From Branchiostoma floridae (lineage: Eukaryota; Chordata; Leptocardii; Amphioxiformes; Branchiostomatidae), in NCBI RefSeq assembly GCF_000003815.2, contig NC_049984.1, positions 12,023,186 through 12,087,185 of the forward strand: a DNA stretch of 64,000 nucleotides, written 5' to 3'. Shown piece by piece: positions 1 to 64,000 of this stretch (positions are counted from its first letter, which is position 1; each line of letters opens with the position of its first letter). Position numbers and translations under genes: made by a program. Below the pieces are notes generated by a model. That model had not been told where the DNA came from. It worked only from the letters and a program-made list of their open reading frames with translations, and did no database searches.

Positions 1-445
1 TAAAATGGGCGTGACAGGTTGTTTGAATTGGTTCTTCCATGTTCTACTTGTGGGATGGACTCCCTTTAATAAAAAGCAGAATATATAGAATCTGTGTTTG
101 GCTTTACAAGTCAGGCTTTTTTGGGGGCTTATTCCTTTTTTTAATGGCATATCAAAAATCTATTGCACAAAGTTTCTCATGGCTGTGACTAGTAGAGCCT
201 GCAAAAGGAGCTAACAATGGCTCACTTTGGGGTAAATTTATAAGATTATTCTGATCTGACAGTTTGAAATCTAGCCATACATTGTTAAACATTGCACCAT
301 ATCATATAAACCAACACCATTGCTCACTTTTTCTGAGAAAGAGAATAGTACACTAATTGCTTAAGACATTCCTACAATGAAGGTGAGTGTGTCCATGCTT
401 ACCATAAAAGTGTTGACACTGCAGGTATATCTTCTATTTCCACAG

Positions 446-630
446 GTACGTGGTGTTTTATGCACCATTTGATATCTTTCACAAGGTGGTGACTTTTCCA
501 CCGGTACTGATGATTGTTTACTGTGTGAAGGAGCTTCACCGTTCACACACCATACTGGGAGGGGTCCTGAAAGCACGGAAGGTGTATTCATCGGGCATCA
601 TAGTGCAAATTTGCATTGGCATTGTGGGCG
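446..630 (+). other. TRIC alternative exon A (185 nt)
   Basis: The acceptor is CCACAG before 446 and the donor GTAAGT follows 630. The exon enters after two codon bases and leaves after one. It reads YVVFYAPFDIFHKVVTFPPV..., continues through KELHRSHTILGG and ends IGIVG. It is homologous along its whole length to exon B at 1239. It is the more divergent copy, lacking the lysine after RSH and having VGG where B has VKG. Confidence 0.85.
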
Positions 631-3140
631 GTAAGTCAGCCATCAGCACGGGCCATCTGTATCGCTACTTGTTCATCCAAAGTTTGATGTTGAATGTATC
701 ACAGAGCTGAAATACATCGTTTTTTTCTGGTCACTTGATCTATTTTGTTAAAAAGAATATGGAAAACCAGTAGGTAACTGTTCATTTGTTTGGACCCTAG
801 TAGTAGTAGTTATGCCTAGTGGGACACATGGTAGTTAGTTTCCTTAATGTTTTGGTATTTTTTACCGCCTTTTAATGCAATGGAGGCACCTCATTGAACA
901 TGGGACCTTCATTATAGTCCTTCAACTTTCAAGGGGTTCAACTGGGATCTCCCAGTCACCCAAAACGAATTGAAATTTGGAGCTCAACTATGAGGCTGGT
1001 ACAAGTTAATTTTGTAGGCAACTGTATTGCCATCACATTTTGCTCTGTGAACAAACAGATTTCATTTTGGATGAACTTTGTAGCTTTCAAGATGGTCCCA
1101 TTTTAAATTGACTAACTTGTTACCTTCCCATCCACAGCTACCGCCAGTGTCTTCAGAGTACAAGGGGATAACAGGAAATATTCCTTCACCAATGGAACCT
1201 GTCTCATGCCTTTTATTTTATCCACTGTGTTCCACCAGGTACCTTGAGTTTTATGCTCCGTTCGACCTGTTCCACAAGGCGGTGACTTTCCTACCGATAA
1301 AACTTGTGGTCGTCAGTCTGAAGGAAATCCGCCGGGCACACAAGGTGCCTGATGGTATAGCAACAGCAGCTAAGGTCCATCCTCATGGCTATGTAGCACA
1401 TGTTGTCATTGCTTGTGTCAAAGGTAAGGGGCCTAATGCTTACAATGTAGGCTTGGAATGTGCACTGCTTGTTGCTGATTGCCCACAGACAATTCATTCT
1501 TTTTGATTTGTGTATTGTTTTCTTTCTTTTAGGCATATTGAAGTAGATTCGCGTTTAGCAATGTTGTTTGTGTGCTGAACGCTGTAAAAGGAGAATAGCT
1601 GTAGGGCTATGTCTTCACGACTTTCACAGTGATTATAATATTCACTATAAACTTAAAGATACTGTATGTTTTTCCGTTTGCCTGCCTACCTCCGTGTTTC
1701 AACCTCAAACTTAAAACAACACTCCATTTCCTCCCTATTTCAAAATCAAATCCTATGATGATTCCCCTTTTACAGTAACCAAGAGTTGGCTTTTTCAAAA
1801 AGGTTTACGGAGAGGAGGAAGAAACCAGCTTTGATTTTTGTTTTTTTTAGTCCCTAGATTCCAACAATGCACTGCTTCTTTAACCTGAATATATAACAAT
1901 TTCCTTGTTTGCAATTTTGCCTGCTGAGTAAGCTTGAAAGAGATGATAAAAGTTTAAGACGTACAATAGTGATTTACTTGCTGTTTATGTTTGCTTGGAG
2001 TGTTAGTAAAAGCTTGCATCATTGCTGGTTGTGTGAGTGTGAGCATTGCAGTGTGATTAACATAAATCCCCCTGCCCCGACATGTAGTGCCCCCTTGCAC
2101 TCCTTTAGAATCTGCTGTTTTTTTCCAACTTTGACTTCCCTACATAAGTTCTTTTTGACAGGCAACAAGCAGGCCAGGAAGAACTTGATGTACATGTCCA
2201 GTGTGGCATCACAATTAAGTATGAGTCTTATTACAGGTGCTGGTAGTGGCTTCATGTTGAACTTCCAACGCCTAGTCAGGGGGAAATGGTCGCCAGAGAC
2301 AAATCAGATTCTTCACCCCACAGTGTGAGTACCAATGCATGTTTTGTAAATGGATATGTTTGATTATCCAAAGCTTGAAAATGAAATGACCATGAAAGTA
2401 TAAACAAACAAACAAACAAAGCTTGGGGTGAACAGAATGTGGAAATACAATTCTATGAAAATTTATACACTGTCACACTCACAGGGTTTCACTTAGAAAG
2501 GATAAAATCTTCCCATTATAGAAATCAAGCAAAACAATCTTTTCAATCAGTCAGAAATCTTTTATAGAAATAACCAATGTATTTGCCTTAAATGTTTGCA
2601 TTAAGCGCAGTTGGCTCTTTAAACATTCTCAAGGTGTGGCTCCTCTATCAAGGGAGTTTGTGGCTACACCTGCCTCTCAGAAGGGATGCAAAATGGGAGA
2701 AGAATATTAGAGGAAGTGCCTCTGGCATGTTAAAGGGGAAGGGCCATCTGGCAACCCCTTCCTTTCAAAATACACCCTGCTACTTAAACATAAAGGAAAT
2801 TTGTTGTCCTGTGTCTTACCAAGGAGGTACAACCTTATTGGTGCCACTATTAAAGCAGTACAACTTTGTACAAGCCTGGTCTAAAAACATTTTATGTTAT
2901 CTTTCCAGTGTGTTGAAGGAGTGCCTTATATCTGCTATCCTGTTCACCCTACCCACTGGGGTGCTGCCAATCAACCAAGACCAGCTCCTCCTCCTCACCG
3001 GCATCGCCATGGTCATTGTCAAGGTCACCTTGACTGTCACAAATGTCGGCGACCCCTTCAAGCCAATAGAGAACGTTCTGTGTATGCCCATATTTGGAAA
3101 GGCTGAGGTCATGGCTGCAGAGAAGAAGAAGAAGGAGTAA
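446..3140 (+). CDS. TMEM38: TRIC-family trimeric intracellular cation channel (TMEM38), 3' part; 5' exons lie outside the window
   Basis: This encodes the C-terminal part of a TRIC channel, a potassium-permeable counter-ion channel of the ER/SR membrane that supports calcium release. Exons, all with GT-AG borders and matching phase, are 446-630 or 1239-1423 (alternatives), 2237-2324 and 2909-3140. The third reads GFMLNFQRLVRGKWSPETNQ, which is the TRIC loop, and the last contains FTLPTGVLPINQDQLL and DPFKPIENVLCMPIFG. The basic segment starts with KE (KELHRSH or KEIRRAHK), the lipid-binding region of the family. The protein ends in KKKKE, which fits a KKxx ER-retrieval signal. The exon sizes 185 and 88 nt equal those of the second TRIC gene at 26.8-30.7 kb. 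The N-terminal exons (equivalents of its 109- and 157-nt exons) are not visible before 446. A polyadenylation signal is at 4300. Family assignment is firm; orthology to TMEM38A or B is not resolved. Confidence 0.9.
1239..1423 (+). other. TRIC alternative exon B (185 nt)
   Basis: The acceptor is CCACCAG before 1239 and the donor GTAAGG follows 1423. Length and phase match exon A. It reads YLEFYAPFDLFHKAVTFLPI..., with KEIRRAHKVPDGIATAAK and ends IACVK. It is closer to the family consensus and to the second TRIC gene (KETARVRKLVAGIGAAAK). 185 is not a multiple of three, so joining A to B would shift the frame; a functional transcript should contain only one of them. Confidence 0.85.
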
Positions 3141-3572
3141 ATTTTTATGAAGCTTTGGTACATCTAAGGAACCAAAGTGACTCTAGACAGTACAAAGTCA
3201 AACAGCAAATGACTGTTTTTTGTCAAAGGGAGATTGTTTGAATGAGGAAGAGATAGATTGCTGTACAAGTGTAATGCAATTTTAAACAAAAGTGGTGCTT
3301 TGCAAGTTGAAATCTCCAAAATAGTATCAAATATTGAGGACAATTTTCTCAGTGTGCCATACTGATGTTTGAGAATTTTCAAGTTTTGAAGATTTGAAAG
3401 AGATTAATCCAGATAAGAGTGAGTGTTAGAATAAGCGAATGAGCAATACATGTAGAACTGTCAATTTTCATAGTTATTTTTGATGTTGCAACCTTTCCAA
3501 ACGTACTCAAACTCTCCAAAAAGACATTGCCAAAATTCTTTTGATAAAAGTACATGATCTAAACTGGTGAAG

Positions 3573-3941
3573 CAGGGCTCGAAATACCACCTGCATATGC
3601 AAATTAGTGCAGGTAAAATTGGTGCTGTGCAGGTATTTCTGATGTCTACATGTACCTGCACCTAATCTGCACTGGTCCATGTACTGGGTTTTATACATAA
3701 ATGTCCAATGGTGTAGTTGTATGTCGATAGTTATTAGCTGCATTGACTGTTACATCTACCACCTATTACGTATAAAAGAAAAAAATACCAATGGTACCTG
3801 AACAGTTTTAGTATGATCCATACTTCCTAAATTCAGAGTGGTGCAGGTAGAATTCGTCTGGTGCAGGTAATTTTCAATGTTACGAGCATTTGTGTTCACC
3901 AGTGCAGGTATGTAGAAAAAGGTATTTTAAGCCCTGTCAGA
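3573..3941. mobile_element. MITE-like element with imperfect inverted ends
   Basis: The left end reads CAGGGCTCGAAATAC followed by CACCTGCA. The right end reads TGCAGGTATG, then GGTATTTTAAGCCCTG, which is its imperfect reverse complement. The interior repeats GTGCAGGTA several times on both strands. There is no coding capacity. This is a non-autonomous DNA element by structure; the family was not identified. Confidence 0.55.
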
Positions 3942-4734
3942 AGGTTTGTTCATATTGTTCCAATCTTTGTTTTTTGTTTGTTTTATTTGGATCTCCATTA
4001 GTGATGTATCTTCTCATTTGTGTTCAATGTTTCATGAACAGCAGACATACATGTGCATGTACATGTACTTCTACACTGTTAGAATCTAGCTGCAAAATTG
4101 AAATAGATAAAAGTTAGTGTTGCCAGGTAGAGATTCACTTTCTTTCATTTTCGTTTTTAAAGATATTTTGGCTGAAGTGATGCAACAAATGCAGTTTAAT
4201 ACTGTAAAACTGAAATGCTTTTGGTAGGATTCATCTTCTCAACTTTCTAGAAACTAGTTCCAGGGATGTAAACATTTTGATGTTTATAAATGATACAAAA
4301 ATAAACTGCAGTGTTTCTTTCATTAGATAAGATTTATGCAGCCCTATGTACATGCACGTAGTAGAGATCTGGAGCTGTTTAGACTCACAGTATTTAAATC
4401 AGATCCAAGAAGACCAGTCATGGCTGACAAAGTCTCAAATCTATGTTGACAGGTGGCCACTATAGACAGGATTCTTAAAACTTGTGTCAATGAAAAAAGA
4501 TTGTCTATATAGTAAGTAAGGGACCACCAAAAATTAGTCATTTGATTCTAATGTACAGGTGGTCTCTTGTACAAGTTTGACTGTGTGTATTCTGTGTACT
4601 TAAGTAAAGATAACTTCTTTGGTTTGTAGATTGTTACCTCTGTGTGCTATCCTATTATAGTGTACCTGAAGAATCATAATTATGCACATAAACAGCCATC
4701 TCCAAAATTCAGGGATTTGCAGCTTACATATATT

Positions 4735-5812
4735 TACCTCCATGAAATGTCATGGAATGGAGGTTATATTTTCTGTTATGTGTCTCTGTCTGTGTAGATA
4801 TTTACTCAAGAACGGCTGGGTGGATTGGTTTCATACTTGTTGTGTTGGTGGGGTGTGATGAAAGCTCGAATCGATTAGATTTTGGGAGCCGTATCTGTCG
4901 TTATAATCGATGTAATAATATCAGAAGTCACCCCTATATTTGAGATATATTGGTACAGGCATCGTGCTTTATGTGCTTGTTAATGGGCTTAGCTCCAAGC
5001 AGATGGTGAGGTGACAGCTGTTTGGGGAACCCCGAGTTTTTTGAATATGATAATTAGTTTTATTTATGTCTGCTTAGGATATCATGGTGAAGCGTAAGTA
5101 TAATTGTAAGAAGTTGAGGTACATTTAACGATAATGCTTAACAGGTATGGATGTTTCACATACTGTACTGCTGATTTGAGTGACGTGATTAAAATGCCAT
5201 TAGGTCCTCTCATCTGGGTTGGGTTTCAGAAGTTTTATGGGTGATACAGATGTTATGATTTTGTTACGATAAGGGACAGTTGTTAGTTGTCTCTTTCGTA
5301 GCCAATGGTACTTGTTTTTTAGCAGACGGGGTTGGCGCCAAGTATTCATCTTACAGTTGATGTAGGGCTATCAGAGGAAAGTGTGCATCTCATTTTTGTA
5401 CCGTGTGAATAGCTGATGTTATGACATATTGGTGGAAAATCAAATCACCATCTGACTAAAGTTGGCCACATCCCTTCTTCTTTCTGAGTTTCCCAACTTC
5501 CTCCCACCACACAGCTCTGAGGCACATAGTCGAACCTCAATAATGCTGACAACCTTAGACATTTTAAATGCCAAACATCAAGCTTAAGGAACACCACGCT
5601 ACCATATGCCGTCGACCTCTTAAACGCACATTACACAATTAAGTGTCACATTTTGATAATTACTAATCAGATGGACATCCTCTGTGTCATTAAATAAATA
5701 TACCACTACTTTCCCATAACATTTATATTATATAACCATTACTCTCAAATACAACCGACTATAAACATACATACCATCCACAAAAAAGCAATAAATATTT
5801 CATGGAGGTATG
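4735..5812. mobile_element. Possible ~1.08-kb element with short inverted ends
   Basis: TACCTCCATGAAATGT at 4735 is mirrored by ATATTTCATGGAGGTA near 5797-5812. The interior has no meaningful open frame. Only the short inverted ends support the call, so it is tentative. Confidence 0.3.
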
Positions 5813-7762
5813 AGGTCCCCGAACTCTAGTTCTTTATCTAATTAGAGTATTAGTAGACCAGTTATTGCATATCGCTGGTACATTTGATATACCACGAGAC
5901 AGCAATAAACTTCTTCTTTGCATACTCCTAGTATTATTGTGTCTTAACACGATGTATCCCTTGTTTAAAAAAATAGTAAACCCAGAAATAGGAGATGCTA
6001 GAAATGGAATATTCTCTATGTACTGTACTGTATATGACACGGCTACTTCCAGGGTAAAGACTCCAATATGGTATAATTGACGATTCTAGAAATACTAGAG
6101 ATCCTTTTCGGACACAGTAGATTTAAAGGAAGTTTCACTGTTCAAATCAATAGCTTGAGAAACGTTTAGAATATACCTTTCCATATCTGCTTGGAGATAA
6201 ATGCATGACCTCATCAGTGCCACGTAACGTTATATAGAACCTCAACGAAGGTGACATCATGCATCAATGATCAATAGGAAGAGGGATGCTTTGTCCACAT
6301 AGTAGCGTAATATGAAGACGCACAAACTCTGTCCTTATTTGGAAAACAGCGTCATTTGTAAGTCTCAATTACACCCTAAGCCACGAACACAAAGGGTGAA
6401 CTCTCACCTTTACCCCCGGAACTATTTCTTATAACGAAACAAGACATTCCGGCACGCCATGTAAAAGGTCCATCCGTATCTAGGCAAACGGGTACGTGAA
6501 CATAAATTTAGTAAGACTCTACTCGGAAATTACTTACCTACATGTTTATCTAACTGACAAGGTTTAACAGGACGTGTCAGGAGTGCCAAAGGAAGTCAAT
6601 ATACTACGTTTACCGTACAATCTATTTTTGTCGTGCCCCTCCCCAATCTTAACCGTCCAATGTGGGAACGTGGCAGTCTACCCTTCTAGCAGTTGTGTCT
6701 TTCTTACACGACTTGTAGTCTTGTATGTGAAACAACACGAGAGAAGCCATCAGGGCCAACTACCACCAGAGCAGAATAGTCGCCGTGTTATCAGATTTTG
6801 AGGCTGGTACAATCGGCCCGATAAACTCTTTGACCTCCTTGGGTAAATGTACCGCTATCAGTCCAAGAATGGCCAGCTGGCTGAGGCAATGGGTAACATG
6901 CCGTAAAAAATAAGGCAAAGAATGGGTTCTTACTGAAAGATACGCTTATCTTTATGATATAGTGAGTAAACGTTAGGTAAATAGTATGAGCTCAACACGA
7001 AACACTGCAAACAGTAATTGATGTCGACAGGTGCCGGGTAGCTATAAAGGCGTAACATTTCAAGCAAACAGGTATATATGCTGCTATGTGGAGCAAAGCC
7101 TTACCATAAATGATAAAAGACTAATACTAGACCATTAGCTGTTAGCTAGAGCCCCGTGTTAACCCAGAAGTCACTAAGCCTGCCTTCATGACCAGTATCT
7201 TGGTAAAGGTTGACGGTACAAAAGTGAAGAGTCGCAAGGTATTAAAATACAGCCGGTCGCCATGAATAGGTTGCACTTGTCTTCAGTCTGTAGCGTACCC
7301 TAATTTACGACAAATTCAAATGGAAACACAAAGAGACTCCCAATAACACTGTTTAGAATTAAAACGTCCGTACTTTTTATCACTCATCAGTAGGCCTATT
7401 TAACGGTATAGCAGCAGTTATCAGATTGTATCGTGTTTGATTGTTTGTTTAGGTGTGAGTCCGCAGTGACGTGAACATTGCCGAGTGGCAGCATGTAAGG
7501 CGGAAGTGGTGTAAGAAGATACTTCGAAAAGCGACCACTGAACTGCTGGACTACCCACCATGCGACTACAGGTGGATTCTCAGACTCTGAGTCAGAGTAC
7601 TAAGGAGCAGGACGGTTTACCTGCAGGACAGAGCGTTTTGCAGATGTTTTCAAAGACTCTCGGTGGAAGAGTGGGGGTAGGGGTGGAAGGAACTTGCCAA
7701 ACTGTACGAACGCTCCTAATGTAAATCGACCTTGCACTGTCTTGGGGGTCGTGTATATAACA

Positions 7763-10700
7763 ATGATGGAGACAGCACGAAGTTCTGTATCCCTCCGCGA
7801 TGAGGCAGTGACATCAGTGAATCTAGTGCCCCGCAGAAACTGCGATAACCAATGGGAGATAGACTTGTCTTGTCGAGGCCTCACGGAGATACCTCCCGGT
7901 GTCTTTCTCATCACCGACTTACAAGTTCTAAATCTCTTTGGAAATGACATCGCACATATATCTGGCGACATTGGACAGTTGCGAAGGCTTAAAAAGTTGG
8001 ATTTAGGTTCCAATCATCTAACCTCATTACCTCCCCAACTATGCAATTTGATCGAGCTAGAGGAGCTGAACTTGAATGACAACCAACTTACAACGTTGCC
8101 AAATAAATTCGGTCGCCTCAGGTCGTTGCAAGTTTTGTATCTCAAGGACAACGCGCTTAAAGATTTGCCACATTCCATTTGTGACATAGAAGAATTGGAG
8201 CGTCTCTACATTACAAACAACATGATTGAGTGTTTGCCTGATGACTTTGGAAATCTGAAAAGCCTTAGAGATTGCTACATAAGCTCGAATAGATTACGTT
8301 TTCTCCCTGACTCCTTTTGCGATATGGAAAATCTCCTGAAAGTGAATTTGTCCGACAACGCAATAGAGCAACTACCTGAGCGGATTGGAAATCTTGTGAA
8401 CGTTAAAAATCTTTATCTTCGTGGAAACAAGCTGGCACAGCTTCCAATGTCTTTCGGCAAGCTAGACTTGTTGGAATCGCTCACGCTTTCTGGAAATGGA
8501 CTGCAGGAGCTGCCAAGTACATTTGGAGAACTGGCCTCGTTGAAAGTGGTGTATTTGATGAATAATGCTATCCAATATCTCCCAGACAGCATCTGTGAAC
8601 TGAAAACTGTACGTCACCTAAACCTCTCCAACAACAAGCTGAAGATGCTACCAGAAAGTATAGGCAACATGTCGGCCTTAAAGATACTAGATCTGGACAA
8701 GAATCTTCTCATTGACTTCCCAATATCAATTCAGCATTTGGATAACCTGCGGCACCTCCGTGCATCTGGCAACAGGATAACCCAACTGTCGAGGCAAGTC
8801 GGATTACTAAGAAATCTCAGAGAAATCGATGTCTCACATAACCTACTTCAGGAGTTTCCAAAGGAACTGTGTAAACTACCAAATTTGCAATCCATGATCC
8901 TAGATGGGAACAGTGTTTCAACGATGCCTAATAGTGTTCAGAATCTGGCGAAGCTAACAGCTTTACATTTGAACAACTGTAGATTTGAGGAAATGCCCTC
9001 ACAGATAGCCCTACTGCCTTCCTTGCGACAATTAGAAATGTCAGGCAATATGATATGTACAATACCGGAGAGCATATTCTCATCGGATCGCTTGAGCATT
9101 CTCATATTAAATGGCAACAAGATCCGTACGATACCTGAACAAATGGGAAAACTTCAACTCGAAGTGCTTTCTCTCAGCGGCAACGGTATCATGTCTCTGC
9201 CCGATGATTTTGGACACTGTCAAACGCTGAGAGCTTTGAACCTCCTCGGAGCTGAGTTCGACATATTTCCTCCACAGCTGGAGAGACTTCGTAATCTGAA
9301 AACGTTACATATAACCTGTGAGAAGCTAGGGGGGCTACTGGACCAGCGCAGTGGTGCCAACGTGCTGGGTTTCATTAACGACGTGGAAGATACGGTTTTG
9401 GAAGTCAAAACAGTCAAGTCATTGTGGGCTCCCAAGAACGATCTAGAGAGATATCAGCGAAGAGTGAAGAAAGGCCATGATGGTAGACAGACACTCAACC
9501 TCTCCCAGCAAGGCATTCCGCAGGTCCCTACTGCAGTCTTGGACATCGAAAATGTCGAAGTACTCGATCTCACAGGTAATCAGATTAAGTCGTTACCGGC
9601 AGCTATCTCTCGTTTGAAACTCCTGAAGGTGTTGAGAGTCGACTACAACAAGCTTCAACTACTTGCAGATAACGTCTGTTGTTTGTACAAGCTGGAAGAA
9701 TTCTGCGCGGTAGGAAACAACCTCACCCGATTGCCACCTGGATTCGAATCCCTGCGACGCCTGAAGCGGTTGAGACTATCCCATAATAGTTTTGAAATCT
9801 TCCCTCCCAACGTTGAAAACTTGAAACGATTGGAATACCTTGACATTTCCGGTAACATGCTGCGAGCCTTACCGCAGAGGATAGACAGACTTGAAAGCCT
9901 GAGGGTCCTGAAGACATCGTCAAACAAACTTACAGTACTGCCAAGTGGCCTGTTCAAGATGACAAACCTTCGGGAGTTGGCCGTGGACGATAATTTGGTC
10001 AGGACAATCCCAGCTGAGATCTGTGGTCTTACGGGTCTTGGGAACTTTGGAAAGGAGCACATTGACAACAACCCTTTAGTCAGCCCACCAATAGACATGT
10101 TTGAACATGGACTGAGAGGACTTTGCAAGTATTTTGAAGACATGCATGTCTCGTCAGCAAGCGAGCTCCCGACAGGCAAGGTCGTGCTGCTAGGAGAGGT
10201 GTTTGCAGGGAAGACTAGCCTGGCAAATGCGCTGCAGTTGGGGCATTCTAAGCTAACCAAAGTGGAGGACAGAACGGAAGGTATCAATGTGAACAACACG
10301 CGGTTGGGCGCCCAGTTACTGGTAACCGTGTACGACTTTGGAGGACACGAGTCATACCGGTTAACCCACCAGTTTTTCCTGACGATGTACGCACTGTTTA
10401 TTGTCGTCGTGAACATGAGTACTTATGAAGACACCGCGGGCTCATTCGAGCAGGCCGTAGGGTGCTGGGTAGACTTCGTTCGCGCAAGAGTGAACAGGGC
10501 GGTAGTACACATAGTAGGCACCAAGGCCGACATTTGCACAGAGACAGACCTTCAAATAAAGAGTGATTCTATTCTGAGAAGATTAAAATCATTTGAAGTG
10601 TCCTACTCAAGGTGTATAAGGGAGCAAATTGTGACCATAGATGACGCAATGGAGAACTTCGGCATACTTCCTCCGACACATCCTTGCTATGGAATGGACA

Positions 10701-12702
10701 TGGAATCTCTTCAGCGGCGAAAAAGGGAACTCGAGAGGATGTTGGAAAATGCACCGATACTTCCGACGTTTGTAGACATCGTCAGTTCCAATGAGGACCT
10801 GCGTGGCATTGGTGAGCTCAAGAAGAATGTTGAAAGCATGATACTAAACGAAGAACTATTTCTCAGACCAAAGGTTCCACGTTCATGGTCTGCCTTACTC
10901 AATATGATCGCTGCCTCGGGGAATGCAACAACGCATGGGTTCTTGACATGGTCAGACATTGTTGCCGAGAGTGAAAGAGAAACAGGCCTTTCCGAAGATA
11001 GTACAGTGTTGGCATTGTCCCATCTACACAGCGTTGGCGTTGTTCTCCACTTTAGGGACAAACCAGGTCTGGCCAGGTTCGTGTTCCATGACCCAAACTG
11101 GCTGATACGTGTCTTCGCGATGGTCGCTAAGAACAAAAACCAAGACCGAAAACGGATGCTCATGTCAATGTCTCCTATGGAAGACGAACGGTTTCACACG
11201 ATGTCACCAACTTTGTTCAGAAACGCAGTCGACGACTTATTCGAGCGAGGCTCCATGTGGGATTGCCTTTTGAGGTGCTTTTGGCACGAACTGGACATGT
11301 CGGATGATGTCTTTCAGATGTTAGTCAGCCTGCTCGAAATGTTCGACCTTTGCTATCGGTTTTCGATGACGTCACCTGGTTCCCGTGGAGCCGTTAACTA
11401 CTTCCGTTTCCCATGGTTCCTAGAGAACAGCCCGACGCAAATGTACAGAAAATTGTGGGTAAACTCAGTCGTCAAAGACAGACAGGTAGAAGTTAGAGTC
11501 CGGTTTGAAATCATCAGCTATTGCCCGGTAGGTTTGTTTGAACGCTTGTCTGTACAGATCAATGACCTCGTGACCAGGGTTACGGAATGGAAGGACGGAA
11601 CTCTCGTGAGAACGCTGAACGATAGGCTATTGCTGCTGCAGCGCATGAAGGAACACCATGTGACTTATCTACTTTTGGCCACGCGTGTACCGGAGCGAGA
11701 GCTGGACCAAGGATGGACAGACCTCATGCCTATCGTGGCGAAAGCGGCTGGACTTCTCAAGGAATGGCCGGGTGTGTTGTCGTACATGTTCGTGGACTGT
11801 GGACATTGCTTCGGGAGGCTAGACAGTCGGGAGTGGTCAGATTTGTCCTCCAGGAAAGTCGGCCATTTTCCTGGAGAGGTGCTGTATACAGAACGTCCAG
11901 ATCACGTGACCTGCCCTTGCACCGGAGACGACATCAACCCAGCCTTGGTGTACCCCTTATCGCACCGGAAGTCGTCTGCCAGCCCAGGTGAGCTATTCTA
12001 GAGGAGAATTAAATAATGCAATGTACGACAAATTTATTTCCTAATGATTCTAAGAATACATACTGTCTAACTGCTGAACATGTCATGTAACCGACTGTCT
12101 TAGCATCTATTTGAATGCTAACTATGTTACATTTAACCTAAATTTAACGTTTAAAGTACAGGTACCTAGGTGAACATGCCATGTTCCTCATGCCTATCAT
12201 ATCGTATGTCAGCCTTTGGTACGCCTAGTCACGTTTGTCTTCTTTTCTGTAGACCTTCTCAGTGACGTCAGAATGTTACGTCTGGCAAAGCAGATCGGGA
12301 ATGAATGGAAGAGTCTTGCCATTGAGCTAGGATTCACCTTGGCAGAAATCCAGCGCTTACAAGTAAGAAGTTTATTCTGATATGAGTGTTAACCACATTT
12401 CAAAGACTAAAGTGTATATCAATATATAAAGCAATGTACAATGAAAAACCTGGAGCAAGTCGCTGAGTTCGCATAAAATGCAGCTCCGCAAAGAACAGTC
12501 TATACTCTATACCTGAGTACAATTTTTTAATCTTCTCTGTTGACAGAGTGATAACCCGTTCAGCACCGAGGACAGTATCTTCTCGATGCTGGTGCAGTGG
12601 AGACGCCGCCAGGGGGCGTCCGTACACATCAGCGCCTTGGCAGAAGCCCTGACCGCCTCTGGTAGGAAGGACTTGGCGGAGGGCATTTTGGAGGTCCAGT
12701 AA
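7763..12702 (+). CDS. LRR-Roc-COR-Death domain protein (ROCO family)
   Basis: Three coding exons are 7763-11987, 12253-12362 and 12547-12702, all in phase, giving 1496 aa. The start is ATG 7763 (MMETARSS); the open frame reaches further upstream but without an ATG. Residues about 30-520 are leucine-rich repeats, followed by a spacer (523-573) and a second repeat block (574-770). The Roc GTPase follows, with P-loop GEVFAGKTSL (about 816), DFGGHES (about 857) and TKAD (about 920). A COR region starts near 1030. Exons 2 and 3 encode a Death domain (GNEWKSLAIELGFTLAEIQR, then SIFSMLVQWRRRQG). Roc-COR proteins are GTP-controlled dimers, and Death domains recruit apoptotic or inflammatory adaptors, so a cytosolic immune or cell-death role is inferred. 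The whole LRR-Roc-COR part sits in one 4.2-kb exon. MFHAS1, LRRK and DAPK1 are relatives; exact orthology is unknown. Confidence 0.9.
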
Positions 12703-12784
12703 TTTAGTATGTGCCAAACAGATGCTAGAACACGAATCGGGCAATGTGTCTGATTTGCAACATGCAGTCATAAGTGGATTTTAA

Positions 12785-12790
12785 AATAAA
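12785..12790 (+). terminator. Polyadenylation signal of the ROCO-Death gene
   Basis: AATAAA lies 83 nt after the stop codon. The next gene ends on the opposite strand at 13052, so the two 3' ends converge within about 350 bp. Confidence 0.6.
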
Positions 12791-13051
12791 TTCTGGAATT
12801 TGATATCAGGGATAGTTTTAGTACTGTAACGTTGTATGGTAATGACCTATTTCTAAATCATTCTTTTCCCGACTGTGTCCATTTGTTTGCTACGCCTTCT
12901 GTGGCGGGTACAAATCTATCCTCTGGAAGAGAGGAGAAGGCCTGGAAGAGGTTGTATGTTGTTCAGCAGTTACAAAGTGGATTTTTATCAAAAGATATAG
13001 AGTCTAATGATGCAAATAATCCACACGATTTGACATAGACGTGATAGCGTA

Positions 13052-15627
13052 CTATCTGCAGTTTCCATGTATTAGCTGTAAGACGCCAAGTTTGTGGAGC
13101 TGTAAGAGTTTTTCAAACTCCTTGTCCATGGCGTGCCAGCTGTTCTCTAACCCTCCAGTATCCACGGACTTGTAGTAGTGGTATCGGACCGGCCGGCCCT
13201 CCCTGTCCTCACGGAACGGCCAGAACCCGTAGATGTTAACCTGATCACACAGCTCTAGAGCCACAGACGTATAGTAGAAACCTGGTAAAGAAAACAAGTT
13301 TGATCAATCATTTCTCCGTTGTTACTTTACCAATGGTACAGTATTATGTATCATCGGAAAGCTTATTTATCAAATCTACGCTCCTACGCTCAAAAGATGA
13401 ACATATGTCAAGAGATGACTATACAAGTGACGAAATAAAAATGGTACCTTTAACTGTGGTGATGGTGTTATGTTTTTACTGAGTTTTCGTACCTGAAGAA
13501 AAGTTTATCCTTCCTTTGTTCAGATCCAGTCCAAGGTCGCTCCAAGCCTGTAGTGTCTGTCTGGCATGTGTGGGGCTGATGTACAGTGGAACCACAGAGG
13601 AGTTGTTGGAACGCAGTAACTCTGAGATGCTAAGCAAGGCCTCGATCTGTTAATGGGGTGGGTTGGGGTGGGATAAAGGAAACGTTTTATAATGATTGTA
13701 CATGTGTCACTATTAGCACAGGAAACTTAACAGATGTTCGCATATACACAGTATTCTACATTATGTGCCTTATATTGATAACTATCTATAGCATATTGAT
13801 ATGTATAACTGCGAAAACACTGACAAACCAGAAACGATACATCAGCGGAAATTAGTGGCCTGTTCGATGACCTGGACTGTGATGTCTGATTAATGACAAG
13901 TTTTGCCATCTCTGACCTGTCTACTTCCTGCCACTGCGGCAAGCGTGACCCACTCCCTAGCTGTCACTAAAATAACTGAGGAGGGCACACCAACCCAAAC
14001 AAACCTATACACCGACAACAACCCATCCCGTATATGGTGTAACTTAACTGCACACCGAGGCATGTGTGATACTACATAACACAAGCAAAGTAAACACGCG
14101 CTACACAACTAATTGTGGGTATTACTCAAAACTGATTTTGCCTCCCTCCCCCACAACGTTTCCGCACCCATTCCTTACGTCTCTGCGGATGGTGAATGGC
14201 GCCGACACGATGTAGGTGTCCTGCCCGTACTGGTCGTGCAGGTGGTTCAGGAACTTCTCCCGGCCGGCACGGGACTTCAGAAGCCCCCATCTGTACGGGA
14301 TCAGACATTATGGAGATCTTGTGGCTGGGGTTGTTGACTTAGAATCTAACGGTTCTGGGTTCAAATCCCTGACATGCACTGATATTGTGCTCTCAATTGG
14401 TAAATACACTTTACACCTATTTCCTCACTCAAATCAGGTGAACATGAGTATCTACGTGTAGCTCAGGTTCGGGATCTACAGTATGAGACGTAAGACCAGC
14501 GATTTAACAGTCTCATGTTTTAGGAGACCCCCAACGCCTTGAGAACAGTAGAGATCCCAACACACGTACATGTTTATCGATACGAGTAGGGGCCCTTCCC
14601 AGTCTATTGGATAAATGTCTACAGACCAGTCTTACTCAGCTTGTACCTGCTGTGTAAAATTGTTGTGTTACGCCTAAAAGCGGTTTATCGGTTAAGCGAA
14701 ATGAACAAATATGCATATCAGTACTTGGTCACTGTGCAACAACAATTTGGGTACAACAGTGACTTAACTATTTATTTGATGCCAATGATGTATTAAACTA
14801 CTGCTATGCATCAAAGATCATCATCAAACATTCTTTGAGTACTGACAAATTATTAGCTAATCTTGTAGCAGACGACGTGTTGAATGTTATTTGAACTATC
14901 TGATGCACGGCCCTCAAATTCTACACAGTTCATTATATATACATACTAGAAATGTATATATAGCTGGACATTCATTCGAAAAGAATCATGCAGATTTTAA
15001 TCTCATCTATCCTCTTACTTGGAGTTCATTCTATCCCTGCACGTTGTGACCAGGTCCGTACGTCTGCCGATGTCGTCCAAGTATGGACTGCACACGGGAG
15101 GCATGTTGAACCTGGAGGAAACAAGAGTCCGAAAATCCCACACCTCCGTGAAATATCTAGATTTTTTGCAAAAAGCCACCACAGATTAAATACCCCCCCC
15201 CCCCCCCCCTTCCCCCCTTCCCTTCACCTCGTCCCTTAATCAACCCCAGCTACCTCCCTCCCATATTGGGTTGGGCACGGCTGACCAGCTGTCCATATAC
15301 TATAGCAGTAACAGGCAGTGCCGCTAGGGGGCCAAAGTCGCCATGTTTCGCTGGAATTAACGTTTCCTGTTGTCTATCGTTACGACTGAATGGACTGAAA
15401 TGGTTTAATCTATGATCAGGACTTACCTTATAACAAAATCGCCGGAATCTATTTTCTGGCCGCATTTGCTTCCAGTCAAGATGTCGCTGTTGCCAACCAG
15501 ACTGCACACACCCAATGTCCGGTTAACGAAGGGGCTGACCTGCGGTTGACAAAAGACAAGGAGAAAGCACATATAGACAGAGGTACATAAAAGTGCATAA
15601 GAGTGTAAACGTATATATACATGCGCG

Positions 15628-15673
<46 letters not shown>

Positions 15674-18467
15674 GGCACACGCACAAAAATATATATATAT
15701 CTTTGTTTCCCAATATTATATATAAAACTAGATCTTGGGCCAGATGTGATTCATTTGGTTAAACAGAAGAGAGAACTTACCATGTTGAACGTAAAAGGGT
15801 TGATAGAAACAAGAGCTTAACACTGTTTAAACTACATACCTCCTAACTATGCGGATGTGACATCCTATTAAAAGTGAATACGCTTACCTCCGGGGCATTG
15901 TTCTTGCCCTTGTCCGGCACAAAAAAAAAATCAGTTTTCCAAAAANNNNNNNNNNNNNNNNNNNNNNNNNNNNNNNNNNNNNNNNNNNNNNNNNNNNNNN
16001 NNNNNNNNNNNNNNNNNNNNNNNNNNNNNNNNNNNNNNNNNNNNNGTTACTTGGAATGGTAAAATTGATAATCCAGTGGCAAAGTACATGTTTTCTCACC
16101 TAAGTTCTGACAGGGCTGTTCTGTTTAACTGCCATTCCCCCTCCACTGGGTGGGCAGAATCCTGCTTCTCCAATTCCTGGTCTGTGGCATTCGCCCTTCT
16201 AGATGGCATGGGTGAACTGGAAAACAACCGGATATCAAAATCGGATGTTTCACTGCAGTACCATAACAAGTCGCTATGGGGTCCCAAATTTCCAAGTATT
16301 TTGAAGTCTCATCAATACCAACGAACATACTTAACATCACGACAATTCATCCAATTGCGCTTTGTGCGCCCAGCCCTCTTGGTCAAGGCTTAAGTTTATG
16401 ATATGACATAGAACATATACAATTATCAACATGAAAGATTAGTGTGACACGAGGTTTAGAGAAGACCTCATCAGAAACTTACTCTGTTCATTTTTAACAA
16501 ACCTGCATATTGGAAGGACAGAATGGATAAGTGTTCTCTTCTTTTGCTATCTCCGATTATATTGTGATATCTGTATGGTTACTTGGAATGGTACAAATTG
16601 ATAATCCAGTGGCAAAGTACCATGTTTTCTCACCTAAGTTCTGACAGGGCTGTTCTGTTTAACTGCCATTCCCCCTCCACTGGGTGGGCAGAATCCTGCT
16701 TCTCCAATTCCTGGTCTGTGGCATTCGCCCTTCTAGATGGCATGGGTGAACTGGAAAACAACCGGATATCAAAATCGGATGTTTCACTGCAGTACCATAA
16801 CAAGTCGCTATGGGGTCCCAAATTTCCAAGTATTTTGGAGTCTCATCAATACCAACGAACATACTTAACATCACGACAATTCATCCAATTGCGCTTTGTG
16901 CGCCCAGCCCTCTTGGTCAAGGCTTAAGTTTATGATATGACATAGAACATATACAATTATCAACATGAAAGATTAGTGTGACACGAGGTTTAGAGAAGAC
17001 CTCATCAGAAACTTACTCTGTTCATTTTTAACAAACCTGCATATTGGAAGGACAGAATGGATAAGTGTTCTCTTCTTTTGCTATCTCCGATTATATTGTG
17101 ATATCTGTATGGTTACTTGGAATGGTACAAATTGATAATCCAGTGGCAAAGTACCATGTTTTCTCACCTAAGTTCTGACAGGGCTGTTCTGTTTAACTGC
17201 CATTCCCCCTCCACTGGGTGGGCAGAATCCTGCTTCTCCAATTCCTGGTCTGTGGCATTCGCCCTTCTAGATGGCATGGGTGAACTGGAAAACAACCGGA
17301 TATCAAAATCGGATGTTTCACTGCAGTACCATAACAAGTCGCTATGGGGTCCCAAATTTCCAAGTATTTTGAAGTCTCATCAATACCAACGAACATGCTT
17401 AACATCACGACAATTCATCCAATTGCGCTTTGTGCGCCCAGCCCTCTTGGTCAAGGCTTAAGTTTATGATAAGACATAGAACATATACAATATACAACAA
17501 ATGTACTAGACTGTTAGGCTAGCCCTTAAGGCGTCGTCAAAAAATTCCCACCTTGTATCACCCACCCTGTTTTTATTTTAGGTCAGGGCCGTAATCGAAA
17601 ACACAGCATAATCGGTTGAACATAAATTTTACCGAACACATACGTCACTACACGTTACCGGTGCAAAACGTTTTTTTTTTTTCTTATTGGACCGGTGCAG
17701 AAAAACCGGACCTGTAAAGATTCGGTAGACCGGATGGTGGACCGGATGTTGGATCGACTAGAAAATGAAGAGGTTATATAGGCAGAAATTCACATGTTAT
17801 GGGATTACAGCTGCAGGTTGAAGAAAATAACAAGAGCGAAGTAGAGTATAGTTCATTGTAATCTCTACCAAGCTTTATAGTCAATGGTATAGTGACAGTT
17901 AGCCTTGTAGGATTTTAAAACGCCAGTGGGACTCAAATATTCCGCCGAACAGATTTTTTGGAGCGAAATGGACCATTGTTCTGATCTGAGCATTGTCCAT
18001 TCACAAGTTTTCCAGGTTCAGGTTCGGACTGCGACCTGATCCTTTGGACCTGAACCGGACCTGGACCTGAATTTACTGTACCGGTACCCACCCCAATACG
18101 TCACGCCATTCGTCAAACCTGCAATCAATGCAATCAAGAGAACGAGATGACCCAGAAACTGTCTTCCCATGGGACAGAGAGCACTAGTGAACTCTCGGCC
18201 TTAGCAACGGTTACTATCCACCATACCTCTGCCCCTACGGCGGTAAACAAAGTGTTGGGAGGAGTGGTTTTGCGTAGCTTTGTCAAATAAGCAGCATGCA
18301 CTTGACCGTTCTATGAGCGATTGCAACATACATGTTTGAAGTCAGTACAGTATAGTAAATGTGAAATACACGTCATGTACTTACATTTCAATTTCTACAC
18401 CGTAGAATTCCAGCACCAACCAAGTTCCCAGGACGCCAAGTCCCAAAGTTATTACAAAACCTTTCAT
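13052..18467 (-). CDS. ST8Sia-like alpha-2,8-sialyltransferase (GT29), interrupted by an assembly gap
   Basis: A Golgi type II glycosyltransferase that moves sialic acid from CMP-sialic acid to glycans. Minus-strand exons: 18467-18385 (start MKGFVITLGLGVLGTW, a signal anchor), a stem exon present three times (17284-17168, 16750-16634, 16216-16100), a short exon ending at 15888 whose other border is obscured near the gap, 15539-15427 (sialylmotif L, LVGNSDILTGSKCGQKIDSG), 15111-15019 (FNMPPV...DDIGRRTDLV), 14290-14179, 13646-13493 and 13281-13052. The last exon has CDQVNIYGFWPF, motif III HYYK and the VS-type HAMDKE. Phases agree from 15539 to the stop and from the anchor exon into any stem exon. 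Motif L has GNSD where GNSG or GNGG is usual. The stem exon has N-glycosylation sites (NAT, NRT) and the WxxNxTA motif of ST8Sia stems. The family is firm; the subfamily and the model near the gap are not. Confidence 0.85.
13880..14000. repeat. Dispersed repeat, copy 1 (in a sialyltransferase intron)
   Basis: It shares blocks such as CTGATTAATGAC, TCTGACCTGT, CTTCCTGCCACT and GGCAAG in the same order with 28360-28495 (in a TRIC intron). It has no coding content. Confidence 0.5.
14315..14560 (+). repeat. tRNA-like SINE fragment
   Basis: GGGTTCAAATCCC at about 14359 fits a Pol III B box, with an A-box-like TGGCTGGGGTTG about 35 nt before it. The block GGTTGTTGACTTAGAA recurs, slightly changed, on the minus strand at 45.1-45.2 kb. 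It is therefore probably a dispersed SINE rather than a functional tRNA gene. Confidence 0.45.
15140..15310. repeat. Dispersed repeat, copy 1, with a C-rich run
   Basis: It shares CCTCCGTGAAA, TCAACCCCAGCT and CTGACCAGCTGT in the same order with 27150-27300. It contains a cytosine run near 15191-15209. Both copies lie in introns of minus-strand genes. Confidence 0.45.
15624..15672. repeat. (GC)n/(AC)n microsatellite
   Basis: A short GC dinucleotide run passes into about 17 AC repeats. Open frames across it are low-complexity artefacts. It lies in a sialyltransferase intron. Confidence 0.9.
15946..16045. other. Assembly gap (100 N)
   Basis: Exactly 100 N, the usual placeholder for a gap of unknown length. 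It sits at the edge of the 534-bp tandem repeat, so further repeat copies or an exon may be missing. Confidence 0.98.
16046..17500. repeat. Three tandem copies of a 534-bp unit, each with a sialyltransferase stem exon
   Basis: Copies begin at 16046, about 16578 and about 17112; the third is truncated near 17500. They differ by only a few substitutions and 1-bp indels. On the minus strand each unit has an acceptor (TTGTTTTCCAG), a 117-nt open exon (SPMPSRRANATDQELEKQ through EWQLNRTALSEL) and a GTGAG donor. The exon enters after two codon bases and leaves after two, so it is symmetric: one, two or three copies could be spliced in without breaking the frame. Recent duplication or assembly expansion are both possible. 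Confidence 0.85.
18385..18467 (-). other. Sialyltransferase first coding exon (signal anchor)
   Basis: The ATG is at 18467. The exon encodes 27 residues, MKGFVITLGLGVLGTWLVLE and a short acidic end, then a GTAAGT donor after two bases of the next codon. The hydrophobic stretch fits a type II anchor. The phase fits the start of each stem exon exactly. Confidence 0.7.
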
Positions 18468-20660
18468 CGTTGGGTCTGGGTACAGGAAACAGAACATTCG
18501 TGTAATTTATACATCAATGTAATATACAACGTTATGTATATACGGTTCGCACACAACGTACATCTATATGGAGGCTATGGACAACTTCCTCGGAGCTTCC
18601 AAATCGCGGCCTCTGTACATACAACGTATGCCATGTCTTTTGTGTAAGGTATTCAAACGAAATTGTGCCGAAGCCTCTGAAGGACATCAAGGACTGGTTC
18701 GACAAGTCCGCAGTGGGACCCCACAACCTAACCCTGTAACCAGTACAGATTTGGTGCCGTACGGCTATTCAAGAAGGCTAATTAGGCATGGTTTTCTTTA
18801 AATTCGAAAGAGAACTCAGTTTTAAAAGGCATGAAATTGGACATAGTGCAATAGCCATCTACTGGAATCGATCAGACACACCTGTGAAACAAGCCATGCC
18901 ATATTTAGCTGCATTTCACCTCATGACATATCTTTCCAAGGTTATGTAGTAATGCATGTGTTTTCAGCTAAGACGAAACCCACTCTGCACATTTTCCTAG
19001 TAAAGATATGTATTGTGATCAGCGTTCTGTACTTAAACGATGATACCATACTTACGGCTTGTTGGGCCCATCCTTCCTTGTCGGGATTGCAGGCACTGCT
19101 CGCCGCCAACAGCACCGGACACGAAGACCGGCCAGATTCTGCTTACATAACCCCAGGAGAGACAGGTACGGCGGAATTGTGTCCTTGGGTGGGCAAACCT
19201 GATTTCACAGTCGACTGAACTAACTCTTGCACGATGCCCCGCGGGTGCTGTTATCTTTCTCTCATTAAACTATAGAAGCCATGCCTAAATCGACCTAATC
19301 GCTACCGAGTGAGTTATCTCTGCAGATGCCTGGCTCTGTCATTTTCCTTACCTTAAGTATGCTTCGGCGTCTTTAGATTTTTTTAGGTCATAACTCATTA
19401 ATCATTCAAATGAACCTGCTAAAGTTGAGAACGCTCGATAAATAAAGCTGGTTTGCAAACGAACGTAGCAGATAGAGTTGGAACCATGCCTCCCTTTCTC
19501 CGGTTTAGATTAGAATACGCTAATTTACTAAGAACTTGCTGAAGATGCGACTTAAGAGTGGCAGACACGTCATGACGATATTGAGGAGTCATTGGTTCGA
19601 TTCCCGGTAAGTACCCTGACCTTAGGGGATGGCCCCTATTTATTTATTTATTGGTTTGGCTGTTCAACACGCCCAACCAAGGCTACCCATTCAGCCTGTA
19701 GCTATTACAAATCTATGGGGTACTTAAAATGACTTTCCTTACTTCATCCAGGTGGAAAATTGGTACTTGACTTTGTTAAATTGGTACTTGCTACTTAAGT
19801 AAAAGTCGGTGTAAGGAGAAAGATGGGCTCCGCCTCCCAATACCGTTCCACAGACACAGTGGAACAACCCAAGTTCAACGTCTTCAAAAAGGCTATGGAA
19901 CTACCTTTACTTCCTGAAACGAATACTGATATAGCATATGAAACGATTACTGACATAAGCATATGAAACGATTACTGACATAGCATGAACACTGTTTAAG
20001 CACCAAGACAACTGGCAAGGTCAAGTTTGAGCCCCCTGGTGGATTTCCTTTGTACTGCAGCAGACTTTCCGTTTTTGCATCTTTTGTCCTGTACACACTA
20101 TGGCACTATGGTATTTGATTTGTGGTGACTTTGATGTCAGGAATAAGTGGTATAGGTTTGTATCCCCTAGCAGCTTGTCCCTGCTATAAAATATACACAG
20201 AAAGCTCTTGTTAACATACCCATGGAAGACTGCGCACATGTGCTCATCCTGTCACCAGGTGTTTCAATCTTTCTGTAGGCAACAGCTGCAAGTCAGCCAA
20301 AGAGATGCCATAACGGGCGAGGAGGAGGTGCAAAACACAAATATGGCCATCTGCAATGACGTCACAGAAGAATCTGTGATCCATTAGGCCAGGAGCGACG
20401 AAAGAGCGAAATCCTTTTCTGTAGGGTGATGAATTTAGCTCGTCTCTGCAAGCTGCCTCATCATTCAACCCCGGACGAAGGCAGACAGTTCCACCAAGCC
20501 GCTCCTTTACATCCTTCCTCTTTGAATTCAAAAGGTAAGGTCCATCACTTTAACCCACATGAACCCGTAGGTTACACCAGATAAACGACTAAATGATTCT
20601 GTAATCGGTGAGACATTTCATTTTTCGTCAGTAAATGAGAAGGAATTGTTGTTCAATAGA

Positions 20661-20707
20661 TCATAGTTAGCCAATAACTATGCAGCATAGTTATTGGCTA
20701 ACTATGA
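20661..20707. repeat. Perfect palindrome, 22-bp arms and 3-nt loop
   Basis: The left arm starts TCATAGTTAGCCAATAAC and the right arm is its exact reverse complement after CAG. It could be a MITE core or a cruciform-forming site. No gene is attached. Confidence 0.85.
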
Positions 20708-21905
20708 CTACGAAACACGTGTTAAAATTGTGGTGATTTTTGGGCAGTTAACATGTGCTTGTCTCTTTTACACAATGCACTACAAGTCTTGTGACAACCA
20801 TTTTCCATTGATCTATTACGTATCTAGAAGTAGCATGAAATAAGCTATCAGGATGTCGGTAGTGACGTGGGGACATTTCTGGAACATTTCCATACAGCTT
20901 TGGGATATCAAACTAGTCGTTTCTGTCAGACTGCTTCAGGAGAAAGCCCGTAACTTCACACTGGGTAAGCATACGACTGTCCGGTAGACAGGCTGTGTTT
21001 ACTAGTATTAGAGACCAGGAGAGAATGGGACAGTAATGTGCTTCGCGAGAAAGGTCTTGAATGTTTGAGAGGTCTTTTATATAGGTATCAAGGCATGGTG
21101 TATATCTTGGGTCACACGATTCTGTGTAAATTGAAGATCTGGCAAATGCTAAACGAACAACATGTTGACTACCTACATCGAAGCTGTCAAAAATCATCAT
21201 TGCCGACACAATGATAAATGAGTAGTGTTATGGAAATAGCCTTCTTCTTCGCCACTGAAAGGCAATGCATTGTATGTAACATTCACGAAAAGCAGTTATT
21301 ACTAATATCTGGCGGTAAAACTGTCGAAAGAATTCACGAGAAAGGAGTATCTTATTGATAGATTCTTCTCCCTCGCCAAAATTTCTGTACCTTCGTAAAC
21401 AAATGACCTCTACTTGGACAGTCCCCGGTCTCTTCTAATGGACGCACGACGTAAATAGATCTACAAACGCCTTTTACAAATTCCCTACTGCCCATTTTTG
21501 TAGATACCGTTTGGAAACATTTTCGACAACACTGCCACAGCGAGACATTTGTCTGGCTCAAGTCACAAACGTTGATTGAAGGGATTTTACTTTTCGAAGA
21601 TAAGATATTGCGGGGATAACGACATCATTTGCTATCTCCGTTTAAAGCTGATAACGTTATTAGTTTTTAGGTACGCTAGGAATAAGAATTACATAACCTA
21701 GTATCAGGTTCTTGGTCCCAGGGCCCCTCGATGACGCATGTATACAGTAGTTACCCGGCTTGGGTTGAAATGAGGTACATGTTTACGAGACGGCTGCACC
21801 TTTAATAAATTTAGTTTGAAGGAGGGCTTAGCCTCCTTAGGCGCATCCAAATATAGAACAGTGTCACGGCAAGTTTCCAAGGAACTCACACAAATTCAGA
21901 TATAA

Positions 21906-21908
<3 letters not shown>

Positions 21909-21989
<81 letters not shown>
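21909..21989. repeat. (AT)n microsatellite
   Basis: About 80 nt of uninterrupted AT dinucleotide, a common length-variable locus. Confidence 0.95.
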
Positions 21990-21991
<2 letters not shown>

Positions 21992-22340
21992 TGCCCTATC
22001 GTATCAAATTACTCAACGACTGCTTAATGATCCAGTATTGAATTCAGTGATGAATTGGACAAGATTTTATACCACGATTAGTTTTAGCCCCTAGTAGGTT
22101 AAGCTGTTTAATACAGATATAATTTTCTTACAGTTCTTAGATTATTTTCCACATCTTTTTAGTATGGCTTGCAGTGATTTAAATCGTCCATGTCTATATG
22201 TCAAAGTTGTTAGCAATTACGTAATTCAGCCTGAAGCTACAATACTATTTCTTGTCAATAAATGATTAAATAGTAGATTTCATTAAATATGTAAGTTGTG
22301 CTTGAGAATGACAGGTAGGGCAGTTTTATATTTTAATATA

Positions 22341-22408
22341 ACATCCGGTTTATATGTTTCAAAGGACACATTTCAAAATGTGTCCTTTTAAACAGTACAC
22401 CGGATGTG
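22341..22408. repeat. Foldback element with ACATCCGG ends
   Basis: ACATCCGGTTTATATGTTTC is mirrored by AAACAGTACACCGGATGT, and AAAGGACACATT by AATGTGTCCTTT. The inverted repeat is nearly complete, about 68 bp, probably a small MITE relic. Confidence 0.6.
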
Positions 22409-23011
22409 ACAAAATCATTGCACCGTGATGCACGGTGACAAGGACAGCTGACTGACGAGATACGTTATGTAACGTTATGTAGGGAGTTTTAAAAAGATTA
22501 GTCGAACTTCACGACCATTCCCAGCCTTTTCCCAATCAGGAGTCGGTTGGGAGCAAGGTTGGCTGTGGTTGGCAGTTGGTCGGTGCAGTTGATTACTGGT
22601 TGGCAGCACCAGCCAAAAACATTCAGGAGTGAACGGAAGGTATGTCTGGAATGTGCTGGGGAAACTTTGGCTGGCTAGTGGTCGGGGGAAGATACTGAAT
22701 GTGTAACCTGGGCTTAGTCATTCCATACTTGCCACAGTCTTGGGTCTTGCAGCCGTTTCCAAGTGTCCAAGCATATTCATCGCTGTCTCTCTTCTTCTGT
22801 AAGTTGTTTTTGTGATTGGAATATAAGGAAATAAAAACGGAGTCAGGAGGACAGCGTTAAAACAAAATACATCCCACTTATATCTTTATCAAAACTAAAG
22901 GCTCTCAGTTTACATATTACTAGTGTATAAGTAAAGTTAAGTATGTTGACAAAGTAAAGGGCACTGAAAAACATTATTCTACTCTAATTCTCTATTTTTT
23001 TGTTATCACAG

Positions 23012-24620
23012 TGCTGCCGCAAAGTTGATAAGAGCCATGTCTGCGCATGCTCGCCTTTGGTTCCTGCTCGCCTGTTTGTTGTTCCTGACGTCATCCGCGG
23101 AGGGTAAGTGTGTCAAAGATGGTCTCTCGACTTTCTCTTTCCAAATTTGATACCTTTTCAAAGGGCGAGAACAATTCTTGGTAGATTCGATGCATGCGCA
23201 AGTCTACAAGTGATTTACAGACAGGAAATGTTGATATTCAATGCCTTGAATGAGGAGGTTCATCACCATTCTATGTACGCATGCGCAAAGGTAAAGGCCT
23301 ATGACTTGTAAACAGTTCCAGTCGAACTGCAGGTCACCCTAGAAGGCTTTATTCTTACTCTCCAAGCAGAGGTTAGGCTCCGGCTGTTTTTTTTACGTTT
23401 TTTTTAGTCGTTTGTTTGGCTGGCGTACTTCAAGAAAAATGACAAAATAGAAAGCCCGATTAAAACGACTAGAAATACGTTAAAAAAACAGCCGGAGCCT
23501 AACCTCTGCTTGGAGAGTATTTTATCATCTGGATATGGCTTTTGTTGTGAACCTATTCGACCCCCAGTTGCATGGGTGTAAACAATTGTCTGTTTTGTAG
23601 CAAAAAGACCTCATGCCTATATTTATACATTTTCAATCTACCGGTTTCGCTTTGTACAGCCATGTAGATATTTCTTGCATTGCAAAATGACAGCAAACGT
23701 TATGGCTTTCAAAACATTGGCAATTTTGGGGCAGTTTACTGTTCTGTCCTAGATTCAACTTGTTTCGCTGCACATGCGTACTTAGAATCATGAACCTTAT
23801 TCTGCATTATCATATAGCCAGGCCCCGGGGACCAATCAGAAGTCCCCGTTCCACGTTGGTTATGACGCCGTAACACAAAGATTCAGGCCAAGCAGGTGTG
23901 TATCGCTCCTCTGATTGGTCAGAATGAATCGACACCGGCACCAGTGTCGATGCAAATCGACACCGGTGCCGGTGTCGATTCATTTTGACCAATCAAAAGT
24001 AGCCTTACACACAAGAAAGTAAGGTATATGCAGGCATTGACCAATAAAAAGGAGCAAAACATATGCCAGAGCAGAGGGAATAAGTACAGACTGCAAGGGG
24101 GAATGGCTCCTTCTAACATTGATAATGAGTTTTGTTGTTCTAAAAAGCCTGCAATGTTTCGAATATTTTCTGTGGAAATTTTTGGTTTCAAAATGCAATG
24201 TGTAATCTCCTTACATATGCATGTACCAAAGAACAAATTTGACAAAGGAATTCACACGTATAGTACCAAGAGATCTATGCGTCATACAGGAGTTTGCAAG
24301 TTTGGGTAGGCTATATGATAATAACGTTAATGACCCGCCTGTTCCTCGGTGTACATGGTGTCATAACGCCTGGTCACCATATACACCTCGGGGCGGGTCA
24401 TTAACCCTTAATTATATAGCTGAGAATTGAGACGTAAAAGTTTGATATCTAGTTTCTAGTCGGAAATGATGACTTCTGTCTGTGTTTTCTGCACACAGCT
24501 GCAGGAACGATGAGCGCCTTAGCGGAGACGCTGGGGTTCTTCGGCATGTGGTACGGAGTTATCGGGCTCAGCATCGTCATCATCTTCGTCATCGCTTTCG
24601 CCGGCTTCATAGAAAAGTGA
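23012..24620 (+). CDS. Two-coding-exon microprotein (62 aa): signal peptide plus one membrane segment
   Basis: The coding parts are 23037-23103 and 24499-24620, joined G/CT to make an Ala codon. An acceptor (TTATCACAG) just before 23012 suggests a non-coding 5' exon, perhaps ending at a GTAAGT donor after 22798. The protein starts MSAHARLWFLLACLLFLTSS, a typical cleavable signal with cleavage near SSAEA. The second exon reads AGTMSALAETLGFF, then a hydrophobic membrane span GVIGLSIVIIFVIAFAGF, and ends IEK before TGA. Neither exon exceeds 60 codons in this frame, so length-filtered ORF searches miss it. A polyadenylation signal is at 25106. The layout resembles small integral membrane proteins (SMIM type); no specific family is recognised and the function is unknown. 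Confidence 0.6.
23357..23519. mobile_element. Foldback MITE, TCTCCAAGCAGAGGTT family, copy 1
   Basis: Inverted arms run from ACTCTCCAAGCAGAGGTTAG to its mirror at CTAACCTCTGCTTGGAGAGT and extend about 45 bp inward (GCTCCGGCTGTTTTTT... and its reverse complement). It lies in the microprotein intron. Related copies with other interiors are at 38692 and 42446. Confidence 0.8.
23905..24000. repeat. Foldback repeat with AATCGACACCGG arms
   Basis: TGATTGGTCAGAATGAATCG with CACCGGCACC is mirrored by GGTGCCGGTG with CGATTCATTTTGACCAATCA. The inverted repeat is nearly complete and lies in the microprotein intron. Confidence 0.65.
24322..24408. repeat. Foldback repeat with GTTAATGACCCGCC ends
   Basis: GTTAATGACCCGCC is mirrored exactly by GGCGGGTCATTAAC, with inner arms CCTCGGTGTACATGGTG and CACCATATACACCTCGG. 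It lies in the microprotein intron. Confidence 0.7.
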
Positions 24621-25105
24621 TCGAGCGAGACTTCGCACGAGACTTCTTACGATACATAACGTAACGTTCCTTGTCTCCTCGTTTTCCGCCCCTCCCCTTC
24701 CACAGCAGTTTAGTCACCATTAGCTACTCGCATTGCTACACACAAAGAGTTCGTTATGGTGATTGTATTCCTCAATTTATATGTATGAAACTCAGCAATA
24801 CTAGTACTGGATTGTAATTAGGATGAGAGAAAATTGTCCTATACTTCGAGAGAAGAGAATACATCGATATCGAGTACGCTGGAACACGTGGAGCAATAGA
24901 TATCACAAATCTCTTGAAAGAAATCAGAGAAGTTAAATAGCTATATTTCTAGCTTCACATATCATATGAGGTGCACTGTACGGTTTGAAAGTAAGCATCG
25001 AACATTTATAAAAGAAATGTTATGACATAATTCCTTTTATAGGTCTCAAATGTTATTATGTGATTTTATATAACTGTCTATATAGTCATCAGGTTTAGAG
25101 ATGCA

Positions 25106-25111
25106 AATAAA
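25106..25111 (+). terminator. Polyadenylation signal of the microprotein gene
   Basis: AATAAA about 485 nt after the TGA; it is the first canonical signal in this direction that I noticed. Confidence 0.45.
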
Positions 25112-25867
25112 AAAGACACTGAAGATCCCAGACCTTTGTGGAATATTTTTAGTTTTTATGAATGTCTTAATGTCATAGCCATAACCTTATCACTCGCTAT
25201 TGCACTATCATACCATACCGGGTATCCGAAATAGTGGCCATTGGCCTATATGTAGGGCTGCCCATATGTTATACAACACTACTTTTAGGAAGGGGGTGTC
25301 GACCTTTAATGATAGTAGTATGTCACCGATCTTATGCACTTGGGAAAGACACTTTGTGGTAAATCTAGCTGAATAAATGAATAGACTATATTGAGAATGA
25401 CACGCAAACATGGCTTTATATGGATTTAATGTGCATCTTATTACCAGCCAGTTTCTGACATTTTGAAACAATTGATTTGCAGAAAACGTTGGCTAATGAT
25501 GGACACGCTCCAGTCTACAATTGAAGTAAAACAGACACATTCACATCTTATGATATCAAGTCTAAGAATAATCTTAACACAATTAAAATCTACTTACATC
25601 TTCACTGCTTATGCATATTCTTCAGGGTTGTCCCTCGAGTTAACGTAACTGCTTTCCAAGGGAGTCCATCATTAAAACATAGCGTTATCGATATCATTAA
25701 ACTAATTCCACATAAAGCTATCAATTATTGGCTTGACAGAAGTCCCCTCTTGTACCACTTGTGTGGAATATTGCTACATATATTTTGAGCAGGGACACTT
25801 CATTGGCACTTTTTCATAACTAAGATTTTGCTGAGTTTACCTGTCGGGCCTTACAATACTGTCTTGA

Positions 25868-26038
25868 GTACGCATGTGCAGCGAAATGTATTGTGGACAA
25901 TCTGTCAGAGGTTAAGGCCCCTGAGACATAAAAAGAGCACGTCTGAACATCATTATCCATATCGACACAATGGTCGAGACAATAACTTCATCTTTCACAT
26001 ATTACCCACAGTGCATTTCGTTGCCCATGCGTACTTAG
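25868..26038. mobile_element. MITE with imperfect GTACGCATG inverted ends
   Basis: GTACGCATGTGCAGCGAAAT is mirrored by ATTTCGTTGCCCATGCGTAC. The right end and its flank (GCGTACTTAGAATCATGAAC) also occur near 23775, which indicates a second, partial copy. Confidence 0.5.
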
Positions 26039-26756
26039 AATCATGAACCTCCTTGTTTCAGTACAACGCACACCATCATTTCTCCTACTTGCGGTGCCAT
26101 CGGTGTTTTAAACACTTTGTAACAACTGCAATATAAAAACACTATGTTGTAATCAATGCCTAGCCTCTTCTGATCGAAACCTATAAAAAGATATGTCTAC
26201 TTGCGCAATTGCCTCTACTTGTTCTCACACGCCGTCTTATTGCATAGAGAAAGTGCATAACGCCTTCCACAAAAATATCTATAACAATTTTAAAAATCAG
26301 TACATCAAACCCCTTTCCCAGCCATAACAAAGAAGGCAAATAAAAACGTATTGAAGCAACTGAAGCCTGGTTCATTGCCCTTAGACCATCGAAGAATAGG
26401 ACTGAGCAACTCGACTTCTCGGCTGAGCCTGCCTTCCTTCAGCCTGGATGCCAGACTGCTTTCCGGGCCTACACAGGCCAGCTCCTCGGGTCTAGGGCCA
26501 ACATGGTCCCAAGGATATCTAACTACAGCTCCCCTCCTCTGATTTTGGCCTAACGTTGGGGGCACGTTGGCCTTTAGAGCTGAGGAGCTGGCTTGTGTAA
26601 GGCCTGGAAACAGGCTGGCATCCGGCCAGGCTGGCCTTCCTTGGCTTGTTACAGACGATGTCTCTTACATCTGCTTTACACTGTTCCCAGTAACTCCTGT
26701 TCACTTCAGAGTGTGTTCCACGTGTAGCCTTTTGTTGGTGGAAGTCTTGACCGTGT

Positions 26757-29700
26757 TTAGTCGGCCTTGGCTGCCTTCCCTCTCCTCCTGCCGGACGGAG
26801 GTTTCGGCGCCGGCGAGGGTTCGGGTGCCGGCGGGTGGTGATGGTGAGCGTCCGCCGGCAGGCTGTCCGCGCTGCCGAAGATGAAGGGACTGAACAAGTT
26901 CTCCACGGGCTTGAAAGGGTCGTCTGCGTGGAAGGCCTTCATGGAGACGGCCACGGAGATGAGCCAGAGGGAGACGGCCAGGACCACCATTTCTTGACTG
27001 ATCCCCATCAGCACATCGGACCGACCCAGGATGATCATGACTGCTCCGACTACACAGGCCTTGATCGAGCTGAGCAGGGTGGATCACATACAAGACAGGG
27101 AGTCAGACAAAACAAATATTGTCAATGAAATAACATACAAAACATGATTTCATACCTCCGTGAAACATCTCAGGTTTTGTGAATGTACATAGCCCTGGCC
27201 ATCATGGATGTTAGTGACCCTCCCCTTACCTTCTTCCCTTTGTCAACCCCAGCTTTCGCCCTCGGAGACGACTGACCAGCTGTTAGTAGATTATACCACA
27301 CTACTATCATGATATCAGGAATGGGGTGTCTGTCTGTAATGATGCAGTATCTAAAAATACAGCCAGGGCCTCAGACAAAAATTGTACCCCTGTCGGAGAT
27401 GAACCTATCTCCCGTAGGTAAATATTACGGAACATTACAGCCCAGTTTTTTTTAATGACAGAATAGCACCATATTGCACTTACAATGAAGGCTGCAAGAT
27501 GGCGTTGATGTCCGGCTTCCACACGCCGCGCACCGCTTGCTCGAAGTTCAGCAGGAACTCGTTACCACATGCTGGAAGAAAATAGATGACTTAGAAGACA
27601 ACTTTAACTCAATCGTTACACGAATTTAGATAGCGTTTGCTAATTTGGTGTAGATGTTATTGTATCCTATGGATATTTTGTTACCAAATATTTACAGGTT
27701 CGTGTTTTACTTAAAGCTTTGATTTCTGTAATCCAACGAAAATTGTTAGCAGGCGCTATTATTGTTATCATACAATTATCTACATCAGGTACGTAATTAT
27801 GTTCTATGTATTTTTTAATTATTCACAGTATTGGTGTTAGAGTTAAATTGTCTGGATCTTGCAGAATTACATGATTGTACCTTGATTGTTTAGCGGTCTG
27901 TATTTAGACCCGACTCAAGATCTAAAGAATAGGGCTATACGAAAGTGTCAATGTGGGCGAGTGTAAAATAGATTTCGCTTTAGTAACAAACCTGTAACTA
28001 CCTCTTTTACCCTACACTACTGGTCTTGAACATGTACAATGCAGTTCTAAGTATTGCCGATTAAACATGCCTCCCTCGACAGCTGGGTGATGACCGTACG
28101 TACCTTTGGCCACTCCTACGATGACCTGCGCCAGTAGACTGTGCGGGTACACCTTGGCGGCCGCCCCGATCCCCGCCACCAGTTTGCGCACGCGCGCAGT
28201 TTCCTTCAGGGCAGTGATGACCAGTTTGAGCGGTAGGACGGATATTATCTTGTAGAACAGATCCTTCGGGCAGTAGAACAGGAGGTACCTGCAAATACGA
28301 CAAAAGTCCGAAGATGTCACGACTCCGTGAACTACTTAACATTTCTCTATCATGTCTTGATAAATCATTTCTGATTAATGACTAGCTCTATCACTTCTGA
28401 CCTGTTCTTCCTGCCACTTTCGGCAAGTTTAACCTCTGCGATTATCTTCCCACTCATTACCTGTCACTCAAATAACTTTGGACACGCACCAACCCATTCG
28501 AATTCACACTTGGTTGAAACATCAACTCCGAATACGTAATTAAACATTGGATAATTAAGACGCCTTGCCTTCGCAATCCTAAAGAGGTCTTAGCTTTATA
28601 ATAATTTTTTAGTATTTAGCAAAATCGACTAAAACTCACCAAATAGCCGATGCAAGAACGACATCTTCCGGGTGCGCCAGGAACGACAGGACGGAGTGGC
28701 CGAGCAGCAGGTCTGCCAGGATGTAACCTCCAAAGCAGGCGATCATGGAGGCCACCCAGTTAGCCAGAGGGTTACTCCGCGATAGCGCTAGAGAGCCTGA
28801 TGACAAGAAATATTTACAGCGTTATCTGCAACATTTGTCTAGGCTATACGGGTTGACGAGGAACCCCCAAATTTAAATATCAACATCTTGTGCTATAGTG
28901 CAGTGCAGCGCTCATGGCAATATCAGACCACCCCTGGAGGATAAGGATCTAGTACCTCAAGGTCATATCAACTGCCATGCCCTATACTATATATATACGT
29001 ATACACTAGACAGTTGGACGTAAGCTTTATAGCTTCTGACAGCTGTTACACAACGGTTCTATTTACGACTCAGAAACGAGAGTTCTTGGGCATGAAAACG
29101 GCCCGGAGGTAGGGACAAATTCAAAGCACAAAATATCTGTAATGTTAAGTCAATACAACTAGCACCATAGCGACTGCTGATCATCTGTTCCCCAATATCC
29201 CATTTTCTTTCTGTGAATTCACTATACATTTTCCACCCGTCTAGTGAAGCAACTGTTTACGTCTCAAGGTGACCTTTACGATAGACCGTGGCCGACCCCG
29301 ACAATTAGCAATTCTATCAGTGATAACATGGAAGCTAATGGTTCAAAAGAATTGATAGATAACGTTAATGGTACTACATGCCTTGAAATATTTGCATTTT
29401 CGTGTTTTATTTTGCATTTTTTTACGTTTTGACCGACGTGGGTGGGACTATGGGCTCGTTGTATCGGTAGGCTTACCCGTGAAAAATGATTGCTAAAGAA
29501 GCCGGAGATTTATATAACAATAATTCTAAAATATTACAAATATCATTGAAAAACCCGCATGGTGTCTTTGAATTGACTCTAGAAGCAATTAATTTGGAAA
29601 AACATTGACAAAGTCAGCAAACCGTTCTAGAGTCTCTCTACAACATCGGGTCGAACACTCGTATTTCCTCCCAAGTTCAAGTGTTTTTAACTTCGCATTC

Positions 29701-30749
29701 CGCATCCCAAAACATTGAGACATTCCCATAACAACAAGATAGACTTGTCATATTTATGTCTGTCATATATCTACAAATACGCAGACTTTGTTTGCTTTCT
29801 ATGGTCAAACTACAGCGTTGCTATGATGATACTAGTTGGCCAGGCGTAGACGCCTGGTTGTGTGATTCTACATGATAACGTTCTATTTTGCAGCCTTTCC
29901 GAATATATAGTATGCATGAAATGATTAGCTAAGCTGGGCTGCTAGTGCCATGGGAGAAAAGCAATTTCAGCACACAATAAAGTCATTGCGGTAACGTTAT
30001 ATCGCCAGAACAGATCTAGCAGATCGTTAAAAGGCACGGCAGTTTGCAATTACAGTGGCCATTTGTGTCGGCAATTTCCACACAATAATGTCCAGATAGC
30101 CCATTTCGTCTGTGTGTTGTGTCGCCCCAACATCAATGTTTTGTTTTTCACACTTGATTGATGATTCATTAACAAGAATGTTAGCTAAACATTAAGCAGG
30201 TCTATGTTGACTTTGCGCGCGTAAATGAATTTTGACCTTGTTCACACATTCACAGCGTGTGGGTTTTGACAGCCGGTATATTGTTATCCAACCACGGCCT
30301 TCAGATTATAGCAGGGACAAATTTGGAAGACCGTGCCTCCATATAACATTACACAGCATTCCCGTTATAGGAGAACCGGATACAGAGGGGTCGTCATACT
30401 GAGCAAAAAAATCACCAAGGTCGACTGAAAAGTCAGCCGCGGAACATAAGGGCACCATATACTTATAACCAGCAACCACCGTCTTAAAATATATATGATG
30501 TTTCGTTCCCAACATGGAAAACGGAGCCATAGTGTAGAGGAACATGTGAACATGCTATTATGCAGGGTGGCCACGCATGTCTAAAGTAGTTTTGATGTTT
30601 ATCTAGGGTTGAATACTGTTAAGGGCCTGAGGGCACAAACCTGTGTCATATCTGGTGGTGAGGATCATCAATGTGTAGTGACAGGCGTTGAACACCGGGA
30701 ACAACGGGAGGGTGGCGAACACCTCCGCCACATCTTGTACCACGTCCAT
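26757..30749 (-). CDS. TMEM38: TRIC-family trimeric intracellular cation channel (TMEM38), complete
   Basis: Five coding exons on the minus strand, 30749-30641, 28796-28640, 28288-28104, 27571-27484 and 27069-26757, join in phase to 283 aa, close to human TMEM38A/B (about 290-300). The start is MDVVQDVAEVFATLPLFPVF. Family landmarks are NPLANW, CFGGYILADLLLG, WYLLFYCPKDLFYK, the basic motif KETARVRKL, NFEQAVRGVWKPDINAI and DPFKPVENLFSPFIFG. The product is an ER/SR cation channel supplying counter-ion current for calcium release. The tail after FGSADSL is His/Pro-rich and ends in a basic cluster (SGRRRGKAAK), unlike the KKKKE tail of the TRIC gene at the left edge. The 185- and 88-nt exons are the same size as in that gene, so the two are paralogs, here in opposite orientation. 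The upstream introns contain dispersed repeats. Confidence 0.93.
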
Positions 30750-31689
30750 GGTCCCTCAGATTCGCGGGGCAGAAACGGCGACGAGTCGGCGTGATGTTAG
30801 AGAAACATCGGGGCGAGCCTAGTGCGGAACCGGCGAGTGAAGAGAGGGGGTCCCCCTGCTGTCGGGCGTGCCGAGCATTCCCTGCATTCTGCCCACCCGC
30901 TCGGGCCCTCTGCGTGCGCATGCGGAGTGAACCCTAGCCTGCTGCACCTGTCAACCTACCGACACCGTTGGGTTGGAGTAAACCAAAGGCGATTTTATAC
31001 CACGGAACGACTAACAACGAGACTCGCTTTCCTGCACAAAACAAACAGTGTTTCAGAGCCAGGTGTTTCACTTCAGGGACTATCCGTTGGGAATACCGGG
31101 GGAGGAATATTGGACACATAATCAGAGTTAGCCGCGGCGGCTCTCAGAGGGCGTATGTTGCTTGTACATCATACATACCTTGATTAATGGGGATTAGAAT
31201 CATGAGCCTTTTTAGCGGCTGTCTGAATTTCAGGTAAAATATAAATAGCCTTAGTAAGTAGAATACACAATAAATGTGTTTATTGTGCACCACCTGCACA
31301 CATGAGATAGCAAATAAAACTGGTCTTTCCAGTCACCAATAGTGCACTCTGAACTCTGACCTCAAACTAAGATGCATTTACGGGAGTCTTCTGCATACAG
31401 GGTGCGTACAGGAACAAATAAAAGTGTACATGCAGAGCACAAATGTGTTGTTCCTGTTGAAAGGGCATGTAAAAGAACATTGTAACGCTAACAATGCCAC
31501 CAACGGTTACCTTAATTGCGCTTTTTCAAGTTTCAATAGAACCATTTCGAAAGTCGTAGCTTCCAGCAGCTGTCGAGATATCTTTTTAACTTGAGAGAGC
31601 ACTGGGTTGATTTTGATGTGGACTTAAATCTGCCCGGGTCCTGACGAAAACAGACGGAGTATCCGTTACCAAATCGTGAACTTAGTTAC

Positions 31690-32370
31690 GTTACCCAGAG
31701 GGCTGGTGATGGTACATTATAGCACAGGGCACAGGATAGCCGTCCAGAACCAAGGACAGGGAGGGCTAGGGCTGTGGTGCATTATCATGTAGTACGTATG
31801 GGACACTACGTGATAGTACAAGACACAGGATAGCCGTTCAGAACCAAGGACAGGGAGGGCTAGGGCTGTGGTGTATTATCATGTAGTACGTATGGGACAC
31901 TACGTGATAGTACAAGACACAGGATAGCCGTTCAGAACCAAGGTCAGGGAGGATTCATTATGATACAGGCGTTAGGGCTGTTGTGGGTTAATATGTAGTA
32001 CTAATGCCTCGGGCGGTACATAATGGTACAAAGAAGAGGATACCTGTTCAGTCCCAAGGACAGGAATGTTTTGTTATGATAGTGGCGTTAGGGCTGTGAT
32101 GGATTAATGTGGAGTACTATGGCCAGGACGGTACAAACCCCGGGGCGATACAGGGCACAGGATAGCCGTTCAGTACCAAGGACAAGAAGGGTTCGTTATG
32201 ATACAAGCGTTAGGGCTTTGGTGGATTGATATGTAGTATTAAGGCCAGGACGGTTCAAAGCACTAAGGCCAGGACGGTACATAACGTTAAGAGTACAGAG
32301 AAGAGGAGAGTCGTTCAGTACCAAAGACAGGGAGGTTCGTTATGGTACAGGCGCTAGGCGTTAAGGCTAT
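31690..32370. repeat. Degenerate minisatellite, about 94-140-bp units
   Basis: The motif CACAGGATAGCCGTTCAG with ACCAAGGACAGGGAGG and TAGGGCTGTGGTG recurs about six times. The first units are spaced 94 bp and almost identical; later ones are longer and diverged. It is non-coding. Confidence 0.85.
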
Positions 32371-32855
32371 GGTTTCATTATCACGCAGTACATGTGATTG
32401 AGCATGGGACGGTATTACTTTGCTACTCTCTGTTCGATAGATAAATTCAAGTACATTCTGGGAGGCGATAATCCACACTGTGTACAAGTAGGCAAATATA
32501 TCCATGATTGTTTATACCGTAGAACCAATAGTGTAAATGACATGCTAGACCCTTTATGTTGATGTATCCATACCTATAGATATCCATATATATGTGTTTA
32601 GTTGTACTGTAAGTAGTTGTTATACATGTAGACCTTACGAAAGTCGCTGTACTTTTGTCGTGTCAATAAAGATTAAATAAATATAATATTATAGGGCACA
32701 AGACAGCCATTCATTCCATTGGACTGTCATCTTGGGAGATGTTAAGGAAGGATTGAATTAAAACAGAACAGTGTAGATGCTCTGATACTAGCTGTCTAGT
32801 CTAACGAACACAACTAACAAGAAACCAACAAGGTTTTCGTGCTATCGATGCGACT

Positions 32856-32861
32856 TTTATT
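32856..32861 (-). terminator. Polyadenylation signal of the TLCD4-like gene
   Basis: AATAAA on the minus strand about 515 nt past the stop codon. Confidence 0.45.
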
Positions 32862-33245
32862 CATTCCATGCAACTGATGGCACATCTGTGTGTAAAATCA
32901 GCACAACAATTAATACAGACACAACAAAGTCCAGCCGTACTCTCCGGATCCATCGTAAAGACTGAAGCTAAATCCATCCGCTTCATTATAAAATGTTTTC
33001 AACTCCGTGTTATCAACTACATGTTATCGCCCTCTTGCCAGCAGTTTCCAAGGTCTATGTACAATACCTGTATTTCCCCCACTTGGAACCTATATCTTTT
33101 CATTATTAACACTTGTACATGCTCCTGTCATATACTTTAGTTCCTAGGAATGTTATTGTAAATTTAGTATCAATGCTGTGAAAGTTTAATCACTAGGAGA
33201 ATATATACATATGTATGTATGTATATATTATTTTGTATTTAACGT

Positions 33246-33304
33246 TATATATGTCTCTCTATCTCTTTCTATCTCTTTCTCTCGCTTTCTCTCTCTCTCT
33301 CTGT
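33246..33304. repeat. CT-rich microsatellite
   Basis: Imperfect TCTCTCTATCTCTTTCT runs just beyond the TLCD4 stop codon, within the presumed 3' UTR. Confidence 0.8.
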
Positions 33305-33375
33305 GTTTATGCGTGTGTAAAATACAAACATGATTTTGACAGAGCGTTCTTTCCCAATGTCTGAGATCTTTTCTA

Positions 33376-36300
33376 TTAGCTCTCTGCTTGATTCGACTTC
33401 GCTTTCTGTAAGACTTTTTTGGCGCCCTTGACGATCCTGCTGAACCACTGGATGTTGAGGACCTCCAGCACCACGCAGGCGACGATCCAGATGTACCTGT
33501 TGAGCGCGTGCAGCCGGTTGTACTGTTCCGTACCGTACACCTGATACACCATGTACCAGTACGGCGGGATCACCGCGATCCGGAACACGAACCAGGACAG
33601 GGCCAGAGCCAGGCCGTTCACAATGTACGGCTTGGAGGACTTACTGACACCCTTTGTCTCCAACAGCCACCTGGCGATAAAGAAAGGAAAGACAAGCAAG
33701 CGGCTTGAAAAGGCAGCGAAAATTTCTTTCAGGTAAATGATGACTTGTGATATTGTGATCAGAGAACAGGTTACTAGTACCTATGTATTTACTTTTCTTT
33801 TTGTTAGAAGAAAAGTTTCATCTGTATAGTTTAGGTATTGACTTGGGTCTTATTTGAACAAGAAGTATAACGTGTTTGAAACTTGTGAATTATTTGCTTC
33901 TGCCAGAAATGTATGTCTTGTATTTCATCTTAATTTTATTGGTATCGATCCTTCGCATAATTATGTTAAGCCTTTGCGTCGATGTAAGTTTTGCAAACGT
34001 GACTTCATCATTACCTCGTCATTTGCATTGTTTATGCTTTGATCAAAACAAAGGAAAGAAGCCTGCAGATTAATGGGTTGGCAACTCTGCTCAATCTAAG
34101 AACATTATACAGTCAAACCTGTCTATAGCGGCCACTCAAGGGACCGGACAAATTTGGCCACTATAGACAGGTGGCCTCTGTATAGAGGTGGCAACTTGTA
34201 GATAAAATACCCAAGGGACCGACAAAAAGTGGCCACTATGGACAGGTGGCCCCGTAGAGGTGGCCCCTAATACAGGTTTGACTGTACATACTTGGTGTTG
34301 ACGAACAGCGTCGAGTTCTCGCAGGTGAGGCGGAAGACGGCGAAGTAAGGTAAGTTACCGATTGTCTGTAACAAAACATACACGAGCACAAATCTTGGCG
34401 ATGTGAACATGACAATGTAGGATTAGTCATGTTCACATGCGTAATCCGGCAGTTACCTCTGACCAGGCGGTTATGGTTCGAATTCAAATCCTGGTTTCTG
34501 TCGCTCACCCGACATGCACGCTACTGGAAAGGGTCGCATTCCTTAGGATGGGACGTTGAAACGTGGTTCACGGTTCATTGTAATTGTCAGCATGCAAGAG
34601 TTAGACGAATTACCCTCAGTGCAACGAACCTGTAAATACTGTATACAACGTCTGTCTTCTTTCTCGCGGCCAGTAGAGCATTAATTAGCCGAGTTCTTGG
34701 TTTTAGTTCTTCAGTGAGCATAACTGGTTCGAGATCACTTTATTGTTCACTTAATTAAAAATGAAGTAAATCCAAATTAAGCCAAGATATCAGGACTTAC
34801 CAGACAAGACATGTACGCCACCAGTACCACCACATGATGTGCTATGTAGACGGTGTATTCCAGCCCACCCATGTACTTCCAGTAGGAGTAGTAGTACAGC
34901 ATGTTCAACATGTCTGCAGAATATCAATGTTTCAAAAGGATTATCCATGATGGGTGCGGATGGAGGGAAGGACTGTATTCGAAGCTAGTCATCGCTATGC
35001 TCTTAGACAATAAACTTTCCTTCCTGACCCTGTTGTAAATCTTCATGATTCCCATACTACAATGTGGAACATTTGGAACGTCCTTGCAAAGAATTACCAA
35101 TATCTCAATCATCGTCTATTTTTGTAGATATTTTTTTTCTATTTCACCGACTCTGTGTCAGCAGTGTCAATAACTGCCACTCAAATGAACTACATGTAAA
35201 TCATATGACTCTGACTGAACATCATTCGACAGATGTAGTCAGTCTTACAGCTTGTAAGAAGTATACCATAGATTCACCTGTCATAGTGAAGCCAACCATC
35301 ACAGCCAGCAGGTGGAGAGCTCCTCGAGAGTGACCCCTGGCGAACAACAACAAAATGCAGCACGTTATTACCACCGCAAGTAAGCTGAAGACTTTTAATC
35401 GGATTGTAATAATAAGTCTCTTTAATCAGTTCACTTGATTATTTCTTAATTGTGTTTGTTTTTACTTTATTCACTATTCACTACCTTTCTCTGTATGTAT
35501 GTATTTCTTTGAAACAATTAAAAAATAAACAAGTAGAAACAAAAACAAAACTTGGACAAGACGTCATAGGAAAGTGTCATTCCGTACATTAAGATATTTT
35601 TTGTGGAGCTTCTCCGACAAAGGGAACCACAAATAGGACAATTCTCTACAGATGATAGTAAAGGGACAGGGGCTTATGCTTTTTCAAGGACCTTGTGTGC
35701 ATAGCAGAAACTTCAGGTGAGAAAATACCATTTTTCGCACGGTCTAACTTACCATATTGGGTTCTCGCCGAGTTCATAGTCACTGATGATAAGGTAGACG
35801 GAAAGGGGTCCAGTGATCAGTGAGTTCAGCATTGAACTTGTCCTATAAAACAAGAGTGTATGCAGCAGTGACAGTGTTGATTACAATGAAATACGCCCTA
35901 TTACATTGAATCCCTGTAGCATGACAAAACGTTTACAGCGAGGTGTTTTCACAACAACGTTGCAAAGGGAATATGGCTGTCGTCTGTGACCGCATTTAGC
36001 GCGATAGGACTGAAGCACTGGCACCTGGCTGCAGTGCATAATACTCGTAACGTTAGAACCGGTCAGCATTACACCGAGGAAGGTGACAGACGGCCACCTT
36101 AACATCTCGAATTAAACAATTGCGAATTGGATGCGTACAAAGGAGTTGTTATCAACCTGATGAACCTATTCACGGAGTTGTGGATGCCATTGCAATGACT
36201 TAATGAATTAATCGATAGCTGTCGCTTTATCAATATTAGGCAGACTAACCTGATGTTCCAGTCAAGCCTCTGTCCAGGCGTCAGCTGTCTGTAGGTTTTG

Positions 36301-36407
36301 GACAGACACAGAGACAGCCGCGGACTGAGATACTTAAAGGCGATGCCATACACCCCACACCACACCAATGCCGCTGTGTAGTACTCAACGATCCGCAAGG
36401 TCTCCAT
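33376..36407 (-). CDS. TLCD4: TLC-domain protein, TLCD4 (TMEM56)-like
   Basis: Six coding exons on the minus strand, 36407-36250, 35842-35753, 35336-35278, 34913-34801, 34365-34292 and 33670-33376, join in phase to 262 aa; human TLCD4 is about 263 aa. The start is METLRIVEYY. Landmarks are RLDWNIR, ENPIWG, YIAHHVVVL (the conserved double His of TLC domains), IGNLPYFAVFRL, PYIVNGLALALSWFVFRIAV, VYGTEQYNRL and CVVLEVLNIQWFSRIVKG. It should be a multi-pass membrane protein of the TRAM-LAG1-CLN8 fold, whose members act in membrane lipid composition; the exact reaction of TLCD4 is not known to me. An acceptor just before the ATG exon indicates a non-coding first exon, possibly ending at a GTATGT donor near 37560. 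A CpG-rich stretch at 37.7-37.95 kb could be its promoter. Confidence 0.9.
34108..34286. mobile_element. MITE with TACAGTCAAACCTG inverted ends
   Basis: The left end TACAGTCAAACCTG is exactly mirrored by CAGGTTTGACTGTA. The interior has repeated TGGCCACTATAGACAGG. It lies in the last TLCD4 intron. A related, damaged copy spans about 4440-4590, with GGTGGCCACTATAGACAGG and AAGTTTGACTGTGTG. Confidence 0.75.
34430..34630 (+). repeat. tRNA-like SINE fragment
   Basis: GGTTCGAATTCAAATCC resembles a B box, followed by a tail with GGATGGGACGTTGAA as in other SINE-like pieces here. It lies in a TLCD4 intron. The call is weak and based on motif order only. Confidence 0.35.
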
Positions 36408-36593
36408 TTTAGAGTTCAGCCGAGGAACTGAGAATATAGATATACATGTTACTCTCTGGAGTTGTGGCAACGTCTCAAGGAATGTTAGTTACGCCATCAA
36501 TATTAGTATTTGGCTGTAGATGAACAATATATATCCTTCCATTGCATCACTCGAATCCATTTGGGTGCGATTTTAGATGACGTAATCGTGTGT

Positions 36594-36760
36594 AGCCTCC
36601 ATAGCAGGCTCTCTGGGGCCTTTTTGGCTCATAATACACTAATACTGGCCGGCAGTCAAATATGGACAGCAATCAGCGATCCAGTACAAAAAGAAATGAC
36701 CAGAAAAAGTGTATTATGAGTTAAAAAAAAAGGCCCTAGAGAGCCTGCTATGGAGGCTAG
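36594..36760. mobile_element. Foldback MITE with AGCCTCCATAGCAGGCTCTC arms and 8-bp target duplication
   Basis: Arms of about 48 bp (AGCCTCCATAGCAGGCTCTC ... ATAATACACT and the mirror) surround a short loop. TCGTGTGT occurs directly before (36586-36593) and after (36761-36768), a likely target-site duplication. Confidence 0.8.
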
Positions 36761-38691
36761 TCGTGTGTTCATTCAGATGACATACTAGTATTTCCCCATG
36801 GAGCATCTACACGCGCGCGGAACATGTCGGGGACCCCTGCTAAGGTATCGGTAAGGTATCGTTAGATGGCTTACGAATGGTCCGGACCATTCGGGAGAAA
36901 TTTTCCCGATATAGTAATGGCGATATAGTAGTTGCATCTAGACGCTGAAAAAAAGCTGTCGGCGAGAGGTAGTAGGCTCGCCGATATCGGGAAAAACTGT
37001 GTGTAGATCGCGCCTTATTAGTTGCCAGACTAAATCTACCCTGACCTGGTTAACTCAAGGACAATAAGATTGCATTGTTGCAATGTTCAATAAATCAAAG
37101 CAACAAAGAACAACAACAATAAGCCTCCTACATCCATTTTCATCGTTTTTGTAACAAGCTTTAAATTAAGGCAGTTTTTAGTAACTCACGACGCTTCATT
37201 GCGGGCACAAAAACAAACAGAGTTGCACAGGAATGCTCCAGCAAATTTACCCGGGTGTGACCTGGTTTAATTTGCAATTGTTATTTTATTGACAGCAATG
37301 TGACTCTCTGAAGATAACACCAGTCGACTAAATTGAAATCTTAGAAAACCCCGACCGCCCGTACACACTTGTACAGCTAACAGGATTTTGAAAGTTAGAA
37401 GTGGTCCCAAAATGTAGAATTAGAAGGCAGTAGGCCAAGGAAGAACACTAGGAAGTCTAGTTTAGTCTTATTATCGGGGCAACCATTCAAGCGAGATAAA
37501 ACCAACAAACAAAGCGTATTTGACCAAGGAGGTTGTATAACTTGTTGGCATGACATACCTTGGATGCGTTTATCACTTCGGAACTAGTTTTGAGTCTTTA
37601 AGCTTTCTTTGAATTCAGCTGTCTGTATGAAGACGACTCTCAAGCACAAGATAACTGCACCCAGTGCATGTAGCCTTCAACAAAGAAGTCAGCGCATTTT
37701 TTTCGGCCTGGTCTGAGAGGATTTCAGGGTCAAAGGAGCTAAACCGAAGTCAGTCGTTATTTTATCAGCCAAACAGCGGCGGCGGCCAGTTCTGTCCGAC
37801 AAGCGCTGTTTTTGACAGAGGTGTTCGAAATAGAACATGATCCAACGGGGGGCGGGGCACTTGGTAAGGATAAACAAAGTGGTCGCGCCTCCTAGCGACA
37901 GTTCACGGCACGTGCCTGCTGCATGGCGGTCACGTCGTGATCACGCGCTAGCCCCACTGCCATCCCGAAAGGCAAGACGTGATGTACCATAGAATCCAAG
38001 GCTATTGTGCAGATGATGGTTTTTCCGCTGTCTTCCCGTGCAGTTAAAACATCGATATTCAATAAGAAATAGCGCTAGCACCATCGAATTTCACCCTCCG
38101 AATTTCATATCCGTTCGTGATGATTTATAATTGGCAAGAAATCTGCCGGTCTTTGACGCAGGCATCATCAACCTAGAACGACCTCTCTTCTATTTATTAG
38201 TTTGGCCTACGTAGTCTAGAGCGGGTTGAATGTATTGTACTAAGGTGAACTTTAAGCCAGCATTCCTTCCTCAACCATATATATTCGGTACACTAGTTTT
38301 CATATTGTGAACGTTAAGTATATTGAAGCTAGACCTGTAGCTCTAACGTGTCGGAACATATACAAAAGAAGGAAGTATTGGAGATACCTTCTTACCTTCA
38401 ACTTCTCCAGCTGCATACGTACTTGACGTGGCTATACTTGACACTTCTAAGCCAGGTGTGTAGTCACTCCCTCAAAGGCTCTAGGCGTATCTCCCTGGCA
38501 AAGGTAACGTTAACTATGGGACACTCCTTACAAACTTTCGCCTATCACAAAGACGTGAAATACTAGTATGTACATAGTGGGACAGCGCCACCCTGCAGTT
38601 CACTTCCCACGTGCAAGCTGCGTGCTCCCCACGACACCGCCACATGCTAGGCTGGTGGGCGGGCTGTGATGAGGTACTAGTACTCAAAATG

Positions 38692-38811
38692 TATTCTCCA
38701 AGCAGAGGTTGGGTCGCGGAGATAGAAGTAGTCGAGATTTTCACCCGAGGGGAGCAAGCCGGTAAAAATCCTGAACACTACTATCTCTGCCACCGAACCT
38801 CTGCAGAATAC
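38692..38811. mobile_element. Foldback MITE, TCTCCAAGCAGAGGTT family, copy 2
   Basis: The left end is TATTCTCCAAGCAGAGGTT and the right end AACCTCTGCAGAATA, shortened by loss of the TTGG part. Flanks CTCAAAATG and CTAAAATGG look like a decayed target duplication. Confidence 0.65.
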
Positions 38812-38851
38812 TAAAATGGGCTCAAATCCAAATAGCAAGAGGCCACCTCAT

Positions 38852-40047
38852 CACATGAGAAAATTGCAAGTGAGTTAAACAAGGAATCCGATTGAAATTT
38901 TCTATCGGATTAAAAAAAAAGTGTTCACATATATAAGTTTTATACAATCGGATGAAACTCATCAAACTTGCGACCGCGACCACACAATCGGATTAAACTC
39001 TTATAGCGGGCACGCGTGGTGTTTCCAACGACCACCGCGGGCACGCGTAGTGTTTCCAAAATGTTGCCAGACTAACTCATAATTTTGAAGGATGTAGCGA
39101 CATCGATATTGATTATAACTGTTGAGAAATCGGCCGGTTTTGGTCAGATTTTGACGCGTCGATGGTCCGCAACACACACTGAAGAAAGTGGCGGCTTCTA
39201 GGTCATACGGGGTCATTGGGATAGTCTATAAAACTGGGGGTGGAAATGTTGCGCGCGGTGTGATTATACTCTACACTTAACTATATAAAATGTATCTGTT
39301 GGAGAAGTTGCATGAATAGAAAAAACTTATACTTAAACATTTGACTTCATTACGTATTTATCTGAAATAAAAGTCTGTGTTTCGCTTAAAAAACTGCTCG
39401 CCCATGCTTGCGTGCAGTGAAGTGACCCAAGCTCGAAAATTCTGTATAGACACGCTTACGGCTGTTTTTCTTGTGGAATATTTGCCTTTTTAGTGTTCTT
39501 GGGACATTGCCTCCAACAACAGAAGAGAAACAAAACCACATATGTTATTTTCATGGGCTATATTGCCAAAATGAAAAAGTCGGTCTTCTGCCGCACTGCC
39601 GATTTTCGGAAAGAACCGGTGTTCCGGCGAATCATGGCTTGCGGCGTACGGTTGTGGTTAACCATAGCGGTAAGGTGATTTTTGCAAGCAAACTTGCCCA
39701 TAAACTTCTTTTCTTATCCGTGTATCATACTTTTTTGCCATGTTGTAGTTATGGTTGTATGTCTAAGGTCCACTGTACCCGGATGTATGAAGTCAAAACC
39801 ATGAAACAAGCCCGAATCCAATCCAATTGTGTTCACATGGGCGATTCTAATCGGATTGCGCGCCAATCGGATTGCGCGCGCCGAATCCACCTTCCGAAGT
39901 GGATTGCAATCCAATCCAAAATGGGTAATCCAAGGAGGTTATTTAACCTCCTTGGGTAATCCAATCGGATCAGTTCTGTTCACATGGCTTAGATTGGGTC
40001 ATTTTAATCGGATTCCTCGTTTAACTCACTTGCTTTTTTCCCATGTG
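38852..40047. mobile_element. Non-autonomous DNA element, about 1.2 kb, with about 43-bp inverted ends
   Basis: Starting at 38852, TCACATGAGAAAATTGCAAG and then TGAGTTAAACAAGGAATCCG is mirrored near 40005-40047 with only a few mismatches. The interior is rich in AATCGGAT and has no transposase-like frame. The ends resemble hAT-type MITEs, but the superfamily is not established. Confidence 0.7.
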
Positions 40048-40374
40048 AACAGGGTCGCTTAACTTTGCCACAGTTACTTTTACTTCGGGAATAGCCGCGA
40101 GTAGTAGTACTAGCGAGCACTTGCTATTTTCTCTGGAAGGGCTAAATGTCTGATAACAAATTTTTACTTTTTTTTAATGTCAATCTAACTTTAAGCATCT
40201 ATACGTACAGATTGAAAAATATTGATTTAGTCTTGTTTATTGATCTTTATGCGACATGCTATTTTGGCTTCCGGCATAACATCACTAGTAGGTAAAGAGA
40301 GACACCGTCCGGCTTCTTCAAAACTGCATATACAGTGTTTGAAGTGTAGTGTAGGTTCAAGCAGATACTACGGT

Positions 40375-40560
40375 GGCATAATATAGTATCCTAAGCGTGG
40401 GCCTCAGTTCGACCCCAGGGTCGGCTTCAGCCTCGGACATGTTGTAAGGGATTGCATCCGGAAGTGATGTAAAACGGGGGTTCCGTGCTGGAAGAGGTGC
40501 CTCCAGCACGTAAAACAGCCCCAATACCCAGATTGGGTACCTACTGGCTACTGTAGTACA
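40375..40560 (+). repeat. Possible SINE-like fragment
   Basis: AGTTCGACCCCAGGGTCGG is B-box-like and is followed by a GCACGTAAAACAGCCCCAAT tail. Only motif resemblance supports the call. Confidence 0.3.
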
Positions 40561-41284
40561 CCAAGGTGAATTATGAATCTGCCTGGAGATCAGTGTAGAT
40601 GTGCGTTTGTAGGCCCGCTGAAGCTAGTGCATTAAAACATAACTAAATAGCCGTGCATTGCAAATGTATAGATGTGTAATCGGGCCTGAATTTATGAATC
40701 ATTCATTGCAAACGAGATTTTGACTTGAACCTTTTCCTTTCTTTTTCGGTGAAGAAAAACGCATTTAAGTCAATATTAGTTAAATACAAGAACAGTTATC
40801 AAATGCATATACATGTATTTTGAATTTATCCCTAACCTAAGCATTCCAATGTAGTTACAAATTTTCGTCACGTGGTTCGACGGCTGTCTTTGATTGGACA
40901 AGGTCTCGATCGAGCCTTCACACTTTGATCAGGCACAAATAAAGGTTGATAACACATACCAGAATCACCGTGTAGCCTTTCTGTTTTATAATCATGGTTT
41001 ACATGATAGAATACATACATTCCTTTTGAAATTAGGTAGAATGTTAGTCTAAGGCCTGATAGAATGTAATAGCATGAAGTGCGAGGAAGCACACCTAAAG
41101 GCGAGTCAGGTGAGACGACGCCACGACAGTGTTTGTCAACAACATGTGATCTTGTAAGTCATCACCGGTAAGTGGAAGGGGGTTTCCAACATAGGGGGCT
41201 CCCCGAGACTCAAGGAAACCCAGAAGAACTTTACTTCTCACATCACACCTGTAGCTGAAGTTCTTGCGGGTCTGTCGTCTGCAG

Positions 41285-41362
41285 AAAGTAAAACGATTAC
41301 CGGATATTTCTGTTGAAGAACTGAAGGAAAGCTCGGGAAGCTACACATGGCAGACAGCAGAG
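41285..41362 (+). other. Candidate upstream exon (26 codons)
   Basis: It is bordered by CTGCAG and GTACGTG and open in one frame: KVKRLPDISVEELKESSGSY then TWQTAE. It is symmetric in phase 0, so it cannot join directly to the exon at 43647, which needs one preceding base. It may belong to the 5' part of the TIR-kinase gene through another exon, or be unrelated. Confidence 0.3.
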
Positions 41363-42445
41363 GTACGTGTGCGGAAGCACGTAATTTACTTACAAGATCG
41401 AACTCTGACCCGAAACGTTTATGCTACATTTTATGAGTTTGGGTGATTTAAAAATCCACGACTATCTTATAATCGGGATGTGTTGTGAACTTGGATGAGT
41501 ACTTGCTTTCCTTTGACTTTTCCTTTAAATTTGGCACCATATATAAGACCTGTTGGCTTGTGATTCCATAATAGTTCACTGAGCACACTGTTCCCTGCCT
41601 GGTTTCGGATGTGTAAATATCGGTATGTCGAACCATACCATAAGTTATTGTCCAAACATGATATCATTTGCATGAACTTTAAGAGGGGAAAGCTTAAAAA
41701 CGTGTTAGTTTACGTGTTAGTTTACAGAAAACTATTGAGACGTTGCTTTTTTGACTTCCTCTTTTCTACTAGGATTATTAGTTTCTGGGCTTCCTCAACA
41801 GGTTGTTTCTGTGTGTTCAAATGGACAACAGTCATTTATCAATGAGAACTTCTGCTTTCTTGAAAGCATGTTTATATAAGGAATAACATTGTTGCGCTTG
41901 TGTAGTAAGTCGATTGACTGCAGTCTGTTCTGTCCTGGTTTTATTGGTGACAGGGAGAACTTACTACATATGCCAGTTAGGCACATCCGACTTCCCCTAT
42001 TGGGACCCTATATCTCTTCTTTATGTATAGTTCCTCAAGATACGCGCCCCCTTTGGCGTTTGGGGGAGGGGGAACTTAACTACAAAGAGAGGTTTCGAAA
42101 AAAAAAGTATGAAAGATAGGTGACAAGTTGCAAAACGTCAAACTTGATAGATAAACATAATCCACCACACATAACATACATCCATGTACGCACATAGATA
42201 TGTGTTTCAACTACACTTCCTTGACATTTTTTATTGAGGATCTTCAACATGATACAGGGAAACTTTTGAATGTTTATTTGTCAGCGCTAGCGTGGTATTC
42301 CCCATATGTCACAAACAAATGACTCAGCTGTGGCACGTAGGAGGGGGTTTCCCTTGTTCTAAAGGGTGTGGATGGCAATTAAACATCAATCAAGTCAAAT
42401 CAGCCAACTTTCTATTCATACAAGTTATGTCGACGGGAAGGTGCC

Positions 42446-42550
42446 TACTCTCCAAGCAGAGGTTGAGTCGCGTAGATATAGTAGTATAGTCGGGAAAATT
42501 ACACATGGTGACCACCGCTCCTCTTACAAGAAATCTCTGCTTGGAGAGTA
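42446..42550. mobile_element. Foldback MITE, TCTCCAAGCAGAGGTT family, copy 3, with 9-bp target duplication
   Basis: TACTCTCCAAGCAGAG at the left is mirrored by CTCTGCTTGGAGAGTA at the right. GAAGGTGCC flanks both sides exactly (42437-42445 and 42551-42559). The interior is unlike copy 1. Confidence 0.85.
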
Positions 42551-43646
42551 GAAGGTGCCCACTTGTATTCAAAGTCTTGCAGTTGGTATTATAGGTGTTA
42601 CCGAATAAGCAGATTTGTCGTCCTATCTTTCAATTTGTATGTAACACCATGTTTTGTTCAATTCCTGGACACCAAGCTATTTTGATGGTGACGTCCCGAT
42701 GTGGGTGTGGAAGTATGATTAACTGATCGAAACCAGAGTTTTGTTTGCATTTTTGTTAGCTCATTCAATCTTATTTGCTTTGTGGGAACCCACCCTTGAT
42801 ACGTATTTAAAACAGTCTCTTCCGGGTGTCGTAATAGTGGTCTCTATCTAGAACAATACTGCAAATGCATATAAATTCTCTGTGGTTTCCATGATGTTCG
42901 CAGTGTTTGCAATCGGAAAAGCGCCACCGCGAGCATTTTTGTTCCGTCTTTTGCATGATGTGCAGGAGTCAACTGCTCTGTCCGTCTTTGGCACCCTTGC
43001 CAAGCCTCTAGTAGGTGGTTTGAACATAATATAAGGCACCAATGTTTCCATTACTGTAGCAGTATATATTAGATAACGTTATAGCGCTAATGCGAACTCA
43101 AAACCACCGAGAACACTGCATTTTCTACTTACCACGAAATCAAATGACCGCGAACTTGAATACATTCGCAGTAATGGGGGTGGTTGTGGTTAAAACCTGC
43201 TGACTCACAGTGACGTTTGCCTCTGGTCAACATTGAGTTACTTCGGTTAGAAAACACACACGTCATTTCCGGTTTGTGGCTCGCCCGGAAGGAGTCGCGT
43301 GGGGATTCTGTAGCTCAGTGGCGCGGCGTTCAAATTTCGTTTGTGTCTTTCACAAACGTGTATATCGATTGTTTACCAGTAACTTTCTTCAGTTTAGTTA
43401 GTTGTCTCTTGTACTTAAGCTAGGATTATCCATACAGAAAGTAATATAAAGTCACAATATAACGTTATACAGTTTACTTTTTAAAGGGCTAGTATTAAAA
43501 AAAGAGTATCAGAGGTTTGCGTTTTATCCATCTTGTGACAGTGCTATGGTCTAAATGTTCATATCAATCTTGTTGATAACTGCTACCACTTCTTTATAGG
43601 TCCTACACGGTTATTTTGATATATTTTCTCCTGTATTTTATTCCAG

Positions 43647-46600
43647 AAAGCCGACGCCGCAGCTCAAGTAGGCTGAGCGTCTTCACTGGGTCATCACTGA
43701 GTCTGACCGGTAAAGGAACTATTTCTTCTTGTTTTATTTTTCTTTCCTCCTCTTTTCTTTCTCTCTCTCTCTCTTCATCTCTCTCTGCCTCACTCTCTGT
43801 CGACACGATGTTGATACTTCCAAATCGCCAACAATAAAACAAGACACGTGGGAAGGGTATCAGCACCATGGACATGTTTTAGCGGCCTATTCGCGGAGTT
43901 AGTCGTGGCGACGTCTCCTCTCAAGGGGAAGCAGAAGCAGAAAAAGGGCCAGAATAGTGAATAAACAGTTAACAACATATCTCCAGATAAGGGAGGACAA
44001 ACGTTTAGATTTTACCCAAACCCTGGATCTCCCCTGAATATTCAAAGTTATCATATTTATCTTTCCCCGTAGGGAAAAATATGGAGTGTTCTTTTTCTTT
44101 CTTCTTTTCCTTTCTCAGTCAATAGCTAATCAGAGGCTGGATTGGATATTACTTGTCATTGGAAATAGAGTTTTGTACTCACACACAACACTATAGGGCG
44201 AGTCTAATGCTAATCAGAGGCTGGATTGGATATTACTTGTCATTGGAAATAGAGTTTTGTACTCACACACAACACTATAGGGCGAGTCTAATGGTATAGT
44301 ATTCTGTGCGAGTAGCTTGACCAAGGGCTACGGGGAAAATATTCTGCATTTCGCAAAAATGTTGCCTTTCAAGTATCTTTATTCACTTTTCTGTGCTGCA
44401 GCCACGTTCACTAGAGATGTGTTTGTGGCGTGTGCCGACAAGGACGAGGCGCTGGTGAAATCTCGCGTGATCCAGCCTCTCGAGAGTAGGGAGATCACGT
44501 GCTGCTACCCACAGCGAGACTTCATCCCCGGACACAGCGAGTACCAGAGTGTGGTGGAGGCCATGGAGACAAGCCGGAGGACCATCGTTGTGCTTTCCAA
44601 GAATTTCAAGGACTACAAACTGTTCCATGCAATTCTTGGTCTGAGTAACCAACTGATCGCCCAAGGCCGTGTCATTCCAGTAAAAATTGATGAGGTGAGC
44701 CTGATTTTACAATACATTTCATAGCAGAAACAACATTATATGAAATGTTTTGTCCACTAAGACGATGTAGTGGTGCCGTATTGTAATAATGATAAACATT
44801 GTCAAATTAAGAATAGATATTATCTTAGAATGTTTGCACTATGAATGTAAATTGTTGTTTGTTGTCACAAATACAAATCAGTCCCCGAGCCAATATCATC
44901 TAAATTTTATCTACAAGCTTATACATTTAGCGTTGGTACTGACTCAGCGTTTTGTGAGTTACACGAGCGTGGTGGGTTGTTAAACGTGCTCAATGTGTGG
45001 CTCTCCTCAAACACGGGGCATCTGGTTTTACGTCTCATCCGAGAGGACATCTCTAGATCTCTACCCTTAAGCTTGGTACCCATTATATTGAGAAAATAGG
45101 TGTAACGTGCATTTTGGAAGGGTATAGGATTTCGGGCCTGTTTGGGATTTAAACCCAGAAACTAAAAGTTTCTAAGTTAACAACCCTAACAACAAGACCA
45201 CCTGCAGCCTGTTGAAATAAGACAGGTAGAAATGTTTTTGGTTTCACTGGATACCATTTCTATCTGCTGACTAAAGATTTCTGTATACTTTAGGATACGG
45301 ACCTGGATGGTCGTTTCAGAGATGTTGTTATCTTGGACATGATGGCGATCGACGAGACAACATTCATCACTAGGCTCGAAAAGGCCGTAAATTTGGAAGC
45401 AAAATCGCCAGGTGACTCATCACATTCTTAATACAAGCGGAACACTTCGACACTGGCCAAAATATATTCTGCCATATATACAACTTGCTTTTTTTTCAAA
45501 CGGTTCAGCTTTTGTTTGAGTCCGAATCAAATGCTGTGAGTGTGTACGTTGAATCTAAGAACTGACGTTACATGCACGCTTGATATTCGTTCTGAAGGAA
45601 TGTAATATATCTATTCACAATACGAAAAGGCTTGCTATGAAAGCCTATGATGTACTTCTGCAATGCCATGGAGCTTTTGTTCTGATACTGTACTATTTGA
45701 TAAGACTTGAATGACTATATGAATCATCTTGAAACCACAGGAATCCGTGAAGACGCTGCTGTATCATCAGAACCATACCCAGCAGACAGCACACCAGCGT
45801 CGTCAGAAACAAGCAGCGACATCAGCACTGCCAACACTGACTTCCAACAAGGTAAACTCATACTTATCATCTGCCATGTTGTATTTTAATGTTATACAAG
45901 ATGACAGATGATGTTACCATGACATCATGATTTCCATAGTGGACATCCTCCTTATCTGGACGAAAATGACATCCTGCCTCTTTTTCTTCTAGTATGGGAT
46001 GAACATGACTTTCGCCACAGCACTGAAATCATAAACGCCGAAGATGCAGTCACTGAATTTAACGACCTGGACAGCAATGATCCGTACTATAAGCACGAGG
46101 AAGGACACCACCTAAAAGCTGTGACAAAGACGATAAGCCTACACAAACTAGCACACTTCAGCCGCTCCAAGAGCCAGGTAGTGGCAGACAAGGCACTGGA
46201 GAAACTCCAGGACCTTGTGAGCTCGCGCATGGGGCACTGTGACCCTGACACGTACCTCGAAGAGCTTCAGAAAGCCGAGGTTATCATCAGAGAGACAATC
46301 AACAAGAAGGGGCAGCCGGTCATCATCAAGCGTAGAATGCTGAGGCTGAAGACATACGCCCTGATAGTGTACCAACTGGGCATCCTGTTGGACAAGGGCG
46401 ACATCGATCTGGAAAACAAGTTCTTCACAGCCATAAGCGACTTCAGCAAGAACGACTTCAAGACGTACGCGAACAAAGGACTCATTGCAGGCTATACTGT
46501 ACAATTTGCCCAAAGCGCTGCAAAATACACCCAGGATATCTCCAAACGCAAAGGAAGCAGCTTCACGTACGTAGAGAAGCTGATACAGCGGGTGGAGGAT

Positions 46601-49600
46601 CAGATAGAAGGAACCTACAAGGAGCTCCTGAAGTCTCTCTGCGACATAACGACAGACAAGAAGAAGCACTTCTCGACAGAGATATTCCTGCATGTCCTGA
46701 AGAAGAAGGTAAGACAAGTTACGAAGAAACAGCAATATGTGATGTCCATAATTTCATTATTTGTAAGAAGGAATCTTCAACAAAGGAGGCTAGCCAATCA
46801 TTAAGTTGATATAATTAATACTAACTAGTAATGTTTAGTACTAAATTAACTAAGTAGTTCAATAGAATGGATATGCATATTACTTCTGTTGATTCTTTTT
46901 TTTAAATGTCTTTTTTAAAGGTTATGCGAGTGAAAGATGCCAGCACAATCTTCCTAGACGTGCTGCAGAAGGTACTTGACGCCATCTTGAAGAACAAGAA
47001 CAAGAAGATTGATAAGGTGTGCCGGAGTGGTCTGCTCCTAGTGGGAACCCAGATCTTGGTCTACATCGCCTCTAACCATACCAACCCAGGTAAGATAATA
47101 GTGTAGTAGCAGCCTAAGCTATGCTTGGAGAGAAGCCAATTGTCTACACCTTGTACAGCGCAGGCTAACATTAGGCAAACGACAGCTAATTTAATATTAA
47201 TTGCACCACACTATCTTCAAGATGATCTGTGATTCTCCAATACATAAAAATACTGCTACGAAACCCAAAATATCCCTGTTTGCACGGAGCCTCAATAAGT
47301 ACTTGCATACCAAACTTCAAACACATTCACGAAAAGGATATCAAAATATAGCTGTAAACACACAAACACCGGGATCGACCAAAAACTATTAGTGATCTCT
47401 TACACGGGGGTAATAATGACTAATCATTTCCCTCCTCAGGCATCCGTGTACAGGCTGTCAAAGGCAGCTACACGAACGACATGGCCGGCCTGTGCCAGCT
47501 ATGGGACTACGAAGACAAGAAATGGAAGGAGGTGGCATCAGAAGTGTTTGACCTCTGCACGCCTCTGTGCTTCAGATCGAAAGATGAGGCCGTCGTACGG
47601 GCGGTTGCAGACCGATTTCTCACTGAGACGTCTACCAGTCGTGAGCAAAGCATGGCAGAGATCCCGTACCAGAACGACCCTCAGCTCGACCAGACCAAAA
47701 TGCTGCCAGTGACAATAAGAAGCATCAAGTATCGTCTGCATGAAGAAGGCCAGATTCTGACCGTCCCAGACACACAGACATCGAGTGAAGCCGCTTTCTC
47801 AATCAACGGTCGGATGTCTGACACGGACGTCGTGATCAAGTTTACAAGGTACAGCACCCGGGAAGACTTGGTGAGTAAGGAGTTGTCCTCAGACGACCTA
47901 CGGAATGAGATCCGCGTCGTGAGGAGAATGAACCATCCAAATGTGATCAACGTCTTGGCAGCGCACGATGGCCCCTCGCCGCCCTACTATCTGATAACAC
48001 CTCGGATGGAGGAAGAGACTCTCATAGATTACGTTATCGGCTTGCGGAAAGCTGTTCCTACTGACGTAGTTGTTACGTTGGTCGACGCCTGCAGACAAAT
48101 TACGGAGGCCGTGATCTACCTGTCTACCAAGGCTAAAGTAGTGCATCGCGACATCATGGCGGCCAACTGCCTGTGCCGTACCCTCCCTAACGGCAGGATG
48201 CACTGTTGTCTGACGAACTTTGGACTGTCTCGAACCATGAAGAAATGTGGGAGTGAGGAGAGGCAAGCGACGAAGTACGTGTGTCCAGGGAACCCCAAGG
48301 ATCCCATAGCGTACCGCTGGTCAGCGCCGGAGTCTCTGTCTCAGGACATCTTCACAAGTGCCTCCGAGGTGTGGATGCTGGCCTGCCTCATCTACGAGGT
48401 CCTGACACTTGGGGTACATCCGTTCCCACAGTGTGAGGATCCCAGGAAAATGGAAGACTATGTGAGTAGAAAAAATTGATCTGTAATCTTGCTTGATACG
48501 AAAATTGAACAACTGCGTTACAGTACTATTTAAATCTGAGCATGTGTGCCACAACGTTGTCATGCCTTTCATGATGTACTATCTTGCTATCCTTCGCTGT
48601 ATTTTTCCAACATTGCAGCTAAATGATGGGAAGCGGACTGAACAGCCGTCTTGCCTTTCCAAGCTGGATGAGAAAAGCCGCCTGTACCAGTTCCTATGGA
48701 TGTGTTGGAGCGCAGAACCTGCAGACAGACCGTCCCCTGAGGCTGTGCGAGAGTTCTTGGAGAAAACAACAAAGAGACACTCCAAAGGTAAGAGTTATAT
48801 ATCATGTGCCTTCTGGATAGTGAACGCCTTTTCATGTCTTTTTCATTGGCTGTATTTTTCCAACTTTAACCCTAACAGTACAGATCTAGAACGACGCAGG
48901 AAGAAGTCTTTAACACTTTTGCTTGTTCTCTAACACAGGAGATTTCTCCCACGTGTTCGTGTCTCCTCCAACCCTAAGGGGTGAAAGTATCGTGCGGCGG
49001 GTGAGTAGATTAACATATCTGTCGCTGTTGTCATAGAAGATTTACTTCTAAGTGAAGACTTTCACAGAACTTTGAAAACCTGAATTCTTGAATCCGTTAA
49101 CGCCGTACGCTCGACGCCGAACGTTTCCGTAGATTTTATGTATTGACAACAGAACATGTTCAGGTGATTGGTTAAACACTGTAAAGATGAATTTGATTTG
49201 GCACAGTATATGTCTTATTATCAGGCCATTGTATTTCTGTCATATATCATGCATATGATACAATTCATAGAAATGCGTGAGTCTCTAATGTAATTTCAAT
49301 TACTAGTACTTTGACAGAGTTCAATTTCTTTTTCTCTGTCTATCAGTCCATCACCAGCCAAGCATTCCAAGCGGGCGAGGAAAGTCCATTCTGCAGCAAC
49401 CAAATCGCTGATGATGCACTCAGTATCAGCCAACCACTGTACTATGATCCCGTGGCTCCCGACTTTCCTAAAGGAAGTCCTATTCGTGACGCGGACGAAT
49501 ACGATGACACAATACAGCAGGTATATAAAAACATTATCTATAAAAACATTCAGTATATCCTTCTGCGACAAATTGCGTATGAGGTAATGTCTATCCCCAT

Positions 49601-50931
49601 TCAGATGTTCTGATATGTTAACACTGTTTCCATATCTTCCATTGGTTCCAGCCTCGAGTCCAAAGGACAGACCAAGCCGGTCCACCTGCCATGAACCAGC
49701 CGCTGTACGACCGTCCCCGGCCCCGAGCCCGTAGCTTCCCTGTGAGGACCCCGGCCCAACCCTTGCGGTCGGGAATTGCCACTGGCGATGCGGACGATTA
49801 TGATGACACAATCCAACAGGTAATGTTTGCTATCTTGCTGTATGACAAAAGCTGGTATCTCGACGGACTACGCAAAATTGCTGTGCCATTTCCCCTTGCG
49901 TGGTCTCACTGACAGGCGACGCACTTGCGTATATGAATACCATATGAACCACATTCTCAGTTTCGATACAAGATATTGAAAATCAGTGTACAACTATCAA
50001 AAATTCTTCAAAAACCCCTTGGCTAAGATGATGCTCACCGTTTTGCACCCATTTGCGCCATTTTGCCCTATGGCAAGGCGAGTTTTTTTAAAGATTGAAA
50101 ACAATTCAATTCGAAATTTTAGCAAAAAAAGTTGTGCCACGGGCGCACTTTCATTTTAATGAAGTCCAGTGATCCTTGTATCCATGAAACCACATCTGAC
50201 AAGGACGGAAGGTGGATTATTGTAGATTTATCACTTGATGAATATAGATTTTGCTTTGTTAGCATATACGCCCCAAATGAAGATTCCCCTGAGTTGGATG
50301 ATTTTTCTCAGACCAATGAGCATTTGATCATTACTGGTGATTTCGATACTGTACAAACCCTTTAGTCGATCGGTCGTCCACATATTCCACCTACCATCCA
50401 AAAGTATTTGAATCTATTTCTAAACTAAGATGTAAGTTTGACCTACGAGGTATTTAGTGAAGTATGAAGTATGTAGCAGATGTTGTCAATGATCAACAGA
50501 AGTCAACAGAAGCACGATTATAAAGTATTCATAATATCCATTGATCAGTCTCTGTAAAATGTTCATTGTGAATAGTCGTTGCCATAACTACATACCAGCA
50601 TCTTGTATTGTACAATCATGAGAAGTAATAACTGTACCTATCGTGACAGTAATCATCTATCCCTTCACCATAGACATGCGGCTATCAGGAGCTAAATATG
50701 ACTTCACCATACCAGACCCTGGAGACGCCTGGGGCAGAGTCAGGACAAGATAGGACAACTGCGTCTGCCGTGCATCTCCGCCAGGGGGCCCGGCCCAGGC
50801 CCTATCGCGCCAGGGCTCCTTCGGAGGAAGGGGAATCTCTACCACGTGGTCGGCTGCATACTGAGCCCACACGGCCTAATCCAAGAGTCCCCGACCCCAG
50901 AATGATTCAGTCAGAGATATTCTATATCTAA
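43647..50931 (+). CDS. TIR - helical region - tyrosine-kinase-like fusion protein (5' end unresolved)
   Basis: Exons 43647-43709, 44402-44694, 45294-45411, 45741-45851, 45993-46708, 46921-47089, 47440-48461, 48619-48787, 48939-49000, 49347-49520, 49652-49819 and 50674-50931 all have GT-AG borders and join in phase to at least 1106 aa. Residues about 21-155 are a TIR domain (DVFVACADKDEA; CCYPQRDFIPG; ETSRRTIVVLSKNF). Residues 195-570 are alpha-helical without a recognised family. A kinase domain follows (about 576-880): VVIKF lysine, HRDIMAANCL, NFGLSR in place of DFG, RWSAPESL, SEVWMLACLIYEVLTLG and CWSAEPADRPS, all tyrosine-kinase-like. The tail has paired exons ending in YDDTIQQ and a final exon with YQELNMTSPYQTL. 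A cytosolic immune-signalling role is inferred. The start codon is not found: the first exon is entered after one base of a codon. An in-frame ATG at 44359, just before the TIR exon, is an alternative start. AATAAA is at 50940. Confidence 0.85.
44125..44292. repeat. Perfect 84-bp tandem duplication
   Basis: Two apparently identical units start at GCTAATCAGAGGCTGGATTG (44125 and 44209) and lie in the intron about 110 bp before the TIR exon. Each unit contains CACTATAGGGCGA, which by chance resembles part of a phage-promoter/vector sequence. The identity means the event is recent or technical. Confidence 0.9.
45000..45215 (-). repeat. tRNA-like SINE fragment
   Basis: On the minus strand, GGTTGTTAACTTAGAAAC and TCTGGGTTTAAATCCC match the block at 14.3 kb. 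The remainder contains GTCCTCTCGGATGAGAC, a body often seen in such SINEs. It lies in the intron after the TIR exon. Confidence 0.4.
47440..48787 (+). other. Tyrosine-kinase-like domain exons with altered catalytic motifs
   Basis: Exons 47440-48461 and 48619-48787 encode the kinase lobes. Present: the VAIK-type lysine (VVIK, about residue 622), the C-helix Glu (LRNEIRVV), the catalytic HRD Asp (about 726) and the following Asn. Altered: no Gly-rich loop is visible in SSEAAFSINGRMSD, DFG is NFG (about 749), and the SDVW aspartate of the F helix is Glu. Loss of the metal-binding Asp normally abolishes or severely lowers catalysis, so a pseudokinase or weak kinase is inferred. Confidence 0.8.
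49347..49819 (+). other. Duplicated tail exons, each ending YDDTIQQ
   Basis: Exons 49347-49520 (174 nt) and 49652-49819 (168 nt) are both phase 0-0. Each contains QPLY and ends with DADEYDDTIQQ or DADDYDDTIQQ. They look like a tandem exon duplication in a disordered, Pro-rich, tyrosine-containing tail. Either can be skipped without a frameshift. Confidence 0.8.
50118..50440 (+). pseudogene. LINE endonuclease fragment (non-LTR retrotransposon relic)
   Basis: The frame reads KDGRWIIVDLSLDEYRFCFV, SIYAPNED and LIITGDFDT, which are the APE-type endonuclease landmarks (NIYAPN, GDFN). It stops soon after GDF. It is a short, dead, sense-oriented fragment in the last TIR-kinase intron and belongs to no host gene. 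Confidence 0.8.
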
Positions 50932-51039
50932 TGATTTGTAATAAAAAACTAGAAAGGCCGACATTTGCTTGAGAGCAAATACAGCATATTTCAGCCATCT
51001 CCCTCCCCATGCAACAATAGGCTATTTCAAAATCACCCA

Positions 51040-52610
51040 TTTGAAAAATCACTTTTACTAATGACGGTTTAACCCAAAAATGAGTCTTACAAAATTCCCC
51101 CGTTCAAGAATGGACTCCGAGTGCACCCTATGTGAATTTGCACAATAGACCAGTCCAGAAATACTCCCACTGAAACCTTGGCCTTTTGAATAAGAAACCA
51201 AATCCAAAATTGAATTTAGCAAAAAAGGTCCCAGTGCATAAAAAGGTATAATAGACCAGTCTAAAAACACTTCCACTAAAATTGAATTTTGAATCATCAC
51301 CCGTTCAAAACTGAATTTGAAAAAATCCCCCTTCCGTGTGCAAAAAATGGACTCTTCCATGTAAAGTAGAGCAGTCCAAAAATACATCCGCTAAAATAGG
51401 ACTTTGACATAATCACTAAAGTCCAAAAAATGGATTTTTAAAAAAAGCCCCCTCTATGCAAGAATGGACTCTTCCAGAACACCCATGTAAAATTGCAAAT
51501 TAGACCAGTCCAAAAATAACCCTACTGAAAGACTTTGACAAACTAGAAGTCACCAAAGTCCAAAATATGAATTTTGAAAAATCCCCCCTCCGTGCGAGAA
51601 TAGACTCTTCCAGCACACATTCTGTAAAATTGCAAAATAGACCTGTCCAAAAATGCATCCACTGAAAGACTTCACCAGTCCAATGATGAATTTAAAAAAA
51701 AAATGAACCCCTCCGTGTACGAATGGACTCTTCCAGATAACACCGGGCTCGCTGATTGGCTGCCACTCCCCCTCTTTAGGATATAGATTCAGGCTAAGTG
51801 ATTGGTTACCTATCTAATTAGATTAAATAGACATATATGCCAGTAGGTGCAATCTGCAGCTGGGGGTCAACGACCTTAAGGTCATTGACCCCTCTGGCTA
51901 TTGGAAAATGACAAAAAAATCCCCCAATATATCATTTTGACGTAGTCTATGACAAAAATTATACATGTGTCATTTGAATAAATATCTAGTGCACCCTTTT
52001 ACCAAAATTTAGGTCATTTGGTTTTAAAACCAGAGCACAAGAGCCAAAAGTGTACTTTTTGGTCATAAAATGGCCAAATAATCGCAAAATTGAGCATTTC
52101 ATTGTACCGTATGCCTCAAGTGTTATTGAATCCATGGGCGCATATGTCTAGGGCACTCCTATACTAAATTTCAGGTCATCCGGTTCTAAAACCAAGGTAC
52201 AGGAGCCAAAAGTGTCCTTTTTTGGTAAAAAAATGACCAAAAAATTGCAAAAATAAGTATTTCGTTATACTGTACACCAAAACTGATATTGAATCTATAT
52301 GGGGGACTTATCAAGGCACATCTGTACCAAATTTCAGCTCATTCGGTTATAATACCAGGGTACATATACAGTTTTGGTCTTAAGATGACCAAAAAACCTT
52401 AATAAAATCATTTAAGAGACAGATATGGAAAAAATGAAAAAAACGTCCGAGGGTATTGGCCCACTCTACCCTTGTGCCAAATTTCAAGTCATTCGGTTGA
52501 GGAACAAGGGAGATACCGTGTTCTGAAGATTTGACAGGAGAAAGAAAGAAAGAAAGAAAGAAACATTACGAATACAATATATTTCACCATACCTATGGTA
52601 TGGCTGAAAT
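51040..52610. repeat. Degenerate tandem repeat plus GAAA microsatellite in a larger repeat element
   Basis: Phrases such as AATGGACTCTTCCA, AGACCAGTCCAAAAAT and TTTGAAAAATCCCCC return at least five times between 51040 and 51740. ATTTCAGCCAT near 50990 is mirrored by ATGGCTGAAAT at 52600, so the whole 1.6 kb may be one element. An AAAGAAAG run lies at 52531-52564. Confidence 0.6.
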
Positions 52611-53146
52611 ATAATGAGTCCAACTACAAGACTCATGTTTAGGAATATAGCTATCGATATCTGTACTTCTAATACTTCTGCAAAAGCTGCTGAAAGACGC
52701 TTGGGCTATTAACCGCTAGGCCCAATTGCGCGAACCCTAGAACCTAGTTAGCATGATCTGTTTGGTCGAAGTAAGCTTCATAAGCTTTTCTCTGAGCTAG
52801 AACTGTAAGAAATACTAAAAGAATAGCCATTAAATGCTACAATTAGCAGGCAAGCCCCCCAAGGTCTATCTATGCAATCTGTATCCATATATTACTACTG
52901 TAAAAATACCTGTAATATAACAAGTTCAATGATGTTGTTCCGATGCATAAGCAGAACATAATCAGGTATATTTGTAATACCAACATGTTTGAGTCTGATA
53001 TTTCAGACTATTGTGTATGATAATATTTATCTATATACTACTGCGGTGAACAAATTTACTTCTCGTGGATGATAACGGTTATAGAAGGTATATTCTTTAC
53101 GTAGGTGCTGGTGTGTTAGAAAAATGAAAGATAAACTGATGTGCGA

Positions 53147-53190
53147 TATCAAGGAGGTTTGAATATTTGAACCTCCTTCGCGATATATAG
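53147..53190. repeat. Palindrome, GCGATATCAAGGAGGTT arms
   Basis: GCGATATCAAGGAGGTTTGA is imperfectly mirrored by AACCTCCTTCGCGATAT. A similar short AAGGAGGTT/AACCTCCTT hairpin occurs at 39933. Origin unknown. Confidence 0.55.
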
Positions 53191-54334
53191 TTAGATATTT
53201 CGTAACCTACTTTGATTTTAGGAAAATGTATACATATTGAACGCTAATCTAGATATGCATTTTGCGCATGCCTCTTTTTCAAATGTGTACTATGGTGGTG
53301 GTATTGTCACACTGCATTTAGATGTTCTGGTGCAACAGTGATACTTAGATGTCTAACAGGCAGAAAGTCCATGACTTACGGAAACACATTTCAGTGAATG
53401 GTGTATTGATATGAGGGTATATGGTGTAAGTGTATACTCAGAAGCTGTGTGTGTGTGGTGCGTGATATAGATAGGGATCGTCAGCGCTAGTTCTGGGATT
53501 ATCGCCGCTGTATATTTTTGTATCAAAATTTAAGAGCTGGATACTAAGGTGCTTAAGATACAATATTACCTCCACTAGGATGGCTCTGGTAGTGTTGTTT
53601 TCTTTCATAATTTTTGTATTCGTTTTGTATATCATTAAATCAAAGAGACAAAGCCATCATTCATTGTGTGGGATATCACCGCGGTGATTTAGCACGGCGT
53701 TATGATATTACCATATCTTCATAATGTATAACAAGGTCTAACCACATACCAAATATCACGATGATCCATCTACGCCGTGTTGAGTTATGCTTATCACTCC
53801 CAATACGACAATCCTAGAGTATAGCAATAGGCTTGCCCCAGAGGCGTCACCAAAAACACACACGTACTCACGTCAACACGAAGATATCGACCACACAACA
53901 ACGGAATTTCGAAACGTGTTCTTTATTGACGCTTGCTCCCAGTCAACATATACATTGTTCTTCCTGAGGCTATCAGTTAAGATACGTTTATTTTTGCAGC
54001 AGAAGTGAATATACAATGCAGAGACAAGAGCGTTCCTTAATCAAACTTTGTAATACGCATATAAGCGAAATAGAGTTAGTTCAGATGTAGGCATTTATAA
54101 TACGTCACTTTTAAAATGCTCATTGATTAGAAGGGTGCAAACGTCATTACTGTTCTGAGTACACAAATTCTGTTGCTTTTCTTTATCACAAAAAAAGCCG
54201 CGGCAAAAACGCGATAAAAATACAAGTAGAGAAGTACGCAAGTGAAATGCCAGCCATTTCTAACTAATTTAACAACTATAGTAGAGTCTCGTACATTTAC
54301 GCGAGATTCAGTTGAGATGTGTATTTCATCACAA

Positions 54335-54607
54335 TTAATACTCTGGATTTGAAATACCCGTCATCCTTTTCAATTCATCAAAATCGATAATAACTGATTT
54401 GTAGCCAGATGTTGCAGGATGTACATTTTTTTCGGATGACATAGTTTTCTTTAACACTACCAGACTAAGACATCCGAAACAGTCATCTGTACCAACCCCC
54501 ATCTGCTTGGAAACAACAACATATTCACATTTCTTATGCAGGCCACAGACGTGCAAAAGCCATTCTTGAAATTCCGTTTCAAGCCGACCATTCATAAGAA
54601 GAGCCAT
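54335..54607 (-). CDS. Uncharacterised single-exon ORF, 90 aa
   Basis: ATG at 54607 with an in-frame stop a few codons upstream, so the ORF is complete: MALLMNGRLETEFQEWLLHV..., with CGLHKKCEYVVVSKQMGVG, FGCLSLVVLKK and IIDFDELKRMTGIS. The composition looks protein-like (mixed helices and strands, several Cys) in an otherwise AT-rich stretch. No family is recognised. It could be a gene remnant or chance. Confidence 0.25.
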   Translation of the reverse strand: MALLMNGRLETEFQEWLLHVCGLHKKCEYVVVSKQMGVGTDDCFGCLSLVVLKKTMSSEKNVHPATSGYKSVIIDFDELKRMTGISNPEY

Positions 54608-56354
54608 TGCTTTAAGCTATACAATTTAAGTAAAGTTAGCATCAGAATTCATGGATTCGGCACAAGTTCTTTACATAATATTCCTATGTATTTGAATGGA
54701 TTCACTCTTTTCATATTCAAAGAGATACAATGTGATCCGGTCATTTCCCACATACCCGACCCTTCCTTTCTATACCTTAATATAATCGAACGCACCAAAA
54801 GTAAACCTTGAATAAAATTCATATCAAAATTCTTGGTCTTCAAAAAGTTCAAAGATTTTCAAAGTAATTATTTACATTTGGCAAAATTTAGGTTTGAAAT
54901 AGAAGCCTTGGATAATGCAAGTTCCCAAATTCATCTTAATTGGTCCATATAGTATTGGATGACGTAACGTAATACGCCTATAATACTTCTTCCGATTCTT
55001 TGACTAGCCTCAATATCTGAGGAAAAAAATGTTGAGATGCAAAAAAATAAATAGTTGCCGTTATAAAGTAGGCAATCTACTAATACCATGACGTTTCTTG
55101 CAACGGTTACTGGGAAGTCAAAACAATTTCGTTCGAATCGGTGTACTCTTGTGAGAGAGCTACAGCACTTACGTATTGTGATAAAACGATCACATCAAGG
55201 TGCATAAAAACTGAAGTAGGATTTTAACAATTCCCTTCATTTTGTACAAGTGCCTCTGAACCTCCACACGTAGGAAATATATTTCTGTAGTGCAGAGCGT
55301 GTAGATGCCAAAACGGCAGAGAGAGAAGACTTAGAATTATTGTAACAAATACTACAAGAATTCTTGTTAATTACTCATGGCCCTGCTGTACTACCCCATG
55401 TTTCAATCTACTGAGGTATAATGGTAAATCTACAAGATACTACACCAATTATTCGGTAACAACTAGTTTTGGTGTGATCTATTTTTGGTCTAGGCACTAG
55501 TGTCGAGTTAATGTTGTAGGCAGGGTAGTCAACTCATGCGCCTTGTGGCGCAATACTCAATGAAGTCGCTAGGATGAAGACAGGCGCTGCAGACACCTCT
55601 ACCATGCAGATGCCAGAGCGCTTGGAACACCTCAGTTGGGCAGCGGTATTATATTAAGGGAGAGCTGGCAGTATTTTGTAACAGATTCTGAAAAAGAGAA
55701 TGCGCTGGAGTAGTGACAAGTGCATGCATAGCGTGACAGAAGAATTTTGCTCACCAGCAATAATATAATGCAGAGCTCATATTTGCCACCAAATGAGAAA
55801 ACGAGACACACAACCGTATCTCCCCAGCGAACAGAACACTACATCTCATGAGGGGAGGAAAATTCACAATTAAAGCATCAAAGATAGCCTGGTAACCATA
55901 TACCATCGGGCCCGGGAGTTTCTGTGTACCAGCACGATGCTGGGAGTGTTGCGCGCCCGCCCTGTTCATAAACGTACACCGGTCATTTTTACGGATTTCG
56001 TTTCAATTACTACGCTACAGAAATAACAAAGGCCAGCCGGCTGGAAAGATAGGCTGGCTGAGAAAGACCAATGGTTACAGGAAAACCCCACCCGGCTTAT
56101 GGAGAATGGTTACCAGGCTATATCAAAGGATGATGCGGTCAAAATACGTGCATCTCCTCCAGCTGCAAAGCAACGACCACAGCAGACAAGCAGATACTGA
56201 GAAGAGCAAACAGTTTCAGGACGCGATAGACTTAGAACTTCTCAGAAGGACACAGATTTGACACAACACACAACACCACCACCGTCACCCAAAATTTAAC
56301 GGCCACATTGTTGCGTCTTGAGCTTCTTCTGCTTCGGTCTCCACGGGTTGTTCC

Positions 56355-59300
56355 TCATCCGTAGGTGTGCTGTGGCACGACGCTTAGCGTCATCTGACAG
56401 TAGTATGTGAAGGACTCTGCAAGAAAAACGTGTGTAGATAGAAGGTGAGTAACTTTGCTTGTAATACCATTGGTTAAGTGGAGAAAGCACAAGCAAACTT
56501 TTTGAGCATACCACACAAGACGTGAAAATATCCATGCTCTCCATCCACGGGAGGGCAATATCCATGCTCTGTGAATCTACATGGAACTTGAAGAATTAGT
56601 TACGGGTTATATCATGAAAAAGCAGAAATGGCTTTGGATGTTGGGACCATTACATATGGTGACTTGATATCAGGGGTTTGTACCCTACATGTTGCATCGG
56701 TAAGGCATACTGGGGTTAAAGCACATGGCATGTTGGTCATGCGTGATCATGACGTACCGATATCACGCAATTACAATATTTCAATACCTCAAGCATGATT
56801 AACTCATGTACATTACAGTAACTCATTACCATCCGACACACAATACTCATTTACACTTTACACATTATAACATAACGCGAGCACGTCCACATTCATGGGC
56901 ATAGAATCATGGAGCGTGCCAGCTGAAACAAAGAAGAAATTCTGGAAGTAATCAATGTTGTTAGTGTTGGAGGAAAACGGGGTTAGTAGTAAAGGTTCGT
57001 AACGGTTAAATGACATGTGATGTTAACATGCTTTGTGATCAACTATGATGTTGCATAGTAATGGCACGCGTAAGCTAAATGTCTCTCGAAACTTACCTAG
57101 GAAGTTTGTGAGGAACTTTGGCTTGTTTTCCCAGTACACGCCGACGAAGTAGAAGGGGATGCCCGACAACATGATGATGGTACCGAAGAGACATTCGTAC
57201 GGGATTTGTACAAATGAGAAAACCACCAGGAAGATGCAGACAAGCAGGAAGATGATTGGAAGCGCGAGTGGGACCTACGGAAATAGTACCAATACGATTA
57301 ATATTCTGCTGCATCAAAAATTTTCTGCACAGAACAGAACGTGTTCATTTCACAAATACATAGTCCTATCGGGCACGTTATCCCGAGTTCCTAAGTTTTC
57401 CCCATGTGTCAATGATCGCTTCCTGCCAACGTGCCCAAGGAATTTACACGCTGGCCAGCTCAACCTTTGCGCCATACTGGTCTCCGATCTATAACTCAGT
57501 CTGACCACAACTTTGGAGTTGGGTGAGCAGGAACAAACTTCAACAAACTCAAAGACAAACAAACAAACAAACAAACAGGATAAAAAAATACCTCCGTTTT
57601 TACAATGGTAACAACTACGTGGAAAAATCGAAAAACAACAACAACAATTTATCACTGATCCCTAAAACACCTCGCCATTACACTCCATATCCGCCTACCT
57701 TGTACGGCCTCGGCATGTCCGGTCTGCGGTACCTCAGCATGATCATGCCGACAGTGGCGATGCCGAACCACAGGTACCAGATGTAGCTGACGTAGTTGAT
57801 CAGGACAAAGATGTCGTCTGACACCAGCATGATCACCGACAACGTGCACTGAAAGGAGACCTCAGTGTTATCCCGTAGCGAATACAGAGAGCTGACAAAG
57901 TTCATGTTTCAACAAATGTTATCAAATCTTATACAAGACCTGAAAATGCTGCAAAAGCTCCACCAGATGTATAATAAACAGGTACAAACAACACACCTGT
58001 AAACATTAACAAGAACCCCTTACCGTGAAGATGAGAGCCGGTACTGGAGACAGACTCCGTGTGTGGATCATGGCCATGACGTCAGGGAGATGACCCTCGC
58101 GTGCACCAACAAAGAACAACCTGCAGGACGTAAACGAGAAATATGAGATCTCATTCCTCCCTTAATTACTTGTTCTTTTCCTTAAATTTCTTAATAACTA
58201 ATTGCTTAATCAACTATAACAAACGGGTATGTACATGAAGCCTCAACAAATGAGCGCCACAATTTCCGATTGAAACCAACTTAGTCACTATAATCACTGA
58301 CCTTCCGGAAGTGAAAAGAGAGCCATTGACCCCTCCAAAGCAGGACAAGGCCACGGCCACTGGAATGATCCAGGACATCACACCGAGGAGCTGGTCGCCG
58401 AAAGCCTGCATGGGAAATAACGGACAATAATTCAAAATAACGAAAGCTCTTATGGGCTTGAAATGAATACGATAACTAAATGCTCAATAACTATAATTTT
58501 GCACAAAACATTGAAAACGATTTATTTTTATTTGTAAAACAAAGCAGGACTACCAACACAATTGCAAAAAAGTAAAATATCATAGGAAAGTTTGCTGAAA
58601 ATACAAATAAGTGCGGGACACTCACGACGGCCACGGCGGGAGCAGCAAGCATCTGCGCCGGCGACAACACCGTGAAGTACGCGATGTTGCTCAGAACATA
58701 GACTCCCGTCACCAGCGATAGACCAATGATGATGGCCCTTGGAAGATTTCTGGAAAACAAAAATGAGACAACCTGACGTTTTCAACATGTAAAACCATCG
58801 ATTTTTCATTTGGACCAAAGTTTCACACAACTCTGTCAAAGGATACCAACTGCACAGGTTAGCAGCATTGAATTCTTTAAATGTGAAAAAGAAAACAACT
58901 TACACAAATGGGTTCTGTAGCTCTTCTGTGACGAAATTGAGGTAGTTCCTGTAAAAGAAAAACGGTTTTGGTAGCAAATCTTACCTTTTCAAGCAATGCA
59001 AATAAAAGACAAATTCAATAATACATTAGGCTTCCATTTCTCCGTCATAGCAGACGTCCCAGCAAAATACGTCAACTCACCAGCCTCCATAGGCGAAGAG
59101 TCCGGAGTAGAAGCCCACAGCTATTGAGCCCACGTCACTTGTTGTGCCCTCAAAAGCTTTGTCTGGCCTCAGGTATTCCGCTTCACCTACGAACAAATTA
59201 AAATTTAAGAACAAATTGGAAAATTTAAGTTGTGATTACGGTCTTAAAAAATAGGGTTCGCAATAGAATTTTGTTTTCATTTTCATCACTCAATTTTATT

Positions 59301-62300
59301 TTAATTGATTAATTATTTAATTCTTAATTAATTAATTAATTTCGTCTCTTACCAGGGCGGAACCCTAATAAAAAAGGTAGAATCCACAGGTCTTTGCTGA
59401 AGTTAACATACAAAGTGTTTAAATTACTGTACCAACCTTTGCCAATCTGTACAAAGCCACAGATAATGATGAGGATGAGAGCTAACACTTTCGCCACCGT
59501 GAAGATGTCCTGTACACGTGTGGCGGCTCGGACACTGGCACAGTTGATGAATGTCAACGTCACTGCAGAACAAACGTATTTCCCAAATAAAATTAACTAT
59601 ATTACATCATCTATGCTCTTGGATAGTGAAAATTGTAGGTAGATATTCTTAGACTCTATCAGGCTCCGCAGATCGCTGGTAGAATAGTAGAAATTGGACA
59701 AATACAGTCAATAGTACTGGTCGACTCCCGTAGCGTACTATTGACTCTATTTGTCTAATGTCTACTATATTTGACCAGTGATCCGCGAAGCCTGGGAGAG
59801 GCTAGGATATCCTGGGTAATACAACAATGACAAAGTTAAAGGCAGTGATGGACCCTCACGTGCCGGCACTACTGCAGTTCTCACAGTCACCAACAGGGGT
59901 CGCGATGGAGAGTCTGTTAGCACCAAGGCCAGGGCGAGGTAAGTTCGTCAAATAAACCATATGGGAGGGCTTTTATAAAGAGTATTACAAAGTCTGAACG
60001 TATGCTATCAAGTCATCTAAACTCTCACGAACTGATACAGAATACCAAATCTCTTAGATATAAGCATGTATTGGATATGCGGGCACATTGGTTAAAAACA
60101 TTATCCATTTTAACTTCAAAATTCATCAATTAGTCAAGAAAAAACTATCTCGTGAAAAATTCACATATATAATAATCGTCCCAGTGATACTAAAAATGCT
60201 AATTTCAGGCAAGCTTAAAAGGATTTCTATGTAGTAATGTGATATCCTTCCCCTGAGGATATTTAATTGAGATACGTGTGATTGATAATCTGTATATGCA
60301 GATGAGACGCAGCTGTATGATAACTGACGTATACGTGTATTGGCTTTATAATAACACTCGGCAATGTAACCGAAAATCCACAATCCATTAACCATTAAAA
60401 GGTCTTTTCCCTTCTGCTAGTATAAACCCGTGTGTTCCAGTATCTAATCTGACCATATGCTGGCAGTACGTCACACAGGATGTGTGGTAAGGAGGGTGGT
60501 ATGAGCCTGGATATTAGACTGTTTCCAGCTCCTCGTCTCAAGGTCCAACATGCCGCAATATATGTCTTACCACAGTCTAGGGCGTTGACCTGTGTGGGCC
60601 CGAGACAAGGGAGTGGTCATGGCCGGGTAAATATCTCCGACTGATACCGGATTTGGGGATTCCCTCCAGCGGTGCAGAATAAAAAACAAACACCGAGGAC
60701 TGGGATTTATAAACTAGTGGGCGGAGCGAGAAAAACAGGTTCAACAGCTTATTTCTTTTCATTACTTGTAGATTTCCAACTCTTATGAGTCTTATGTTTC
60801 GTTCCTTGCTAGTGGGAAAGATCAGAAAGTTAACAGCAAGGTTTTATTCTAGGACCTATGATCTACCAACCTGATGAAATGATTTTCGAAAGGTTTCATT
60901 CTGACTTCGATTTCTATATGGCGGGTCGAGTATACTGTAATTATCACATACGCATACCAGACTGGGTAGTGTCAAAAGGTCATGAATATGTACATCATGT
61001 TTGTCTAAAATCCATACACTACATCTCAGCGGATTAATCTTAACACTTTCCTTTGCTTTCTGACAATATTTCTTCACTGGTTCTACACTTATCATTTTGC
61101 CCAGTTACTAATGTTAAATATAGTATTATGATATGTTATCAAATTCAGAAATAGGTTTCAGGTAACTACGCGGTTATCATGCAATCCATAGACAATCTAA
61201 ACTAACGAAAGGTCCCAGTGTTATATAGTGGTCTCACGCAGTGCGTAACAGTGCTCAATTAAAGGACTAACCGAGCTCGTGACTGTCACGAGGTGCATGG
61301 GTGCATGAACATACACTATAGGGCTGCGGGACATGCACTTAGGGGGGTGGAGTGCATTGAAGAGCAGTCTATTGATAACAGTAACGCTAATTTACCGAAA
61401 CAAAATGTGTCTTTTTCGTTAGAGAAAAATATGAAAGACTGTGCACGGAGACTAGCCTAATTAAATCTCACTCATATCAGCCCGCCCAGGACAGCAGAGT
61501 TTGTGTCACACAGACTACAAGGAGACTAAACATTATGAACTACCGAAGTCGCAACAACGTCACATGCCGAATACAACACTATACACAGAACGGTCACGGC
61601 CATGTCACATGGTTTCAGAGGACGTCTCTTCACCTCTCCCCTTCAGCCATAAATCCTAAGTGCTACGTTGCCAAAAAAAGTAGGCCAGTTGCTGCGTGGT
61701 ATCGCAAAATCACAGCATGTGATTTTTATTTAAAACAGAGTATGTTACTACGTGTTGTGTGAAACATGCGAGAGCACGGGTTACGTTAGAAAACGCGGTG
61801 CGTCAAGGCCGACGGTCACAGAAAGTCTGCACACTTACCGAGACATAGAACAGCCAGAAGCCGGATGGCAGAGTCGGGCGCATCGCACGTCGGGAAGAAC
61901 GGTTTGACGATGTAGTTGGCGAAGGTGAGCGCCACGATAGATTGTGTGGTGGGCCTGATGATGAGCAGGTTGATCCACAGGCACAGGAAGGCCAGCAGTT
62001 TACCGAAGTGTCGCCAGAACTTCTGCATGCCCGCTGACGAGCACCGCCCGGCGCAGCCCTCGAAGGCGTCCCCGAACGCCTCCAGGACATAGATGTAGTC
62101 TCCTCCCGACTTGGGGATGCTGGTGCCGAGTTCCGCGAAGCACAGCGCGCCGATGACGGTGACCACCCCGCAGATGGCCCACACGATCACCGACAGGCCC
62201 ACCGACCCGCAGTTCGCGATCACGCCGACCGGCGACACGAAGATCCCCGAGCCGATGATGGTGCCGACGATGATGGCGACCCCGTTCATCAGGGTCACCC

Positions 62301-62415
62301 TCTTTTTCATCTTCACCGACTCTTCCCCGTCTCCGTCCCCGACGTCCATTTTCTCCAGTGACGGCGTCTTCTCAGTTGCCCCGTTGCCGTGGATGTCCGG
62401 TGCCATGTTGGTCAT
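56355..62415 (-). CDS. LAT-type amino-acid transporter light chain (SLC7 family)
   Basis: Ten coding exons on the minus strand: 62415-61839, 59562-59437, 59186-59081, 58948-58904, 58749-58626, 58405-58302, 58120-58024, 57848-57699, 57274-57097 and 56416-56355, in phase, 522 aa. It is a 12-TM plasma-membrane exchanger that normally pairs with an SLC3 heavy chain. The TM1 substrate motif GSGIFVSP is at 55-62, PKSGGDY at 101-107 and the disulphide Cys in FFPTC at 177. Others are [64 protein letters not shown] and [10 protein letters not shown]. The protein ends [20 protein letters not shown]. The start is ATG 62415 (a second ATG follows at 62406). About 23 residues (around 116-138) are inserted where human LATs are short. 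SLC7A5/7/8/10 are candidate relatives; orthology is not resolved. Confidence 0.93.
59650..59810. mobile_element. Foldback MITE in the first SLC7 intron
   Basis: CAGGCTCCGCAGATCGCTGG with AATAGTAGA...GACAAATA is mirrored by TATTTGTC...TCTACTATA and CCAGTGATCCGCGAAGCCTG, around a CAATAGTA / TACTATTG core. It is non-coding. Confidence 0.65.
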
Positions 62416-64000
62416 GCGACTGTCCTGGCTGGTGCGTTTGTCTAACTGTGGGTCCTGACGGAGAGATGTCCAACCACAACCGGCGAACAACTTACGGCGG
62501 CGGGGACACACCAGGGGGGTGCTTGTGGGAGGAGCCTACGGTACCACCTGTACGAATGAGAAAAGACAAGTGGTCAGACTAGTCTAGTGGCGACAGAGAC
62601 ACCTTAGTATTTACAACATAATGTTTTCCCCCCACGCCGAGGCAAACTGTCTATCGATTACATTTGCATACATCTGATATATACGCAAATTACCTGCTTT
62701 ACTTAAAGTAAAATTGTATCCACATAAGAAAACAATAGCCTAGACTAGAGTAACCAATCGAAGAAATCTGTCACAAGTGCCTTGGTGCCGCTCTGTGTGA
62801 GGTTTATGAATATGTAGAAGCGTCATATCGCGGGGATCGCACGTGACCCACATACCCAGTTCTACAGAATGTAAACACTGGAACTCGTGACGGAGAGCAG
62901 ACAAAGATAAAATAGAAGCGCAAATAACGATCTGTTTGCCCAGGGTCGGGACTCCTTCACACTGATCTGACCCCAGGGCTTCGTCTGAAGATCCCGTGAT
63001 CTGTCGCGTTGTCTGTGGCGATATTTCTGCGTAAAGATGCCCAAAACACGGTGCCATATGTTTTGAAATACAAGATAAGGCCTCGGGAGGAAATGAGGGC
63101 TTTACTAATGTAAATAAAACATTCCCCTCCTGCTAATGTATGTATCTACAAAATTATATCATCGAGGCAGTAAATTCGTTTTTGATTATGGTCATTTTTC
63201 AGACCATTAGGTCCCTTATAAACAAATGAGGCGGAAAGACTCATGCACAGCACTATCATATCGTCAGGAACTACGAAACTGAAAGCAAAGTTTTCATACA
63301 AACGGTACCAACATTTAATACAGCAAAATAATGTGTGCTACTACTTCACAGTGAACGTGAGGCAAAAGGGGCTGCATACACAAAGGCGACTCGCTTCCAC
63401 TTCATACAGAATGTCACAAAAGGACCAAGGCAAAGAGTCCCTTTGCACGCCACTACTGTACATCAGAGGAGAGGTGTCATCGTATACAGTAACACCTCTC
63501 TTCCGTAGTAGTAGATACTGCGACCGCGCTGTGGCCGCTGTCTGGGCGGTCAAAGATTTGACAGTCGACCAATTTGAAATATCTGTCAAAGAAATAGTCT
63601 GTGTAACGCAAACTCCGCATATAGCCTCCTCCCCGCGGCAATGTAGGACGGGCCTAAGAAACGCGATTAAATCAGGCTATCAAAGAAATAGTTTCTGGAC
63701 GTTTATAATGTTTTGTTGACGGCAGGCGTCAAACCTCGGGACGTTTAAGAACCCAACACACTTATCGAGGAAAGTAGGGGTTAACCGGTGTGCTTGGCAA
63801 ACCTTATATTAGGATTAGGAACGTTAGTACTTACAGGCTCCCGTCACATGACGAGAAATCATTTCCCACAGACCTCAGTGGTTCACCCGCCATCAATCTA
63901 AATCAGACGGATGCATAACTTCCCATCCCAATCACTCTTCCTGTCAAAAGTACTTTTATTCTTAACCCAAATATTTCTCGTTACAAAAGTCAAACATCCA
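62416..64000. other. 5' flank of the SLC7 gene and right edge
   Basis: The GC-rich leader reaches to about 62540 and then becomes AT-rich. A 158-codon ATG ORF at 63243-63719 (+) shows no domain, no signal peptide and no exon borders; it is not called as a gene. Confidence 0.4.

Follow-up and report, generated by a model that had tools for sequence, protein, structure and literature searches.

In animals, a signalling TIR domain normally calls on adaptors and Ser/Thr kinases that are separate molecules. Here we describe a single gene of the lancelet Branchiostoma floridae that probably encodes a cytosolic scaffold, in which a TIR domain, a helical region, a tyrosine pseudokinase and a tyrosine-rich tail follow one another, and that appears to belong to a small family. 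The gene lies in a stretch of 64,000 nucleotides (contig NC_049984.1, positions 12,023,186 to 12,087,185), hereafter the window. Its domain order and one-unit layout are read from the sequence, as are its degraded catalytic motifs and the presence, in the same genome, of another gene with this order (C12:16.00-16.01 Mb). A third locus (C4:7.717 Mb) contains the helical and kinase parts.

Between positions 43647 and 50931, twelve GT-AG exons on one strand (Table 1) can be spliced in frame to an uninterrupted coding sequence of 1106 residues. The first-pass annotation had proposed this chain, and it is borne out by the open frame, by Pfam matches to TIR and PK_Tyr_Ser-Thr and by the splice scores. 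Splice sites were scored with a generic matrix and ranked against the AGs and GTs of the window; 11 of 12 acceptors fall within the top 6%, the exception being exon 4 (14.3%), and all 11 donors within the top 4.7%. The best of six reading frames is that of the model in ten exons, failing in exons 1 and 12. The codon score is matched by 6-30% of equal-length stop-free background stretches for exons 1-4, 6 and 8-11, by 88% for exon 12, which is background level, and by all 28 obtainable stretches for exon 5; for exon 7 there was no background stretch to compare. Apart from the best-frame test, codon use gives the chain weak support. Strong support comes from open length: among up to 400,000 random stretches, 28 equal the 238 codons of exon 5 and none the 340 codons of exon 7. 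Rfam at gathering scores gave no match in the whole window. In NCBIfam, bacterial kinase and TIR families were matched with a top score of 55.7 bits, where the cut-off is 460.

Table 1. Predicted features of the gene, in window positions
Feature	Position	Strand	Support
Exon 1, Ser/Arg-rich, without start codon, provisional	43647..43709	+	Acceptor top 1.5%, donor top 3.4%; codon score no better than background
Exon 2, TIR domain with box 1 and BB-loop RDFIPG	44402..44694	+	Pfam TIR_2/TIR; PDB TLR6, TIR-STING, TLR2, TLR1
Exon 3, end of TIR domain	45294..45411	+	TIR_2 match to residue 135; exons 2+3 a single exon at C12
Exon 4, Ser/Thr-rich linker, symmetric phase 1-1	45741..45851	+	Weakest acceptor; 126-bp phase 1-1 counterpart at C12
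Exon 5, helical region	45993..46708	+	238 open codons; C12+C4 helical profile above 200/200 shuffles
Exon 6, helical region continued	46921..47089	+	Phase 0 in, 1 out, likewise at C12 and (by eye) C4
Exon 7, helical end, kinase N-lobe and most of C-lobe	47440..48461	+	Pfam PK_Tyr_Ser-Thr, ABL alignment, motif positions
Exon 8, end of kinase C-lobe	48619..48787	+	Pfam match to residue 876
Exon 9, start of tail	48939..49000	+	In-frame chain, splice scores
Exon 10, tail with PLYYDP and DADEYDDTIQQ	49347..49520	+	Motif positions
Exon 11, tail with PLYDRP and DADDYDDTIQQ	49652..49819	+	3' 48 bp match those of exon 10
Exon 12, YQEL/YQTL and stop TAA, provisional	50674..50931	+	Acceptor top 6.0%; codon score at background
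AATAAA polyadenylation signal	50940..50945	+	Hexamer scan

The TIR domain is recognized by Pfam as TIR_2 (E 4.7e-10, residues 27-135; 40.5 bits against a curated cut-off of 28) and as TIR (E 8.3e-8; 32.7 bits against 21.3). In the alignment with TLR6, one of its PDB matches (Table 1), RDFIPG lies over RNFVPG, so that the Pro-Gly of the BB-loop is kept. NADase TIRs of the SARM1 type carry a catalytic glutamate after the TIR WC. No such residue was seen: LFHAIL lies over WCHYEL of TLR6, in a terminal part of the alignment that is of low confidence, and by eye the TIR of the second gene has Gln at this position. A BB-loop TIR and a likely adaptor role are shared with adaptors of the MyD88/TIRAP type; unlike these, the protein has a kinase fold and a tyrosine tail, and Pfam matched no death domain in it. 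The Kyte-Doolittle average of its 19-residue stretches nowhere exceeds 1.56.

The kinase-like domain matches PK_Tyr_Ser-Thr over residues 613-876 (E 2.7e-37), starting at profile position 24, past the Gly-rich loop. The best 60 of its 1143 PDB matches are tyrosine kinases, and in a tree whose rows were sorted by motif, not by name, it falls on a long branch (2.87) among tyrosine-kinase-like rows, away from five others. According to the first-pass annotation, adaptor and kinase would be one molecule, and on that view an active tyrosine kinase linked to a TIR domain would signal by itself. The strong profile match is in its favour, as is the retention of the VVIK Lys, of the HRD Asp with its Asn and, by alignment with ABL, of the alpha-C Glu; CASK, moreover, is active despite an abnormal DFG. 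Against it, an active tyrosine kinase is expected to combine a Gly-rich loop, the VAIK Lys, the HRD Asp and the DFG Asp; here DFG is replaced by NFG, and no Gly-rich loop was seen by eye in this domain or in those of the two related loci. The relatives have GFE (C12) and GFC (C4), the DFG Asp being lost in all three, and HRN and HRM, where the HRD Asp is also gone. Because each of the three members has degraded catalytic motifs, the claim of kinase activity is probably wrong, an active enzyme is an unlikely reading, and the fold is probably catalytically dead.

The second gene repeats the layout of the first: starting phases are equal in all eight corresponding exons, and block lengths in the window and at C12 are, in order, 411/414, 111/126, 716/746, 169/187, 1022/998, 169/163, 62/77 and 174/93 bp, close except for the last. 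The first of these blocks compares exons 2 and 3 with the one fused exon (Table 1). The linker exon has its 126-bp counterpart in place without sequence similarity, 1115 of 2000 shuffles scoring better in global alignment. The third locus shares a phase-2 intron with the second (by eye), and in a tree of 26 kinase rows from this genome the three kinase domains group together as a single clade (97/95). No TIR was found at the third locus (150 of 179 TIR_2 candidates scored), so the TIR domain is not constant in the family. What defines the proposed family is the exon layout common to the first two genes and the single kinase clade, the helical part being joined only through a profile. Downstream of eight TIR places, at a distance of about 1.5 to 6.5 kb, a kinase was found in one case, the C12 gene, and among 147 TIR and 139 kinase places (to the kb) only the window and C12 genes pair within 10 kb. 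For this comparison the kinase places of these two genes were added from separate searches, and 134 of 1264 kinase candidates and 150 of 179 TIR_2 candidates were scored.

The helical region, a name carried over from the first reading of the sequence, gave a best E of 0.34 against the PDB and sub-threshold matches in Pfam. Direct comparison of the window and C12 regions was not significant by BLAST (20.4 bits against shuffles up to 28.1) or by pairwise hhalign (17.05 against up to 20.07). Exon-by-exon global alignment gave a modest signal, with 24 of 2000 shuffles scoring better for exon 5, 130 of 2000 for exon 6 and 176 of 2000 for the pre-kinase part. A profile of the C12 and C4 helical exons scores exon 5 higher than its shuffles (Table 1), but with hmmsearch E 4.8e-4 in a search of one protein and an hhalign probability of 2.65%. 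It is this profile signal, modest in strength, that suggests homology of the region across the family.

The tail tyrosines lie in two YxxP sites, in a duplicated DADxYDDTIQQ module and in YQEL/YQTL. The final 48 bp of exons 10 and 11 align with a local score of 52; the highest of 1000 shuffles reached 35. On the + strand, the first AATAAA/ATTAAA past 50900 lies nine bases beyond the stop.

At the 5' end no start codon was found; exon 1 is entered in phase 1, and none of seven candidate first exons upstream is convincing. Because the 5' end is missing, a signal peptide, a membrane span or a further domain may still lie upstream. On one reading the full gene would be a receptor, with an extracellular or LRR part encoded by further exons upstream, as in the 'LRR-TIR-Kinase' class that the available part of PMC11747288 names in lancelets. 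This we consider improbable: among 60 + strand open frames of at least 40 residues between 34 and 43.9 kb none is LRR by eye, the one frame run against Pfam (39450-39956) had no match, and the LRR frame that the window does contain is an LRR-Roc-COR frame of its own, whose end lies 31 kb upstream.

That the TIR and kinase exons belong to one gene is supported chiefly by the second locus, whose layout points to a genuine gene family and away from a false join of two genes. The first-pass annotation had argued against a merger from phase agreement. The junctions do agree; as an argument against merging this is weak, because only the junctions around exon 4 touch the question, chance agreement is about 1/3 at each, and exons were picked to agree. 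A short TIR-only gene followed by a kinase gene beginning in exon 4 is very unlikely: the in-frame ATG at 44359, inside the intron preceding exon 2, the exon 3 frame, open only to 45428 with a stop at 45431 if the donor is unused, the ATG at 45719 upstream in the exon 4 frame and the weak exon 4 acceptor would allow it, but the independent C12 locus repeats order and phases, its frame ahead of the TIR exon has no ATG, so that an upstream exon is needed, the exon 3 donor is strong (top 0.9%), and no + strand AATAAA/ATTAAA occurs at 44000-50900, against 7.7 expected from a whole-window density that includes AT-rich non-coding DNA. Upstream of the TIR exon there are two such hexamers, at 43833 and 43960.

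For the scaffold we infer inactivity, partners, docking and cellular location. The TIR domain, with its BB-loop Pro-Gly and no NADase-type glutamate seen, would join TIR assemblies below Toll-type receptors, and the helical region and dead kinase fold may serve as a conformational or oligomerisation module. Another tyrosine kinase would phosphorylate the tail tyrosines, which could then dock SH2 proteins. Most likely, the scaffold would link TIR assemblies to phosphotyrosine/SH2 signalling.

Pseudokinase scaffolds include IRAK-M, MLKL and HER3, which likewise have a kinase fold with an incomplete catalytic set and act in immune or receptor signalling. To our knowledge none of them has a TIR domain, and MLKL and IRAK-M stand outside the tyrosine-kinase group. 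The first-pass annotation knew of no established vertebrate family with this order, and none is named in the literature searched; TIR-kinase proteins as such are nevertheless in print, in choanoflagellates (PMC6040629) and lancelets (PMC11747288). In its available text, PMC6040629 describes the 'Kinase TIRs' as unique to choanoflagellates and proposes that they bypass kinase recruitment. Like the window gene in its predicted extent, they combine TIR and protein kinase in a single protein without a membrane span; unlike it, they are given as Pkinase, TIR, and that text mentions no helical region or pseudokinase. The RIPK2-like 'LRR-TIR-Kinase' proteins come from the same animal group and have the TIR ahead of the kinase; they differ, by the description in the available part of PMC11747288 only, in having LRRs and in being RIPK2 homologues, whereas the window gene has the tyrosine-kinase matches given above and no LRR seen by eye in its upstream frames. 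To what is in print, the present family appears to add a tyrosine-pseudokinase variant with a helical region.

Tentatively, these genes might represent an unnamed chordate family whose scaffold unites a TIR adaptor with a new helical domain and a dead tyrosine kinase and directly ties Toll-type TIR assemblies to phosphotyrosine/SH2 signalling, a connection for which other animals use separate molecules. If so, TIR-kinase fusions, choanoflagellate-only according to the available text of PMC6040629, would also occur in a chordate, perhaps having arisen independently. The kinase part would have been retained as a scaffold after catalysis was lost, and by fusing a TIR domain with a tyrosine pseudokinase and a tyrosine-rich tail the family would naturally connect Toll-type signalling with that of tyrosine kinases.

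The chain of 12 exons at 43647-50931 on the forward strand of the window (C6:12023186-12087185 in a genome of 513 Mb and 431 contigs) is real and joins without a stop codon into a predicted protein of 1106 residues. The first-pass annotation had placed a TIR domain and a tyrosine-kinase-like domain in one protein, and Pfam matches both in the joined product (TIR_2, 4.7e-10; TIR, 8.3e-8; PK_Tyr_Ser-Thr, 2.7e-37). All junctions are GT-AG and in phase, and the splice sites are good with the exception of the exon 4 acceptor. With codon use learned from 15 open frames at other places in the same genome, the frame of the gene ranked top of six in 10 of the 12 exons, with exons 1 and 12 lacking codon-use support in this comparison. 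Codon use is little informative against stop-free background (for exon 5, all 28 stretches compared reach its score), and the open length of the exons is the stronger coding sign. The hexamers AATAAA and ATTAAA are absent from the forward strand between 44000 and 50900, where 7.7 are expected; one lies at 50940, shortly after the stop, and two fall between exons 1 and 2. The intron preceding the TIR exon also holds about two tandem copies of an 84-bp unit, 97% alike (44117-44293). Among the other features of the window, we take the LRR-Roc-COR frame to be MFHAS1-like.

Other features of the window
Feature	Position	Strand	Remarks
LRR-Roc-COR frame	7604-12001	+	single open frame, 1465 codons; many LRRs, Roc, COR-A
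TLC-domain protein, neighbour gene	33376-33780	-	
LINE endonuclease-like open frame, part	50123-50365	+	by eye; in last intron of the TIR-kinase gene; no Pfam match
Amino-acid transporter, neighbour gene	61816-62535	-	by eye

A merger of two neighbouring genes had been argued against from the phase agreement of the junctions, which alone is weak support for one gene because the exons were chosen to agree. A better test is the same domain order elsewhere, and when eight stretches downstream of eight TIR places were examined, a kinase exon was found in one, on contig C12. This second gene (C12:16000682-16011330, forward strand, 11 exons, 934 residues; TIR_2, 1.3e-7; PK_Tyr_Ser-Thr, 5.9e-49) has the order of the window gene: TIR, linker, large helical exon, second helical exon, kinase, and tail. 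Allowing for one intron private to the window gene and three private to the C12 gene, block lengths are similar in seven of eight cases, the exception being the last (174 vs 93). The start phase is identical in all eight corresponding exons. This match was partly guided, since the window model informed the choice of C12 splice sites, but no such guidance applied to the open frames of the TIR, helical, and kinase parts. No ATG occurs in the frame preceding the C12 TIR exon, which must therefore join something upstream. Given the same order at C12, the window TIR-kinase chain is most likely one gene.

A search with the C12 helical region, the part between TIR linker and kinase, revealed a third locus on contig C4 (C4:7717350, E 1.3e-14; C4:7718740, E 6.7e-6). 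By eye, its 755-bp helical exon is entered in phase 1 and left in phase 0, later exons follow in the same phases, and a phase-2 intron is common to the C4 and C12 genes. The C4 gene also carries a kinase; the 6.3 kb upstream of it yielded no TIR, and the genome-wide TIR lists contain none between C4:7.39 and 8.14 Mb. Pairwise comparison of the window and C12 helical regions gave no similarity by BLAST (20.4 bits, shuffles to 28.1) or hhalign (17.05, shuffles to 20.07). A combined C12 and C4 profile scored 22.3 against window exon 5, beating 200 of 200 shuffles (best 20.9) and aligning in register at an LRLxTY-like motif, although the hhalign probability was only 2.65%. A tree built from 26 kinase rows of this genome groups the window, C12, and C4 kinases in one clade (97/95), inside the tyrosine-kinase-like rows. 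Because the window branch is long, support for this clade is good but not final.

The window kinase has VVIK, the alpha-C glutamate, and HRDIMAAN, with NFG replacing DFG, and its profile match starts downstream of the glycine-rich loop. The corresponding motifs are HRN and GFE in the C12 kinase and HRM and GFC in the C4 kinase, where HRM spans a junction set by the analyst; the lysine is retained in all three, and no glycine-rich loop was seen by eye in the C12 and C4 kinases. The DFG aspartate is lost in all three members and the HRD aspartate in two, which argues for a scaffold; the kinase first read as an enzyme is probably dead, with a low probability that the window copy is active. Downstream of the C4 pseudokinase lies another kinase-like stretch (C4:7722653-7723905) with VHRDLRLEH and AYS replacing DFG; it may belong to a neighbouring gene or form a second pseudokinase domain within the C4 gene. 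Contigs C1, C4, C5, C7, C8, and C12 carry numerous tyrosine-kinase-like matches, often clustered, within open frames of at least 900 codons.

The window TIR retains box 1 and the BB-loop RDFIPG and has LFHAIL at the position of TLR6 WCHYEL, and therefore looks like an interaction TIR rather than an NADase. Nine tyrosines lie in the 220-residue tail, among them those of YYDP, YDRP, two DADxYDDTIQQ modules, YQEL, and YQTL. The DADxYDDTIQQ modules correspond to a 48-bp 3' module common to exons 10 and 11 (49473-49520 and 49772-49819), probably a partial exon duplication. YxxP is a Crk-type SH2 site and YxxL is ITAM/ITIM-like; YQEL and YQTL lie five residues apart, one short of the ITAM spacing.

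Kinase TLRs and Kinase TIRs are described, and said to be unique to choanoflagellates, in PMC6040629, and the discussion of PMC11747288 places LRR-TIR-Kinase among lancelet RIPK2 homologues. In amphioxus, 28 TIR combinations were reported, 20 of them amphioxus-specific, in a paper whose main text has three uses of 'kinase', none on TIR-kinase proteins (PMC2575513). The term 'TIR' is absent from the main text of a study of the holozoan tyrosine kinome (PMC8662651), and selected passages of PMC12373286 and PMC10199209 do not name TIR-kinase. Titles, abstract openings, and selected passages in the literature yielded no animal TIR-pseudokinase protein. The general idea of TIR-kinase proteins is thus already in the literature; what looks new is the family, with its helical region and a pseudokinase of the tyrosine-kinase group.

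In the mechanism graded most likely, the protein would be a cytosolic adaptor that carries tyrosine docking sites to TIR assemblies and whose tail tyrosines would be phosphorylated by another tyrosine kinase. The interest of the window gene lies more in its family, and less in enzyme activity, than was first thought.
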